From positions 1 through 64,000 of the forward strand of contig JAGXSV010000043.1 in the NCBI GenBank assembly GCA_018333605.1: DNA of 64,000 nt, in the 5' to 3' direction. This DNA comes from Hydrogenophaga sp. (lineage in GTDB: Bacteria > Pseudomonadota > Gammaproteobacteria > Burkholderiales > Burkholderiaceae_C). This document shows, in pieces, positions 1 through 64,000 of the stretch (positions are counted from its first letter, which is position 1; each line of letters starts with the position of its first letter). Below the pieces are notes generated by a model. It was given only the letters and a program-made list of their open reading frames with translations, did not search any database and had not been told where the DNA came from. Both the position numbers and the translations under genes were made by a program.

Positions 1-701
1 TTGTGGCGGCAGTGCTCGCTGTTGGCCTGCGCAAACATCATCAGCTCCACGTCGGTGGGGTTGCGCTGCAAGCCGGTGAACGCGTTCACCAGGTAGTCGA
101 TCTCGTCGTCGGCCAGGGCCAGTCCCCAGGCGGTGTTGGCTTCCGCCAGGGCCCTGCGGCCACCCGCCAGCACGTCCACATGCGCCATGGGTGCAGCGTG
201 CAGTTCGGTGAACAAGGCGCTGGCCTGGCTGCGGTCGAGCGACACGTTTTCGGTCATGCGGTCGTGCAGGCTGTCGGCCACGGCCTGCAGTTGCTCGGCA
301 CTCAGGCTGGCTTTGCCCAGCAGGCCGCTTTTGAGCTGCAGCCGGAATTCCACCAGGCGTTCCACCCGGTGCAGCGCCAGGCCGCAGTTGTGGGCAATGT
401 CGGTGGCTTTGGACGCCCAGGGCGACACGGTGCCCAGCCGCGGCATGATCAGCAGGGCCGGGGCACCGCTCTCGGTCAGTTTCTGGTGCGCTGCGGTGCA
501 AGGCTCGCCGTAGGTCAGCAGCTGTCCCAGGCGCTCCACGGTGGCGGCATCGGGCTCGGCGTCAAACGACGCCAGGTGTACAAAGCGCGCCGTCAGGCCG
601 GTGATCTTGTCGGAAATGCCCACGAGGCGGGGCAGCATTTGCTGGACTTTGAAGTCGCTGATGGCATTGCCGCCATCAAAAAAGCGCAGGTGCAGGGACA
701 C
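1..701 (-). CDS. purL: Phosphoribosylformylglycinamidine synthase, N-terminal part (truncated by window edge)
   Basis: Minus-strand reading from GTG at 701: [35 protein letters not shown]...; continues to ...[15 protein letters not shown] at the window edge, the typical PurL motif. Not in the ORF track because it is incomplete and GTG-started. Confidence 0.9.
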
Positions 702-815
702 GGTGGGAGCCTGGGGTGCGTGAACCCAGAGGGTGGGTGGAAACCCGCGATTTTACCCGGGCAACCCGGCCACCCCTGCCAACCACGACCAGGCCCGGTG
801 GGATAATCCGGCGCT

Positions 816-1643
816 ATGAGCATCACCTATAAAGACGAAGCCGGCATTGCGGGCATGCGCGTGGCCGGCCGACTGGCCTCAGAGGTGCTGGACCACCTGA
901 CACCGCTGATCCAGCCCGGCATGACCACGCTGGAAATCGACCGCCTGGCGGCCGAGTACATGAAACAGCAGGGCACGCGTTCGGCCACCATCGGTTACCA
1001 GCCCAGCGGCTACCCGCCCTACCCCGGCCACCTGTGCACGTCCATCAACCAGGTGGTGTGCCACGGCATTCCCAATGAAAAGCCGCTGAAAAAAGGTGAC
1101 ATCCTGAACATCGACGTCACCGTGATCACGCCCGAAGGCTGGTACGGCGACAACAGCCGCATGTTCCTCATCGGTGGCGAAGCGGCCTGCAGCATCCAGG
1201 CCCGACGGCTGTGCCACGTCACCTTTGAAGCCATGTGGAAGGGTATTGCCATGGTCAAACCGGGCGTGCGCCTGGGCGACATTGGTCACGCCATTCAGAC
1301 CTTTGCCGAGGGCAACGGCTTTTCGGTGGTGCGTGAGTTTTGCGGCCACGGCATTGGTCAGCGCTTTCACGAAGACCCGCAGGTGTTGCACTACGGTCGT
1401 CCCGGCACGCTGGAGGAGCTGAAACCCGGCATGACCTTCACCATCGAACCCATGATCAACGCGGGTAAGCGCGACATCAAGGAAATGGGCGACGGCTGGA
1501 CCATCGTGACCAAAGACCGCTCACTCTCGGCCCAATGGGAACACACCATTCTGGTCACGCCCACGGGCTACGAGGTGCTCACACTCTCGGCTGGCAGCCC
1601 ACCGGTGCCCGCTTTTGTGAACCAGGCCCCTGCCACCGTCTGA
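816..1643 (+). CDS. map: Type I methionine aminopeptidase
   Basis: 275 aa; [40 protein letters not shown] and [19 protein letters not shown] motifs. Confidence 0.96.
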
Positions 1644-1671
1644 CGGGGCAACCGGCCACCAGGAGAACGCC

Positions 1672-4431
1672 ATGAGCGAGCCCACGGGTGACATTGGGGC
1701 GCTTCGCCTCCAGTACCGCCACGACAAATCGGCGCTGCTGGAGCAGCTGGGCGTGCAAGGCTCGTCGTCCCGGGGCGTGCGCAGCGCCTTGCACCGCCTG
1801 GCACGCCTGACTGACCAGACCTTGCGTGAACTCTGGAAGCACGCCGGCTTCGGCCCCGACTTCAGTCTCCTGGCGGTGGGCGGTTACGGCCGCGGCGAGC
1901 TGTTTCCGTTTTCAGATGTGGACGTGCTGGTGCTGCTGCCCGACAGCAGTCACCCCGAGCAGGACGAAGCCCTCAAGTCGGGGCTGGAAGGTTTCATCGG
2001 CTCTTGCTGGGATGTGGGCCTTGAAATTGGCTCCAGCGTGCGCACCGCCGCCGATTGTTTGCAGGAAGCCGCCAAAGATGTGACGGTGCAGACCTCGCTC
2101 CTGGAATGCCGCCTGATCTGCGGCAGCAAGGCGCAGTTCAATGCCTTGGTGGGCCAGTTGAACGAGGCCATGGATCCCAAGGTCTTTTTTGTGGCCAAGA
2201 CACTGGAGATGCGCCAGCGCCACAACAAGTTTGAGAACACGCCGTATTCTCTGGAGCCGAACTGCAAAGAATCGCCAGGTGGCCTGCGCGACTTGCAAAT
2301 TATTTTGTGGGTGGCCAAGGCCGCTGGTCTGGGACGCAGCTGGGACGAACTGGCCCGCAAAGGCCTTGCCACACCGCTGGAGATTCGGCAGATCAAGGCC
2401 AACGAAGCCCTGCTCGGCCTGATCAGGGCGCGGCTGCACCTGCTGGCCAACCGCCGCGAAGACCGGCTGGTGTTTGATCTGCAGACAGCCGTGGCCGAGT
2501 CGTTCGGTTTCAAGGCCCAGGCGCCTGCTGCCATCGTCGCCCCGAGCGTCCCGGGGCCCCACGCAGCGCCCAACACGCGCAGCACCCGCCGCGCCAGTGA
2601 AGCACTGATGAAGCGCTATTACTGGGCGGCCAAGGCCGTGACCCAGCTCAACCAGATTTTGCTGCTGAACATTGAAGAGCGCCTGAGCAGTGACGACGCC
2701 GGCAGGGACCGGCGGCGCCCGATCAACGAGCGCTTTTTCGACAAGGGAGGCATGCTGGAGGTGGCGCACGACAACCTGTATGAGCAGCAGCCGCAGGCCA
2801 TATTGGAAACTTTTCTGATTTACCAGACCACGGTGGGCATCAAGGGCTTGTCGGCGCGCACCCTGCGGGCACTCTACAACGCGCGGCCGGTGATGAATGC
2901 CCAGTTTCGTGCCGACCCGGTCAACCGAGCAACGTTTCTGAGCATCCTGAAACAGCCCGATGGCATCACCCACGCCATGCGTTTGATGAACCAGACCTCG
3001 GTGCTCGGGCGCTACCTCTGGGTGTTCCGCAATATCGTCGGGCAGATGCAGCATGACCTGTTTCACGTCTACACCGTGGACCAGCACATTTTGATGGTGT
3101 TGCGCAACATGCGGCGCTTCTTCATTGCCGAGCATTCCCATGAGTATCCATTTTGTTCGCAGCTGGCCGCGGGCTGGGACAAGCCGTGGATTCTCTACAT
3201 TGCCGCGCTGTTTCACGACATCGCCAAAGGCCGTGGCGGTGACCACTCCGAGCTGGGCGCGCGCGATGTGCGCACCTTTTGCCGTCAGCACGGCATTGCC
3301 CGCGAAGACAGCCAGCTGATGGCGTTTCTGGTGTCCGAACACCTGACCATGAGCCGCATGGCGCAAAAGGAAGACCTGAGCGACCCGGACGTGATCAACG
3401 CCTTCGCCCAACGCGTGGGCAACGAGCGCTACCTGACCGCGCTTTACCTGCTCACGGTGGCCGACATTCGCGGCACCAGTCCCAAGGTATGGAACGCCTG
3501 GAAGGGCAAGCTGCTGGAGGACCTGTACCGCTACACGCTGCGCGCGCTCGGCGGGCGCGCACCTGACCCCGGCGCAGTGGTGGAAGCCCGCAAACGCGAA
3601 GCCCTGGCGCTGCTGGCGCTGCACGCCCTGCCCCACCTGGCGCACAAGGCACTGTGGGACACGCTGGACGTGAGTTACTTCATGCGCCACCAGGCGGACG
3701 AAATTGCGTGGCACACCCGGGTACTGACCAAGCAGCTGGCCCTGACCGCTGCGCAAACCAGCACACAACTGGCCACGCAACAGGCCCGCGCTGCCGCCAA
3801 GCGACCGGCCAGACCAGCCGCTGCGGCCAACGCAGCAGCGGAGTCACTGCAACACGCCATCGTGCGCGCCCGCCTTTCCCCCGAGGGCGAAGGCCTGCAG
3901 GTGCTGGTGTACGCACCCGACCAGCACGACCTGTTTGCACGCATTTGTGGCTACTTCGACACTTCGGGCTTCAGCATTCTGGATGCGCGCATTCACACCA
4001 CCCAGAACGGCCATGCGCTGGACACCTTTCAGGTGGTGGCGCCCACGCTGTCAGAACACTACCGCGAACTCATCGCCATGGTGGAAAACGACCTGACCCA
4101 GACCATTGACGAACGCGGACCGCTCCCTGCTCCCAGCAAAGGCCGCCTGTCCCGCCGGGTGAAGAACTTCCCCGTGACCCCACGCGTGGACCTGCGCCCC
4201 GATGAGAAAGCGCAACGCTGGCTGCTCAGCGTGTCGGCCAGTGACCGCGCCGGCTTGCTGTACTGCATTTCACGGGTGCTGGCGCGCAACGACATCAACG
4301 TGCAACTCGCCAAGATCACCACACTGGGTGAACGCGTGGAAGACACTTTTCTCATCAGCGGTCCACAGTTGCAGGTGAACAAACGGCAGATCGAGATCGA
4401 GACCGAACTGCTGGAGGCGCTGGCGGGCTGA
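1672..4431 (+). CDS. glnD: [Protein-PII] uridylyltransferase / uridylyl-removing enzyme
   Basis: 919 aa; [20 protein letters not shown] nucleotidyltransferase motif, [17 protein letters not shown] domain, C-terminal ACT repeats. Confidence 0.96.
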
Positions 4432-4475
4432 GCCCTTCCACCTTGCTGTTGATTCAGCCCGGTTTTGTCTTCACT

Positions 4476-4499
4476 CCCTCTCCCTCTTGCGGGAGAGGG
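4476..4499. repeat. Perfect palindrome CCCTCTCCC-tcttgc-GGGAGAGGG between convergent glnD and def; possible bidirectional terminator or REP-like element
   Basis: 9-bp perfect inverted repeat seen directly in the intergenic region between convergent genes. Confidence 0.6.
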
Positions 4500-4526
4500 C
4501 CGGGGCGACGGGCGTCTGAGTTCTGG

Positions 4527-5063
4527 TCAGCCATCATCGCCCGCGTCCAGCCCGGGAAACAGCACCTCGGTAAAGCCAAAGCGCGTGAAGTCGCGCACCC
4601 GCATGGGGTACAGCTTGCCCCAGAGGTGGTCGCACTCATGCTGCACCACCCGGGCGTGAAAGCCCTCGGCCTCGCGGTCAATCGCCTGGCCCAACGCGTC
4701 AAACCCCTGGTAGCGGATGCGCTTGAAACGCGGCACCACGCCGCGCAGGCCGGGCACCGACAAACAACCCTCCCAGCCTTCTTCTTCGTCGCCCAGCGGC
4801 ATGATCACCGGGTTGACCAACACCGTGCGCGGCACCACCGGGGCTTCTGGGTAGCGCGAGTTGGGCGCGTCGGTGCCAAAAATCACCACCTGCAGGTCCA
4901 CCCCGATCTGCGGCGCCGCCAGTCCCGCACCGTTGGCCGCCGCCATGGTCTCCATCATGTCCGTCACCAGGCGGTGCAGCTCAAGCGTGTTGAAAGTGCC
5001 CACAGGCTGCGCCACACGCAGCAGGCGCGGGTCGCCCATTTTCAGGATGGTGTGAATAGTCAT
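4527..5063 (-). CDS. def: Peptide deformylase
   Basis: 178 aa; [28 protein letters not shown] motifs. Confidence 0.96.
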
Positions 5064-5262
5064 GCTGCTTTTTCGGGAGTTATGGATTACCCCGTGGGGT
5101 GTTGGGCCGGGCCGCTATAAAGTGAGGTTTTCAACCGAGAGGAACCATTCGGGTTGCGTCGGCTGGTGGATGCTGTTGCGAGTCCGTTTTGTCCCGACTG
5201 CGCAGGCCATGGCTAGTGTCATGACCGCCGAAGATCGGCAAAAATGGCCGCAACGGCACCGC

Positions 5263-5294
5263 CAGCACCACAACAGCACCACAACAGCACCAAA
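5263..5294. repeat. Short tandem repeat, 11-bp unit CAGCACCACAA, ~2.7 copies
   Basis: cagcaccacaa cagcaccacaa cagcaccaaa upstream of the cytochrome gene. Confidence 0.7.
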
Positions 5295-5341
5295 GGTGCG
5301 CCGAATGGGCGATCTCGGTTTCACTGCCCGGAGAATTTTCC

Positions 5342-5713
5342 ATGCAAACACGCGTTCGCGCTCTACCCCCCGTTTCCAGCCGGCTGCGCTGGGCCGCCAC
5401 CGCCTTGCTGCTGGGCGGCTCGTTGGTGTTTTTCAGCACCGCCACACGAGCCCAGGGCGCCGAAATCTTCAAAGACGCCAACCTCGCGCTCGGTGAAAAG
5501 CTCATTGCCGAACACAAGTGCGTGGCCTGCCACGCCAGCAAAGTGGGCGGCGACGGCAGCGCCATGTACAAGCCGCTGGGCAAGATCAACACCGCCGGCC
5601 TGTTGCGCGGTATGGTGGAGATGTGCAACACCAGCATGAACCTGGGCCTGTTTCCCGAAGAGGTGAGTGATGTGGCGGCGGTGCTCAATCGAGACCATTA
5701 CAAGTTCAAATAA
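5342..5713 (+). CDS. Small secreted c-type cytochrome-like protein
   Basis: 123 aa; N-terminal signal peptide (..TRAQGA) and a single CVACH (CxxCH) heme site. Confidence 0.8.
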   Translation: MQTRVRALPPVSSRLRWAATALLLGGSLVFFSTATRAQGAEIFKDANLALGEKLIAEHKCVACHASKVGGDGSAMYKPLGKINTAGLLRGMVEMCNTSMNLGLFPEEVSDVAAVLNRDHYKFK

Positions 5714-5728
5714 CGGATTGTTTGGAGA

Positions 5729-5788
5729 CTGCGCGCGATGATGCCCTGGATCGCCATGAACAAGCTGGCAGACCAGACCCGCAACTGA
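5729..5788 (+). pseudogene. 3'-terminal remnant of ilvC ([19 protein letters not shown])
   Basis: Hand alignment to the 3' end of the intact ilvC at 43797 (..[19 protein letters not shown]): 56/60 nt identical, sharing the stop codon. Confidence 0.85.
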
Positions 5789-5972
5789 TTTCCTTGCGAG
5801 CAAAAGCACCAGCGATACCTTGAAAAGGCCCGTCACGGCCAGCAAAGGGCACTTGGGTGGCCGTTTCTACTCGTGGCGTCAGCTTGTTGCTGCCTTACAC
5901 TGGTGTTTTGTTTGTTGGGCGCAGGGCCGGTCATTGGCGCGTTCACTTGCCTCGGCTTTTTCAGAGAAATAC

Positions 5973-6782
5973 ATGCACGACGGATCCGACCCACTCATGC
6001 CTCAGAACGAAGAGATGCGCAAACGGCGCAAGGGCATCTATATGCTGCCCAACATGATCACGCTGGCAGCGCTCTTCGGGGGGTTTTACGCCATCGTGAT
6101 GGCCATGAACGGGCGCTACGACTTGGCGACCGTGGCCATCTTCGTGGCCATGGTGCTGGACAGCCTGGACGGCCGCGTGGCCCGCATGACGAACACCCAG
6201 AGTGCATTTGGTGAGCAGATGGATTCCTTGTCCGACATGGTGTCGTTTGGTGCTGCGCCCGCTCTGATTGCCTACATCTGGGCGCTGAGTGGTCTGGGAC
6301 GTTGGGGCTGGATAGCCGCTTTTGTTTACTGCGCCTGTGCGGCTTTGCGCCTGGCCCGTTTCAACGTCAACACCGGTGTCGTCGACAAGCGTTATTTTCA
6401 GGGTCTGCCGTCGCCCGCCGCCGCCGCGATGGTGGCTGGCTTTATCTGGCTGGCCACCGAATACGGGTTCAAGGGTTCTGAACTGGTGTGGCCCATGTTT
6501 GGCATCACCCTCTACGCTGGCCTGACCATGGTCACCAACGTGCCTTTTTACAGCTTCAAAGATCTCAGCCTCAAGAGGAGTGTGCCGTTCGCGTCCATTG
6601 TGCTGGTGGCTTTGGGCATTGCCGTGATCAATATCGACCCGCCCACGGTCCTGTTTGCTTTGTTCGTGCTGTACGGCTTGTCAGGCTATGCGGTGTATTT
6701 CTGGCGCAAGGCCAAGGGGCGACAAACCAGCGTGATCAGTACGTCGACCGATGAACCGGATGAGCGCGGGCTGCACGAGTGA
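5973..6782 (+). CDS. pssA: CDP-diacylglycerol--serine O-phosphatidyltransferase
   Basis: MLPNMITLAALFGGFYA and DSLDGRVARMTNTQSAFGEQMDSLSDMVSFG (CDP-alcohol phosphatidyltransferase motif DGxxAR..G..xDxxxD); start codon uncertain. Confidence 0.92.
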   Translation: MHDGSDPLMPQNEEMRKRRKGIYMLPNMITLAALFGGFYAIVMAMNGRYDLATVAIFVAMVLDSLDGRVARMTNTQSAFGEQMDSLSDMVSFGAAPALIAYIWALSGLGRWGWIAAFVYCACAALRLARFNVNTGVVDKRYFQGLPSPAAAAMVAGFIWLATEYGFKGSELVWPMFGITLYAGLTMVTNVPFYSFKDLSLKRSVPFASIVLVALGIAVINIDPPTVLFALFVLYGLSGYAVYFWRKAKGRQTSVISTSTDEPDERGLHE

Positions 6783-6853
6783 GCGGTGGGCCAGGCACCA
6801 ACGCTTCAAACATCGGCGCGTCTGGGGCACAACCTTGATCCGGCAAGATTTAT

Positions 6854-7190
6854 TCATGAAACGGTGCAAGCGACTTCCGGGTCACCGAAGTACTTTTTCA
6901 CCCGCTCGGGGTCGGCCTCAAGCATCGTCGCGTATTCGGTCGCATAAGCTCTGAGCTTGGCCTTCGTTCGCATGGACACCCTGGAGCCGATCGCCTGTTT
7001 GAGGTCCGCGTTTAGCCGCTCCTCTGGTCCTGTAAATTAAACTCCGGGCTGTAACGGGGCAGGCAGAGCAACTTGATCCTCTGCACATTGGCCAACGCCC
7101 GGGCCTTTACGGGCTTGCTGTGGTGAACCCTCAAGCTGTCCCATATCAAGAACACTTTATCTGCGCCTGGTCGTCGCCAATGCCGAGGGA
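6854..7190 (-). mobile_element. IS630-family transposase C-terminal remnant, frameshifted
   Basis: Minus strand: DKVFLIWDSLRVHHSKPVKARALANVQRIKLLCLPRYSPEFN [frameshift] ERLNADLKQAIGSRVSMRTKAKLRAYATEYATMLEADPERVKKYFGDPEVACTVS*. Confidence 0.85.
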
Positions 7191-7218
7191 CTGCTGCGGG
7201 CCACCGCCCACCGGGTCG

Positions 7219-7430
7219 TTACGAAGCGGTCGAGAAGTGCACCAAGGTGGAGGCCATCCTCGCAAGTGCACGCGCTGGACGGCTCCAGGTGCAGGACGCA
7301 GCGGTGGCCAAGGCCAATGCAGCGGGACGGCGAGCCGACGACTCCGTGATCGGGAATCCGAGGCTGCGTTCGATTGGGGGTGGCCGCCGGCTTTGGCCTG
7401 CTGGCTGGCGTCCTGATCGGTCGTCGATGA
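7219..7430 (+). pseudogene. DUF883 (YqjD/ElaB-like) protein remnant, frameshifted
   Basis: VEAILASARAGRLQVQDAAVAKANAAGRRADDSVIGNP.. then in another frame VAAGFGLLAGVLIGRR*, the typical C-terminal TM motif. Confidence 0.75.
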
Positions 7431-7449
7431 GTTCGCGCACCAAGGCCAT

Positions 7450-7745
7450 GCCGTGCTCACCGCTGCCGTGCTGAAACCCATAGGGGACAGCGCGCGCGGC
7501 GCGGCGTTCGCGGTGCTGCTGGTTTATCTGGGCGTCGGCGCACTGACGCTGTAGCCTGCGCACACCCACCGGCGCCTTTGCGGCGAGTGCCAACGTGCTG
7601 GCGCGTGATCGGGCTGCGCTGGCGCCCGATGGAGCCAGGTCCGCTGGCGGACGCCCCCGATGACGGAGAATTCGCAACGCGCCCTGCTGCTGCGTCGGCA
7701 GCACCTGCTGGCGGGCAGCCAGGCGCTGCCCCCTCACGAAGACAC
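7450..7745 (+). pseudogene. Possible YqjE/YqjK-like remnants downstream of the DUF883 remnant
   Basis: VLTAAVLKPIGDSARGAAFAVLLVYLGVGALTL* and MTENSQRALLLRRQHLLAGSQALP; no intact ORF; gene order fits yqjD-yqjE-yqjK. Confidence 0.4.
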
Positions 7746-7766
7746 CGCAACACGCCATCAAACCCC

Positions 7767-8490
7767 ATGATCGACCATGTGCTTGCCGCCATTCCTGGTC
7801 ATGGGGACAAGCTGATTGCGACCGCGATCCTGATCGCCGTTGGCCTGGTGTTGTTCCAGCGCTGGTTGCGCTGCCTGGCACGCGGCGAGATATCGGCCGA
7901 GAAGCGCCGACTGCACCTGGCATGGGCGCGCAACCGGATCTGGGTCGTGGTGCTGCTGACCACCGTCAGGGTCTGGGCCGCGACCATCGCCGGCTTCGCG
8001 TTGTCGTTAGCGGCTGTCGCGGCCGCTCTCCTGATCGTCAGCAGGGAGCTGGTGATGTGCGTGCTCGGCCACATCTACGGCACCAGGGTGCAGCGGTTCA
8101 AGGCTGGCGATCTGATCGAGTTCCAATTCTTCCGGGGCAGCATCGTCGATGCCGACCTGTTTACCAGCACCCTGGTGGAGCAAGATGGCGCCGGTACACT
8201 CACGGGCAAGACGGTTGAATTCCCGAACGGGCTGCTGCCGACCAGGCGAATGGCGACGGGCGCGACCCGGCCTTGGCGCACTTCCGCAAGATCTCCGACG
8301 AGAGCTTCATCGCCTACCCTTCAGGGCGCAGCAAGGTCACCTGGGACATCGCCGACCCGATGCGGCCGATACTGATCGCGCGCGTCGCCTGCCCCAGCGG
8401 CGAGCACGCCCATGTCGAACAGACCGTCTTGCGCGACACCTGGCGGGCGGTCGTGCGTGCAGGTGCAACCTCACCAACACCTCGACGATG
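7767..8490 (+). pseudogene. MscS-like mechanosensitive channel, frameshifted
   Basis: MIDHVLAAIPGHGDKLIATAILIAV...AGDLIEFQFFRGSIVDADLFTSTLVEQDGAGTLTGKTVEFPNGLLPT, then the frame shifts to ALAHFRKISDESFIAYPSGRSKVTWDIADPMRP.. Confidence 0.7.
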
Positions 8491-8510
8491 ACCCCAGGAG
8501 TGACCCAACA

Positions 8511-11219
<2,709 letters not shown>

Positions 11220-11243
11220 GCACCCGGGGCGCGGCAAACCTGA

Positions 11244-12140
11244 TCAGTGCGCCAGCCCGTTGACCCAGCGCTCGATCACCGAGCGCACCTCGACCGGTCG
11301 CTCCGTCAGCGGCCAGTGCTGGCATTCGATCGTCGCGAGGGTCAGGGACGGCGCGCGTGCCAGCCGGTGGCGCATGACCGCCGGGTCGGCGAAAGTCGCC
11401 CCCCCGGACAGCAGCGCCAGCACCGGCATCGCGAGCGTCGCCGGGTCGGGCGACGCTCGGAACATTTCGGCCAGAGCCGACAGGTAGGTGGCGCTGCGCG
11501 TGCTGCGCAGATCGGCCCGCACCGAGCTGTAGCGGCGCACGAAGGCGGCCTCGGCCTCGGCCGAGCGCAGCGCCTGGCGGGCCTGTTCGTCGAGTTCGCG
11601 CAAATCCAGGGGCGTCAGACGGCGCCGCCGCAAACCCAGCGCGTTGAGTGCGCGGACCAGCAGCGCCAGCCCCCGCAGCACCGGCGCGCCGAGCGCCAGC
11701 AGCCGACGCCGACCGGTGAGCGCTTCACGGAACACCGGGTCGATCAGCACCAGCGCGCTCGCGCGGTGCGCGTGGCGGCGCGCGAAATGCAGCGCCAGCT
11801 GCGCGCCCAGGCTGTGGCCGACGAGGATCGCCTGCGCGTGGCCTTCCTGGTCCAGCAAGGCGGCCAGATCGTCGGCCCAGACCTCCATGCCGATCGGGCC
11901 ACCGGCGTCCGAGCCGCCGTGGCCGCGCAGGTCGATGCGGATCAGATCGTGCCGGTCGCGCAGCGCGCTGTACTCGACGAACTCGGACCAGCGCGTCAGG
12001 TTGCTGGCCAGCCCATGCAGAAGAACGACCGGATGGTCGCGTGTCGGGCCGGACGCGGGCATCACGCGGAACCTGATCGTCTGGCCATCGGGGCGGCGCA
12101 GTGTGCGGCTGGTCTCTGCAGGGGTCGGCAAACGTTCCAT
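11244..12140 (-). CDS. Alpha/beta hydrolase
   Basis: VVLLHGLASNLTRW, DLRGHGGSD, LVGHSLGAQLAL nucleophile elbow. Confidence 0.88.
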   Translation of the reverse strand: MERLPTPAETSRTLRRPDGQTIRFRVMPASGPTRDHPVVLLHGLASNLTRWSEFVEYSALRDRHDLIRIDLRGHGGSDAGGPIGMEVWADDLAALLDQEGHAQAILVGHSLGAQLALHFARRHAHRASALVLIDPVFREALTGRRRLLALGAPVLRGLALLVRALNALGLRRRRLTPLDLRELDEQARQALRSAEAEAAFVRRYSSVRADLRSTRSATYLSALAEMFRASPDPATLAMPVLALLSGGATFADPAVMRHRLARAPSLTLATIECQHWPLTERPVEVRSVIERWVNGLAH

Positions 12141-12366
12141 GGTGGCTGCATTCTGCCGCTGTTGAGTGCTAATATCCGGTCCGGCGTGCGTCCATGCACA
12201 CCGCATGCACAGGGCAGCGCCATGCCACCGTGCTAGGATGCATTACAGCATTTTCATGCGCCTTTTCACCGCCTTGCTCTGGCTTCACAAACCAGCGCCC
12301 CTGATGCACGGATCGACCGATCCCGAGGGAAGATGCATGGGCCCCAGCCGGATTCAACAACAAGAC

Positions 12367-12927
12367 ATGCACGAGCCATCGATCCCCAGCGCCGAACCGT
12401 CGGTGACCACCCTGCCCGCCGCGCCTCCCCTGCGTCCGAGCCAGCTACTCGCTCGCGTTGGTGTGTTGGCGCTGCTGTGGTGGGTTGTGGCCGGCGGCAC
12501 GGCGTCGTCCTGGATCGTCGGCATTCCGGCGATCGCAGCCGCTGCGCTGCTCGCGCGCCCCGCACCCGATGCGGGCTGGCGCCTGAGCCTGCCGGGTGCG
12601 CTGCGCTTCACCACGTTTTTCCTGCGCGAGTCGCTGCGCGGCGGACTGGACGTGGCGCGGCGTGTCAGTGCGCCACGACCCCGCATTGCACCCGGCCTCT
12701 TGCACTACCACTGGCGGCTGCCCAGCGGCAGCCCGGCCCGGGCGCTCTTCGCGCTGTGTGCCAGCCTGCTGCCGGGCACCCTGGTGGCGAATGTCAGCGA
12801 GCAGGCACTCCTGATCCACGCTCTCGACATGGGTGCGCCGGTCGGTGACGATCTGGCAGCCCTCGAGCAGCGGGTCGCCGGCTTGTTCTCGCTCGAGTTG
12901 TCAGCGCCAGAGCCCGGCCATGGCTGA
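12367..12927 (+). CDS. Mrp/Mbh antiporter subunit E (MnhE/MbhA-like)
   Basis: Short membrane protein; LPGTLVANVSEQALLIHALD motif; first in a run of Mrp-like subunits. Confidence 0.82.
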   Translation: MHEPSIPSAEPSVTTLPAAPPLRPSQLLARVGVLALLWWVVAGGTASSWIVGIPAIAAAALLARPAPDAGWRLSLPGALRFTTFFLRESLRGGLDVARRVSAPRPRIAPGLLHYHWRLPSGSPARALFALCASLLPGTLVANVSEQALLIHALDMGAPVGDDLAALEQRVAGLFSLELSAPEPGHG

Positions 12928-13264
12928 GTGGATGGACACGGCGCTGGGGATCGTCGCCACGCTGGTGCTGGCGACCATCGCCCTGGGCCTCGTGCGCATC
13001 GAGCGTGGTCCGTCCAACGGCGACCGCATGCTGGCCGCGCAGTTGCTGGGCACCGGCGCGGTGGCGGTGCTGCTGCTGCTGGCGCGCGCAACCCACACCC
13101 CCGCCCTGCTGGACGTGGCCCTGGTGCTGGCGCTGCTCGCCAGCGTGGCCAACGCGGTGTTCGTGCTGCGCATCGGTGTGTCGCTGCCGCAGTCGCCGCC
13201 TGCGGCTTCAACCGGCACCGACCCAGCCCCCGACAAAGATACGGCGCAGGGGACCCGAGCATGA
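12920..13264 (+). CDS. Mrp antiporter subunit F (MnhF/MbhB-like)
   Basis: LGLVRIERGPSNGDRMLAAQLLGTGAVA, ALLDVALVLALLASVANAVF. Confidence 0.85.
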   Translation: MAEWMDTALGIVATLVLATIALGLVRIERGPSNGDRMLAAQLLGTGAVAVLLLLARATHTPALLDVALVLALLASVANAVFVLRIGVSLPQSPPAASTGTDPAPDKDTAQGTRA

Positions 13265-13635
13265 CCGGCATCCCCTGGCGCGAAGGGCTGTCGCTGGTGC
13301 TGATTGGTGTTGGCGTGCTGTTCTTCCTGGCCGGCAGCGTCGGCGTGTTGCGGCTGCCCGACCTGCTGTCGCGGCTGCACGCCTTGACCAAGGCCGACAA
13401 CCTCGGCCTGGGTCTGGTGGTGGCCGGTCTGATGCTGCAGGCTGCCAACGTGCAGGAGGTGCTCAAGCTGCTGCTGGTCTGGCTGCTGGTGTTGTTCGCC
13501 AGCTCGGTGGCCTGCTACCTGGTCGCGCGCTCGGCCACGGCCGCGGTGGTGCGGGCGGACGACGGCGCGCCAATACAGCCGACACAGCCGCCGCCCCCAG
13601 GCGAGCTGGCCGCCGGAGGCGCCAATGACCGCTGA
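13261..13635 (+). CDS. Mrp antiporter subunit G (MnhG/MbhC-like)
   Basis: GSVGVLRLPDLLSRLHALTKADNLGLGLVVAGL motif; overlaps the previous stop by 4 nt. Confidence 0.87.
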   Translation: MTGIPWREGLSLVLIGVGVLFFLAGSVGVLRLPDLLSRLHALTKADNLGLGLVVAGLMLQAANVQEVLKLLLVWLLVLFASSVACYLVARSATAAVVRADDGAPIQPTQPPPPGELAAGGANDR

Positions 13636-14596
13636 AGTTCAGGTCTTCGACGCCGTCCTCGCGGTTCTGCTGCTCTGGCTGGGCTGGCGCGCGCTGGCCA
13701 GCGCCGACCTGTTCAAGGCCGTGGTGCAGTTCATCGTCTTCGGGCTGCTGCTGTCGCTGACCTGGGTGCGGCTGGGCGCGCCCGATGTCGCGCTGGCCGA
13801 GGCCGCGATCGGCGCCGGTCTGGCGGGCGCGCTGCTGCTCGACACGCTGGCGCGCATGGGCCCCAGCGGCGCCGCCGACGAAGCGCGGCCGCTGGCCCTG
13901 ACGCCTGCGCGCGTTGGCATCGCGCTGGCCGTGATCGGCCTGGCCGTGCTGCTGGTGGCCTCGGTGCTGGCCCTGCCCGCGCGCTGGCCAGGCCTGGTCG
14001 AACCGGCATTGCAGCAACTCTCGGCCAGCGGTGTCAGCAACCCGGTGACGGCCACGCTGCTCAACTACCGCGCCTGGGACACCCTGCTGGAGATCGGCGT
14101 GCTGATGCTGGCCGTGCTGGGCGTGTGGATCCTCGATGCCGAACCGGCGCTGCCCCGCCCTGCCCCCGACCCGATGCTCGGGCTGCTGTTGCGCGTGCTG
14201 CTGCCGCTGACGGTGATCGTGGCCGGCTACCTGTTGTGGGTCGGCGCGCACGCACCCGGTGGCGCCTTCCAGGGCGGGGCACTGCTGGCGGCCGGCGGCG
14301 TGCTGTGGCACCTGGCGCGGCCGCTCTCGCTCGGTCCAAGCCGGGCGGTGCGGGCGGTCGTCGTGTTCGGCTTCGCAGTCTTTCTGGCGGTCGGTGTGGC
14401 GGCGGCCCTGCTCGGCGGCGGCTTGCTGACCTTTCCACCTGAACACGCCGGCGCCATCATCCTGGTGATCGAAGCCGCCGCCATGCTGTCGATCGCGCTC
14501 ATCATGGTGGCGCTGTTCGTTGGCCGCCAGCGCCCGGCGACAGACCCGCAAGCCGCCGACACCACCGGCACTCAGGACACGGGGGCGGCACCGTGA
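13625..14596 (+). CDS. Fused DUF4040 (MbhD/MrpA C-terminal-like) plus MnhB-domain protein
   Basis: N-term ADLFKAVVQFIVFGLLLSLTWVRLGAPDVALAEAAIGAGLAGALLLDTL; C-term GAHAPGGAFQGGALLAAGGVLWHLARP (MnhB). Confidence 0.82.
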   Translation: MTAEVQVFDAVLAVLLLWLGWRALASADLFKAVVQFIVFGLLLSLTWVRLGAPDVALAEAAIGAGLAGALLLDTLARMGPSGAADEARPLALTPARVGIALAVIGLAVLLVASVLALPARWPGLVEPALQQLSASGVSNPVTATLLNYRAWDTLLEIGVLMLAVLGVWILDAEPALPRPAPDPMLGLLLRVLLPLTVIVAGYLLWVGAHAPGGAFQGGALLAAGGVLWHLARPLSLGPSRAVRAVVVFGFAVFLAVGVAAALLGGGLLTFPPEHAGAIILVIEAAAMLSIALIMVALFVGRQRPATDPQAADTTGTQDTGAAP

Positions 14597-14928
14597 GCCT
14601 GGCGCTGCTGTACGGTCTGGCCGGCATCGCGCTGGTGGCCATGGGGCTGTATGCGGCGCTGGCGGCGCGCCATGTGCTGCGCCGCCTGCTCGGCCTGAAC
14701 GTGCTGGGCTCGGGCGTATTCATGATGCTGGTCGCCCTGGCCTCGCGCGCCAGCGACAGCGCGGGACGCCCCGACCCGGTGCCGCACGCCATGGTGCTCA
14801 CCGGCATCGTCGTCGCCGTCAGCGCCACCGCGCTGGCGCTGGCGCTGCTGCGCCGCATGCATGCGCACGACGGCAGCCCGCGCCTGCCCGAAGACCGCGA
14901 CGACGCTTCGGACGGCCCTTCCCCATGA
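14593..14928 (+). CDS. Mrp antiporter subunit C (MnhC/NuoK-like)
   Basis: LRRLLGLNVLGSGVFMMLVALASRA..DPVPHAMVLTGIVVAVSATALALAL. Confidence 0.87.
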   Translation: MSLALLYGLAGIALVAMGLYAALAARHVLRRLLGLNVLGSGVFMMLVALASRASDSAGRPDPVPHAMVLTGIVVAVSATALALALLRRMHAHDGSPRLPEDRDDASDGPSP

Positions 14929-16409
14929 CCGGCAGCGCGGCGCTCGTGACGGTGCTCGCCGTGCCGCTGGCCGGTGCGGCGGCGGCGCTGCTGGTCGGTC
15001 GGCGCGGCGCTGCGGTCGTCGGCTTGCTGACCAGCGCGCTCGGCGTGGTGGCGGCGTTCGCGCTGGCGGCGCACGTGTTCGCTGGCGGCCTGCAGCGCGT
15101 TGCGGTCGGCGGCTGGGCGGTTCCGCTGGGCATGGAATTGCGCGCCGACGGCCTGGCCACGGCCATGCTGCTGATGACGGCGGTGATCGGTGCGGGCATT
15201 TCGGTCTACGCCTGGCGCTACTTCGGCGCCGATGACCACCACGACCGACACGTTCACCCGGTGGGCCCGTCCGGGTCAGGCTCGACCCAGTGGCTGTTCT
15301 GGCCGGTGTGGCTGCTGGCCTGGGGGGCGCTCAACGCGCTGTACCTGTCGGGCGACCTGTTCAACCTTTACGTCACGCTGGAGCTGCTGGGGCTGGCTGC
15401 GGTGGCGCTGGTGGCGCTGGCCGGCGCGGGTGCGGCCGCCGCCGCGCTGCGCTACCTGCTGTTCGCGCTGCTGGGCTCGATGCTCTACATCCTGGGCGTC
15501 GAGCTGCTGTACGCAGCGCACCAGACGCTGGACCTGCTGCAACTGCGCGAGCGCCTGCAGCCCGGCGTGTCGGTCTGGCTGGCCGCGGCGCTGATGAGCA
15601 CCGGGCTGCTGGTCAAGACCGCCATCTTCCCGTTGCACGTCTGGTTGCCACCCGCTCACGGCTCGGCGCCCGCGCCGGTGTCGGCGGCGCTGTCGGCACT
15701 GGTCGTCAAGGCCGGCTTCTACCTGCTGGCTCGGCTGTGGCTGGACCTGTTCGGCAGCCTGCCGGGCGCTTCGGTGGCGCCTTTGCTGCTCGGCGCGCTG
15801 GGCGCGGGCGCGGTGCTCTGGGGCGGCGTGCAGGCGCTGCGCCAGACGCGCCTGAAGGCGATGATCGCCTACTCCACCGTGGCCCAGTTGGGCTACCTGA
15901 TGATCGCGCTGCCACTGGCGGGCAGGGTCACAGACGGTGCGATGCACGCCGCCGTGCTGCTGGCGGCCAGCCACGCGGCGGCCAAGGCCTCGATGTTCAT
16001 GTGTGCCGGCTCGCTGCTCGCAGCCTACGGGCACGACCGCATCGACGCGCTGACGGGCTTTGGCACGCGGCTGCCGATCACCGCCACCGCCTTCGCGCTG
16101 GCCGCGATCAGCCTGGTCGGCCTGCCGCCCACCGGTGGCTTCGTGGGCAAGTTCGCGCTGGTGGAAGCGGCGGTGCGCGCCGACGCCTGGTGGGCGGTGG
16201 CGGTGGTGCTGCTCGGCAGCCTGCTGGCGGCCGCGTTCCTGTTCCACGCGCTGTCGCGCGCCTTCGTCGAAGCGCCCGCCGACACGGCGTCGGCCAGGGT
16301 GGCGAGGGCCCCGCAACTGGTCGCGCTGGCGCTGGCGCTGCTGGCCGTGGCCCTGGTCGCTGCGGGTGAGCCGCTGCGCCACCTGCTCGCGGCGGGGGCG
16401 GCAAATTGA
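14925..16409 (+). CDS. Proton-conducting antiporter subunit (MrpD-like #1)
   Basis: GDLFNLYVTLELLGLAAVAL, LLVKTAIFPLHVWLPPAHGSAPAPVSAALSALVVKAGFYLLARL, TRLKAMIAYSTVAQLGYLMIA, HAAAKASMFMCAG. Confidence 0.9.
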   Translation: MTGSAALVTVLAVPLAGAAAALLVGRRGAAVVGLLTSALGVVAAFALAAHVFAGGLQRVAVGGWAVPLGMELRADGLATAMLLMTAVIGAGISVYAWRYFGADDHHDRHVHPVGPSGSGSTQWLFWPVWLLAWGALNALYLSGDLFNLYVTLELLGLAAVALVALAGAGAAAAALRYLLFALLGSMLYILGVELLYAAHQTLDLLQLRERLQPGVSVWLAAALMSTGLLVKTAIFPLHVWLPPAHGSAPAPVSAALSALVVKAGFYLLARLWLDLFGSLPGASVAPLLLGALGAGAVLWGGVQALRQTRLKAMIAYSTVAQLGYLMIALPLAGRVTDGAMHAAVLLAASHAAAKASMFMCAGSLLAAYGHDRIDALTGFGTRLPITATAFALAAISLVGLPPTGGFVGKFALVEAAVRADAWWAVAVVLLGSLLAAAFLFHALSRAFVEAPADTASARVARAPQLVALALALLAVALVAAGEPLRHLLAAGAAN

Positions 16410-17902
16410 GCGCGCAGGCCTGGGTGCCGCTGGCGGTGGTGGCGAGTTCGCTGCTGCCGGGTCTGATCATCTTTCTGCTGCCCGAAGACCGGCGCGGGCT
16501 GCGCGCGACGCTGAACCTCGCGGGCGCGTTCGCCAAGCTGGCGCTGGTCGGGCTGATGCTCTGGAACGTCGGCCGTTTCCAGGACTACGAGGCGCGCATG
16601 ACGGTGCTGCCCGGGCTGGACCTGGTGCTGCGTGCCGACGAGCTGAGCCTGCTCTTCATGAGCCTGTCGGCGCTGCTGTGGCTGCTGACCACGGTCTACG
16701 CCATCGGCTACCTCGAAGATTCGCCGCACCGCAGCCGCTTCTTCGGCTTCTTCAGCCTGTGCGTCTCGGCCACTGCGGGCATCGCGCTGGCGGGCAACCT
16801 GTTCACGCTGTTTGTGTTCTACGAGATCCTCACGCTGGTGACATATCCGCTGGTCATCCACCGCGGCACACCGGCCGCCTTGGCCGCCGGGCGCACCTAC
16901 CTCTTCTACACCGTGCCGGCCGGCGCGCTGCTGCTGCTGGCGGTGGTCGCCAGCCAGGTGCTGACCGGTCCGCAGGACTTCGTCGGCGCGGGCTACCTCA
17001 AGCCCTTCGCCGAAGAGCACGCCACGACCCTGGTGCTGCTGTTCGTGGCGCTGATCGCCGGTTTCGGCGTCAAGGCCGCGCTGGTACCGCTGCACGGCTG
17101 GCTGCCGCTGGCGATGGTGGCGCCGGCGCCGGTGTCGGCGCTGCTGCACGCGGTGGCGGTGGTCAAGGCCGGGGCCTTCGCCATCGTGCGCGTGGTCTAC
17201 GAGGTGTTCGGCGTCGAATTCGCCGCCACGCTGGGCGTGCTCACGCCGCTGGCCGTGGTGGCCTCGGTGACCATTCTCTACGGTTCGCTGCGCGCACTGA
17301 TGCAGGACGAGCTGAAGAAGCGCCTGGCCTACTCCACCGTGAGCCAGGTCTCGTACATTGTGCTCGGCACAGCGCTGCTCGGCCCGATCGCCACCATCGG
17401 CGCGCTGGTGCACCTGGTGCACCAGGGTCTGATGAAGATCACCCTGTTCTTCAGCGCCGGCAACTACGCCGAGACGCTGGGCGTGCACCATGTCAGCGAA
17501 ATGGACGGCATCGGCCGGCGCATGCCCTGGACCACCGCCGCCTTCACGGTCGGCGCGCTGGGCATGATCGGCGTGCCGCCGGTGGCGGGCTTCGTCAGCA
17601 AACTCTACCTCGGCGCCGGCGCGGCGCAGGCCGGGCAGTGGTGGGCGATTGGCGTGCTCGCTGCGTCCAGCCTGCTCAACGCGATGTACTTCCTGCCGGT
17701 GCTGCACCGCGCCTGGTTCCGCCCGCAGAACGGCCCCTGGCCGCACGAGGACGGCCGCGGCCGCGACGCCAAGCCGATGCTGCTGCTGCCGGTGCTGCTG
17801 ACGGCGCTGTTCTCGCTCGGCGTGGGCGTGCTGGCGACGATGCCGTGGAGCCCGCTCGAATGGGCGCACCTGATCATGCGCAAGGAGTATGTGGGTGGCT
17901 GA
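16406..17902 (+). CDS. Proton-conducting antiporter subunit (MrpD-like #2)
   Basis: GNLFTLFVFYEILTLVTYPLV, GFGVKAALVPLHGWLPLAMVAPAPVSALLHAVAVVKAGAFAIVRV, LKKRLAYSTVSQVSYIVLG. Confidence 0.9.
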   Translation: MSAQAWVPLAVVASSLLPGLIIFLLPEDRRGLRATLNLAGAFAKLALVGLMLWNVGRFQDYEARMTVLPGLDLVLRADELSLLFMSLSALLWLLTTVYAIGYLEDSPHRSRFFGFFSLCVSATAGIALAGNLFTLFVFYEILTLVTYPLVIHRGTPAALAAGRTYLFYTVPAGALLLLAVVASQVLTGPQDFVGAGYLKPFAEEHATTLVLLFVALIAGFGVKAALVPLHGWLPLAMVAPAPVSALLHAVAVVKAGAFAIVRVVYEVFGVEFAATLGVLTPLAVVASVTILYGSLRALMQDELKKRLAYSTVSQVSYIVLGTALLGPIATIGALVHLVHQGLMKITLFFSAGNYAETLGVHHVSEMDGIGRRMPWTTAAFTVGALGMIGVPPVAGFVSKLYLGAGAAQAGQWWAIGVLAASSLLNAMYFLPVLHRAWFRPQNGPWPHEDGRGRDAKPMLLLPVLLTALFSLGVGVLATMPWSPLEWAHLIMRKEYVGG

Positions 17903-19619
17903 AGCGAGCGGCGCCCTGACCTGGCTGGCCCCGGCGCTCGTGCCGCTGGTCGCCATGCTGCTCCTGCTGCCAGGGCTGCGCCGGCTGCACCGCCTGCGCC
18001 TGCTGCTGCCGCTGGCGGCGCTGCCCGCCCTGGGCGTGGCGCTGTTCGCGCCGCCGGGCAGCGTCGACCTGCCGTGGCTGTTCCTCGGTGCGCGCTTCGG
18101 GCTGGACGACACCGGGCGCGTCTTCCTGCTCTTCACCGCGGCGCTGTGGCTGGCCGGCGGTGTGCATGCGCTGGGCTATCTGCACGACGACCCGCGAAGC
18201 AACAGCTTCTGGCTGTTCTGGTGTGCGGCGATGGCGGGCAATCTCGGCCTGGTGCTGGCGCAGGACGCGGCGAGCTTCTACGTCTTCTTCGCCCTCATGA
18301 GCTTCGCCGCCTACGGGCTGGTGGTGCACTCGCGCACACCCGAGGCGCTGCACGCGGGCCGCATCTACCTGGCGCTGGTGGTGCTGGGCGAGCTGGCGCT
18401 GTTCGCCGCCATCGCGCTGGCCTGGCAGGCCGCGGGCAGCCTGAACTTCGCCGACATCGGACCGGCGCTCGCCGCGTCGCCCTGGCGCGATGCGGTGATC
18501 GCGCTCACGCTGCTGGGCTTCGGCATCAAGGTCGGCGCGCTGCCGCTGCACGTGTGGCTGCCGCTGGCGCACCCGGTGGCGCCAACGCCGGCCAGCGCCG
18601 TGCTGTCGGGCGCGATGATCAAGGCCGGCCTGCTGGGCTGGCTGCGGTTGCTGCCGCTGGGGGCCGCTGGCGCGCCGGCCTGGGGCGAGGCGCTGGTGGT
18701 GCTGGGCCTCGTGGCGGCGTTTGCCGCCGCGCTGGTCGGCGCCACACAGCGCCAGGCCAAAGCGGCGCTGGCCTATTCGAGCATCAGCCAGATGGGCTTG
18801 GTCACCGTAGCCGTGGGCATCGCGCTGGCCGCGCCCGCCGCCGCCCCGGCGGCGGTGGCCGCGGCCACCCTCTACGCCTTCCATCACGCCTTTGCCAAGG
18901 CGGCGCTGTTCCTGGGCGTGAGCCTGGGGGGCGCGGCAACGCCCGGCCCCCGGGCACTGTGGCTACTGGGTCTGGCGCTGCCGGCCCTGGCCCTGGTCGG
19001 CGCGCCGCTGACCAGCGGCTTTGCCGCCAAGGCGGCGCTCAAGGCCGCGCTGCCCGAGACCTGGGCCTGGCTCGGCATGGCATTGAGCCTGGCCGCTGCC
19101 GGCACCACGCTGGTGCTGCTGCGCACGCTCTGGCTGCTGAAGCGCGACGCCGGAAGCCACGCCGCGCACCCGCCGAACCCCGCCATGTGGGCCGGCTGGG
19201 CGCTGCTGGTGGCCGCCAGCGCGGCCGGCTGGTTCATGATCGGAGATGCGCGCGACCTGCTGCCCGCCACGACCAGCGACTGGGCGGCCGCGATCTGGCC
19301 GATCGTGCTGGGCGCGATCCTGGCGCTGCTGGTCTGGGCGTGGCGCCGCAGGCGTGTGGGCGCCGATGGGTTCACGGTGCCGCCGGGGGACCTTCTGGTG
19401 CCGCTGCTGGCGCTGGCCAGAGCCGTCGCCGGGTCGAAGCGGCACCAGCAGGTGCCGACGGCAGGGCACGCCGAGCACGGCACAGAGGAGGTGGCGCAAT
19501 CCACCGTGCCGTCATGGCCCGGGCTGGCCCGCGCCGAATCGGCGCTGGCCGGGGGCGCCGGCCTCGCGCTGGCCCTTCTCGGCGCGGCCATGGTCGCGCT
19601 GTTGATCGTGTCGGCGTAG
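17889..19619 (+). CDS. Proton-conducting antiporter subunit (MrpD/HyfB-like #3)
   Basis: LLGFGIKVGALPLHVWLPLAHPVAPTPASAVLSGAMIKAGLLGWLRL, QAKAALAYSSISQMGLVTVAVG, FHHAFAKAALFLGVSL. Confidence 0.87.
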   Translation: MWVAEASGALTWLAPALVPLVAMLLLLPGLRRLHRLRLLLPLAALPALGVALFAPPGSVDLPWLFLGARFGLDDTGRVFLLFTAALWLAGGVHALGYLHDDPRSNSFWLFWCAAMAGNLGLVLAQDAASFYVFFALMSFAAYGLVVHSRTPEALHAGRIYLALVVLGELALFAAIALAWQAAGSLNFADIGPALAASPWRDAVIALTLLGFGIKVGALPLHVWLPLAHPVAPTPASAVLSGAMIKAGLLGWLRLLPLGAAGAPAWGEALVVLGLVAAFAAALVGATQRQAKAALAYSSISQMGLVTVAVGIALAAPAAAPAAVAAATLYAFHHAFAKAALFLGVSLGGAATPGPRALWLLGLALPALALVGAPLTSGFAAKAALKAALPETWAWLGMALSLAAAGTTLVLLRTLWLLKRDAGSHAAHPPNPAMWAGWALLVAASAAGWFMIGDARDLLPATTSDWAAAIWPIVLGAILALLVWAWRRRRVGADGFTVPPGDLLVPLLALARAVAGSKRHQQVPTAGHAEHGTEEVAQSTVPSWPGLARAESALAGGAGLALALLGAAMVALLIVSA

Positions 19620-19734
19620 CGCGGCGCGCCCTTTTCAGCGCCCGCTCGTCAGCACCGACTGGATCCGGCGACGCCAGGCTCTGGCGCCCTCACTGAGCGC
19701 GACGCGTTCGGAGGTTTGACGGGACATTTCCAGC

Positions 19735-19772
19735 GGAAAGGCGCGGTCAACCGACGTTTCCGGTTCAATTCA
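19735..19772. repeat. Possible element end related to the right end of the 32.1-32.3 kb inverted-repeat element
   Basis: aaaggcgcggtcaaccgacgtttccgg resembles aaagagcgcggtcaactgccgtgtccagg at 32300-32328. Confidence 0.35.
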
Positions 19773-20448
19773 GGATGCTTGCGCCGACAGCGTCGCCGGC
19801 ACGCTGCAGCGGCCCGAGCGGATTGACCTGCCGCTCGGTGCGGTCGATGCGTGCCTCGCCACCGAAGTTGCGAAACACGACGAGGTCGCCGCGCACGACC
19901 ACCAGCCCGTTAAAACGCCAGCCACCGACGGTCGTGGTGCGCCGGAAGTTGAAGAAGTCGAGCCAGAACGAGCCCTCGCGGCGCTGTGTCTGCCCGCCCA
20001 AATGGAACACATAGGCCCGGCATTGCGACTGCGCGGCCACGCAGGCGCGCGCACCCGCGTCCAGCGCCTCCAGTGGCACGCCGGGATGCGGCGCGAGCAG
20101 CGTCACGACATCCGGGTACGGCACCCGCGTGACGTTGCGACCACCCTCCGGATCGAAGCCCAGCCCCGCGAGCTCGACAACGGTCGTTTGAAATGGCACC
20201 ACCCGCTCGAGCGCCTGCTGTGCCGCTTCAAAACTGTCGAAGCCCGAGGGTTGTTCACTCGAGCCGCGCGGCAGCAGCGACGCACAGCCACCCACCGATG
20301 CGCTCAGCAGCACAGCCAGCGCCATCCGCAGGGGACGCGTCGCAGCGCGCGGTGGCGCCTCCAGCAAACCCACGTCGGGAATCGGCTTGTTGTCGATTCC
20401 GACGCAACCGGGTTCGACGAACACCGCCGCTCTCGTCTTCATTGTCAT
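19765..20448 (-). CDS. Hypothetical lipoprotein
   Basis: MTMKTRAAVF...LLSASVGGCASLL lipobox; no recognised domain. Confidence 0.65.
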   Translation of the reverse strand: MTMKTRAAVFVEPGCVGIDNKPIPDVGLLEAPPRAATRPLRMALAVLLSASVGGCASLLPRGSSEQPSGFDSFEAAQQALERVVPFQTTVVELAGLGFDPEGGRNVTRVPYPDVVTLLAPHPGVPLEALDAGARACVAAQSQCRAYVFHLGGQTQRREGSFWLDFFNFRRTTTVGGWRFNGLVVVRGDLVVFRNFGGEARIDRTERQVNPLGPLQRAGDAVGASILN

Positions 20449-20580
20449 GGAAACATCCTGCCCTGTTGAAAGGGTGTTGAACTGGGAGATGCGCGCATTC
20501 TCCATGCAGGAGGCGAACAAGGAAGCGAACGCCGTTTGACATCGGCCAACGAACGCGCCGCCAGCGCGCTGCCTCGTCTC

Positions 20581-21501
20581 TCAGGCAACCGGGCGTGCCA
20601 GCCCGGTCACCACCTTGGCCTGGTCGCGCGCCAGTTCCTCGCGCGTGCTGAGGCGGCGGAACCAGACCGTCACCGCGCTGGAGGTCAGCACGATGAACAG
20701 CGAATACAGCACCGGGATCAGCAGCACCTGCTGTTGCTTCTCGCCCGCGAAGGTCAGCAGCACGATCAGCACGGCCAGCGGGCCGTTCTGGATGCCGGTC
20801 TCCAGCGCGATGGTGCGGCTGCGCACCGGGTCCTGCCTGAACAGGCGGGACAGGCCGAAGCCCAGCAGCATACCGACGATGCCCAGCCCGACCGCCGCGA
20901 CGTACACCTCCCTCGGCGTGGTCGCCAGCAGCATGTGGTTGCGCGGCACCCAGGTGACGATCAGGAACAGGATGACGAAGACCCCGAGCAGTCCGCCGAT
21001 CAGTTCGATGGTGGCGCCGACATTGGGTTTCCACTTGCGCAACACGATGCCGATGAGGGTGGGCACGATCAGCACCACCAGCACCTGGGCGACGTTGCCG
21101 GCCGGCACCGTGAACTCGGCCGGCAGGTCCTTCAGGCCCGAGTAGAACGCCAGCAGCAGCGGCACCACGGCCACCGCGACCAGCGTTGAGCAGATCGTCA
21201 TCATGATCGATAGCGCCAGGGTGCCCTTGCTGAAGTAGGCGAAGATGTTCGAGGTCGTGCCGCCCGGCATGCAGCCCATCAGGATCAGGCCGATCGCCAG
21301 CGCCGGCGCCAGCCCCAGCAGCAGGGCCAGGGTGTAGGCCACGAAGGGCATGATGCCGTACTGGCAGACCAGGCCGATCAGGATGCCCTTGGGTTTGCGG
21401 AAGGCGATGCGGAAGTCCTTGAAGGTGAGCGAGGCGCCCATGCCCAGCATGATGAGCATCATCATGACGCCGAGCAGTTGGGTTTCGAATTCGCTGAGCA
21501 T
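20581..21501 (-). CDS. Bile acid:sodium symporter (SBF/BASS) family transporter
   Basis: 306 aa membrane protein; GLVCQYGIMPFVAYTLALLLGLAPALAIGLILMGCMPGGTTSNIFAYFSKGTLALSIMMT. Confidence 0.9.
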   Translation of the reverse strand: MLSEFETQLLGVMMMLIMLGMGASLTFKDFRIAFRKPKGILIGLVCQYGIMPFVAYTLALLLGLAPALAIGLILMGCMPGGTTSNIFAYFSKGTLALSIMMTICSTLVAVAVVPLLLAFYSGLKDLPAEFTVPAGNVAQVLVVLIVPTLIGIVLRKWKPNVGATIELIGGLLGVFVILFLIVTWVPRNHMLLATTPREVYVAAVGLGIVGMLLGFGLSRLFRQDPVRSRTIALETGIQNGPLAVLIVLLTFAGEKQQQVLLIPVLYSLFIVLTSSAVTVWFRRLSTREELARDQAKVVTGLARPVA

Positions 21502-21525
21502 GGTGGGTGTCCTTTGTTGCGAGGC

Positions 21526-23376
21526 TCAGGCGGGCTTGCCCTGCGTCTGGGTCTGGGTCTGCCGCTGGTAGTCGGCTTTCAGATCCTTGCGCAGGATCTT
21601 GCCCACCGGTGTCTTGGGCAGCTCCTTGCGGAACTCGATGCTCTTGGGCCGCTTGTAGTCGGTGAGCAGCGTCTTGCAGTGGGCGCGCACCCGCTCCTCG
21701 GTGAGGCCGTCCTGCTGCGCCACGATGTAGGCGCGCACCGCTTCGCCGCTGTGGCTGTCGGGCACGCCGATCACGCCGACTTCCAGCACCTCGTCCATCA
21801 GCGCGATGGCGTCCTCGACCTCGTTCGGATAGACGTTGAAACCCGACACCAGAATCATGTCCTTCTTCCGGTCGACAATGCGGAAGTAGCCGTCCTTGTC
21901 CATCACCGCCACGTCGCCGGTGTACAGCCAGCCGTCGCGTATCGCCTTGGCCGTCTCGTCCGGCCGCTGCCAGTAGCCGGCCATCACCTGCGGGCCGCGC
22001 ACGATCAGTTCGCCCGGCTCGCCCAGCGCCACCGGCACACCCTGGTCGTCCACCAGGCGCACCTCGGTGCCGGGCGCTGGAATGCCGATCGAGTCGGGTT
22101 TGCGCGTGCCGCCGATGGGGTTGAAGCTCACCACCGGCGAGGTCTCGGTCAGGCCGTAGCCTTCGGCGATGGGCGTGCCGGTGATCTGCTGCCAGCGATC
22201 CGCCACCGCGTGCTGCAGCGAGGTGCCGCCGGCCACCGCCGCCTTCAGGTGCTCGGGCGGGAAGGCGGTGAACCACTCCTCGTTCAGCAGCGCGTTGAAC
22301 AGCGTGTTGACACCGCTGACCCAGGTGACGGGATAGTTGTCGAAGGCGCGCTGCAGGTTCTGGATCGGGCGCGGGTTGGGTACCAGCACGTTGTGCGCGC
22401 CCACCGCGTAGAAGCACAGCAGGTTGAAGGTGAAGGCGAAGATGTGGTAAAGCGGCAGCGCGGTCAGCACCACCTCTTTGCCCTCATCGACGTGGCTGCG
22501 CCCCATCGCCAGCGCCTGCTCGATGTTGTGCAGCAGGTTGCCGTGGGTGAGCATCGCCCCCTTGCCCACACCGGTGGTGCCGCCGGTGTACTGCAGCACG
22601 GCCAGCGCGGCGTGATTCACCGCTTGCAAGTAGGCGGCGACATCGACCCGCTCGCGCTGCCGGGCCGCCGCGCCTTCGGCCAGCGCCGCAGCCAGCCGCA
22701 CATGCCCGACCGTGATCTTCGGCAGCACCTGGTTCCACATCTTCATCACACCGCGGATCACCGCGCGCGGCACCGGCGAGAAAAACTGCGACACCTCGGC
22801 GACGATCACCCGCCTGATGGCCGTGCGCTTCAGAATGCCTTCGAGCTTGTTGGCGAACATGTCCACGATCACCAGCGCCTCGGCGCCGCTGTCCGCGAAC
22901 TGGTGCTCCATTTCCGCTGGTGTGTACAGCGGGTTGATGTTCACCAGCACGCAGTCGGCCTTCAGGATGCCGAAGGCCACCACCGGATAGGCCAGGCAGT
23001 TGGGCGTCTGGATCGCGACCCGGGCGCCCGGCGCCAGACCGAGCACCTGGCGCAGGTAGACCGCGAAGTCGTCGGACAGGGCGTCGACCTGCCCAAACGT
23101 GAGCGAGCCGTGCATGCCGTTGGGCATGCAGGTGGTGAACGCGACCTGTGCCGCGTAGCGCTCGGCCGTTGCGCGCAGCAAGGCGGGCAGGTGGGCGTGC
23201 CGCAGCGGGCCCAGCTCGCGCGGGATGTTCGTGCCGTAGTGTTCGAGCCAGGGCTTCAGGTCGTAGATGGCGGCGGCGGAGTTCAGGGCGGTCTCCTGGT
23301 GTCTGGGTGTGAGAGCGACAAACTGCTGTGGTGCGAGGGTCTGGGCGGATGGGCGTTCCCGTGCACGAAGACCCAT
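21526..23376 (-). CDS. Long-chain fatty acid--CoA ligase (AMP-binding)
   Basis: LQYTGGTTGVGKGAMLTHGNLLHN (AMP-binding), GYGLTETSPVVS, DGWLYTGDVAVMDKDGYFRIVDRKKDMILVSGFNVYPNEVE, KTPVGKILRKDLK; start uncertain. Confidence 0.92.
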   Translation of the reverse strand: MGLRARERPSAQTLAPQQFVALTPRHQETALNSAAAIYDLKPWLEHYGTNIPRELGPLRHAHLPALLRATAERYAAQVAFTTCMPNGMHGSLTFGQVDALSDDFAVYLRQVLGLAPGARVAIQTPNCLAYPVVAFGILKADCVLVNINPLYTPAEMEHQFADSGAEALVIVDMFANKLEGILKRTAIRRVIVAEVSQFFSPVPRAVIRGVMKMWNQVLPKITVGHVRLAAALAEGAAARQRERVDVAAYLQAVNHAALAVLQYTGGTTGVGKGAMLTHGNLLHNIEQALAMGRSHVDEGKEVVLTALPLYHIFAFTFNLLCFYAVGAHNVLVPNPRPIQNLQRAFDNYPVTWVSGVNTLFNALLNEEWFTAFPPEHLKAAVAGGTSLQHAVADRWQQITGTPIAEGYGLTETSPVVSFNPIGGTRKPDSIGIPAPGTEVRLVDDQGVPVALGEPGELIVRGPQVMAGYWQRPDETAKAIRDGWLYTGDVAVMDKDGYFRIVDRKKDMILVSGFNVYPNEVEDAIALMDEVLEVGVIGVPDSHSGEAVRAYIVAQQDGLTEERVRAHCKTLLTDYKRPKSIEFRKELPKTPVGKILRKDLKADYQRQTQTQTQGKPA

Positions 23377-23456
23377 CGGGTCGCCGCTTGACCTGCGTCA
23401 CCCGGCGTGCGAATCGTAGCCCAGCTGACACGTTGGCGGTTCAGAATCGCGCTGTG

Positions 23457-24233
23457 ATGTCCACCGCTGCGTCTCCCTCCACCGTCCGGCCCCGAGCCCC
23501 TCCCACGTCCCGCTCCCCGAAGTGGGGCCGCTGGGTGCTGCCCGCGCTGGCGCTGGTCGGCCTGGCGGTGTTCACGCCTGCGGTCAGGGCCGCCGAAACC
23601 GCGCCCGATACCGTCACGGTTCACGTGGTCGCCCATGGCTGGCACAGCGGCCTGGTGATTCCGGCGGCCGTGATCGACGCCGACGCCTGGCCTGCCCGGC
23701 GAGCGTTTCCCGATGCGGATTATTTCGAAGTCGGCTGGGGCGACCGGGCCTACTACCAGGCGAGCGATCCGGGTCTGTGGCTCGGTCTGCGTGCGCTGTT
23801 GTGGCCCAGCCCCGGCGTGCTGCACATCGTTGCCCTGCGGGGTGCACCGGCGCAGCACGTCGCGGGCGCGCCCATCGCCACCCTTGAGATTTCGCGCGAG
23901 GGTGCGCGGCGCCTGGTGGCCGCGATCAGCGGGAGCCACGAACGCGACGCGCAGGGGCAGCCGATCGCCTTCGGACCGTCCCTGTACGGCCAGGGGCGTT
24001 TCTACGCCTCGGTCGAGCGCTTCCACCTCTTCGCGACCTGCAATGTCTGGGTCGCAAGACGGTTGCGCGATGCCGGTGTCGCGGTGCGTCCCGCGCTGGC
24101 GATCACCACCGGCATGCTGTTCGCGCAACTGGCGCAGGGCGCCCAACACCGCTCCGTACCTTGGGCCCCAGGGCCCCACCCGCTGCAGGCGCCCAGGCCG
24201 ACCGATTTCCAACCATCTGCGGCGCCAAATTGA
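23457..24233 (+). CDS. DUF2459-family protein, exported
   Basis: Signal/TM N-terminus, then VHVVAHGWHSGLVIPAAVIDADAWPARRAFPDADYFEVGWGDRAYYQ; NVWVARRL. Confidence 0.8.
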   Translation: MSTAASPSTVRPRAPPTSRSPKWGRWVLPALALVGLAVFTPAVRAAETAPDTVTVHVVAHGWHSGLVIPAAVIDADAWPARRAFPDADYFEVGWGDRAYYQASDPGLWLGLRALLWPSPGVLHIVALRGAPAQHVAGAPIATLEISREGARRLVAAISGSHERDAQGQPIAFGPSLYGQGRFYASVERFHLFATCNVWVARRLRDAGVAVRPALAITTGMLFAQLAQGAQHRSVPWAPGPHPLQAPRPTDFQPSAAPN

Positions 24234-24277
24234 CGCCGGGTCACGGCGGTGCGGCCGATCTGTGCTGCAATGTGCCC

Positions 24278-27163
24278 ATGGTCACCGAATCCACATCCCC
24301 CGCACACCCGACGCAAGCCCCTGGAGAGGGCGCACCCGCCACGCAGGACGACACGGCGCAGCGCCTGCTGAGCGCCGTGGCCGCCGTCGCTGCCGAGCTG
24401 CGGCAGGCGCCGCCGCGCACGCCCGCTCTGGGCCTGGACGACTCGCTCGAGCGCGACTGGGGGCTGGACAGCCTGGCGCGCGTGGAGCTCATCACCCGCG
24501 TTGGTCAGGTGTTTGGCGTGCAGCTGGACGAAAACGCCCTCACCCTCGCCGAGACGCCGCGCGACCTGCTGCGGCTGGTGCATCAGGCGCCACCCGCGGC
24601 GATGACGGACCGCGTCGCGTCGGCGCCGCGCAGCGCCGCCCCGGCAACGGCGGCCACGCTGCCTGAGGAAGCCCCCGCCGCCACCCCCGACACCGCCACG
24701 ACCTTGCTGGAGGTGTTCGACTGGCACCTGCAACAGCATCCCGACCAGGTGCTGATCACCCTGTACGAATCTGGCGACCACAGCGCCGAGCTCAGTTACG
24801 CGGCACTGCACGCCGACGCCCAGGCCGTCGCGGCGGGCCTGCAGGCGCGCGGGCTGGCGCGCGGCGAGGCGGTGGCCATCATGCTGCCCACCGGCCGCGA
24901 GTTTTTCGCCGCCTTCTTCGGCATTCTTCGTGCCGGCGGTGTGCCGGTGCCGGTGTACCCGCCGGCGCGGCCCTCGCAGCTCGAGGACCACCTGCGCCGC
25001 ATCGCCGGCATCCTGCGCAACTCCAAGGCGCGCGAGCTGCTCACCGTCGAGCGCGCCAAGCCGCTGGCGCACCTGCTGCGCGCCGAGGTGCCGTCGCTGC
25101 AGGCCGTGGCCACCGTGGCGGACGTCGCCCTGCCCGGCAGCGTGCCCACCACGCACCACATCAGCGCCAGCGACGTCGCCTTCCTGCAATACACCTCGGG
25201 CAGCACCGGCGAGCCCAAGGGCGTGGTGCTGACGCACGCCAACCTGCTGGCCAACCTGCGTGCGATGTGGCACGCCTCGGGCACGAACGGGCGCGACACC
25301 TTCGTCTCGTGGCTGCCGCTGTACCACGACATGGGCCTGATCGGCGCCTGCCTGGGCGCCCTGGTGGTCGGCTTTCACCTGGTGCTGATGTCGCCGCTGG
25401 CCTTTCTGGCACGGCCGCTGCGCTGGCTGGAGATGATCGAGCGCCACCGCGGCACGCTGTCGGCGGCGCCCAACTTCGCCTACGAGCTGTGCCTGGCCAA
25501 GGTCAGCGACGCCGAGATCGAACGGCTGGACCTGTCGAGCTGGCGGCTGGCGTTCAACGGCGCCGAGCCGGTGAACCCCGAGACGCTGGAGCGGTTTGCC
25601 GAGCGCTTTGCGCGCTGCGGCTTCAAGAGCGCGGCCCTCACGCCGGTCTATGGCCTGGCCGAGAGCTCGGTCGGGCTGGCCTTCCCGCCGCTGGGGCGCG
25701 GGCCATGGATCGAACCCGTGGACCGCAGCGCGCTGGCGCACGAGGGCGTGGCCCGACCGGCGCGCGACGGCGACACGGCGGCGCTGCGCATCGTGTCCTG
25801 CGGCCTGCCGCTGCCGGGACACGAGATCCGCGTCGTCGATGCCTCCGGGCGCGAGCTGCCCGAGCGCCAGCAGGGCCGGGTGCAGTTCCGAGGCCCCTCA
25901 AGCACCCAGGGCTACCTGGCCAACCCGCAGGCCAACGCGCGCCTGTTCGACGGTGACTGGCTGAACACCGGCGACCTCGGCTTTGCGCTGCGCGGCGAGC
26001 TGTTTCTCACCGGTCGCGAGAAAGACATCGTCATCCGCGGCGGCTTCAACATCCACCCGCACGAACTGGAGTCGGCGGTGGCGGCGCTGCCCGGCATCCG
26101 CAAGGGCGGTGTGGCGGTGTTCCCGGCCAGCGACCCGCGCCACGCCACCGAGCGGCTGGTGGTGCTGGCCGAAACGCGCACCACCGACGCCGCGCGGCGC
26201 GCGCAACTGGTGCGCGAGATCATGGCGCTGTCTGCCACGCTGCTGGGCGCGCCGGCCGACGACGTGGTGCTGGCGCCGCCGCACTCGGTGCTCAAGACCT
26301 CCAGCGGCAAGATCCGCCGCGCCGCCTGCCGCGAACTGTACGAACAGGGGCGGCTGGGCACGACGCAGCGCGCGCCGTGGCGGCAGTGGCTGTCGCTGGC
26401 CGCCTCGGCGGCGCTGTCTCGCGCGCGCTTCGCCTGGCAGACGCTGGCCCGCCGCGCCTGGGGCCTGTGGGCCTGGGCCGTGCTGCTGGCGCTGGGCAGC
26501 GTGGCCTGGTGCCTGATCATGCTCGGCCCGCAGCTCGAGCAGCGCCGCAGCACCGCGCGCGCCTTCTCGCGCGCGGTGCTGCGGCTGATCGGGCTGCCGG
26601 TGCAGGTGCAGGGCCTGACGCAGCTGCCGGCCCACGGGCCCTGTATCGTCGTCGCCAACCACGCCAGCTACCTCGATTCCTTGCTGCTGGGTGCGCTGCT
26701 GCCGCCGCGCTTCGCCTTCGTGGCCAAGCGCGAACTCGAAACCGCGCCTTTCATCGGCGCGGCGCTGCGGCGGCTGGGCGTCGCCTTCGTCGAGCGCTTC
26801 GACGCCGCGCGCGGTGTCGAAGACGCGCAGTCGATGCTGGCGCGGGTGCGCGCCGGCGAGTCCTTCGTCGTCTTTCCCGAGGGCACCTTCCGCCGCGCCA
26901 CGGGGCTGCTGCCGTTCAAGCTGGGAGCCTTTGTCACTGCCGCCGAAGCGGGCGTGCCGCTGGTGCCGGCGGCTTTGCAGGGCACGCGCTCGCTGCTGCG
27001 CGCGGGTGCCTGGCTGCCCGAGCGCGGCCCGGTCGGTTTGCGCTTGCTCGCGCCGGTGCGCCCGTCGGGCACGGGCTGGGACGCCGCGCTCGCCGCACGC
27101 GACGAGGTGCGCGCGGCGCTGGCGGCCGAGCTGCGCGAGCCGGTGCTTGACCACCCGCAGTGA
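24278..27163 (+). CDS. Trifunctional fusion: acyl carrier domain, fatty acyl-AMP ligase, PlsC-type acyltransferase
   Basis: N-term LERDWGLDSLARVELITRVGQVFGV (PPant-Ser GLDSL); middle FLQYTSGSTGEPKGVVLTHANLLANLRAM, SWLPLYHDMGLIGACLGAL (FAAL hallmark); C-term VVANHASYLDSLLLGALLPPRFAFVAKRE and VFPEGTFRRATGLLPFKLGAF (PlsC). Confidence 0.9.
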   Translation: MVTESTSPAHPTQAPGEGAPATQDDTAQRLLSAVAAVAAELRQAPPRTPALGLDDSLERDWGLDSLARVELITRVGQVFGVQLDENALTLAETPRDLLRLVHQAPPAAMTDRVASAPRSAAPATAATLPEEAPAATPDTATTLLEVFDWHLQQHPDQVLITLYESGDHSAELSYAALHADAQAVAAGLQARGLARGEAVAIMLPTGREFFAAFFGILRAGGVPVPVYPPARPSQLEDHLRRIAGILRNSKARELLTVERAKPLAHLLRAEVPSLQAVATVADVALPGSVPTTHHISASDVAFLQYTSGSTGEPKGVVLTHANLLANLRAMWHASGTNGRDTFVSWLPLYHDMGLIGACLGALVVGFHLVLMSPLAFLARPLRWLEMIERHRGTLSAAPNFAYELCLAKVSDAEIERLDLSSWRLAFNGAEPVNPETLERFAERFARCGFKSAALTPVYGLAESSVGLAFPPLGRGPWIEPVDRSALAHEGVARPARDGDTAALRIVSCGLPLPGHEIRVVDASGRELPERQQGRVQFRGPSSTQGYLANPQANARLFDGDWLNTGDLGFALRGELFLTGREKDIVIRGGFNIHPHELESAVAALPGIRKGGVAVFPASDPRHATERLVVLAETRTTDAARRAQLVREIMALSATLLGAPADDVVLAPPHSVLKTSSGKIRRAACRELYEQGRLGTTQRAPWRQWLSLAASAALSRARFAWQTLARRAWGLWAWAVLLALGSVAWCLIMLGPQLEQRRSTARAFSRAVLRLIGLPVQVQGLTQLPAHGPCIVVANHASYLDSLLLGALLPPRFAFVAKRELETAPFIGAALRRLGVAFVERFDAARGVEDAQSMLARVRAGESFVVFPEGTFRRATGLLPFKLGAFVTAAEAGVPLVPAALQGTRSLLRAGAWLPERGPVGLRLLAPVRPSGTGWDAALAARDEVRAALAAELREPVLDHPQ

Positions 27164-27207
27164 TCTTGAACATCACGCCAACGCATGACCCAACACAGGA
27201 ACAGACG

Positions 27208-28542
27208 ATGCCACTTTTTCCCCAGGACGCACTGAACCCCGGTGTGCGCAAGCGCGAGGTGTTTGGCTGGTCGATGTACGACTTTGCCAACTCGGGCTAC
27301 ACCACCGTCGTGCTGACCGCCGTGTTCAGCGCCTACTTCGTCGGCAGCGTCGCCGACGGGCAGGACTGGGCCACGCTGGCCTGGAGCAGCGCGCTGGCTT
27401 TTTCCAGCCTGCTGGTGATGATGACCATGCCGGCCATCGGCGCCTACGCCGACCTGCGGGCGGCCAAGAAGCGGCTGCTATTGCTGTCCACCAGCGGCTG
27501 CGTGCTGGCCACCGCCGCTCTGGCTGGTGCGGGCCCTGGCGATATCGTCTGGGCGGTGGTTTTCGTGGTGCTGTCCAATGTCTTTTTCACCTACGGCGAG
27601 TCGCTGGTGGCCGCCTTCCTGCCCGAACTGGCGCGCCCCGACAGCCTGGGGCGTGTCTCGGGCTGGGGCTGGAGCTTCGGCTACTTCGGCGGCATGCTCA
27701 CGCTCGGGCTGTGCCTGGCCTACGTGCTCTGGGCGCAGGGGCAGGACCTGCCGGCGAGCCACTTCGTGCCGGTGACGATGCTGGTGACCGCCGCCATCTT
27801 CGCCCTCGCCGCGTCGGTCACGTTCATGTTGCTGCGCGAGCGCGCGCAGCCGCAGCGGGCGGCCACGGCCGGCGGCAGCGGGCTGCGCGCCTCGCTGGCC
27901 CGGCTGCACGGCACCTGGACGCAGGCGCAGCAGTACCGCGATTTCGCCGCCCTGCTGGTCTGCTCGGTCGCCTACCAGGCGGGGATCTCGGTCGTCGTCA
28001 CGCTGTCTGCGGTGTACGCCGATCAGGCGCTGGGCTTCGAGAAGACCGAAACGATGATGCTGATCTTCATCGTCAACATCGCCGCCGCGGTGGGCGCCTT
28101 CGCTTGGGGCTACGTGCAGGACCTGATCGGCCACCGCCCCGCCCTGGGTATCACGCTCGCGGGCTGGATCCTGATGACGCTGCTGGCGGCACTGGCCACC
28201 GGTCCGGCGCTGTTCTGGGTCGCGGCCACGGTGGCCGGCCTGTGCATGGGCTCCAGCCAGTCGGCGGGCCGCGCGCTGGTCGGCGTGCTGTCGCCGCAGG
28301 CGCAGCGCGCCGAGTTCTACGGGCTGTGGACGATCTCGATCCGGCTGGCCGCCATCCTGGGGCCGATGACCTATGGCCTGATCACCTGGCTGACCGGCGG
28401 CGAGCACCGGATCGCGATCATCTCCACCGGTCTGTTTTTCGTGATGGGCCTGCTGCTGCTGGCCCGCGTTGACGTCGCGCGCGGCATCGCGGCCGCCGAG
28501 CGCGGCAATCTGTCCGATAACCTGACCGACCGCACCCAATGA
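27208..28542 (+). CDS. MFS transporter, UMF1 family (Atg22-like)
   Basis: REVFGWSMYDFANSGYTTVVLTAVFSAYFVGSVA; YADLRAAKKRLLLLSTSGC. Confidence 0.88.
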   Translation: MPLFPQDALNPGVRKREVFGWSMYDFANSGYTTVVLTAVFSAYFVGSVADGQDWATLAWSSALAFSSLLVMMTMPAIGAYADLRAAKKRLLLLSTSGCVLATAALAGAGPGDIVWAVVFVVLSNVFFTYGESLVAAFLPELARPDSLGRVSGWGWSFGYFGGMLTLGLCLAYVLWAQGQDLPASHFVPVTMLVTAAIFALAASVTFMLLRERAQPQRAATAGGSGLRASLARLHGTWTQAQQYRDFAALLVCSVAYQAGISVVVTLSAVYADQALGFEKTETMMLIFIVNIAAAVGAFAWGYVQDLIGHRPALGITLAGWILMTLLAALATGPALFWVAATVAGLCMGSSQSAGRALVGVLSPQAQRAEFYGLWTISIRLAAILGPMTYGLITWLTGGEHRIAIISTGLFFVMGLLLLARVDVARGIAAAERGNLSDNLTDRTQ

Positions 28543-30269
28543 ACCCAATCGCAAGCGCAACAACGCACCCTTTGTTCACCAGCGTTCTCAGGCTTGCGCT
28601 GGCGGCCTGCCTGGTCCTGGCCGGCGCCCTGCCGGCCGCCAGCCTGGCGGCTTCCGCCGGCGCGGCACCGTCCCGGGAGGCGCTGCGCGAACGCGTCGAA
28701 GCGCTGCGCAGCGACAGCAGCCCGGGCGGCGAGGCACACAGGGCGGCGCGTGCGCTCGTCGCCGGCCTGTACGAAGCGCGAGGCTTCGAGCCGCTGTGGG
28801 CCGATGCGGGCCGCGTGGCGTCGCTGCGCCGCGCCGTCGACGCCAGCCTCACGCACGGCCTGGACCCGAGCGACTACCACGCTGCCGCGCTGGCCCCTGC
28901 ACAGGCGCCCGCCGACGGACGTGCCCTCGCGCAGCGCGAACTGCTGCTGACCGACGCCCTGATCCGCCTGGCCTACCACCTGCACTTTGGCAAGACCGAC
29001 CCGCGCTCGCTGCAACCGAGCTGGAACTTCGCGCGCACGCTCGGCGGTGTCGACCCGGCCGCCGCGCTGGCCCAGCTGGCCAGCGCGCCCGATCCGGCCG
29101 CCGCGCTCGAACGCCTGGCACCGTCCTTGCCGGCGTACGCCAACCTGCGGCGCGCACTGGCCGTGCTGCGCGAGACCGAAGGCCGCGGCGGCTGGACACC
29201 CGTGCCGGCCGGGCCAAAGCTCGAGCCCGGGATGAGCGGGCGCAGCGACGACCCCCGCCTGACCGCGCTGCGCAAGCGCCTGGCAGAAAGCGGCGATCTG
29301 GCCGCTCCCGGCACCGGTGCGGCAGCGCCGGCGCCTTCGAATGCCACGCCGGCAGAGCCGTTCGACGCCGCCCTGGCCGAAGCGGTGCGGCGCTTCCAGG
29401 CGCGCCACGGGCTCGCGGCCGACGGCGTCGTGGGCCGCGACACGATGGCAGCGCTGAACGTGCCGGTGGCCGCGCGCATCGACCAGGTTCGGGCCAACCT
29501 CGAGCGCCTGCGCTGGGTGGCCCGCGACCTCGTGGGCGACTACCTGCTGGTCGACATCGCCGGCTTCGAAGCCGGGCTGTGGCTCGACGGCCGCGAGGTC
29601 TGGCGTTCGCGCGTGGTCGTCGGCCGGCCGTACCGGCGCACGCCCGAATTCCGCTCGACGTTGGAATACATGGTGCTCAACCCCGAGTGGGGCGTGCCGC
29701 CGACCATCCTGCGCAACGACGTGCTGCCGCGCGTGCTGCGCGACCCCAGCTACCTCGAGCGCCAGCGCATGCGGCTGGTGGACCGCAATGGCCGCGTCGT
29801 CGACCCGGCCAGCGTCGACTGGGACGCCGTGCGCCAGCGCCCCGGCGCCTTCCCCTACCGCGTCGTGCAGTCCAGCGGCCCGGACAACGCGCTTGGCCGC
29901 ATCCGTTTCATGGCCCCTAACGAGCACCTGGTGTTCCTGCACGACACGCCGGCGCGCGAGTTGTTCGAGCGCCCGGTGCGCGCCTTCAGCTCGGGCTGCA
30001 TCCGCGTCGAGCGCGCACAGGAGCTGGCCGTGCTGCTGCTCGACGATGCCCAGCGCTGGAGCGCGCAGCGGATCGCCGAGGCGATCGACGGCGGGCGCAC
30101 CCAGACCTTGCCTCTGCGTCGGCGCGTGCCGCTTCTGCTGCTGTACCACACGGCGCGCGCCGGGGAGGACGGCAGCCCCGAATTCCGACCCGACCTTTAC
30201 GGGCGCGACGCGCCCATCGTGCGGGCGCTGGCAGCGCCATTCCGGTTCGCACCGGTGGCACCGGGCTGA
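28539..30269 (+). CDS. L,D-transpeptidase with peptidoglycan-binding domain (YcbB/LdtD-like)
   Basis: AVRRFQARHGLAADGVVGRDTMAALNVP (PG_binding_1) and HDTPARELFERPVRAFSSGCIRVERAQEL (catalytic SxGCIR). Confidence 0.9.
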   Translation: MNPIASATTHPLFTSVLRLALAACLVLAGALPAASLAASAGAAPSREALRERVEALRSDSSPGGEAHRAARALVAGLYEARGFEPLWADAGRVASLRRAVDASLTHGLDPSDYHAAALAPAQAPADGRALAQRELLLTDALIRLAYHLHFGKTDPRSLQPSWNFARTLGGVDPAAALAQLASAPDPAAALERLAPSLPAYANLRRALAVLRETEGRGGWTPVPAGPKLEPGMSGRSDDPRLTALRKRLAESGDLAAPGTGAAAPAPSNATPAEPFDAALAEAVRRFQARHGLAADGVVGRDTMAALNVPVAARIDQVRANLERLRWVARDLVGDYLLVDIAGFEAGLWLDGREVWRSRVVVGRPYRRTPEFRSTLEYMVLNPEWGVPPTILRNDVLPRVLRDPSYLERQRMRLVDRNGRVVDPASVDWDAVRQRPGAFPYRVVQSSGPDNALGRIRFMAPNEHLVFLHDTPARELFERPVRAFSSGCIRVERAQELAVLLLDDAQRWSAQRIAEAIDGGRTQTLPLRRRVPLLLLYHTARAGEDGSPEFRPDLYGRDAPIVRALAAPFRFAPVAPG

Positions 30270-30317
30270 TCCTGCGCGCCAACGTCCGCAACCGCTCAAC
30301 ACCACCCCAGTGCCCCC

Positions 30318-31403
30318 ATGAACCCGTCCGGCACACCCACCTGGCTCAGACGCACCATCGTCGCCGCCCTGCTCGGCGGCCTGCTGATCGTTGGCTTCGT
30401 CATCCTGCGGCCCTTCCTGACCGCGGTGGCCTGGGCGGCGATCCTGGTCTACGTCTCCTGGCCGCTGCACCTGCGGCTGCTCGCAAGCCTGGGTGGGCGA
30501 CGCTTCTGGTCGGCGCTGGCGATGACCTTGCTGTTCGCGCTGGTGTTCGGTGCAACGCTGCTGTGGCTCACCTTGCTGCTGCAACGCGAGGGCCTGGTGG
30601 CGGTGCGTGAAATTGCCGCCTTGCTGCGCAACGGCGTGGATCTGCCCGAAGCGCTCGTCGGCATCCCCTGGCTCGGCCCGTGGTTGCAGGAGCGCCTGGT
30701 CGAACTCGGTGGCGACCCGGCCGCCTGGGGACGTCAGCTCGCCGAATGGGGCGAGCAGTGGGGCGAACGGATCGGCGCGCAGGTCATGGGCCTGCTCGGC
30801 GACCTCGGTCTCAACGCGCTGCGCTTCACCGTGGCGCTGCTCACCGCCTTCTTTCTCTTTCGCGACGGCGAACGTCTGCTGGCCGAAACGCGGCGCGTGC
30901 TGCTGGACCTGCTTGGCACGCGCGTGGACGGCTACCTCGAAGCCATCGGTGACACCACGCGAGCGGTGGTCTACGGCCTGCTGCTGGCTGCGGTCGTGCA
31001 GGGTGTCATGGCCGGTCTGGGCTACTGGGTGGCCGGGGTGACGGCACCGGTGTTCTGGGGTGCGACAACCGCGCTGGTGGCGCTGATTCCGTTCGGCGCG
31101 CCGCTGATTTGGGGTTCGCTCGGCGTCTGGCTGCTGGCGCGCGGCGACACCGCCGCGGGCGTCGGCCTGCTGCTGTGGGGGGCGCTGGCGGTGAGCTGGA
31201 TCGATAATCTGGTGCGCCCCTGGGTCATCAGCGGCGTGTCCAACATCCCGTTCCTGCTGGTGCTGTTCGGCGTGCTCGGCGGCCTCGCGGCATTCGGGTT
31301 GATCGGGCTGTTCGTCGGACCGGTGATCCTGGCCATCTTGCTCGCGCTGTGGCGCGAATGGGCAACCGACACGGGCCACCACCCCCCTCGACCCGGGGCC
31401 TGA
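30318..31403 (+). CDS. AI-2E family transporter
   Basis: 361 aa multi-TM; GYLEAIGDTTRAVVYGLLLAAVVQGVMAGLGYWVAGVTAPVFWGATTALVALIPFGAPLIW, FVGPVILAILLALWREW. Confidence 0.87.
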   Translation: MNPSGTPTWLRRTIVAALLGGLLIVGFVILRPFLTAVAWAAILVYVSWPLHLRLLASLGGRRFWSALAMTLLFALVFGATLLWLTLLLQREGLVAVREIAALLRNGVDLPEALVGIPWLGPWLQERLVELGGDPAAWGRQLAEWGEQWGERIGAQVMGLLGDLGLNALRFTVALLTAFFLFRDGERLLAETRRVLLDLLGTRVDGYLEAIGDTTRAVVYGLLLAAVVQGVMAGLGYWVAGVTAPVFWGATTALVALIPFGAPLIWGSLGVWLLARGDTAAGVGLLLWGALAVSWIDNLVRPWVISGVSNIPFLLVLFGVLGGLAAFGLIGLFVGPVILAILLALWREWATDTGHHPPRPGA

Positions 31404-31443
31404 AAGCGCCCCCAGGCGGTGACAAAGGTCCGTCGCTGCCCTG

Positions 31444-32094
31444 TCAGCGTCGGCGCAACAGGCGCCGACCGATGACGGCGGCCACGGCGAGCCCCGCCAG
31501 CAGCACGGCCACGAAAGCCGCGAAGCGGTTTTCGATCAGCGCCGCACTCAGGTACACCGCCCACAGCGCAAACGGCAATTCGGAGGCCAGCAGCACCGGC
31601 CAGAACTTCGTCAGCGGGTAGCGCATGATGCCCAACGCGAAACTCGGCATCTCCGACGGCAGGGCCAGTTTCAGCAGCGCGACCTCGGCCACGCTCATGC
31701 GCACCGACAGCAGTTCGGCGTAGTGGTCCAGCGTCTCTGCGGGGACGAAGAACAGGGTGGCGCGGCGACCGAAAAGATGGCCAATCAGGTAGGCCAGGTT
31801 GGCACCCAAGAACCAGCCGCCCGTGAGCAGCAGCAGCGTCTCGCCCTGGCCCCAGGCGTACACCGCCACCGGCACCACCGCGATGCTGGAGAACAGCACC
31901 AGCATCGCCGAGAGCGCCGCCAGCACAACAAAAGCCAGTCGGCTGACCAGCGGCTGGCTCTCGACGTAGTCCTTGCTGAACTGCAGCGCGTCGATGAAGG
32001 TCGCATGCAGCGACGCCGAAGCCCACAGCAAGGCCGCCAGTGCAATGATGACCGCGGCCAGCAGGACCTGACGGCGCACAGGATTTTGAATCAT
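31444..32094 (-). CDS. TVP38/TMEM64-like (VTT-domain) membrane protein
   Basis: AVVPVAVYAWGQGETLLLLTGGWFLGANLAYLIGHLFGRR, LKLALPSEMPSFALGIMRYPLTKFW. Confidence 0.7.
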   Translation of the reverse strand: MIQNPVRRQVLLAAVIIALAALLWASASLHATFIDALQFSKDYVESQPLVSRLAFVVLAALSAMLVLFSSIAVVPVAVYAWGQGETLLLLTGGWFLGANLAYLIGHLFGRRATLFFVPAETLDHYAELLSVRMSVAEVALLKLALPSEMPSFALGIMRYPLTKFWPVLLASELPFALWAVYLSAALIENRFAAFVAVLLAGLAVAAVIGRRLLRRR

Positions 32095-32337
32095 CCTAGA
32101 AACGGCAGTTGGACAGGCCCGAGTGGGCTGTCAGGGGGTGTGCTGGCAAGGCGCGACGACGCCGCTGGCTACTGCCAGCAAGAAGGAGCAACGCGGCCAG
32201 CGCACTGCCTGGCGGCTCAATCGGGTCTGTAGCGCCGTCACCCGCTAGGTGAGCGCCACCGTGGTCAACATCGTCCATGTTCGTGGGCCTTTTCAGCATA
32301 AAGAGCGCGGTCAACTGCCGTGTCCAGGATCATCCCG
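32091..32337. mobile_element. ~245-bp MITE-like / internally deleted IS bounded by imperfect 24-bp inverted repeats
   Basis: Left ATCATCCTAGAAACGGCAGTTGGA vs right (reverse complement) ATGATCCTGGACACGGCAGTTGAC: 20/24 by hand; no transposase ORF inside. Confidence 0.55.
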
Positions 32338-32367
32338 GGATTATCGACACATGCGGTCCGCGCCCGG

Positions 32368-33606
32368 TCATGGCGGCTCGATCAGCGGACACGCGCTCGG
32401 GTTCACGGCGAGTTTCTTCGCGATGATGTCCGGGGCCCGCGTGCCCAGGTAGTGCGCAATCGTCTCGACGCGTATCTTCACCGAGCCGGCTGGCTTGGTC
32501 GCATCCAGGTCCTGAAACGAGAAGAACAGCGTGCCCGAGCGCTCGACGATGGCCTGCACCGGCGAGTAGGTCGGCTGGTCCATGCCGCATTCGTAGCTCG
32601 CCAGCCGCACCACGCAGGCGATCCACGGCATGCGCGCCGCGAACTTTGCGCCCCACAGGATCTCGTTGGTGTTGGCGCTGTACGAGGACGGCCAGACGTC
32701 GTGGATGTCCAGCGGCGAGCGGATGTGGCCCGCAGCGATGTCGGCGTCGAACATCCAGTGCAGCAGATCGTCGTCGGTGGGCAGGTGCTGCGCCCACAGC
32801 ACCGGGTAACCGCGGGCCTGCAGATCGGTCTCGATCTCGTGGCCGATGCCCGGGTCCATGTGGTAGGGCCGCGCCAGCACCAGGATGCAGGGGCGCTGCG
32901 CGCGCGCGCACTGCTCGAGGAGCTCGCGGGATCGGGCGCGCAGGCGCCGGTCCCAGGCCTCGAGCGCGCGAAAGCCGGCGTCCACCGCGCGCCGGGTTTC
33001 CTCCAGCGTCAGCCCGGGCATCGCGTCCTTGAAGCCGGCGTGCAGCTGCTTGGGCAGCACCGGCGGGTCGGCCAGCGAGACGAAGGGCGCGACGTAGCGC
33101 ACGCCGGCCTCGGCGAAGGCGTCGCGCTCCTTGAGGAAGCCGGCCTTGATGTTCTCCGGCCCCGCCATCACGCGCGGGCACGAAAGCGAGGCGGTGACGT
33201 GAGTGCCCAGGAAGGACGGCAGCGTGTAGATCATGGGCACGAACAGGATGTCGATCTTGCGCTTGCTGCGCGCCAGCAGCTCGCCGTAATGCCCGGACAT
33301 GCACTTGACCGGGTAGCAGCAGTCCACCGTGCCGCGCCCCATGGCGTGGCTGCGCCCCTGCTCCTCCGAGGTGTCGGACGAGAACTCGATGCGCCGCGGA
33401 TCGATGCCCAGAGCGCTCAGAAAGCCGATCCAGAACTGGTGCGTCGACCACATGTTGAGCACGCGCGGAATGCCCACGCGCAGCAGCCCGCGGTCCTTGG
33501 GCGCCGCCGCGGCAGGCGCAGGCTTCTCAGTCAGCGCTGTGGAGCTCGACGCGGGTGGGCTTGAAGGCGGCGTCTCGAACCAGTTCAGCAATGTTCGGGT
33601 GGGCAC
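32368..33606 (-). CDS. 2-hydroxyacyl-CoA dehydratase-like / DUF2229-related protein
   Basis: RVGIPRVLNMWSTHQFWIGFLSALGI, TVDCCYPVKCMSGHYGELL, LVLARPYHMDPGIGHEIETDL; start uncertain, overlaps the upstream gene. Confidence 0.78.
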   Translation of the reverse strand: MPTRTLLNWFETPPSSPPASSSTALTEKPAPAAAAPKDRGLLRVGIPRVLNMWSTHQFWIGFLSALGIDPRRIEFSSDTSEEQGRSHAMGRGTVDCCYPVKCMSGHYGELLARSKRKIDILFVPMIYTLPSFLGTHVTASLSCPRVMAGPENIKAGFLKERDAFAEAGVRYVAPFVSLADPPVLPKQLHAGFKDAMPGLTLEETRRAVDAGFRALEAWDRRLRARSRELLEQCARAQRPCILVLARPYHMDPGIGHEIETDLQARGYPVLWAQHLPTDDDLLHWMFDADIAAGHIRSPLDIHDVWPSSYSANTNEILWGAKFAARMPWIACVVRLASYECGMDQPTYSPVQAIVERSGTLFFSFQDLDATKPAGSVKIRVETIAHYLGTRAPDIIAKKLAVNPSACPLIEPP

Positions 33607-35710
33607 GGCGGGCTTCCTCCAATTGGGCTTTCGCCACTTTCATCTCGTTTAGGTCCTCGAGCAGGCCCTTGGGGCAGGTGTGGCCACTGATGACACGCTC
33701 CCACCCCGCATCGAGCGGCACCAGGCTCCAGGGGCGCCCGGCGGCGCCGGGGATGCGCACGTCGATGAAGGTGCGCCGACAGTTGACGGTGCACCAGTGG
33801 CAGGTGGTGTGCTCGTTGGTGGTGGCGGTGTACTCGAGCGACTCGATCAGCGCGTAGCCGCGAAAGCGCGTCGGCGCGCCGGACTTCGCCCAGTCGATCG
33901 CGCACAGCGCGGCGCCGATCGCGCCGGCCTCGCCCGCGTGGGGGTGCACGACGACCTCGGCGTCCGGCACCTTGCTGCGGATGAAGTCGATCTGCGCCTT
34001 GACCACCGCCAGGTTGCGGTGGGTGCCGCCCTGCAGCACGAACTTGCGCCCGGCGGCGGCCAGGTTCTGGATCTGCCCCGCGTAGACCCAGACGTTGAGC
34101 GGCAGCACCGCAGCCAGCCCGGCCATGATCTCCTCGCGCGACCAGCCTTTGCGCTGCTGGTTGACGATGTCGGACTGCAGGAACACGCCGCAGCCCATGG
34201 CCAGTGCCGGCACCGAGCGCGCCTCGAAGGCGCGCTCGGCGTACTCGTCGAGCGGCACCCGGTAGCGCTCGGCCACGCCCTGCAGGAAGGCGCCGTTGCC
34301 CGACGAGCACTGCGAGTTCAGCCGGAAGTCGGCCACCGTGCCCTGGCGCAGCAGCATGATCTTCACGTCGCAGCCGCCGACGTCGCAGATCACGTCGGCA
34401 TCGGGGAAGCAGCGCAGCGCCGAGGTCGCGTGCGCCACCGTCTCGACCACCGCGACGTCGGCGCCGACGATGTCCTTCAGCAGGTCCTTGCCGTAGCCGG
34501 TGACGCCGAGCGCGGCGATACGCTCGAAGCCGGCGCCGCGCACCTCGCGCATGAGCGCCTTGGCGTCCTCAATCGGGTTGCCGTGTGAGGGTGCGTAGCA
34601 ACTCGCCAGCAAGTCACCGGCGAGCGACAGCACCACCGCCTTGGCCGTTGTGCTGCCGAAGTCGCAACCGACCGCCACCGGTGCGCCGAGCTGCGTCGGC
34701 GCGACAGCGGGCAGGCTGGCCCGCGGCGTGCCGTAGCTGTGCATGAAGCTGGCGAGTTCTTGTGCGTCGGCGACCAGCCCCTTGGCGCCCTCGCGCGCCT
34801 TGTGCTCGTGCTGCCCCTCTTCGATCCACCAGCGCAGCCGCTCGGTGCCGGTATAGACACCCACCTGCGGCGCCTCGCCGTGGCCGATCTCGACGCAGCC
34901 GATGCAGGCGTAGTACAGCGCGTCGCCGGGCACCACGATCAGCGACTCGGGGCTCGCCCCTGCGGGCAGTTCGACATGGCGCTCGCGCCACAGCCGCGCG
35001 AGGTGGTGCCGCCACGCCTGCTGCAAGCCCTTGAAGAACAGGTTCGGCCCGCCCAGCAGCAGCACCTGCGGCATCGGCGTGTTGCCCTTGGTCAGCGTGG
35101 CCAGGTTCTGGTAGACCACGGCCTCGAACAGGCTGGCGATGATCTCTTCGACCGGCACGCCGCTCTTGACCAGCGTGTTCGCGTCGGCCTCGGCGAAGAT
35201 GCCGCACTTGGAACTGATCTTGTGCAGCGTGCGGCCGCTGTAGTCCATCGCCGCCAGCCGCTCGGGCGCGATCTGCAGCTTGCGCGCCGTTTTTTCGATG
35301 AAGGTGCCGGTGCCGCCGCTGCACGCCGACTGCATGTAGACCTGCTTGGACTTGCCGTCGCCGCCGGACGTGAAGAACAGCGTCTTCATGTCCTCGCCGC
35401 CGATCTCGGAGACGAAGCCGACCTCGGGGTGCAGTTTTTCCACCGCCGCGGCCACCGCCACCACCTCCTGCACGAACCGGCCACCGACCAGCGGCGCGAT
35501 CAGCCCGCCGCCCGATCCGGTGATGAAGATGCGGTCGCGACCAGGTGTGAGGCCGCATTCGTCCTCCATGCGGCGCAGGAAGTCGAGCACCGTCTCGGCC
35601 TGCCGGGTGTCGTGGCGCCGGTAGTCGCGCCAGCGCACCACGCCGCCCTCGTCGGCAAGGGCCTTGACGGTGGTGGATCCGATGTCCAGACCGACGAATT
35701 TCATTGTCAT
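33527..35710 (-). CDS. Acyl-CoA dehydratase activase, tandem ASKHA (BadF/BadG/BcrA/BcrD) domains
   Basis: MTMKFVGLDIGSTTVKALAD.. and VAVGCDFGSTTAKAVVLSLAG: two ATPase repeats; CSGGTGTFIEKTA / CSSGNGAFLQGVA; SSKCGIFAEADANTL / AMGCGVFLQSDIVNQ. The ORF-track start at 37012 overlaps the neighbour's other frame; the real start is most likely 35704-35710. Confidence 0.88.
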   Translation of the reverse strand: MTMKFVGLDIGSTTVKALADEGGVVRWRDYRRHDTRQAETVLDFLRRMEDECGLTPGRDRIFITGSGGGLIAPLVGGRFVQEVVAVAAAVEKLHPEVGFVSEIGGEDMKTLFFTSGGDGKSKQVYMQSACSGGTGTFIEKTARKLQIAPERLAAMDYSGRTLHKISSKCGIFAEADANTLVKSGVPVEEIIASLFEAVVYQNLATLTKGNTPMPQVLLLGGPNLFFKGLQQAWRHHLARLWRERHVELPAGASPESLIVVPGDALYYACIGCVEIGHGEAPQVGVYTGTERLRWWIEEGQHEHKAREGAKGLVADAQELASFMHSYGTPRASLPAVAPTQLGAPVAVGCDFGSTTAKAVVLSLAGDLLASCYAPSHGNPIEDAKALMREVRGAGFERIAALGVTGYGKDLLKDIVGADVAVVETVAHATSALRCFPDADVICDVGGCDVKIMLLRQGTVADFRLNSQCSSGNGAFLQGVAERYRVPLDEYAERAFEARSVPALAMGCGVFLQSDIVNQQRKGWSREEIMAGLAAVLPLNVWVYAGQIQNLAAAGRKFVLQGGTHRNLAVVKAQIDFIRSKVPDAEVVVHPHAGEAGAIGAALCAIDWAKSGAPTRFRGYALIESLEYTATTNEHTTCHWCTVNCRRTFIDVRIPGAAGRPWSLVPLDAGWERVISGHTCPKGLLEDLNEMKVAKAQLEEARRAHPNIAELVRDAAFKPTRVELHSAD

Positions 35711-37350
35711 TGCCGCTCCTTCGCCACGTGCAGCGCCAGGTTGGCCGCGGTGCCGACGACGCCGTGGTGCGGCACGCGGTAGGTGGCGCGCGAGAGCTCG
35801 GGCCGGGCCGCGACGGCGGCGGCGACCTCGTCGTGCGTCATGCCGATGCGCTCCAGCACCGACGCGTACTCGTGCTGGGCGCGCTTCTTGGCTTCGGTCA
35901 GGATCATCTGGCAGCGCGACAGCGCATGCACCTCGGCGTCGCCCTTGATCTCGATCGGCGCGTACAGCAGATCGGGATGCTTGCCCAGCACCGCCGCCAT
36001 CGCGCCGATGCTCATCGTGTTGGGCATGCAGGCGTAGGGCGACAGCTCGCAGGTCATGTGCGCTTTCTTGCCCAGGTGCGCCCACAGCGCCTTGCCGATC
36101 AGCATGTCGCCTTCGCCGCCACTCATGCGGGCGTTGAAGTACGGCGCAGCGAGCCGACTCAGCTCGGCCTGCTCGGGCAGTTCGCGCGGCACGTCGGCCA
36201 GCGCGCGGCGCATGCGCCCGTAGGTCCAGCGCAGCAGCCCTTGGCCGACGCGGATGCCGGCGTACTTCAGGCGCGCACCGCGCTCGATGCCGATGCGTTC
36301 CTCGAACTCCTGCCCCGCGAAGCGCAGCAGGTAGTCCAGCCACACCGCTACCGCGGCCGGGTAGACCTCGGCGCCCTCGGCCTCGAGCCAGCGGTGGATG
36401 TTGTAGTTCGGGTCCCCCTCCACGGTCTGCAGGTAGAACTCGCCGGTGAGCTTCACCACCGGCTTGACGCGCAGGCGGTCGAGTTCGATGGTGTCGTAGC
36501 GGCGGCGCACCTCGCGCAGCGCGCGCACGAAGTAGCCGGTCGACAGGTGCCAGGCGGCGGCGCCCCACTGCGCGCCCCAACGCGCGCCGCGCCCGGGCCG
36601 CGCGCGCAAGACCTCGCACAGATAGGCCACCGCCTCCTGCGTCACGAGCTCGGTCTGGCCGGGAATTTTTTCGTAGGGTCGGCTCTGGTACTCCAGGTCC
36701 TGTATCACGTCGGCGAGCAGCACCGCCCACACCGCGCCCAGCGTGAAGGGCAGGTTCAGCTCCAGGCCACCTCCCTGGGCCGCGCCCTGATCGAGTTCGT
36801 TCTGCGCCAGCAGGAACATGCGCAGCGAATCGAGTCCGACATTGCGCAGCGCCAGTTCGTAGCTCTGGTGGTACTGCCCGAAGCGGCAGGCCCCGCAGGC
36901 GCCGGCGGTGACGTAGATGTACTCCTGCGCCACGCGCTGCGCGCCGATGCGCGCGGTCTGCTCGCGCAGGAAGTTGGCCAGGTTGCCGGTGGTGAAGCTG
37001 GTCGGGCAGCACTGGCCGATGTCGGCGACTTCGCGACCGGTAAGCAGGTCGGCACGCGTGGCCGTTGGCAGCACCTGGACGCGGTAGCCCAGATTTTCCA
37101 TGGCGGCCTGCATCAGGTGCTCGGCGCGCCAGTGCAGACCGCCGAAGAGCAGGGTGACGCTGTCGCGTTCCTCGCGCGGGAAGGGCCGCGGCTTGTAGGC
37201 CCGGTAGTGACCGCTCTGGCCCTGCGCAGGCGGCGCCGTGCGGGCGGGCAGCGCGACCGCGCCGCGCAGGGCACCCACGGTCGCGGCCTGCGTGACCACC
37301 CGAATCTTGCGCAAGGCGGCATGGCCGTCGCAGTCGTCACCGATCTTCAT
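35707..37350 (-). CDS. 2-hydroxyacyl-CoA dehydratase-like large subunit / activase-associated protein
   Basis: EVADIGQCCPTSFTTGNLANFL, VTAGACGACRFGQYHQSYE, MTCELSPYACMPNTMSIGAMAAVLG; stop overlaps the start of the next gene (ATGA). Confidence 0.8.
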   Translation of the reverse strand: MKIGDDCDGHAALRKIRVVTQAATVGALRGAVALPARTAPPAQGQSGHYRAYKPRPFPREERDSVTLLFGGLHWRAEHLMQAAMENLGYRVQVLPTATRADLLTGREVADIGQCCPTSFTTGNLANFLREQTARIGAQRVAQEYIYVTAGACGACRFGQYHQSYELALRNVGLDSLRMFLLAQNELDQGAAQGGGLELNLPFTLGAVWAVLLADVIQDLEYQSRPYEKIPGQTELVTQEAVAYLCEVLRARPGRGARWGAQWGAAAWHLSTGYFVRALREVRRRYDTIELDRLRVKPVVKLTGEFYLQTVEGDPNYNIHRWLEAEGAEVYPAAVAVWLDYLLRFAGQEFEERIGIERGARLKYAGIRVGQGLLRWTYGRMRRALADVPRELPEQAELSRLAAPYFNARMSGGEGDMLIGKALWAHLGKKAHMTCELSPYACMPNTMSIGAMAAVLGKHPDLLYAPIEIKGDAEVHALSRCQMILTEAKKRAQHEYASVLERIGMTHDEVAAAVAARPELSRATYRVPHHGVVGTAANLALHVAKERQ

Positions 37351-37578
37351 TTGTTTTCTCCTGGTTGAACCGGCAACGCAGCCGACATCGATGCAGGACC
37401 CGCATGCAATGCCGCAGGCGCCACAGAATCGACCCTTCCACCTATTCTGCATATGGGAGACCTTTTCGCAACAATGGTTCCGACGGCACCGGGGGCAGCG
37501 GCGATCAGGTCGACGCCTGGATGCGCTGGCTCAATCAAGGCCGTGCCTGCAGGGACAGCGGCACGCACGGCCCTGCCC

Positions 37579-38235
37579 TCAGCGCCGCCGCCGCCCGGCC
37601 CAGGCGCGAGCGGCCAGCACGACGGTAACGGCGGCGAGCAGCGGCCACAGGGTCTGCAGGTTCAGCAGATCGGCCGGTTTGTCGGCGGCCAGGGCGGCGT
37701 GGATGGTCTGGCTGTACAGCCCGGACTTGAGGGCAAAGCCGATCACCGCCGAGGCCAGGAAGGGCGCCAACGGCAGCCGCAGCGTGCCAGCGGTGTAGTT
37801 GATCACCGAGTGCGGGAATCCGGGCGCCAGACGGAGTGCGCATTGCAGCAGGAAGCCGCCTTCGCGCTGCATCAGGTGAAACCCACGGCTGCCCTGGATT
37901 TGCGCCAGCGCCGCGCCGGTGAGCTGGCGCGCGAACCCGTACGCACCCAGCGCGCCGACGCAGCCTCCCACGGTCAGGATCACCGTCGCCGGGCCCGGTG
38001 CGTAGAGCGGGGCGACCAGCCAGAGCAGAGCCGAGCCGGGCAGCGCGAAGGTGAAGAAAAGCACCTGCAGCAGCAGCAGCACGGCGACGAACCACCAGTG
38101 AACCGTCAGGCTGCGCGCCCATTCGAGCCACACACGGAGATCCACGACATCGAACGCCTGGGCGGCCAGGCCTGTCACGGCCAAAACGCCCAACACGAGC
38201 ATCGGCCACCAAGGGGAGAAGCGGTGGCTCGGCAT
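37579..38235 (-). CDS. TVP38/TMEM64 (VTT-domain) family membrane protein
   Basis: FFTFALPGSALLWLVAPLYAPGPATVILTVGGCVGALGAYGFAR, LRLAPGFPHSVINYTAGTLRLPLAPFL. Confidence 0.82.
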   Translation of the reverse strand: MPSHRFSPWWPMLVLGVLAVTGLAAQAFDVVDLRVWLEWARSLTVHWWFVAVLLLLQVLFFTFALPGSALLWLVAPLYAPGPATVILTVGGCVGALGAYGFARQLTGAALAQIQGSRGFHLMQREGGFLLQCALRLAPGFPHSVINYTAGTLRLPLAPFLASAVIGFALKSGLYSQTIHAALAADKPADLLNLQTLWPLLAAVTVVLAARAWAGRRRR

Positions 38236-38409
38236 GAGCGGAAGATTCTCAGTCTCTCAGCGACGGGGAAGCCATGCACCGCTCCCCCGCCGGGCTGACC
38301 GATGCGGACAGCGCCCGGGGTTTGCCGAGGCCGGCCGCGCAGGCGACCGCAGCCAGCACAAACGCCGTGCGGTCCGACCATTGCTCGCACGGCGTCGTTT
38401 CCATCGGAT

Positions 38410-39045
38410 TCAAGCAGCGGGCTTGACCCAGCGGAAGACGCGCATCGGCGGCAGGTTGCGCCACTCCCAGTCGACCTGGGGCACACCCAGGTGCGGCTCG
38501 GTATAGTCGGCCACGTGGGCGCGTAACTGGTAGGCGACGAAGCGGCCTTCCGGTGCCAGGCAGTCCTTGATGGACGCAACGACAGCTTGCACGGCGTCGA
38601 CCGGCAGTGTCGAGAACGGGATGCCCGAGACGACCACATCCGGCGCCGACAGCTGCCAGTGTTTGAGGTGCAGCGCCAGATCCACAGCACTGCCCTCCTG
38701 CACGACGAGTCGCGGGTCAGCGATGCGCTGCCGCAGCCGTTCGCAAAAGCGTGGATTCAAGTCGATCGCCAGCAGCCGCGCCTGTGGCGCCATGGCCCGC
38801 AGCAAGGCGCGCGTCGTACCACCGGTGCCGGGACCGAGTTCGACCACCACGCGCGCATCGCTCAGAGCGGCCGCCTGCACCACGCGCTGCTCGAGGAAGA
38901 CGGAACTCGGCGCGACGGAGGCGACAGCCAGCGGGCGCGACAAGAATTCACGCAGGAACGCCATGCCGTCGGCGAGGCGTGAGCTGCCAGGGGCAACGAT
39001 CCGGTCGCCGCCGCGAGGCGTGGCAGCGGTGGTGGTGCGCGACAT
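38410..39045 (-). CDS. Class I SAM-dependent methyltransferase (phospholipid N-methyltransferase-like)
   Basis: FLREFLSRPLAVASVAPSSVFLEQRVVQAA; VVVELGPGTGGTTRALL. Confidence 0.8.
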   Translation of the reverse strand: MSRTTTAATPRGGDRIVAPGSSRLADGMAFLREFLSRPLAVASVAPSSVFLEQRVVQAAALSDARVVVELGPGTGGTTRALLRAMAPQARLLAIDLNPRFCERLRQRIADPRLVVQEGSAVDLALHLKHWQLSAPDVVVSGIPFSTLPVDAVQAVVASIKDCLAPEGRFVAYQLRAHVADYTEPHLGVPQVDWEWRNLPPMRVFRWVKPAA

Positions 39046-39332
39046 GGCGATGACCTGTTTTTTCTGTTCGGTTGGCACGTGGACTCCAGGTGGCATGCGG
39101 GTGTCAACCCCGCGAAGTCGATGGGAACGGGCAATAGCGGGGCCAGCGCATCAAAGACGTCATTCGGAGGCACTCCCGACGGGATCGTTCCCACGATCCC
39201 CGAATGATCGGCAACCCACCGCTTGATTATCACCAACGCTCCAGCCTCGCGCGGGTGCCGACCGTATTGCGCCGGCTCGCACCAGCAGGCCCGGCGCGCA
39301 AGGTGTGCATGCTACCGGACCGGACACAACCG

Positions 39333-39620
39333 TCATGCCGCGCGCGCGGTGGACACCAGCACGTCGCCAACCGACTCGGCGAGCACACGTGTGGTCACAC
39401 TGCCGGGCAGGCAGTCCTCGACGACGCTCTGACCGTGCTTGCCGATGACGATCAGGTCGCCGTCGGACTCCTGCTCCTGCTCGATGATCGCCAGCACCAG
39501 TGCCTGCGCCGACGATGGGGAAAAGTCCACCGGAACGAGCACGCAGGTACAGGGCTCGCGCGCCTCTTGCTTGACGACGAGCAGCGGTCGGCGCGTCGTG
39601 CGCAGCAGCCGCCGGAGGTC
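39333..39620 (-). pseudogene. Universal stress protein (UspA-like) remnant
   Basis: RRPLLVVKQEAREPCTCVLVPVDFSPSSAQALVLAIIEQEQESDGDLIVIGKHGQSVVEDCLPGSVTTRVLAESVGDVLVSTARAA; N-terminal part missing. Confidence 0.75.
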
Positions 39621-39649
39621 GTTCCCAGAGCGAGGCGGCGCACGAAACC

Positions 39650-40067
39650 CGCGCCGCGCACTCGACGTGGATCGCCGCCAGCAGCGCCGGGGCGGCGATC
39701 TCGCCATAGACCACCGTGTACCCGTCGGCTCGACCCTGCACGACCCACTTGGGGTCGGTGTCGAAAGCGATGAAGGGCACGCCGCTGGCCTGCAGCAGCA
39801 CCGCCACCGTGTGCCCGACGCGGCCTTAGCCGCCGATCACGACCGGTGCCGTCACGTCGGCAACCCCCGGCAACGGCAGTTCGGGGTGCGGCACGCCGAA
39901 CCCGGCCAGCGCCTCGAACGCCGGCACAGGAATGGGCGGACCCACGGTGTACGGCCCAAGGATGACGCCCACCAGCAGGTAGCCCAGGCTGGGGGGACCT
40001 GCAGGCGCTGGCAGGCCAGCACGACCGCCACCGCCAGGAACAGCAAGATCTGCGTCAGGTGCGCCAT
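39650..40067 (-). pseudogene. Kef-type K+/H+ antiporter remnant (N-terminal TM start plus TrkA-N-like segment, internal deletion)
   Basis: MAHLTQILLFLAVAVVLACQRLQVP..GYLLVGVILGPYTVGPPIPVPAFEALAGFGV then (frameshift/deletion) DVTAPVVIGG*GRVGHTVAVLLQASGVPFIAFDTDPKWVVQGRADGYTVVYGEIAAPALLAAIH. Confidence 0.75.
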
Positions 40068-40099
40068 GATGGGCCGATCACGATCGACGCTGCCCAATG

Positions 40100-41016
40100 C
40101 ACGGGTCAGGCCGTCTTCAGGTCCGTGGTCAGCTCGAGGATCGCGGTGGCGCGAGCGAAGGCGTCCATCACGAGGGCACGGATCGCCTAATCGATGCGCC
40201 GGCGCGTGTCTTCCGAGAGAGTCGGGTCGCTCTGGCCGAACGCGGCCGACAGGTCGGGCAGGGTCGAGCGCTGCGCCTTGAGCGCGGCAGAGCCCAGGCC
40301 TCTGTCCATGCCGTAACGACTGACCAAGTCGCGCGCGATGTCGCTGGCCTTGGCCTGGTCACCGGCTGCGCCCGCGGACAGCTCGACGAACTCGCTGTCC
40401 GAAATCGAAAAAACGGAACCTTGGCGCCGCTGGCCACCAACTTCGCGAGCAAGGTCTTGCCGGTGCCCGGCGGGCCGACCAGCAGAACGCCCTTGGGAAT
40501 GTGCGCGCCCGGGCGCCCGTACGCCTGCGGATGGCGCAGGAAGTCGACCACATTCTCGCGTTCCTGGCGCGCCTCGTCGACGCCGGTGTCGGTCTGGATG
40601 TGGACCTTGGCCTTGCTCTTGCCGATGGCCATGAAGCTCCCCGTGCCCTGCTTATCGGTGAAGCGGCGCATGAGAAAGATCCACAGGCCGAAGAAGACCA
40701 GCGCCGGGATCACCCACGACAACAGGTCGCGCAGCAGCGTGCTCTCGACGACGCGGCTGAATGGCACGCCGTGGTGCTCGGGCCGGTCGATCCGTTCGGC
40801 CAGATCGGGCTCCACCCGGTTAGCCACCAGCGTGGTCTTGCGGCCCTCGGTCTGCTTCAACTGACCGGTGATGCGGTCTTCCTCGAGCGCTTTCTCGAAC
40901 TCGCTGCAGGGAACCACCTCAACCTGGGCCGCCGACGGCCCGATGTCTTGCGGGCTGATGAGCAGCACCAGGGCGATGCCCCAGTAGACGATGTTTCAGG
41001 TCTGCTTTTTTCCATG
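40100..41016 (-). pseudogene. ftsH-like AAA protease pseudogene lacking most of the AAA and the whole zinc-protease core
   Basis: [69 protein letters not shown]; then jumps to C-terminal [58 protein letters not shown]. No HEXXH. Confidence 0.85.
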
Positions 41017-41236
41017 GCGAGATCCAAGGCCGATAGACAAGCTTCCCCTGGGTGCCAGATGGCAAGACAGAGGCTTCGCGCCATGGTCAGCGCCCGTTTG
41101 ATGGATCGGCCTTGCCGCTGACTTGGAAATGGCGTCAATGTGACGATTTTTTCGGATCATCGATCAGGAATAATCGACTTTACCAGTGCGTTTTTTGCTG
41201 GAAAATCCAGGTTGTTTCCATCATCAGGTGGCCCCC

Positions 41237-41665
41237 ATGCTTCGCTTCGACATCCCGCGCGTCTGGTCCAACGTCATTCGTTTCGAGGCCCTGGGCACCA
41301 CCCTCGTCTGCATCCTGGCTCTGGTCGTATCGCCGTGGCTGCTGGGGCTGCTGGTCCTGCAGGGGGCCATTCGCGGCTTCATCGGGCACCACCGCTGCCC
41401 ATCGCACCTGCTGTGGAAGACCGTGCTCGGGCGCTTCGGCGTTGCCGGGAGGCTGGAAGATGCGGGCGCCAAGATGTTCGCCAACAAGGTGCTGTTCTTC
41501 GCCAGTTCGGTTTCTTTGGGCCTCTACGCGGCGGGCAGCGACCTCTGGGTCGTGCCCAGCATCGCGTTGATCATCTTCTCCACAGCGGAGTGGGCCCTGT
41601 CGTTCTGCGCGGCCTGCTGGGCCTACGGGGCTTGGTACCGCAGGTTTCCACCGACAGGGGCATGA
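41237..41665 (+). CDS. DUF4395-family membrane protein
   Basis: RFEALGTTLVCILALVVSPWLLGLLVLQGAIRGFIGHHRCPSHLLWKTVLGRFG. Confidence 0.7.
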   Translation: MLRFDIPRVWSNVIRFEALGTTLVCILALVVSPWLLGLLVLQGAIRGFIGHHRCPSHLLWKTVLGRFGVAGRLEDAGAKMFANKVLFFASSVSLGLYAAGSDLWVVPSIALIIFSTAEWALSFCAACWAYGAWYRRFPPTGA

Positions 41666-41761
41666 GTTTGAACGTCTTTTTTTCATGTCCATTCGCGATG
41701 CCCCGCGCACGTTCCCGAGAGGCTTCACCGCGTCTGCGTGCCATTTTGGGGTGAACGCACG

Positions 41762-42625
41762 GTGACGGATGACCCGACAGTCGGCAGCCCCTACCTGGGC
41801 AGACGCGTCGCCCTGCTCACCCAGCACGGCAAAGAACGGGTGATCGCGCCGGTGATCGAAGCGGCCTTGGGCTGCCTGGTGGAACGGGTCAGTGGCTACG
41901 ACACCGATCAGCTTGGCACCTTCACGCGCAACATTCCCCGAACAGGGACACAGTTGGAGGCCGCGCGCAAGAAGGCCCGCATCGGCATGGAACTGGCTGG
42001 TCTGCCACTCGGACTGGCCAGCGAGGGCGCCTTCGGTCCCGACCCGATGCTCGGCGCGATGCCTTGGAACGTCGAGCTTCTCGTCTTCCTCGACCACGAA
42101 TCAGGGATCGAGATCGTCGGTCTTGCCCAAGGCCGAGCGAGCCACGCACACCTCCTGACTTGCGCCTGGACCGCGGCTGCGGCCTTCGCCCGGCAGGCGG
42201 GGTTTCCCGCCCACCAGCTCGTCGTGCGACCCGAGGGTGAGAGCGACCCCCGCCACCGCAAAGGGATCGCCGACTGGGCGGACCTGGAAACGGCCTTCCA
42301 CTGGGCGCAATCTGAGGCGGAAGGCGGTCGGGTGTTCCTGGAGACCGACCTGCGGGCGCACGCCAATCCCACCCGCATGGACATGATCCAGCTCGCCGCA
42401 CACGACCTCGTTGCCCGTATTCTGTCGCGTTGCCCGTCCTGCGCAGCCCCCGGCTTCTGGCCCGTCGAGCGCGTCGCCGGTTTGCCGTGCCGCGACTGCG
42501 GCGCACCGACCCGCCAGCCCCGGGCCGACGTGTACGGCTGCGTGCGGTGCACCCATCGCGCGACCCGCGAGCGCACCGATGCCCTGTTCGCCGATCCCCA
42601 GCGGTGCGACGCGTGCAATCCGTGA
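41762..42625 (+). CDS. DUF6671-like protein
   Basis: GRRVALLTQHGKERVIAPVIEAALGCLVERVSGYDTDQLGTFTRNIPRTGTQLEAARKKARIGM; C-terminal zinc-ribbon-like cysteines (CPSCAAPGF..CRDCG..CVRCTHRA..CDACNP); GTG start. Confidence 0.72.
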   Translation: MTDDPTVGSPYLGRRVALLTQHGKERVIAPVIEAALGCLVERVSGYDTDQLGTFTRNIPRTGTQLEAARKKARIGMELAGLPLGLASEGAFGPDPMLGAMPWNVELLVFLDHESGIEIVGLAQGRASHAHLLTCAWTAAAAFARQAGFPAHQLVVRPEGESDPRHRKGIADWADLETAFHWAQSEAEGGRVFLETDLRAHANPTRMDMIQLAAHDLVARILSRCPSCAAPGFWPVERVAGLPCRDCGAPTRQPRADVYGCVRCTHRATRERTDALFADPQRCDACNP

Positions 42626-42679
42626 CCAGACAAAACGGTCTCGCCGCCCCATACGCCCGCCCTCCAAACCCCAATCGAT

Positions 42680-43010
42680 CCTATCGGTTCAAGGCTGTTG
42701 GAGCAACGTCAAGACCTGCAGGGGAGAAAGAACTTCTGCACCGGCGGCACCCCGGCGCGAGGTTTCACCAACCGCGCCCTGGTGGCCTCAGCGCGCGGCC
42801 ACGGTGAACATCCCAGCCGCGCGTCCCGCCACGATGTCGCGCTCGTCGACGCCCACCCAGATGCAGGCGTCCGGTCTGATACCCAGTCGGCTTGCCGCCA
42901 GGCGCAGGGGTTCAGAATGTGGCTTGGGCCAGGGCGTGGGGTCACCCCGGACCACGATTCCCGCTGCAGCCAGTTCGGGCAGCCCCGCCAGCATCACGGC
43001 ATTCACTGGC
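42680..43010 (-). pseudogene. Phosphoglycolate phosphatase (gph) C-terminal remnant
   Basis: VVRGDPTPWPKPHSEPLRLAASRLGIRPDACIWVGVDERDIVAGRAAGMFTVAA; shifted tail LSPLQVLTLLQQP*. Confidence 0.72.
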
Positions 43011-43617
43011 CAGCTCGCTGCGGCGGATCAGCTTGGCGCATTCGTGCGTGCCGTTGGGGGCGCATCTGCAGAACATATTCGGCACCGACGATGGCGAAAT
43101 GTAACGACTTGGGGTTGCGGTTGATGGTGGGAAAGAATACCCACCACCCAGGCTTGATGGGTGCTGAAATGGCCCGCATCTCCGATGCGGCATCAGGGAC
43201 AGGCTCCAGCATCTCCACACAGGTCACCAGGTCGAAGCTGGCCGGTTGCTCTTGGGCAGGCGCTTCGGGGCTGGTTTCCCGGTAGTTGACGTTCGCCGTT
43301 CCGGCCTCCAGGGCCTGCAACCGGGCCACCCTGGGCGCTGATGGGTGGACAGGTCGATACCCTGAGACCAGGGCGCCTGTGCAAGCCATGGGGTCCGACA
43401 GAATGCCCCCAGCACAGCCCACATCGAACACGCTCTTGCCAGCCAGACTGGCAAGGCCTTCGATCCAGACCAACCGCAGTAGGTTGATCTGATGCAGGGG
43501 GGGGAATTCGCTTTCGGGATCTCACCAGCAGTGGGTCAGATCGGAAAACTTGACCCACTGGGCTGTGTCGGCGTGGACAGCTGGACTCTTGTTGGGACTA
43601 TCGCCAGTGATCGGCAT
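43003..43617 (-). pseudogene. ubiG (ubiquinone O-methyltransferase) pseudogene
   Basis: [65 protein letters not shown]: a Trp codon of the WWDPxSEF motif is TGA; downstream frameshift near HECAKLIRRSELASEC. Confidence 0.85.
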
Positions 43618-43752
43618 GGTGGGACAGCCATCATCTTGGAAATGCTGGAAATGCGCGCTCTCATGCCGCTGCTTTTCATTTTCTTCTCGGTGTTCGACCT
43701 GCGGCGGGAGGCCGAACTTGGACCCGAACCAGTATGTCCGTGCCGGGCGCAC

Positions 43753-43777
43753 AAAAAAAGCCACCGAAGTGGCCTTT
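43753..43777 (-). terminator. Rho-independent terminator of ilvC
   Basis: Minus: AAAGGCCACTTCGGTGGCTTTTTTT. Confidence 0.8.
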
Positions 43778-43796
43778 GCGTGGACCGCCGAAGCGA

Positions 43797-44957
<1,161 letters not shown>

Positions 44958-45449
44958 TCAAACGCGCAGGATTCTCTCACCTCGGCCGATACCGCTGGCG
45001 CCGGTACGCACCGTCTCCAGAATGGCCGAGCGGTCGATGGCTTCCAGGAACGCGTCGTTTTTGCTCAGGTCACCCGTGAGCTCAATGGTGTAACTTTTCT
45101 CGGTCACATCAATGATGCGACCCCGGAAGATGTCTGCCATACGCTTCATCTCTTCGCGCTCTTTGCCCACCGCGCGAACCTTCACCATCATGAGCTCGCG
45201 CTCGGTGTAGGCGCCTTCGGTCAGATCGACCACCTTGACCACTTCAATCAGGCGGTTCAGGTGCTTGGTGATCTGCTCAATCACGTCGTCCGACCCGGCC
45301 GTCTGGATCGTCATGCGTGAGAGGCTGGGGTCTTCCGTGGGAGCCACCGTGAGCGACTCGATGTTGTAGCCGCGGGCGGAGAACAGCCCCACGACGCGGG
45401 ACAAAGCGCCCGGTTCGTTTTCGAGCAAGACAGCGATGATGTGTTTCAT
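44958..45449 (-). CDS. ilvH: Acetolactate synthase small subunit
   Basis: MKHIIAVLLENEPGALSRVVGLFSARGYNIESLTVAPTEDPSLSRMTI (ACT domain). Confidence 0.96.
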   Translation of the reverse strand: MKHIIAVLLENEPGALSRVVGLFSARGYNIESLTVAPTEDPSLSRMTIQTAGSDDVIEQITKHLNRLIEVVKVVDLTEGAYTERELMMVKVRAVGKEREEMKRMADIFRGRIIDVTEKSYTIELTGDLSKNDAFLEAIDRSAILETVRTGASGIGRGERILRV

Positions 45450-45566
45450 GAATGGATTCCTCTTTTCTGAGCCCTCCCCTGCGCACGGTAATGCGCAGGC
45501 TTGGCTGCAAATAGATTCGTCAGGGGCTGCCGCAGACCCAAAGGGGTCCGCAACAGGGTAAGTGGG

Positions 45567-47348
45567 TCAGAGGTCCTCTGAGCCCAATAGCATTTCCGTG
45601 ATGCCCTTGCCGGCCTTGACCATCGGGAACACGTTCTCGGTGGGGTCGGTGCGGAAGTCCATGAACACGGTACGGTCCTTGAGCTTGCGGGCTTCGCGCA
45701 GCGCGGGCTCCACGTCCTGCGGCAGCTCGATCAGCATGCCCACATGGCCATAGGCCTCGGCCAGCTTCACGAAGTTGGGCAACGCGTCCATGTAGCTGTG
45801 GCTGTAGCGGCCTTCGTAGTCAATTTCCTGCCACTGACGAACCATGCCCAGGTAGCGGTTGTTCAACGCCATGATCTTGATCGGGGTGTTGTACTGCAGG
45901 CAGGTAGAGAGTTCCTGGATGCACATCTGCACCGAACCCTCACCGGTCACACAGAACACCTCACTTTCAGGCTTCGCCAGCTTGATGCCCATGGCATAGG
46001 GAATGCCCACGCCCATGGTGCCCAGGCCGCCTGAGTTGATCCAGCGGCGCGGCTCGTCAAAGCGGTAGTACTGGGCGGCCCACATCTGGTGCTGACCCAC
46101 GTCGGACGTGACGTAAGCGTCTGCGTCCTTGGTCATGTTCCAGAGGGTTTCAACCACATACTGCGGCTTGATCACCTCGGTGTTGCCACGGTCGTATTTC
46201 AGGCAATCCTTCGAGCGCCATCCCTCAATGGTGTCCCACCAGGAAGACAGCGTTGCGGGCTCGACACGGGTGGAGGTCTCGCGAACCATGTTGATCAGCT
46301 CGGTCAAGACGTCTTTCACGTCGCCCACGATCGGCACATCCACCTTGACGCGCTTGGAAATACTCGACGGATCGATGTCGATGTGAATGATCTTGCGATC
46401 CACCGACGCGAAATGCTTGGGGTTGCCAATCACGCGGTCGTCAAAACGCGCGCCCACGGCCAACAGCACATCGCAGTTTTGCATGGCGTTGTTGGCTTCA
46501 ATGGTGCCGTGCATGCCCAGCATGCCCAGAAACTTCCTGTCAGACGCGGGATAAGCGCCCAAGCCCATCAGCGTGTTGGTGACGGGGTAGCCCAGCAGGT
46601 CAACCAAGGTGCGCAGTTCCTGCACCGCATTGCCCAGCAGCACACCACCACCGGTGTAAATGTAGGGTCGCTTGGCTGAAAGCAGCAACTGCAAGGCCTT
46701 GCGGATCTGACCGCCGTGGCCTTTGCGCACCGGGTTGTACGAGCGCATTTCGACCGACTCGGGGTAACCGGCGTAGGCCGTCTTGTTGAAGGACACATCC
46801 TTTGGAACGTCAACAACCACGGGGCCAGGGCGGCCGGTGCGGGCAATGTGAAACGCCTTCTTCATGATCATGGCCATGTCGCGCACGTCCTTCACCAGGA
46901 AGTTGTGCTTGACGATGGGGCGTGTGATGCCGACGGTGTCACACTCCTGGAAGGCATCCAGGCCAATGGCGGCCGTGGGCACCTGGCCACTGATGATGAC
47001 CATGGGAATGCTGTCCATGTAGGCCGTGGCAATACCGGTGACAGCATTGGTCAGGCCAGGGCCTGATGTGACCAGCGACACACCCACCTCACCCGTGGCA
47101 CGGGCATAGCCGTCGGCGGCGTGCACGGCGGCTTGCTCATGCCGCACCAACACGTGCTGGATGGTGTCTTGCTTGTAAAAAGCGTCGTAGATGTGCAGCA
47201 CAGCACCCCCGGGGTAACCCCAGATGTACTTCACGCCTTCGGCCTGGAGAGCCTTGACGAGAATTTCTGCGCCGCGGAGTTCTTGGGTGGCTGCGCCAGC
47301 AGGGGTGGCAGCAGCGGCTGAGGCCAGTTCGGCCTTGTTGATTTCCAT
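45567..47348 (-). CDS. ilvI: Acetolactate synthase large (catalytic) subunit
   Basis: GAEILVKALQAEGVKYIWGYPGGAVLHIYDAF; VTGEGSVQMCIQELSTCLQYNTPIKIMALNNRYLGMVRQWQE (TPP-binding). Confidence 0.96.
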   Translation of the reverse strand: MEINKAELASAAAATPAGAATQELRGAEILVKALQAEGVKYIWGYPGGAVLHIYDAFYKQDTIQHVLVRHEQAAVHAADGYARATGEVGVSLVTSGPGLTNAVTGIATAYMDSIPMVIISGQVPTAAIGLDAFQECDTVGITRPIVKHNFLVKDVRDMAMIMKKAFHIARTGRPGPVVVDVPKDVSFNKTAYAGYPESVEMRSYNPVRKGHGGQIRKALQLLLSAKRPYIYTGGGVLLGNAVQELRTLVDLLGYPVTNTLMGLGAYPASDRKFLGMLGMHGTIEANNAMQNCDVLLAVGARFDDRVIGNPKHFASVDRKIIHIDIDPSSISKRVKVDVPIVGDVKDVLTELINMVRETSTRVEPATLSSWWDTIEGWRSKDCLKYDRGNTEVIKPQYVVETLWNMTKDADAYVTSDVGQHQMWAAQYYRFDEPRRWINSGGLGTMGVGIPYAMGIKLAKPESEVFCVTGEGSVQMCIQELSTCLQYNTPIKIMALNNRYLGMVRQWQEIDYEGRYSHSYMDALPNFVKLAEAYGHVGMLIELPQDVEPALREARKLKDRTVFMDFRTDPTENVFPMVKAGKGITEMLLGSEDL

Positions 47349-47677
47349 GATGAACCTTTCGAGAATTTCTCTGACGAAAAACCTTGGGTGCCTCTACGCC
47401 AGCTCTTGTGAAGCGGTGTTGAGACTTGAGGCCAATGGACATGAGCGGACACATACCCCGCCGGACCCTGACCCGTTTGCCGTGTTTTGAATTGCAGCGC
47501 GCATTATCGCACTGCAGCAAGGTCGTTTTCCGGGCTCGTCCAGCGCCCCAGCCCGAAAAATCGGCGATTTTGTTGCAATGCGACAATCCACTTTGATTTT
47601 TCGCAACCCTACCGGGCTTCAGGCTTCAGCCTCGCTTCAGGTTCAGCTGGCAAACTTCACGCATCCCCATTGCAACC

Positions 47678-48286
47678 ATGACCACCTCCCCCGCTGCGCG
47701 CAACACGCCCACATCTGCCCCGGACGAGGCTCCCCAGGGACTGCCAATGGCGCCCCCGCTGGTACGCCGCATGGCCTGCTGGATGTACGAAGGCGCACTC
47801 CTGTTTGGGGTGATCTTTGGAACGGGGCTTTTTCTTTTCGGGTTGGTTTTTGCCGTCGGCCACCTTGTGCCTTCTCTGGCGCCGGTGCAGGACGCAGTCA
47901 ACAACCGGTATGCCCTGCAGGCCTACGTCTTTTTGTTGCTGGCGCTTTACTTCACCTGGTTCTGGTCCAAAGGACAGACACTGGCCATGAAGACTTGGCA
48001 CATCCGGGTGGTGGATCGGCAGGGGCATGGCCTCTCACGGTCCAAAGCGTTGGTGCGCTACGTGTGGTCCTGGATGTGGTTCCTTCCGCCACTGGCAGCG
48101 GGTGGTTACTTCAGATTGCCGGGCGGCGAGCTGACGGTGATCTTGCTGGGCTGGGTCGTGGTCTGGGCACTGCTGGCGCGCTTTCATCCGCAGCGGCAGT
48201 TTCTGCATGACGCGCTGGCAGGCACGCGCCTGGTGCACCACAAGCCTGCCCAACCGGCCAAGGGGCGCAAGTTCTGGCAGCGCTGA
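47678..48286 (+). CDS. RDD family membrane protein
   Basis: LVRRMACWMYEGALLFGVIF.. KGQTLAMKTWHIRVVDRQGHGLSRSKALVRYV. Confidence 0.88.
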   Translation: MTTSPAARNTPTSAPDEAPQGLPMAPPLVRRMACWMYEGALLFGVIFGTGLFLFGLVFAVGHLVPSLAPVQDAVNNRYALQAYVFLLLALYFTWFWSKGQTLAMKTWHIRVVDRQGHGLSRSKALVRYVWSWMWFLPPLAAGGYFRLPGGELTVILLGWVVVWALLARFHPQRQFLHDALAGTRLVHHKPAQPAKGRKFWQR

Positions 48287-48287
48287 C

Positions 48288-48704
48288 ATGCACAGTCGTC
48301 CGCCCCTAAAACACACCCCCCCGCAGGAAGCGACCGACGCGCAGAAGCATCGCCGCGGGCTCGGTCGTGTGTGGCACGCGTTCGGATATTCGCTGGCTGG
48401 CTTGCGCGCGGGCTGGAAGGAAACCGCATTCCGGCAAGAGGCCACGGTGTCGGTTGTGATGTTGCCACTCGCCCTGTGGGTCGGGCAAAGCTGGGTCGAG
48501 GTTGTGCTGCTGGCCGGCGCGGTGCTGATCGTGCTGATCGTTGAGCTGCTCAACTCCAGTGTCGAGGCCGCCATCGACCGTATCGGCCCCGATTGGCACA
48601 GCCTGTCCAAACGGGCGAAGGACATGGGCAGTGCCGCAGTGCTGCTGAGCCTGGTCTTGTGTGCAGGCGTTTGGGCCGCAGCGCTCTGGGCCCGATTTTT
48701 CTGA
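48288..48704 (+). CDS. dgkA: Diacylglycerol kinase
   Basis: GLGRVWHAFGYSLAGLRAGWKETAFRQE.. LIVELLNSSVEAAIDRIGPDWHSLSKRAKDMGSAAVLLSL. Confidence 0.93.
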   Translation: MHSRPPLKHTPPQEATDAQKHRRGLGRVWHAFGYSLAGLRAGWKETAFRQEATVSVVMLPLALWVGQSWVEVVLLAGAVLIVLIVELLNSSVEAAIDRIGPDWHSLSKRAKDMGSAAVLLSLVLCAGVWAAALWARFF

Positions 48705-48740
48705 CATGCCCCACCAACTGCATCGCCCCATGAGCGCCCC

Positions 48741-49328
48741 ATGAGCACCCCGAACTTTTCAATTTGTGTCTATTGTGGCTCCCGTCCGGGTGTCCAGCCC
48801 GCGTTTGCCGACACCGCTCGTGTTGTCGGGCACTGGATCGGCAGCCATGGCGGGCAGCTGGTTTACGGCGGCGGCAGCAACGGCCTGATGGGCATCACCG
48901 CCCAGGCTACCCTGGACGCGGGTGGTCGCGTGGTGGGCATCATTCCCAAAGCGCTGGTGGAGAAAGAGTGGGCCAAGACCAACTGCACCGAACTGCATGT
49001 GGTGGACACCATGCATGAGCGCAAGCGCATGATGGCCGAGCGCGCGGACGCCTTCCTGGCGCTGCCTGGCGGCATCGGAACCTTCGAGGAATTTTTCGAG
49101 GTGTGGACCTGGCGCCAACTGGGCTACCACGACAAGCCCATCGGCCTGCTCAACGAAGCCGGTTACTACGACAGCTTGCTGGCCTTTCTGCACGCCGGGA
49201 TCGAGCAGCAGTTCATGAGCCCATGGCAGATGGATCTGATTCGGGTGGGCATCAGGGCAGCGCAGTTGTTGCCAGAACTGGTGCAGGAGGCGGGCTTGTC
49301 ACCCGCCCCCCGGCTGGAAACCATCTGA
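48741..49328 (+). CDS. TIGR00730/LOG family Rossmann protein (putative nucleotide 5'-monophosphate phosphoribohydrolase)
   Basis: YGGGSNGLMGITAQATLDAGGRVVGIIPKAL, MHERKRMMAERADAFLALPGGIGTFEEFFEVWTWRQLGYH (PGGxGTxxE). Confidence 0.94.
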   Translation: MSTPNFSICVYCGSRPGVQPAFADTARVVGHWIGSHGGQLVYGGGSNGLMGITAQATLDAGGRVVGIIPKALVEKEWAKTNCTELHVVDTMHERKRMMAERADAFLALPGGIGTFEEFFEVWTWRQLGYHDKPIGLLNEAGYYDSLLAFLHAGIEQQFMSPWQMDLIRVGIRAAQLLPELVQEAGLSPAPRLETI

Positions 49329-49340
49329 CGGTTCGGGCGT

Positions 49341-49724
<384 letters not shown>

Positions 49725-49820
49725 TCACGCACACCGCACCGGCGCGTTCAACCCGGGGTCTGTGGACATGACTTGTCTGAGATCAACCGCAGCACGACCC
49801 ACCCAACTTAAACTGCCGCG

Positions 49821-50549
49821 ATGGAGTCAATGCCTCAAATTCAGGCTGTGCCAGTCTTTCATGCGCGCGGCCTGACCAAAACCTACACCATGGGTGAGGT
49901 CACCGTGCAGGCGCTGCGGGGTGTCGACTTGGATCTTTACGCGGGCGAATTTGTGGTCTTGCTGGGCGCTTCGGGCAGCGGCAAGTCCACCCTGCTCAAC
50001 ATCCTGGGTGGTCTGGATGCGCCCACCCAAGGCCGGGTGGTTTGCCAGGGCCACGAACTGACCGGCGCCAACGAGGATGCCTTGACCCGGTTTCGCCGCG
50101 CCTCTGTGGGCTTCGTTTTTCAGTTCTACAACCTCATACCCAGCCTGACGGCGCTGGAAAACGTGGAGCTGGTCACCGACATTGCCGAGGACCCTATGCC
50201 CGCACTGGATGCACTGGCGCTGGTGGGGCTGGCAGACCGCCGGCATCATTTTCCGGCCCAGCTCTCGGGCGGCGAACAGCAGCGCGTGGCCATCGCACGC
50301 GCCATCGCCAAACGCCCCGCCGTGCTGCTGTGCGACGAGCCCACGGGTGCCCTGGACTCGGCCACCGGTGTGCTGGTGTTGCAGGCGCTGGAGCACATTC
50401 ACCGGGAAACCGGCGCGCTCACGGTCATCATCACCCACAACGTGGGCATCGCGGCCATGGCCAACCGGGTGATTTACCTGAGCGACGGCGCGATCGCCCG
50501 CGAAGAGCGCCATGCGCAGCCCAGGCCAGCGGCGGAGTTGCACTGGTGA
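49821..50549 (+). CDS. ABC transporter ATP-binding protein (LolD/MacB-type)
   Basis: [25 protein letters not shown] Walker [33 protein letters not shown]. Confidence 0.94.
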
Positions 50550-52903
50550 AAGCCTTGCACCACAAACTCTGGCGCGACTTTTGGCAACTGCGCGGCCAGT
50601 CACTGGCCATTGCGCTGGTGGTCGTTGGCGGTATCGCCACCATGGTGATGGCCGTCACCAACCACCAGGCGCTGTCGGACACCCGGGCGCGATTTTACGA
50701 GACCTACCGCTTTGCCGATGTGTTCGCACAACTCAAGCGTGCACCGTTGCCACTGCTGCACGAGGTGCGCACCCTGCCCGGTGTGGCGCAGGTGCAGGCC
50801 CGCATTGTGGCGGGCGTGAACCTGGAGGTGGACGGCTACGACCAGGCGGTCACAGCGCAGGTGGTGTCATTGCCGGAACCGGGCGACGACGACTTGAACC
50901 AGATCTATTTGCGTGAAGGCCGGCTGCCCGAGCGTGCCTGGGAGGTGGTGGTGGGTGAAGCCTTTGCCCAGGCCCATGGCCTGCACCCTGGCGATGGCCT
51001 CACCGCTATCGTGAATGGACGCCGTCAGCGGCTCACCCTGAGCGGTGTGGGCTTGTCGCCCGAATTCATCTACCAGATACGCGCCGGTGACGTGTTTCCC
51101 GACTTCGAGCGCTTCGCCATTGTGTGGATGCAGCGCGAGGCACTGGCCAGCGTCTTCGATCTGGACGGCGCCTTCAACCAGCTGAGCATTCGCCTGCAGC
51201 CCGACGCGCCTGCACACCAGGTGATAGATCCGCTGGACCGGCTGCTAAAGCCTTACGGCGGCCTGGGCGCCCACGACCGCGACCTGCAAATGTCGCACCG
51301 ATTCCTGGACGAGGAACTCAAGCAGCTCAACACCATGGCCCGGCTCTTCAGCGGCATCTTTCTGGGTGTCTCGGCCTTTCTGCTCAGCGTCGTGATCAGC
51401 CGTCTGATCGGTACCCAGCGCGAGCAAATCGCGGTGCTCAAGGCGTTTGGCTACAGCCGCTGGGAGGTGGGACTGCACTACGCGCAGTTGGTGCTGCTGA
51501 TGGTGGGCGTGGGCGTGTTGCCGGGCTTGGCTTTGGGCGCCTGGATGGGTCGCGGCATGGCCGACCTGTACATGCGTTTTTACCGATTTCCCTTTCTGGA
51601 GTGGTCGGTGGAGCCGATGGTGTGGGCGATGGCGGTGGGCTTTGCAGTGGCGGCGGCCGGGCTGGGTACGGCCCAGGGCCTGCTGCGGGCGTTTCGACTC
51701 TCACCGGCCGAGGCCATGCGCCCCGAAGCGCCTGCGGTGTACCGCCGCACGCTCACCGAGCGCATGGGCGCTGGCCAGTTGCTGGACGCCGCCGCCCGCA
51801 TGGTGGTGCGCAACCTGGAGCGGCGCCCGCTGCGCTCGCTGATGTCCATTGTGGGCATGGGCATGGCCTGCGGCATTCTGGTGATGTCCAACCTGCAGCG
51901 AGACGCGATTGAAGAAATGATTGCCGTGCAATTTGGCCTGGCCCAGCGCGACGACCTCACCGTGACCTTGGCCGAGCCCGCCAGCGCGCGCGCCATCAAC
52001 GAACTGCGGTCCATTCCAGGCGTGCAATCCGTCGAAGGCTTCAGGGCCAGCGCCGTGAAGTTGCGCAATGGGCACCGCAGCTACAGCACCGCGTTGCAAG
52101 GACTGAGCGAATCCGCCGATCTCAAACGCGTGCTCGACGCTTCGCTTCAGCCTGTGCGCGTCCCCGCCGAGGGTCTGTTGCTGACGGACTACCTGGCCGA
52201 ATTGCTGGCCGTTCGGCCAGGTGACCTGCTGGACGTGGAATTTCTGGATGGCCGCCGCGAAACGCTGCAATTGCCGCTGGCGGCCACCGTCACCGAATAC
52301 CTGGGTGTGGGCGCCTATACCGATCGCAGGTGGCTCAACCGGCTGCGCCAAGACGGCGACCTGGTGTCGGGTGCCTGGCTCAAGGTGCCGGCTGAATCAC
52401 GCCCGGCGGTGGTTTCGGCCTTGCGAGAGCGCCCACGGATCGTGGCGGTGAGCGACCGCAACGCCAGCATCGCCAGCTTTCGCGACACCATGGCCGAAAA
52501 CATTTTGACCTTCACGCTCATCGCCACCCTCATGGCTGCGAGCATGGCCGCCGGGGTGGTGTACAACGCGGCCCGCATCACCCTGGCCGAGCGTTCACGC
52601 GACCTGGCCAGCCTGCGCATTTTGGGCTACACGCGGCGCGAAGTTCGGGCCCTGCTGCTGGGCGAACTGGGCACGCTTACCCTGCTGGCGCTGGTGCCCG
52701 GTTTTGCCATGGGGTACGGCATGAGCGCCCTGCTGGTCTGGGGCATGCAGTCGGACCTGTACCGCATTCCCCTGGTGCTGCTTCCGTCCGGGTTCGCCAT
52801 GGCAGGAGCGGTGTTGCTGGTGGCCGCAGGCCTTTCAGCCTGGCTGGTGTTGCGCCGACTGGATCAACTCGACCTGGTGGCCGTTTTGAAGACACGGGAA
52901 TGA
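50546..52903 (+). CDS. ABC transporter permease, two FtsX domains
   Basis: GTG start overlapping the ATPase stop; [45 protein letters not shown] and [32 protein letters not shown]. Confidence 0.9.
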
Positions 52904-54102
52904 ACATGACAAACGACCCCACCGCCCGATGGTTCCGTTACGCGCTGTTGTTGCTGGTGGCGCTGGCGCTGACCGTGATGGCCTTGTGGCCGGGCAGCCT
53001 GAAGGTGGATAGTGCCAAGGTGGAACGCGGCACGGTGACCCAGACGCTCGAAGCTGAAGGCCTCACCCGTCTTCGCGATCCCTATGCCATTACCGCACCG
53101 GTGGCGGCCATGGCCCGCCGCATCACGCTGGCGCCCGGAGATCCGGTGCGCGCCGGGCAGGTCTTGGTGATGCTGGATCCGGTGGCCGCTCCCACGCTGG
53201 ACGCTCGCAGCCGCGCCGAAGCCACGTCCCGGCTGGCCGCTGCGCAAGCGCAACTGCAATCGGCGCAGGCCGAAGCCCGCTCGGCCCAGGCCATTGCAGC
53301 ACAGGCCCAGGTTGAAGCCGAACGGCTGCGTCCGCTGGCGGCACAGGGCATGGTTTCGGCACAGGGGTTGCTGGCAGCCGAAACCGCTTGGCGGCGCAGC
53401 GAACTGGAGGCGCAGAGCGCCCACTTTCGGCAAGCCACTGCAGCCCACCAACTGGAGGCTGCCCGCGCCGCCCTGGCCGTGGGCGGCCCTGGCGCACTGT
53501 CTGCAGCTGCCCTGCAGATCACATCCCCGGTGGACGGGGTGGTACTGCGCCGGCCCGTGGAGAGTGCCCGTCCCGTCATGCCTGGCGATGCGTTGATGGA
53601 GATTGGCGACCCTGCGGCACTGGAGGTGGCAGTGGATGTGCTGTCGTCCGACGCCGTACAAATTCAGTCCGGCATGGCGGTGACGCTGCTGCGCTGGGGC
53701 GATGGCCCTGCGTTGCAAGGCCGCGTGCGCCGTGTGGAGCCAGGCGCCTTCACCAAAACGTCGGCGCTGGGCGTGGAAGAGCAACGTGTGTGGGTGGTGA
53801 TCGACATCTCCAGCCCTCACGAACAATGGGCACGCCTGGGGGAGGCTTACCGCGTGCACTCGCGCTTTGTGCTGCGCGAAGTGGCCGACACGTTGCGAGC
53901 GCCCAGCAGCGCCGTGTTTCGCCACAACGGCGAGGCGCAGGCGTTTCGCATGGACGGGGGTAAAGCCCGCCTCACAGCGGTGACCACGGGCCTGCAGGGC
54001 GACGGCGACATTGAAATTCTGGAAGGCTTGTCCGAAGGGGACAGCCTGGTGATCCACCCGCCACGGGAGCTGGCAGACGGTGCCCGGGTACACCGCCCTT
54101 GA
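52900..54102 (+). CDS. HlyD/MacA-type periplasmic adaptor
   Basis: N-terminal TM, KVERGTVTQTLEAEGLTRLRDPYAITAPVAAMARRITLAPGDPVRAGQVLVMLDP, coiled-coil repeats of AQAQ.. Confidence 0.88.
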   Translation: MNMTNDPTARWFRYALLLLVALALTVMALWPGSLKVDSAKVERGTVTQTLEAEGLTRLRDPYAITAPVAAMARRITLAPGDPVRAGQVLVMLDPVAAPTLDARSRAEATSRLAAAQAQLQSAQAEARSAQAIAAQAQVEAERLRPLAAQGMVSAQGLLAAETAWRRSELEAQSAHFRQATAAHQLEAARAALAVGGPGALSAAALQITSPVDGVVLRRPVESARPVMPGDALMEIGDPAALEVAVDVLSSDAVQIQSGMAVTLLRWGDGPALQGRVRRVEPGAFTKTSALGVEEQRVWVVIDISSPHEQWARLGEAYRVHSRFVLREVADTLRAPSSAVFRHNGEAQAFRMDGGKARLTAVTTGLQGDGDIEILEGLSEGDSLVIHPPRELADGARVHRP

Positions 54103-54133
54103 GGTGCCCAACGCGTGTCGCCAGGCCGCGTGT

Positions 54134-55831
54134 TCAAGCACGGTATTTGCTGGTGATCGGATAACGCCAGTCTTTGCCAAAACTGCGGTGCGTCACCCGC
54201 ACGCCCACCGGTGCCTGACGGCGCTTGTATTCGTTGATGCGGATCAGACGAACCACCTTCTCCACATCGGCTGCGCTGTAGCCCTCGGCCACGATCTGGG
54301 CCGGGCTCTGGTCGTTTTCCATGTAGCGCTCAATGATTGCATCAAGCACATCGTACTCAGGCAGGCTGTCCTGGTCTTTCTGGTCGGCCCGCAACTCTGC
54401 GCTGGGGGGGCGGGTGATGATGCGTTCGGGAATCGGGTTGGCACCGGTGCCGTAGGGGTCGTGCGCGTTGCGCCAGCGCGCCAGGCGAAACACCGCCGTC
54501 TTGGTCACGTCTTTGATCACGGCAAAACCGCCCGCCATATCGCCATACAGCGTGCAGTAACCGGTGGCCATTTCGCTCTTGTTGCCCGTGGTCAGCACGA
54601 TGCCGCCAAACTTGTTGGACAGGGCCATGAGCAAGGTGCCGCGGATGCGGGCCTGCAGGTTTTCTTCGGTGGTGTCTTCGGCCAGTCCGGCAAACTCGCC
54701 CGCCAGGCTGGCCTTGAAGGCTTCAAACTGCGGCGCAATGTCGATCTCGTCGTAACGCACGCCCAGGCGTTCAGCCATGTCGCGCGCATCAATCCATGAA
54801 ATGTCGGCCGTGTAGGGTGACGGCATCATCACCGTACGCACCCGGTCTTTGCCCAGCGCATCCACCGCGATCGCCAGCACCAGCGCCGAGTCGATGCCAC
54901 CCGACAGACCCAGCAGTGCCGCGGGAAAACCGTTTTTCCCGATGTAGTCGCGCACGCCCAGCACCAGGGCATGCCACAGGTCGGCATCGGCGCTGTGGTC
55001 GCGATCGGTGCTGGCTTCAATTGTCCAGCCAGCGCCTTGGCGGTGCAACGTGCAGTCAAACAGGGTTTCTTCAAAACTCACCGCACGACCGGCCAGCGAA
55101 CCGTCTGCCGACATCACGAAACTGCGGCCCTCAAAGACCACCTCATCCTGCCCGCCCACCAGGTGCGCGTAAACCAGCGGAAGGCCTGTGGTCCGCGCAC
55201 GCCCACGCATGGCCGCCTCGCGCTCACCGCCCTTGCCGGTGTGGAACGGCGAAGCGTTGATGACCACAAGTACCTCTGCCCCGGCGACCTGGGCATCAGC
55301 GGCGGGCTCGTCAAACCAGGCGTCTTCACAAATCAGCACCCCCACCCGCACCGGAGCCCCCTCGGCGGTATTCACTTCAAATACGCAGGTGTCCTGGCCT
55401 GGCACAAAGTAGCGCCGCTCGTCAAACACCTGGTAGTTGGGCAACTCGCGCTTGGCGTAGGTGTGGGTCACGGCCCCGTCCAGCAACACGCTCGCGGCGT
55501 TGTGCAAGGTCGCCACCGACACACTGCGCTCGCGCCGAACCTCAGAACCCGGCTCCGGCACCCGCGCAGGGTGCCCGACCACAATGTGCAACCCTTTGAG
55601 TCCTGCGGTCTGAAGGGCGATGTTTTTCAAGGCATCATCGCAGGCGTCGATGAACGCAGGCCGCAAAAAAAGGTCCTCAGCCGCGTAACCGCAGAGGGCC
55701 AGTTCCGGCGTGAGCAAGACCCGTGCGCCGCGCGCGTGGGCCTGATGCGCAGCGACAACGATTTTTTGGGCATTGCCCGCCATGTCGCCCACCACAAAAT
55801 TGAGCTGGGCCACGCAAATTGGAAGTGTCAT
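54134..55831 (-). CDS. nadE: NAD+ synthase (glutamine-hydrolysing type)
   Basis: N-terminal nitrilase domain (LLTPELALCGYAAEDLF, VLICEDAWF), C-terminal LLGLSGGIDSALVLAIAVDALG. Confidence 0.95.
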   Translation of the reverse strand: MTLPICVAQLNFVVGDMAGNAQKIVVAAHQAHARGARVLLTPELALCGYAAEDLFLRPAFIDACDDALKNIALQTAGLKGLHIVVGHPARVPEPGSEVRRERSVSVATLHNAASVLLDGAVTHTYAKRELPNYQVFDERRYFVPGQDTCVFEVNTAEGAPVRVGVLICEDAWFDEPAADAQVAGAEVLVVINASPFHTGKGGEREAAMRGRARTTGLPLVYAHLVGGQDEVVFEGRSFVMSADGSLAGRAVSFEETLFDCTLHRQGAGWTIEASTDRDHSADADLWHALVLGVRDYIGKNGFPAALLGLSGGIDSALVLAIAVDALGKDRVRTVMMPSPYTADISWIDARDMAERLGVRYDEIDIAPQFEAFKASLAGEFAGLAEDTTEENLQARIRGTLLMALSNKFGGIVLTTGNKSEMATGYCTLYGDMAGGFAVIKDVTKTAVFRLARWRNAHDPYGTGANPIPERIITRPPSAELRADQKDQDSLPEYDVLDAIIERYMENDQSPAQIVAEGYSAADVEKVVRLIRINEYKRRQAPVGVRVTHRSFGKDWRYPITSKYRA

Positions 55832-55935
55832 GCAGTCTGGAAGTAGAACGGAATCGGGCATTGGATCAGGCAACAGAACCGGCTCTCCGCCCGCCTGCAC
55901 ACAGCCCTTGCGGGCAGGCATTTGAGGGCTGAAAT

Positions 55936-57225
55936 GTGAGCTCGCACGATTATGTCACCCAGGTCTTTTCTTCACCGCTGGACATCCCGGCCGGCGCCTG
56001 GAACCACCTGCTGTCCCTGGAGACGGACCCGAGCCCTTTTATGGCCCACGCCTACCTGGCCGCGCTGCATGCCAGCGGCTGTGCACAGCACCCGGCTGGC
56101 TGGCAAGCCCGGTTCGTCACCCTGTGGCAAGGGGCCGACCTGCACGCGGCCTGCCCCCTGTACTTGAAGAACCATTCGTACGGCGAATACGTGTTTGACT
56201 GGGCCTGGGCCAATGCCTACGCCCAACACGGGTTGGATTACTACCCCAAAGCCCTCGTGGCAGTGCCATTCACCCCCGTCCCGGGTGCACGCCTGCTGGC
56301 CCGAAACACGGGGGCACGAACCGCGTTGGTTCAGGCGCTGCTGGCCCTCGCACGCGAGGACGACCTGTCGTCCTTGCACCTGTTGTTTGCCCAGCCACAA
56401 GACGTGACGGCCTGCGAAGCCGCAGGCATGATGCTGCGCCACACGGTGCAGTTTCACTGGAAGAATGTGGCCCCGACACTCGCCACCGCCCCGGCATCTG
56501 CCTTGGCCGATGCCGCAAGGGGTTCGCTGTCCACCGAGGGGGCTGGCCTGGCGGGCCCAGAGCCGCAGAAGTTTCAGGATTTCGAGCATTTTCTGGCCAG
56601 CCTGCAACAAGAAAAGCGCAAGAAGATCCGGCAAGAGCGACGCAAAGTGGCTGAGGCGGGGGTGGTATTTCGCTGGTCGCTGGGTACCGCCATAGGTGCA
56701 GTGGACTGGGACTTTTTCTACCGCTGCTACGAACGCACCTACCGTGAGCATGGCAACGCACCCTACCTGAACCGAGATTTTTTTCAGCGCATGGCGCAGA
56801 CCATGCCGGAGCACTGGTTGCTGTTCATTGCCGAGCGAGACGGCAACCCCCTGGCCAGCAGCCTGATTGGCATCGACCCGCAGGCGCGCGTGGCCTACGG
56901 GCGCTACTGGGGCGCGCTGGAGCGCGTGGACTGTCTGCACTTTGAAGCGTGCTACTACCAGCCACTGGACTGGTGCATCTCGCACGGCTACACCCGTTTC
57001 GAAGGTGGCGCACAGGGTGAGCACAAGATGGCGCGCGCCCTGCTTCCCGTCAAGACGACCAGCGCGCACTGGTTGGCTCACCCATCCTTCGCCGAAGCGG
57101 TGGAGCGGTTTCTGGAACGGGAAGACCAAGGTATCCAGCAATACCTGGATCATCTGGCACAGCGCAACCCCATGAAGGGCTTGCCGGCGCTGCGGACGCC
57201 GTTCGCGCCTCCCACCGCAGCATGA
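55936..57225 (+). CDS. GNAT/FemAB-like N-acyltransferase (COG3146 type)
   Basis: 429 aa; FDWAWANAYAQHGLDYYPKALVAVPFTPVPGARLL, RKKIRQERRKVAEAGVVFRW, HFEACYYQPLDWCISHGYTRFEGGAQGEHKMARALLPV. Confidence 0.88.
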   Translation: MSSHDYVTQVFSSPLDIPAGAWNHLLSLETDPSPFMAHAYLAALHASGCAQHPAGWQARFVTLWQGADLHAACPLYLKNHSYGEYVFDWAWANAYAQHGLDYYPKALVAVPFTPVPGARLLARNTGARTALVQALLALAREDDLSSLHLLFAQPQDVTACEAAGMMLRHTVQFHWKNVAPTLATAPASALADAARGSLSTEGAGLAGPEPQKFQDFEHFLASLQQEKRKKIRQERRKVAEAGVVFRWSLGTAIGAVDWDFFYRCYERTYREHGNAPYLNRDFFQRMAQTMPEHWLLFIAERDGNPLASSLIGIDPQARVAYGRYWGALERVDCLHFEACYYQPLDWCISHGYTRFEGGAQGEHKMARALLPVKTTSAHWLAHPSFAEAVERFLEREDQGIQQYLDHLAQRNPMKGLPALRTPFAPPTAA

Positions 57226-57475
57226 CAGGCTGCTCATGGCAGCAACATTCCTGGCGAGGTGGTGAGGCTCTCCCTGCCACGCAGGAGCCGGTCGCTAAAC
57301 TACGTCGAAAATGAACGAGACTGACGCCTTCTTCACCCAGACCATTGTCGGAGCCCCTTTTTCGGTGCTGCTGGGGTGCCGGCTGGATCCGAGCAGTGCT
57401 CCGGTCTCCGGCATCGAAGTCAATCTGATCAATGCAGACACCCGTTTGAGTCGCGTCTGGAAAGAATGGATCGTC

Positions 57476-57628
57476 ATGAGCCATGCCTGTGACCGCGTCG
57501 GCCAACCCCGCCAGCGGCCCGCCCGGGTGCGGCGTTGGCTGGAGCGCCACGCCCTGTGGCTCGCCACGCTCGGGGTGTCCAGCCTGCTCGCCACAGCAGT
57601 TTTCTGGGGGCTCATGCAATGGACGTGA
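57476..57628 (+). CDS. Small single-TM protein upstream of bactofilin
   Basis: MSHACDRVGQPRQRPARVRRWLERHALWLATLGVSSLLATAVFWGLMQWT; basic N-terminus plus one TM; overlaps the bactofilin start by 10 nt. Confidence 0.5.
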   Translation: MSHACDRVGQPRQRPARVRRWLERHALWLATLGVSSLLATAVFWGLMQWT

Positions 57629-58059
57629 AAACGCCACAAGACACGCTCACCATCGACCCCATTGCCATGAACGTGGTGAACCGGGTCGCGGCGGGCAGCC
57701 AACTGAGTGGCGATCTGAGCTTTGAAGGCGGCTTGCTGGTGCAAGGTGAAATTGCGGGCAATATCCGCGTCAATGGTCGCTTGATCGTGTGGACCGGCGG
57801 TGTCGTGCGGGGTCGTATCCGCGTGTCGGGCGACACCTACCTGTTTGGCCGCTTGGGTGCCGCCGGCGCCAGCGCCCACGACACCAGCCTGGAATGCCAG
57901 GGCATGGCCTATGTGTCAAAAACGGGCGTAGCCACGGGCACGCTGATGGCCAGGCGCCTGCAACTTTATGAGGGTGCCGACTTGCAAGGCCCGTTCAAGA
58001 CGCTTAAAAAGGGTGACAACCTCCCGGTGCTGCACGATGTGCTGCCAGATCCGCCATGA
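57619..58059 (+). CDS. Bactofilin-family protein #1
   Basis: NRVAAGSQLSGDLSFEGGLLVQGEIAGNIRVNGRLIVWTGGVVRGRIRVSGDTYLFGRL. Confidence 0.85.
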   Translation: MDVKTPQDTLTIDPIAMNVVNRVAAGSQLSGDLSFEGGLLVQGEIAGNIRVNGRLIVWTGGVVRGRIRVSGDTYLFGRLGAAGASAHDTSLECQGMAYVSKTGVATGTLMARRLQLYEGADLQGPFKTLKKGDNLPVLHDVLPDPP

Positions 58060-58079
58060 CCTGAAGGAGCATCCCCGCC

Positions 58080-58673
58080 ATGAAAGCCGACCGCTACCTC
58101 CACCCCGACCGCCACCTGGAACAGGACATGGACAGCCACCCACTGCAACCCGGCGAAGAAGCTTTCGCTTCCGAACCCCAAGCTGCCGATGCCTGCGACG
58201 GGAGCGGTCCGAACCCATCTATGGAGGTGGATGTGGGCAACGCCATGCCACCAACCCAGCCAGCCCACATGCCGGTTTTGCACCCCCAGGTGCAATCGGT
58301 GATGCCCATCGATGGTACCGACGGTGGCCAAGCGCGCAGCATGCTGGCCGAGGGCCTGCACTTCGTTGGCCATGCCGAACTCCGTGGCCCTTGCAGTATC
58401 GCGGGCACGTTTGAAGGCAACCTGACACAGGCGCCTGGCGCCCTGGTTTCGGTGGTGGTCACCGAAACCGGACGGGTCAAAGGCGACATCACCGCGCAAA
58501 AAATCGCCGTCATGGGGCGCACCGACGGCATCCTGGACTCAGGCCCGGGCGAGGTGTCCTTGCACGACACCGCCAGCGTGCACGGCCTGGTGCGCTACGG
58601 CCGCATTCAGGTGAACGGCGCCGACCTGAACGCCACGCTGGAGCGCGTGGCACCCAGCGTCAGCGCCCGCTGA
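58080..58673 (+). CDS. Bactofilin-family protein #2
   Basis: LAEGLHFVGHAELRGPCSIAGTFEGNLTQAPGALVSVVVTETGRVKGDITAQKIAVMGRTDGIL. Confidence 0.8.
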   Translation: MKADRYLHPDRHLEQDMDSHPLQPGEEAFASEPQAADACDGSGPNPSMEVDVGNAMPPTQPAHMPVLHPQVQSVMPIDGTDGGQARSMLAEGLHFVGHAELRGPCSIAGTFEGNLTQAPGALVSVVVTETGRVKGDITAQKIAVMGRTDGILDSGPGEVSLHDTASVHGLVRYGRIQVNGADLNATLERVAPSVSAR

Positions 58674-58700
58674 ATCCGCCGACAGACCTGCCGTATACCC

Positions 58701-59183
58701 ATGTTGTGGTCGCGCTCGGCTCCACCCGCACCGCCTGCCGCACCGGCCCACGTGCCCGATGCCCAGGCTCTGCTGCGCACGGCGCTCCGCGCCAGCTGGC
58801 AGCGCGATCAGCGCGTGGGCCGGCGCCGGTTGGCGCTGCGCTGGATGCTGTGGGCCTTCTGGCGCTACGGATTACCCTTGTTTCTGGTGCTCACTGCGGC
58901 TGTGGCGGTGTGGCTCTGGCTGTTGCCGGGCCTGCACCAGGCGCTGGCTGTGAGCAAACAGGACAGGCCTGCACAGCCGACCGCACCAGCCGCCTCGCAG
59001 CATGCGCCAGCAGCGACAGGGCCCCACGAAACGGCCGCCGACGCCATCACGCTGCGCCGGGAGCCAAGTTGGTCGCCGAGCCCCTTCCCGTCAACTGCAG
59101 CAGGCGACACGCCGGCGGCCACCCAAGCCGTCCAAGACCCCTCTCTCAAACCCGACAACTGGTTGCACAGCAAGGAGCCCTGA
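58701..59183 (+). CDS. Single-TM protein with basic cytoplasmic N-terminus, interleaved with bactofilins
   Basis: RASWQRDQRVGRRRLALRWMLWAFWRYGLPLFLVLTAAVAVWLWLLPGL, then a low-complexity Pro/Ala tail. Confidence 0.65.
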   Translation: MLWSRSAPPAPPAAPAHVPDAQALLRTALRASWQRDQRVGRRRLALRWMLWAFWRYGLPLFLVLTAAVAVWLWLLPGLHQALAVSKQDRPAQPTAPAASQHAPAATGPHETAADAITLRREPSWSPSPFPSTAAGDTPAATQAVQDPSLKPDNWLHSKEP

Positions 59184-59187
59184 CCCC

Positions 59188-59592
59188 ATGAGCCAAAACC
59201 CCGCCACCACCCGCCTGGTCCCCGTTGAGCGTCTGAGCGCCATCACCAGCCTGATTGCCGAGGGCGCCGTATTTGACGGCAACTTCCACACCACCCAAGA
59301 CCAAGGTATCAAGGTGGATGGCCTGCTCAAAGGCAACATCACGTTTGAGAGCGGCGGCACGCTGCATGTGGGCGCCACCGGCGTGATTGAAAACACCCGC
59401 CTGGAAGCCGACTACGTGTTCATTGAGGGCAAGGTCATTGGCACGGTGATTGCGCGCAAAGCGCTCGAAATCACCGGCTCCGCCACCTTGCTGGGCGATG
59501 CCAGCTACGACGAAATGATCGACATGCATCCGCGCTCCCGCGTGCGCGGCAAGATCGAATACCGCGGCGACATAGACGCAGCCGCATCCTGA
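59188..59592 (+). CDS. Bactofilin-family protein #3
   Basis: AITSLIAEGAVFDGNFHTTQDQGIKVDGLLKGNITFESGGTLHVGATGVIENTRLEADYVFIEGKVIGTVIARKALEITGSATLLGDASY. Confidence 0.9.
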   Translation: MSQNPATTRLVPVERLSAITSLIAEGAVFDGNFHTTQDQGIKVDGLLKGNITFESGGTLHVGATGVIENTRLEADYVFIEGKVIGTVIARKALEITGSATLLGDASYDEMIDMHPRSRVRGKIEYRGDIDAAAS

Positions 59593-59604
59593 CCGCGCCG
59601 TTTC

Positions 59605-60295
59605 GCCCGTCAATCTGGTCATCGGGATAGAGGGGAGCCGTCTGGCTCCACCCCTCCCACACCACCCGGCTTGCGGGTCCGCATCGGGCTGGTGCAATGG
59701 TTGAGGTCGTCAGCGTTGTCGTTACACCCGACCCGACGCCCAGGCTTGCCTTGTCTTGGTTCGGCGGGACCGATTCCTCTGATTCCTCTGCTTCCTTTCT
59801 GCCACGGCCTTTCGGGCTTCACCCTGTCCACCACTCTGGCAAGCTTCGCTGACGCGAACATTTGGGGCATTTCACTTCCGGTAACCAAGGGGGTTTGCCC
59901 TCCCATTGCTTCGGTCCTTCACACTGCCCATCCGGCCTTGAGGGCCTCGTACCCGCGCTACCACGACCTCTGCTGACTTCTCGCTCCGGCCAGGCCGTCG
60001 CTCTTTCCGGCACAGGCGAGATATCCCCAGGTCAGAACGCACACCTTCATCGCACAGCCGCCACATCCACGCCACCGTGCCTTGCCTTGCCTTGCCTTGC
60101 CTTGCTCACAAGAGCTTTGCGGTTTCTGGCCCGCTCGCCCTGCCCGGCAGCGCCTTCTGTGGGGTTCTTGTCCATCGGCTCGCGATTCACGCTCCACGCT
60201 TCCTTCCCACGCTCGGCCACCCTCACGCAGTTGCGCTTCACTTTGCTCCCTGTGACCAGCCCGCAGCGGGCCTTGCACCCGCAGGTGTGAGCCCA
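59605..60295 (-). mobile_element. Putative ORF-less group II intron remnant (3' domain V/VI-like end at ~59605-59710 on minus strand)
   Basis: Minus: ..GACGACCTCAACCATTGCACCAGCCCGATGCGGACCCGCAAGCCGGGTGGTGTGGGAGGGG..GGCTCCCCTCTATCCCGATG. Hairpin with two-nt bulge and tetraloop resembling domain V; no reverse transcriptase ORF; 5' boundary unknown. Confidence 0.5.
60079..60107. repeat. Pentanucleotide tandem repeat (GCCTT)n, ~5 copies
   Basis: gtgccttgccttgccttgccttgccttgctc. Confidence 0.85.
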
Positions 60296-60310
60296 TGCTG
60301 GGCGCACCAA

Positions 60311-60347
60311 AAAAAACACCTGTGCGGTGACCCGCACAGGTGCTTTT
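60311..60347 (-). terminator. Rho-independent terminator of ppa
   Basis: aaaaaacacctgtgcggtgacccgcacaggtgctttttt: perfect stem with flanking A/T runs. Confidence 0.88.
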
Positions 60348-60370
60348 TTGACGCGTGAAGCCCTGAAGTG

Positions 60371-60907
60371 TCAGGCTTGGGCTTTTTTGTAAGCCTCAAT
60401 ACCGTCGATGATTTCCTTGTGGGCGGCTTCTTTGCCTTCCCAGCCAATCACCTTGACCCACTTGCCTGGCTCCAGGTCTTTGTAGTGCTCGAAGAAGTGC
60501 TGAATCGTGTTCAGGCGCATGGGGTTCAGGTCTTCGGGCTTTTGCCACTGCGTGTAGATCGACAGAATCTTGTCGATCGGGACCGCCAGCACTTTGCCGT
60601 CTTCGCCAGCTTCGTCCTGCATTTTCAGAATGCCGATGGCACGGCAAGGCACCACCACGCCGGGGATCAGCGGCACAGGCGTGATCACCAACACATCCAC
60701 CGGGTCACCGTCGCCAGACAAGGTCTTGGGCACGTAACCGTAGTTGGTCGGGTAGTGCATGGCGGTGCTCATGAAACGATCAACAAAAATCGCACCGGTT
60801 TCTTTGTCCACTTCGTACTTGATCGGGTCGGCGTTCATCGGGATCTCAATGATCACGTTGAACGAGTCGGGGACATTTTTTCCAGGGGTGACGTTGTCGA
60901 GGGACAT
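60371..60907 (-). CDS. ppa: Inorganic diphosphatase (soluble, family I)
   Basis: [61 protein letters not shown]. Confidence 0.96.
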
Positions 60908-61210
60908 GTTGTGAGTCTGAAGGTTGGTTGAGAACGGATCGGCCCTTGGGGCACCTTGGCACCGGTCGCAGGCCACGTGACAGTGTGGACCGTGCAACGC
61001 CTAGGATTTACCCTGATTTTACTGATTCCAGGCTTACTTCCGTCGCACAGGCGGTACCCAGCGCACGCAATACCCGCTAAATTTGACCCGTTGGCCAATC
61101 GCCCTGCACGCTCGCCCAGCAGCGAACGCTCCAGGACACGAGGAAGCAACGCAGCGGGGATGACCCACAGGCGTTGCCCCCTCCAAGTCAAAAGCGAGCA
61201 GGAGAAATAC

Positions 61211-63271
<2,061 letters not shown>

Positions 63272-63292
63272 TACCGCTGCGCTGCAACGACT

Positions 63293-63318
63293 GCGGCCCG
63301 CACATGCGGGCCGTTTTT
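63293..63318. terminator. Terminator between convergent hppA and the TetR gene
   Basis: CGGCCCGC-acat-GCGGGCCG followed by TTTTT. Confidence 0.85.
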
Positions 63319-63339
63319 ACGAACCCCCTTGAGTCAGCG

Positions 63340-63966
63340 TCAGAGCCCGGCGAGGTCGGCGTGGGTCAGCACCCGCACAATCTCCCCAGCACCGAGGGAG
63401 AGATTTTTCAAGTGAGCGGCGTTCCCTTGTTCTATGGCTTGCAGCACCAGTTCGTTGATAGCGCCAACAGCGGCCATGGCCATGGCTGGCGAAATCGCGC
63501 GCAGCGGTGTGGCGCTGGGCAAGGCCGCACCGTTCACGGTGCTCACCATAAAGTCTGCCAGTTGCTGCATCACCTCGCGGCGCGCGCGCAAGCCTTCGGG
63601 ACCCAGGTGGTGAATATCGACGAACAGCACCCGAACCAGGCCTGGGCCCGCCGCCAAGTGTTCAAAATAGGCGTCTAACGCCTGCTCGATCTGAGTCTGC
63701 CAAGGCCGATCGGTCTTGAGCGCTTCACGCAGCGTGCGCAAAGCCGATGCGCTGGCGGCACGGTACAGCGCCAGGAAACAGGCTTCTTTGCTGTCGAAAT
63801 GCTCGTAAAACGTGCGTTTTGAAACGCCCGCCGCGCGCACGATGTCGGCGATGGTGGTCAACGCCAAACCTTTGTCGGCCGCCACCGTGGCCATGGCCTG
63901 AAGCAGCCGGGTGCGGTGTTCATGTTCCAGTTGTTTCAAGTGGTCAAGCGCTGCAACGGTGTTCAT
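63340..63966 (-). CDS. TetR/AcrR family transcriptional regulator
   Basis: GLALTTIADIVRAAGVSKRTFYEHFDSKEACFLALYRA (TetR HTH). Confidence 0.92.
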   Translation of the reverse strand: MNTVAALDHLKQLEHEHRTRLLQAMATVAADKGLALTTIADIVRAAGVSKRTFYEHFDSKEACFLALYRAASASALRTLREALKTDRPWQTQIEQALDAYFEHLAAGPGLVRVLFVDIHHLGPEGLRARREVMQQLADFMVSTVNGAALPSATPLRAISPAMAMAAVGAINELVLQAIEQGNAAHLKNLSLGAGEIVRVLTHADLAGL

Positions 63967-64000
63967 GCGCCAGATCTTAGGCGGCGTCAGCAACACCAGG

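Follow-up and report, generated by a model that had tools for sequence, protein, structure and literature searches.

Well-studied bactofilin systems often pair a membrane-binding bactofilin with a cell-wall enzyme. Most bactofilins are reported to be membrane-bound through a short N-terminal peptide of consensus MFSKKKK (PMC12448750), a feature that is common rather than universal in the family. In Caulobacter, BacA carries such a peptide and is bound by the 13-residue tail of the cell-wall synthase PbpC, whose overproduced membrane anchor fully restores the localisation of BacA devoid of its targeting peptide (PMC12448750). The M23 peptidase LmdC binds BacA, at about 15 uM, through its cytosolic region, in which a beta-hairpin is conserved; the lmdC gene overlaps bacA (PMC10945521). 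In Helicobacter pylori, the non-enzymatic single-pass protein Csd5 binds the bactofilin CcmA through its short cytosolic N-terminus and the cell wall through its periplasmic SH3 domain (PMC9448923). In Myxococcus xanthus, BacN, BacO and BacP are reported to form one heteropolymeric scaffold that places ParAB with the help of the ParB-like adaptor PadC (PMC5703909).

Here we describe a putative operon, sp1-bac1-bac2-tm2-bac3, that extends over positions 57311-59592 (forward strand) of the window, the whole 64,000-nucleotide stretch of Hydrogenophaga DNA that was analysed. It encodes no enzyme, its three bactofilins have no targeting peptide, and two small membrane proteins appear to supply the attachment; anchoring and cargo would thus be the business of different proteins. 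Like bacNOP-padC, it combines three different bactofilin genes with non-bactofilin genes in one putative operon; unlike it, the chromosomal operon of Hydrogenophaga has no ParB gene (no PadC-type ParB-like adaptor gene lies downstream), whereas the adaptor PadC has a ParB-like domain and no single-pass anchors were found in the accessible portion of that report (PMC5703909). The sp1 protein can be likened by its layout to LmdC, a transmembrane partner with a short cytosolic segment whose gene overlaps the bactofilin gene (PMC10945521), but sp1 and tm2 lack a peptidase domain, there are three bactofilins instead of one, and no M23 peptidase gene adjoins them, the neighbours being nadE, femAB, ppa and hppA. 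With PbpC it shares the succession of a conserved N-terminal cytosolic peptide, a variable stretch, a basic stretch and a TM helix, and the PbpC case shows that an anchor acting in trans can replace the targeting peptide; however, the PbpC anchor belongs to a cell-wall synthase and its partner BacA bears a targeting peptide (PMC12448750), while in Hydrogenophaga the proposed anchor is enzyme-free and the bactofilins are without one. Csd5 is similar in being a non-enzymatic single-pass protein whose short cytosolic N-terminus binds a bactofilin (PMC9448923), as we propose for sp1, yet sp1 has no periplasmic domain comparable to the SH3 domain.

The five-gene operon and the start of sp1

All five genes lie on the forward strand: sp1 (57311..57628), coding for a 105-aa single-pass membrane protein without an enzymatic domain, bac1 (57619..58059), bac2 (58080..58673), tm2 (58701..59183), coding for a second single-pass membrane protein, and bac3 (59188..59592). 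A previous sequence-only reading of this DNA had recognised three bactofilins, and the Pfam domain search agrees, with PF04519 scores of 49.6, 56.3 and 57.9 bits for bac1, bac2 and bac3 against a curated cut-off of 27.9 bits, which places three distinct bactofilins in one putative operon. The two basic single-TM proteins without family match that were said to precede and separate the bactofilins were also found: sp1 and tm2 have one TM segment each by hydropathy, and neither has a Pfam or NCBIfam domain above cut-off. A weak Pfam match of sp1 to the Rv2743c family fell below the cut-off and was discarded. In both proteins a strongly basic stretch precedes the TM segment and a nearly neutral one follows, so the N-terminus is expected inside by the positive-inside rule; no significant similarity between sp1 and tm2 was detected. 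The compact layout held as well, with the start of bac1 overlapping the stop of sp1 by 10 nt, gaps of 20 nt (bac1-bac2), 27 nt (bac2-tm2) and 4 nt (tm2-bac3), a FemAB-like gene in front and no peptidase among the four identified neighbours. The gene content is thereby established, and that part of the earlier observation is confirmed.

The start of the first TM gene, which had been put at 57476 (50 aa, 57476-57628), was wrong. Conservation of the full-length 57311 frame, the alignments and the placement of the -10 box rule it out, and establish 57311-57628 (105 aa) as the true frame. A start at 57476 drops the first 55 residues, including the most conserved stretch of the alignments, M[DN]xxDAFFTxTIVGxPxxVxLGRR, and with it the N-terminal domain escaped the earlier reading. 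Full-length orthologues with 43-75% identity are present in 50 of 67 Hydrogenophaga genomes, and pN is lower than pS across the N-terminal 55 codons in nine of nine pairs, by a clear margin in eight and only just in the ninth, L120/L125. Within this stretch, the near-invariant cytosolic motif AFFTQTIVGAPFSVLLGCR (57326..57382, forward strand), with the core FFTxTIVGxPxxVxLG located N-terminal to the TM helix, is our candidate for a bactofilin-docking segment. The conserved segment is followed by a variable part, the basic stretch and the TM segment, which lies near the C-terminus such that, by hydropathy and the positive-inside rule, the N-terminus would be cytosolic; only a few to about 25 residues extend beyond the helix in relatives. 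An AF2 model of sp1 alone gives a confident helix at residues 72-104 and low pLDDT at the N-terminus, which is compatible with folding on binding without demonstrating it.

The -10 box TAAACT (57296..57301, forward strand) is found 9 nt before the sp1 ATG as part of a predicted promoter. Of 50 distinct upstream sequences, 41 have a TANNNT-type box, mostly TACACT, TAAACT or TACAAT, that ends 6-9 nt ahead of the ATG, a count inflated by sequence relatedness, and the box is also present in the distant members L178 and L186. A generic sigma-70 promoter scan did not list it. As the box is only 6-9 nt from the ATG, we predict that the operon is transcribed from a promoter of its own into a leaderless mRNA, with the transcript starting at or near the sp1 ATG, a feature that the sequence-only reading did not include. 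The reading frames of sp1 and bac1 overlap in 40 of 46 loci.

Each bactofilin has a conserved N-tail of its own. In bac1 it reads DTLTIDPxxMNxVNR, and the AF2 model of the protein is a beta-helix (pLDDT 81.7) whose best matches are the PDB bactofilins 6ria, 6rib and 2n3d (Foldseek probability 1.00, TM-score by target 0.74-0.84, E-values 0.003-0.05); the right-handed beta-helix fold is thus seen in bac1, the one bactofilin of the three that was modelled. The bac2 protein begins MKADRYLH and has a long, apparently disordered N-tail with the conserved linear motif EVDVGNAMPPTQPAHMPVL (about VGxAMP...PVL; 58224..58280, forward strand), recognisable even in distant members. The most conserved bactofilin of the set is bac3, at 78-93% identity within Hydrogenophaga, with the N-tail xRLVPxxRLxAIxSLIAEG. 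Conservation of tm2 covers its cytosolic part, with an RR-rich region seen in the alignment (58752-58844, forward strand), and the TM segment (58869-58925, forward strand, hydropathy), while the periplasmic tail is variable: the Pro/Ala-rich tail previously noticed is there in the window gene and missing in some orthologues (L114, L117, L118). The tm2 protein ends in a conserved SKEP, but the underlying nucleotides include the AAGGAG ribosome-binding site of bac3, and the residues may be conserved because of this overlap. In several relatives it is uncertain at which codon bac2 and tm2 start. Between bac3 and ppa, parts of a group II intron occupy positions 59621-60226 of the window on the reverse strand (RF02001, 71.6 bits; RF01998 and RF00029 below gathering score), with no obvious intron protein frame; in the close relative L106 the bac3-ppa spacing is only about 0.1 kb.

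Distribution of the module and its neighbours

As the genome assembly that contains the window is 62% complete, in 83 contigs, statements of absence rest on its relatives. The usual locus in Hydrogenophaga is nadE(-)-femAB-sp1-bac1-bac2-tm2-bac3-ppa(-)-hppA, and among 36 named loci all that are untruncated keep the order from sp1 to bac3. The full state was found in 37 of the 67 genomes; the genomes with tm2 and those with a chromosomal bac3 are the same 37 without exception, and sp1 is present in all of them, a co-occurrence that partly reflects the linkage of genes in one operon. With 50 and 37 of 67 congeneric genomes carrying sp1 and tm2, respectively, the conservation of both TM ORFs, on which the earlier proposal depended, is established. 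A short state is seen in 13 genomes that have sp1 and neither tm2 nor a chromosomal bac3, and in the six such loci read, sp1-bac1 stands alone between femAB and ppa. The remaining 17 genomes, some of them incomplete, gave no convincing sp1 match, and in all eight module-less genomes that were inspected femAB immediately adjoins ppa. On the FemAB tree the short state requires at least three changes, judged by well-supported branches. The block bac2-tm2-bac3 was apparently lost repeatedly while sp1-bac1 was kept, the simpler reading because the five-gene order is also present in outgroup genera; this modularity in two blocks had gone unremarked in the earlier reading. Natural five-gene, two-gene and zero-gene states within one genus, which we regard as established, make the division of labour testable.

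The synteny survey extended this picture, as the same five genes recur in the same order beside unrelated genes in other genera of the family (L177-L179, L182, L184, L186). In L181, the motif alone identified sp1; L183 is a distant module without tm2, L180 keeps the ppa-hppA neighbours in another genus and the L187 contig is short. No peptidase was noticed among the genes flanking these loci, which were inspected by eye. Judged by gene order, sp1-bac1-bac2-tm2-bac3 is a self-contained unit. An order-wide search with bac1 scored high only in Hydrogenophaga and gave weak matches in three other genomes, and a scan of viral contigs found no relatives of bac1.

Proposed membrane attachment and alternative roles

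All 14 canonical bactofilins of the family that were read carry an MF.KK-type targeting peptide, among them that of the window genome, which starts with MFGKKKQP and is encoded close to an M23 peptidase gene (locus C61). None of the bac1 and bac3 N-termini listed has such a peptide, nor has the start of bac2, and the three conserved N-tails take its place; its absence and the TM segments of sp1 and tm2, the latter by hydropathy, are firm results. We think it probable, though far from certain, that the operon is a self-contained, enzyme-free bactofilin scaffold held in trans by the anchors sp1 and tm2. The bactofilins, without targeting peptide, would polymerise in the cytosol, and the two dedicated single-pass anchors would hold them to the inner membrane, sp1 presenting the FFTxTIVGxPxxVxLG segment and pairing with bac1, and tm2 presenting its RR-rich cytosolic segment and pairing with bac2 and bac3. 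Physical binding, the pairing of partners and co-polymerisation are inferred; by analogy with BacNOP, co-assembly of the three bactofilins is plausible. The earlier suggestion that sp1 and tm2 are dedicated bactofilin partners gains support from the fixed order across genera, the identical presence of tm2 and bac3, the block losses and the missing peptide. Counting against anchors are the persistence of CcmA clusters in H. pylori upon loss of its TM partner Csd5 or Csd7 (PMC9448923), the L183 module and the conjugative-element copies, which are without tm2, and the low confidence with which the sp1 N-terminus alone was modelled.

Alternatively, sp1 and tm2 could be clients of a scaffold that reaches the membrane otherwise, for example by co-polymerising with the canonical MFGKKK bactofilin, such that the scaffold positions sp1 and tm2 and the real work is done elsewhere, as in the periplasmic tail of tm2. 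The known TM partners PbpC and LmdC are indeed clients (PMC12448750, PMC10945521), Csd5 includes its own periplasmic domain (PMC9448923), and the canonical targeting-peptide bactofilin near the M23 peptidase gene is available in the same genome. However, sp1 has almost nothing past its TM helix and the tm2 tail is missing in some orthologues, which leaves little for a client to do and makes this role rather doubtful. It is also unlikely that the three bactofilins and two TM proteins make up a module for shape control whose cell-wall enzymes are encoded elsewhere and recruited in a manner resembling bactofilin-M23 pairs; several studied bactofilins act on cell-wall enzymes (PMC10945521, PMC12448750) and the genome has the M23 peptidase gene at C61, but this gene is near the canonical bactofilin and not the sp1-bac3 operon, and the module in other genera had no peptidase noticed by eye at its flanks.

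In most Hydrogenophaga loci the FemAB-like gene (here 55936..57225, forward strand; PF04339, 442.7 bits) closely precedes sp1 in the same orientation, a conserved position that could indicate one cell-wall modification operon made of FemAB, sp1 and the bactofilins. This possibility is largely refuted and appears very improbable, since femAB is retained next to ppa in all eight module-less genomes, the module has its own predicted -10 box, and in other genera it is mostly in unrelated contexts. A functional link with FemAB is thus not supported, and we rejected it as a component of the system; given the unrelated genes beside the module in other genera, it is a neighbour and not a member.

Relatives on conjugative elements and plasmids

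The same genome contains a second, diverged sp1-bac1-bac2-bac3 set without tm2 (contig C83, L009:6364-8061), not noticed in the sequence-only reading. It is directly followed by a ParB-HTH gene, after which come DUF4400, TraD of the SXT type and, as a weak match, a MobH-like relaxase. The same layout, again with ParB and SXT-type TraD, recurs in another, near-complete Hydrogenophaga genome (G151, contig C28, L188:14643-16437). With a ParB gene behind them, the copies resemble bacNOP-padC, where the gene of the ParB-like adaptor follows (PMC5703909). A bac1-like bactofilin is also carried by seven Comamonadaceae plasmid records. In the five plasmids read, its gene always comes directly after that of a hypothetical protein which apparently has a TM segment, and three of the five have PRTRC ParB genes downstream. 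On plasmids of Polaromonas JS666, Hydrogenophaga PBL-H3 and BPS33 (L197, L198, L201), a gene for a Pro/Ala-rich protein with an apparent TM segment precedes the bac1-like gene, which is upstream of PRTRC partition genes. An N-terminal motif of the plasmid TM proteins aligns with the sp1 motif at the expected place; the hhalign comparison with sp1 was not significant (probability 0.4%), and 1, 72, 495 and 1098 of 5000 shuffles reached the score of the four proteins compared, so that homology to sp1 is only suggestive.

It is possible, and we propose it tentatively, that the family is a general plug-in of a TM protein with a short docking segment and a bac1-type bactofilin, whose mobile versions would tether the element to the membrane for partitioning or conjugative transfer. 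The basis is the location of the mobile versions near ParB-HTH genes on conjugative elements and TraB or PRTRC ParB genes on plasmids; if true, the chromosomal operon would be a relative of these that works for the cell. A partition role of the mobile versions is worth testing because the bacNOP-padC scaffold is reported to place ParAB (PMC5703909). Versions beside ParB suggest that bactofilins may serve conjugative elements, a role not found in the literature searched: no paper combined bactofilin with Hydrogenophaga, and bactofilin with integrative and conjugative elements returned a single paper, about Pseudomonas ParB.

Two further arrangements were seen. On contig C83, which also carries the element-type operon, another bactofilin (34.2 bits; L010:2541-5932) lies between an actin-like ALP gene and the gene of a 340-aa protein with no family match and apparently one TM segment. 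On a plasmid contig of another genome (G102, C2; L043:7285-8422), tandem bactofilins related to bac2 and bac3 adjoin a DUF1173 gene, with an RdgC gene further on.
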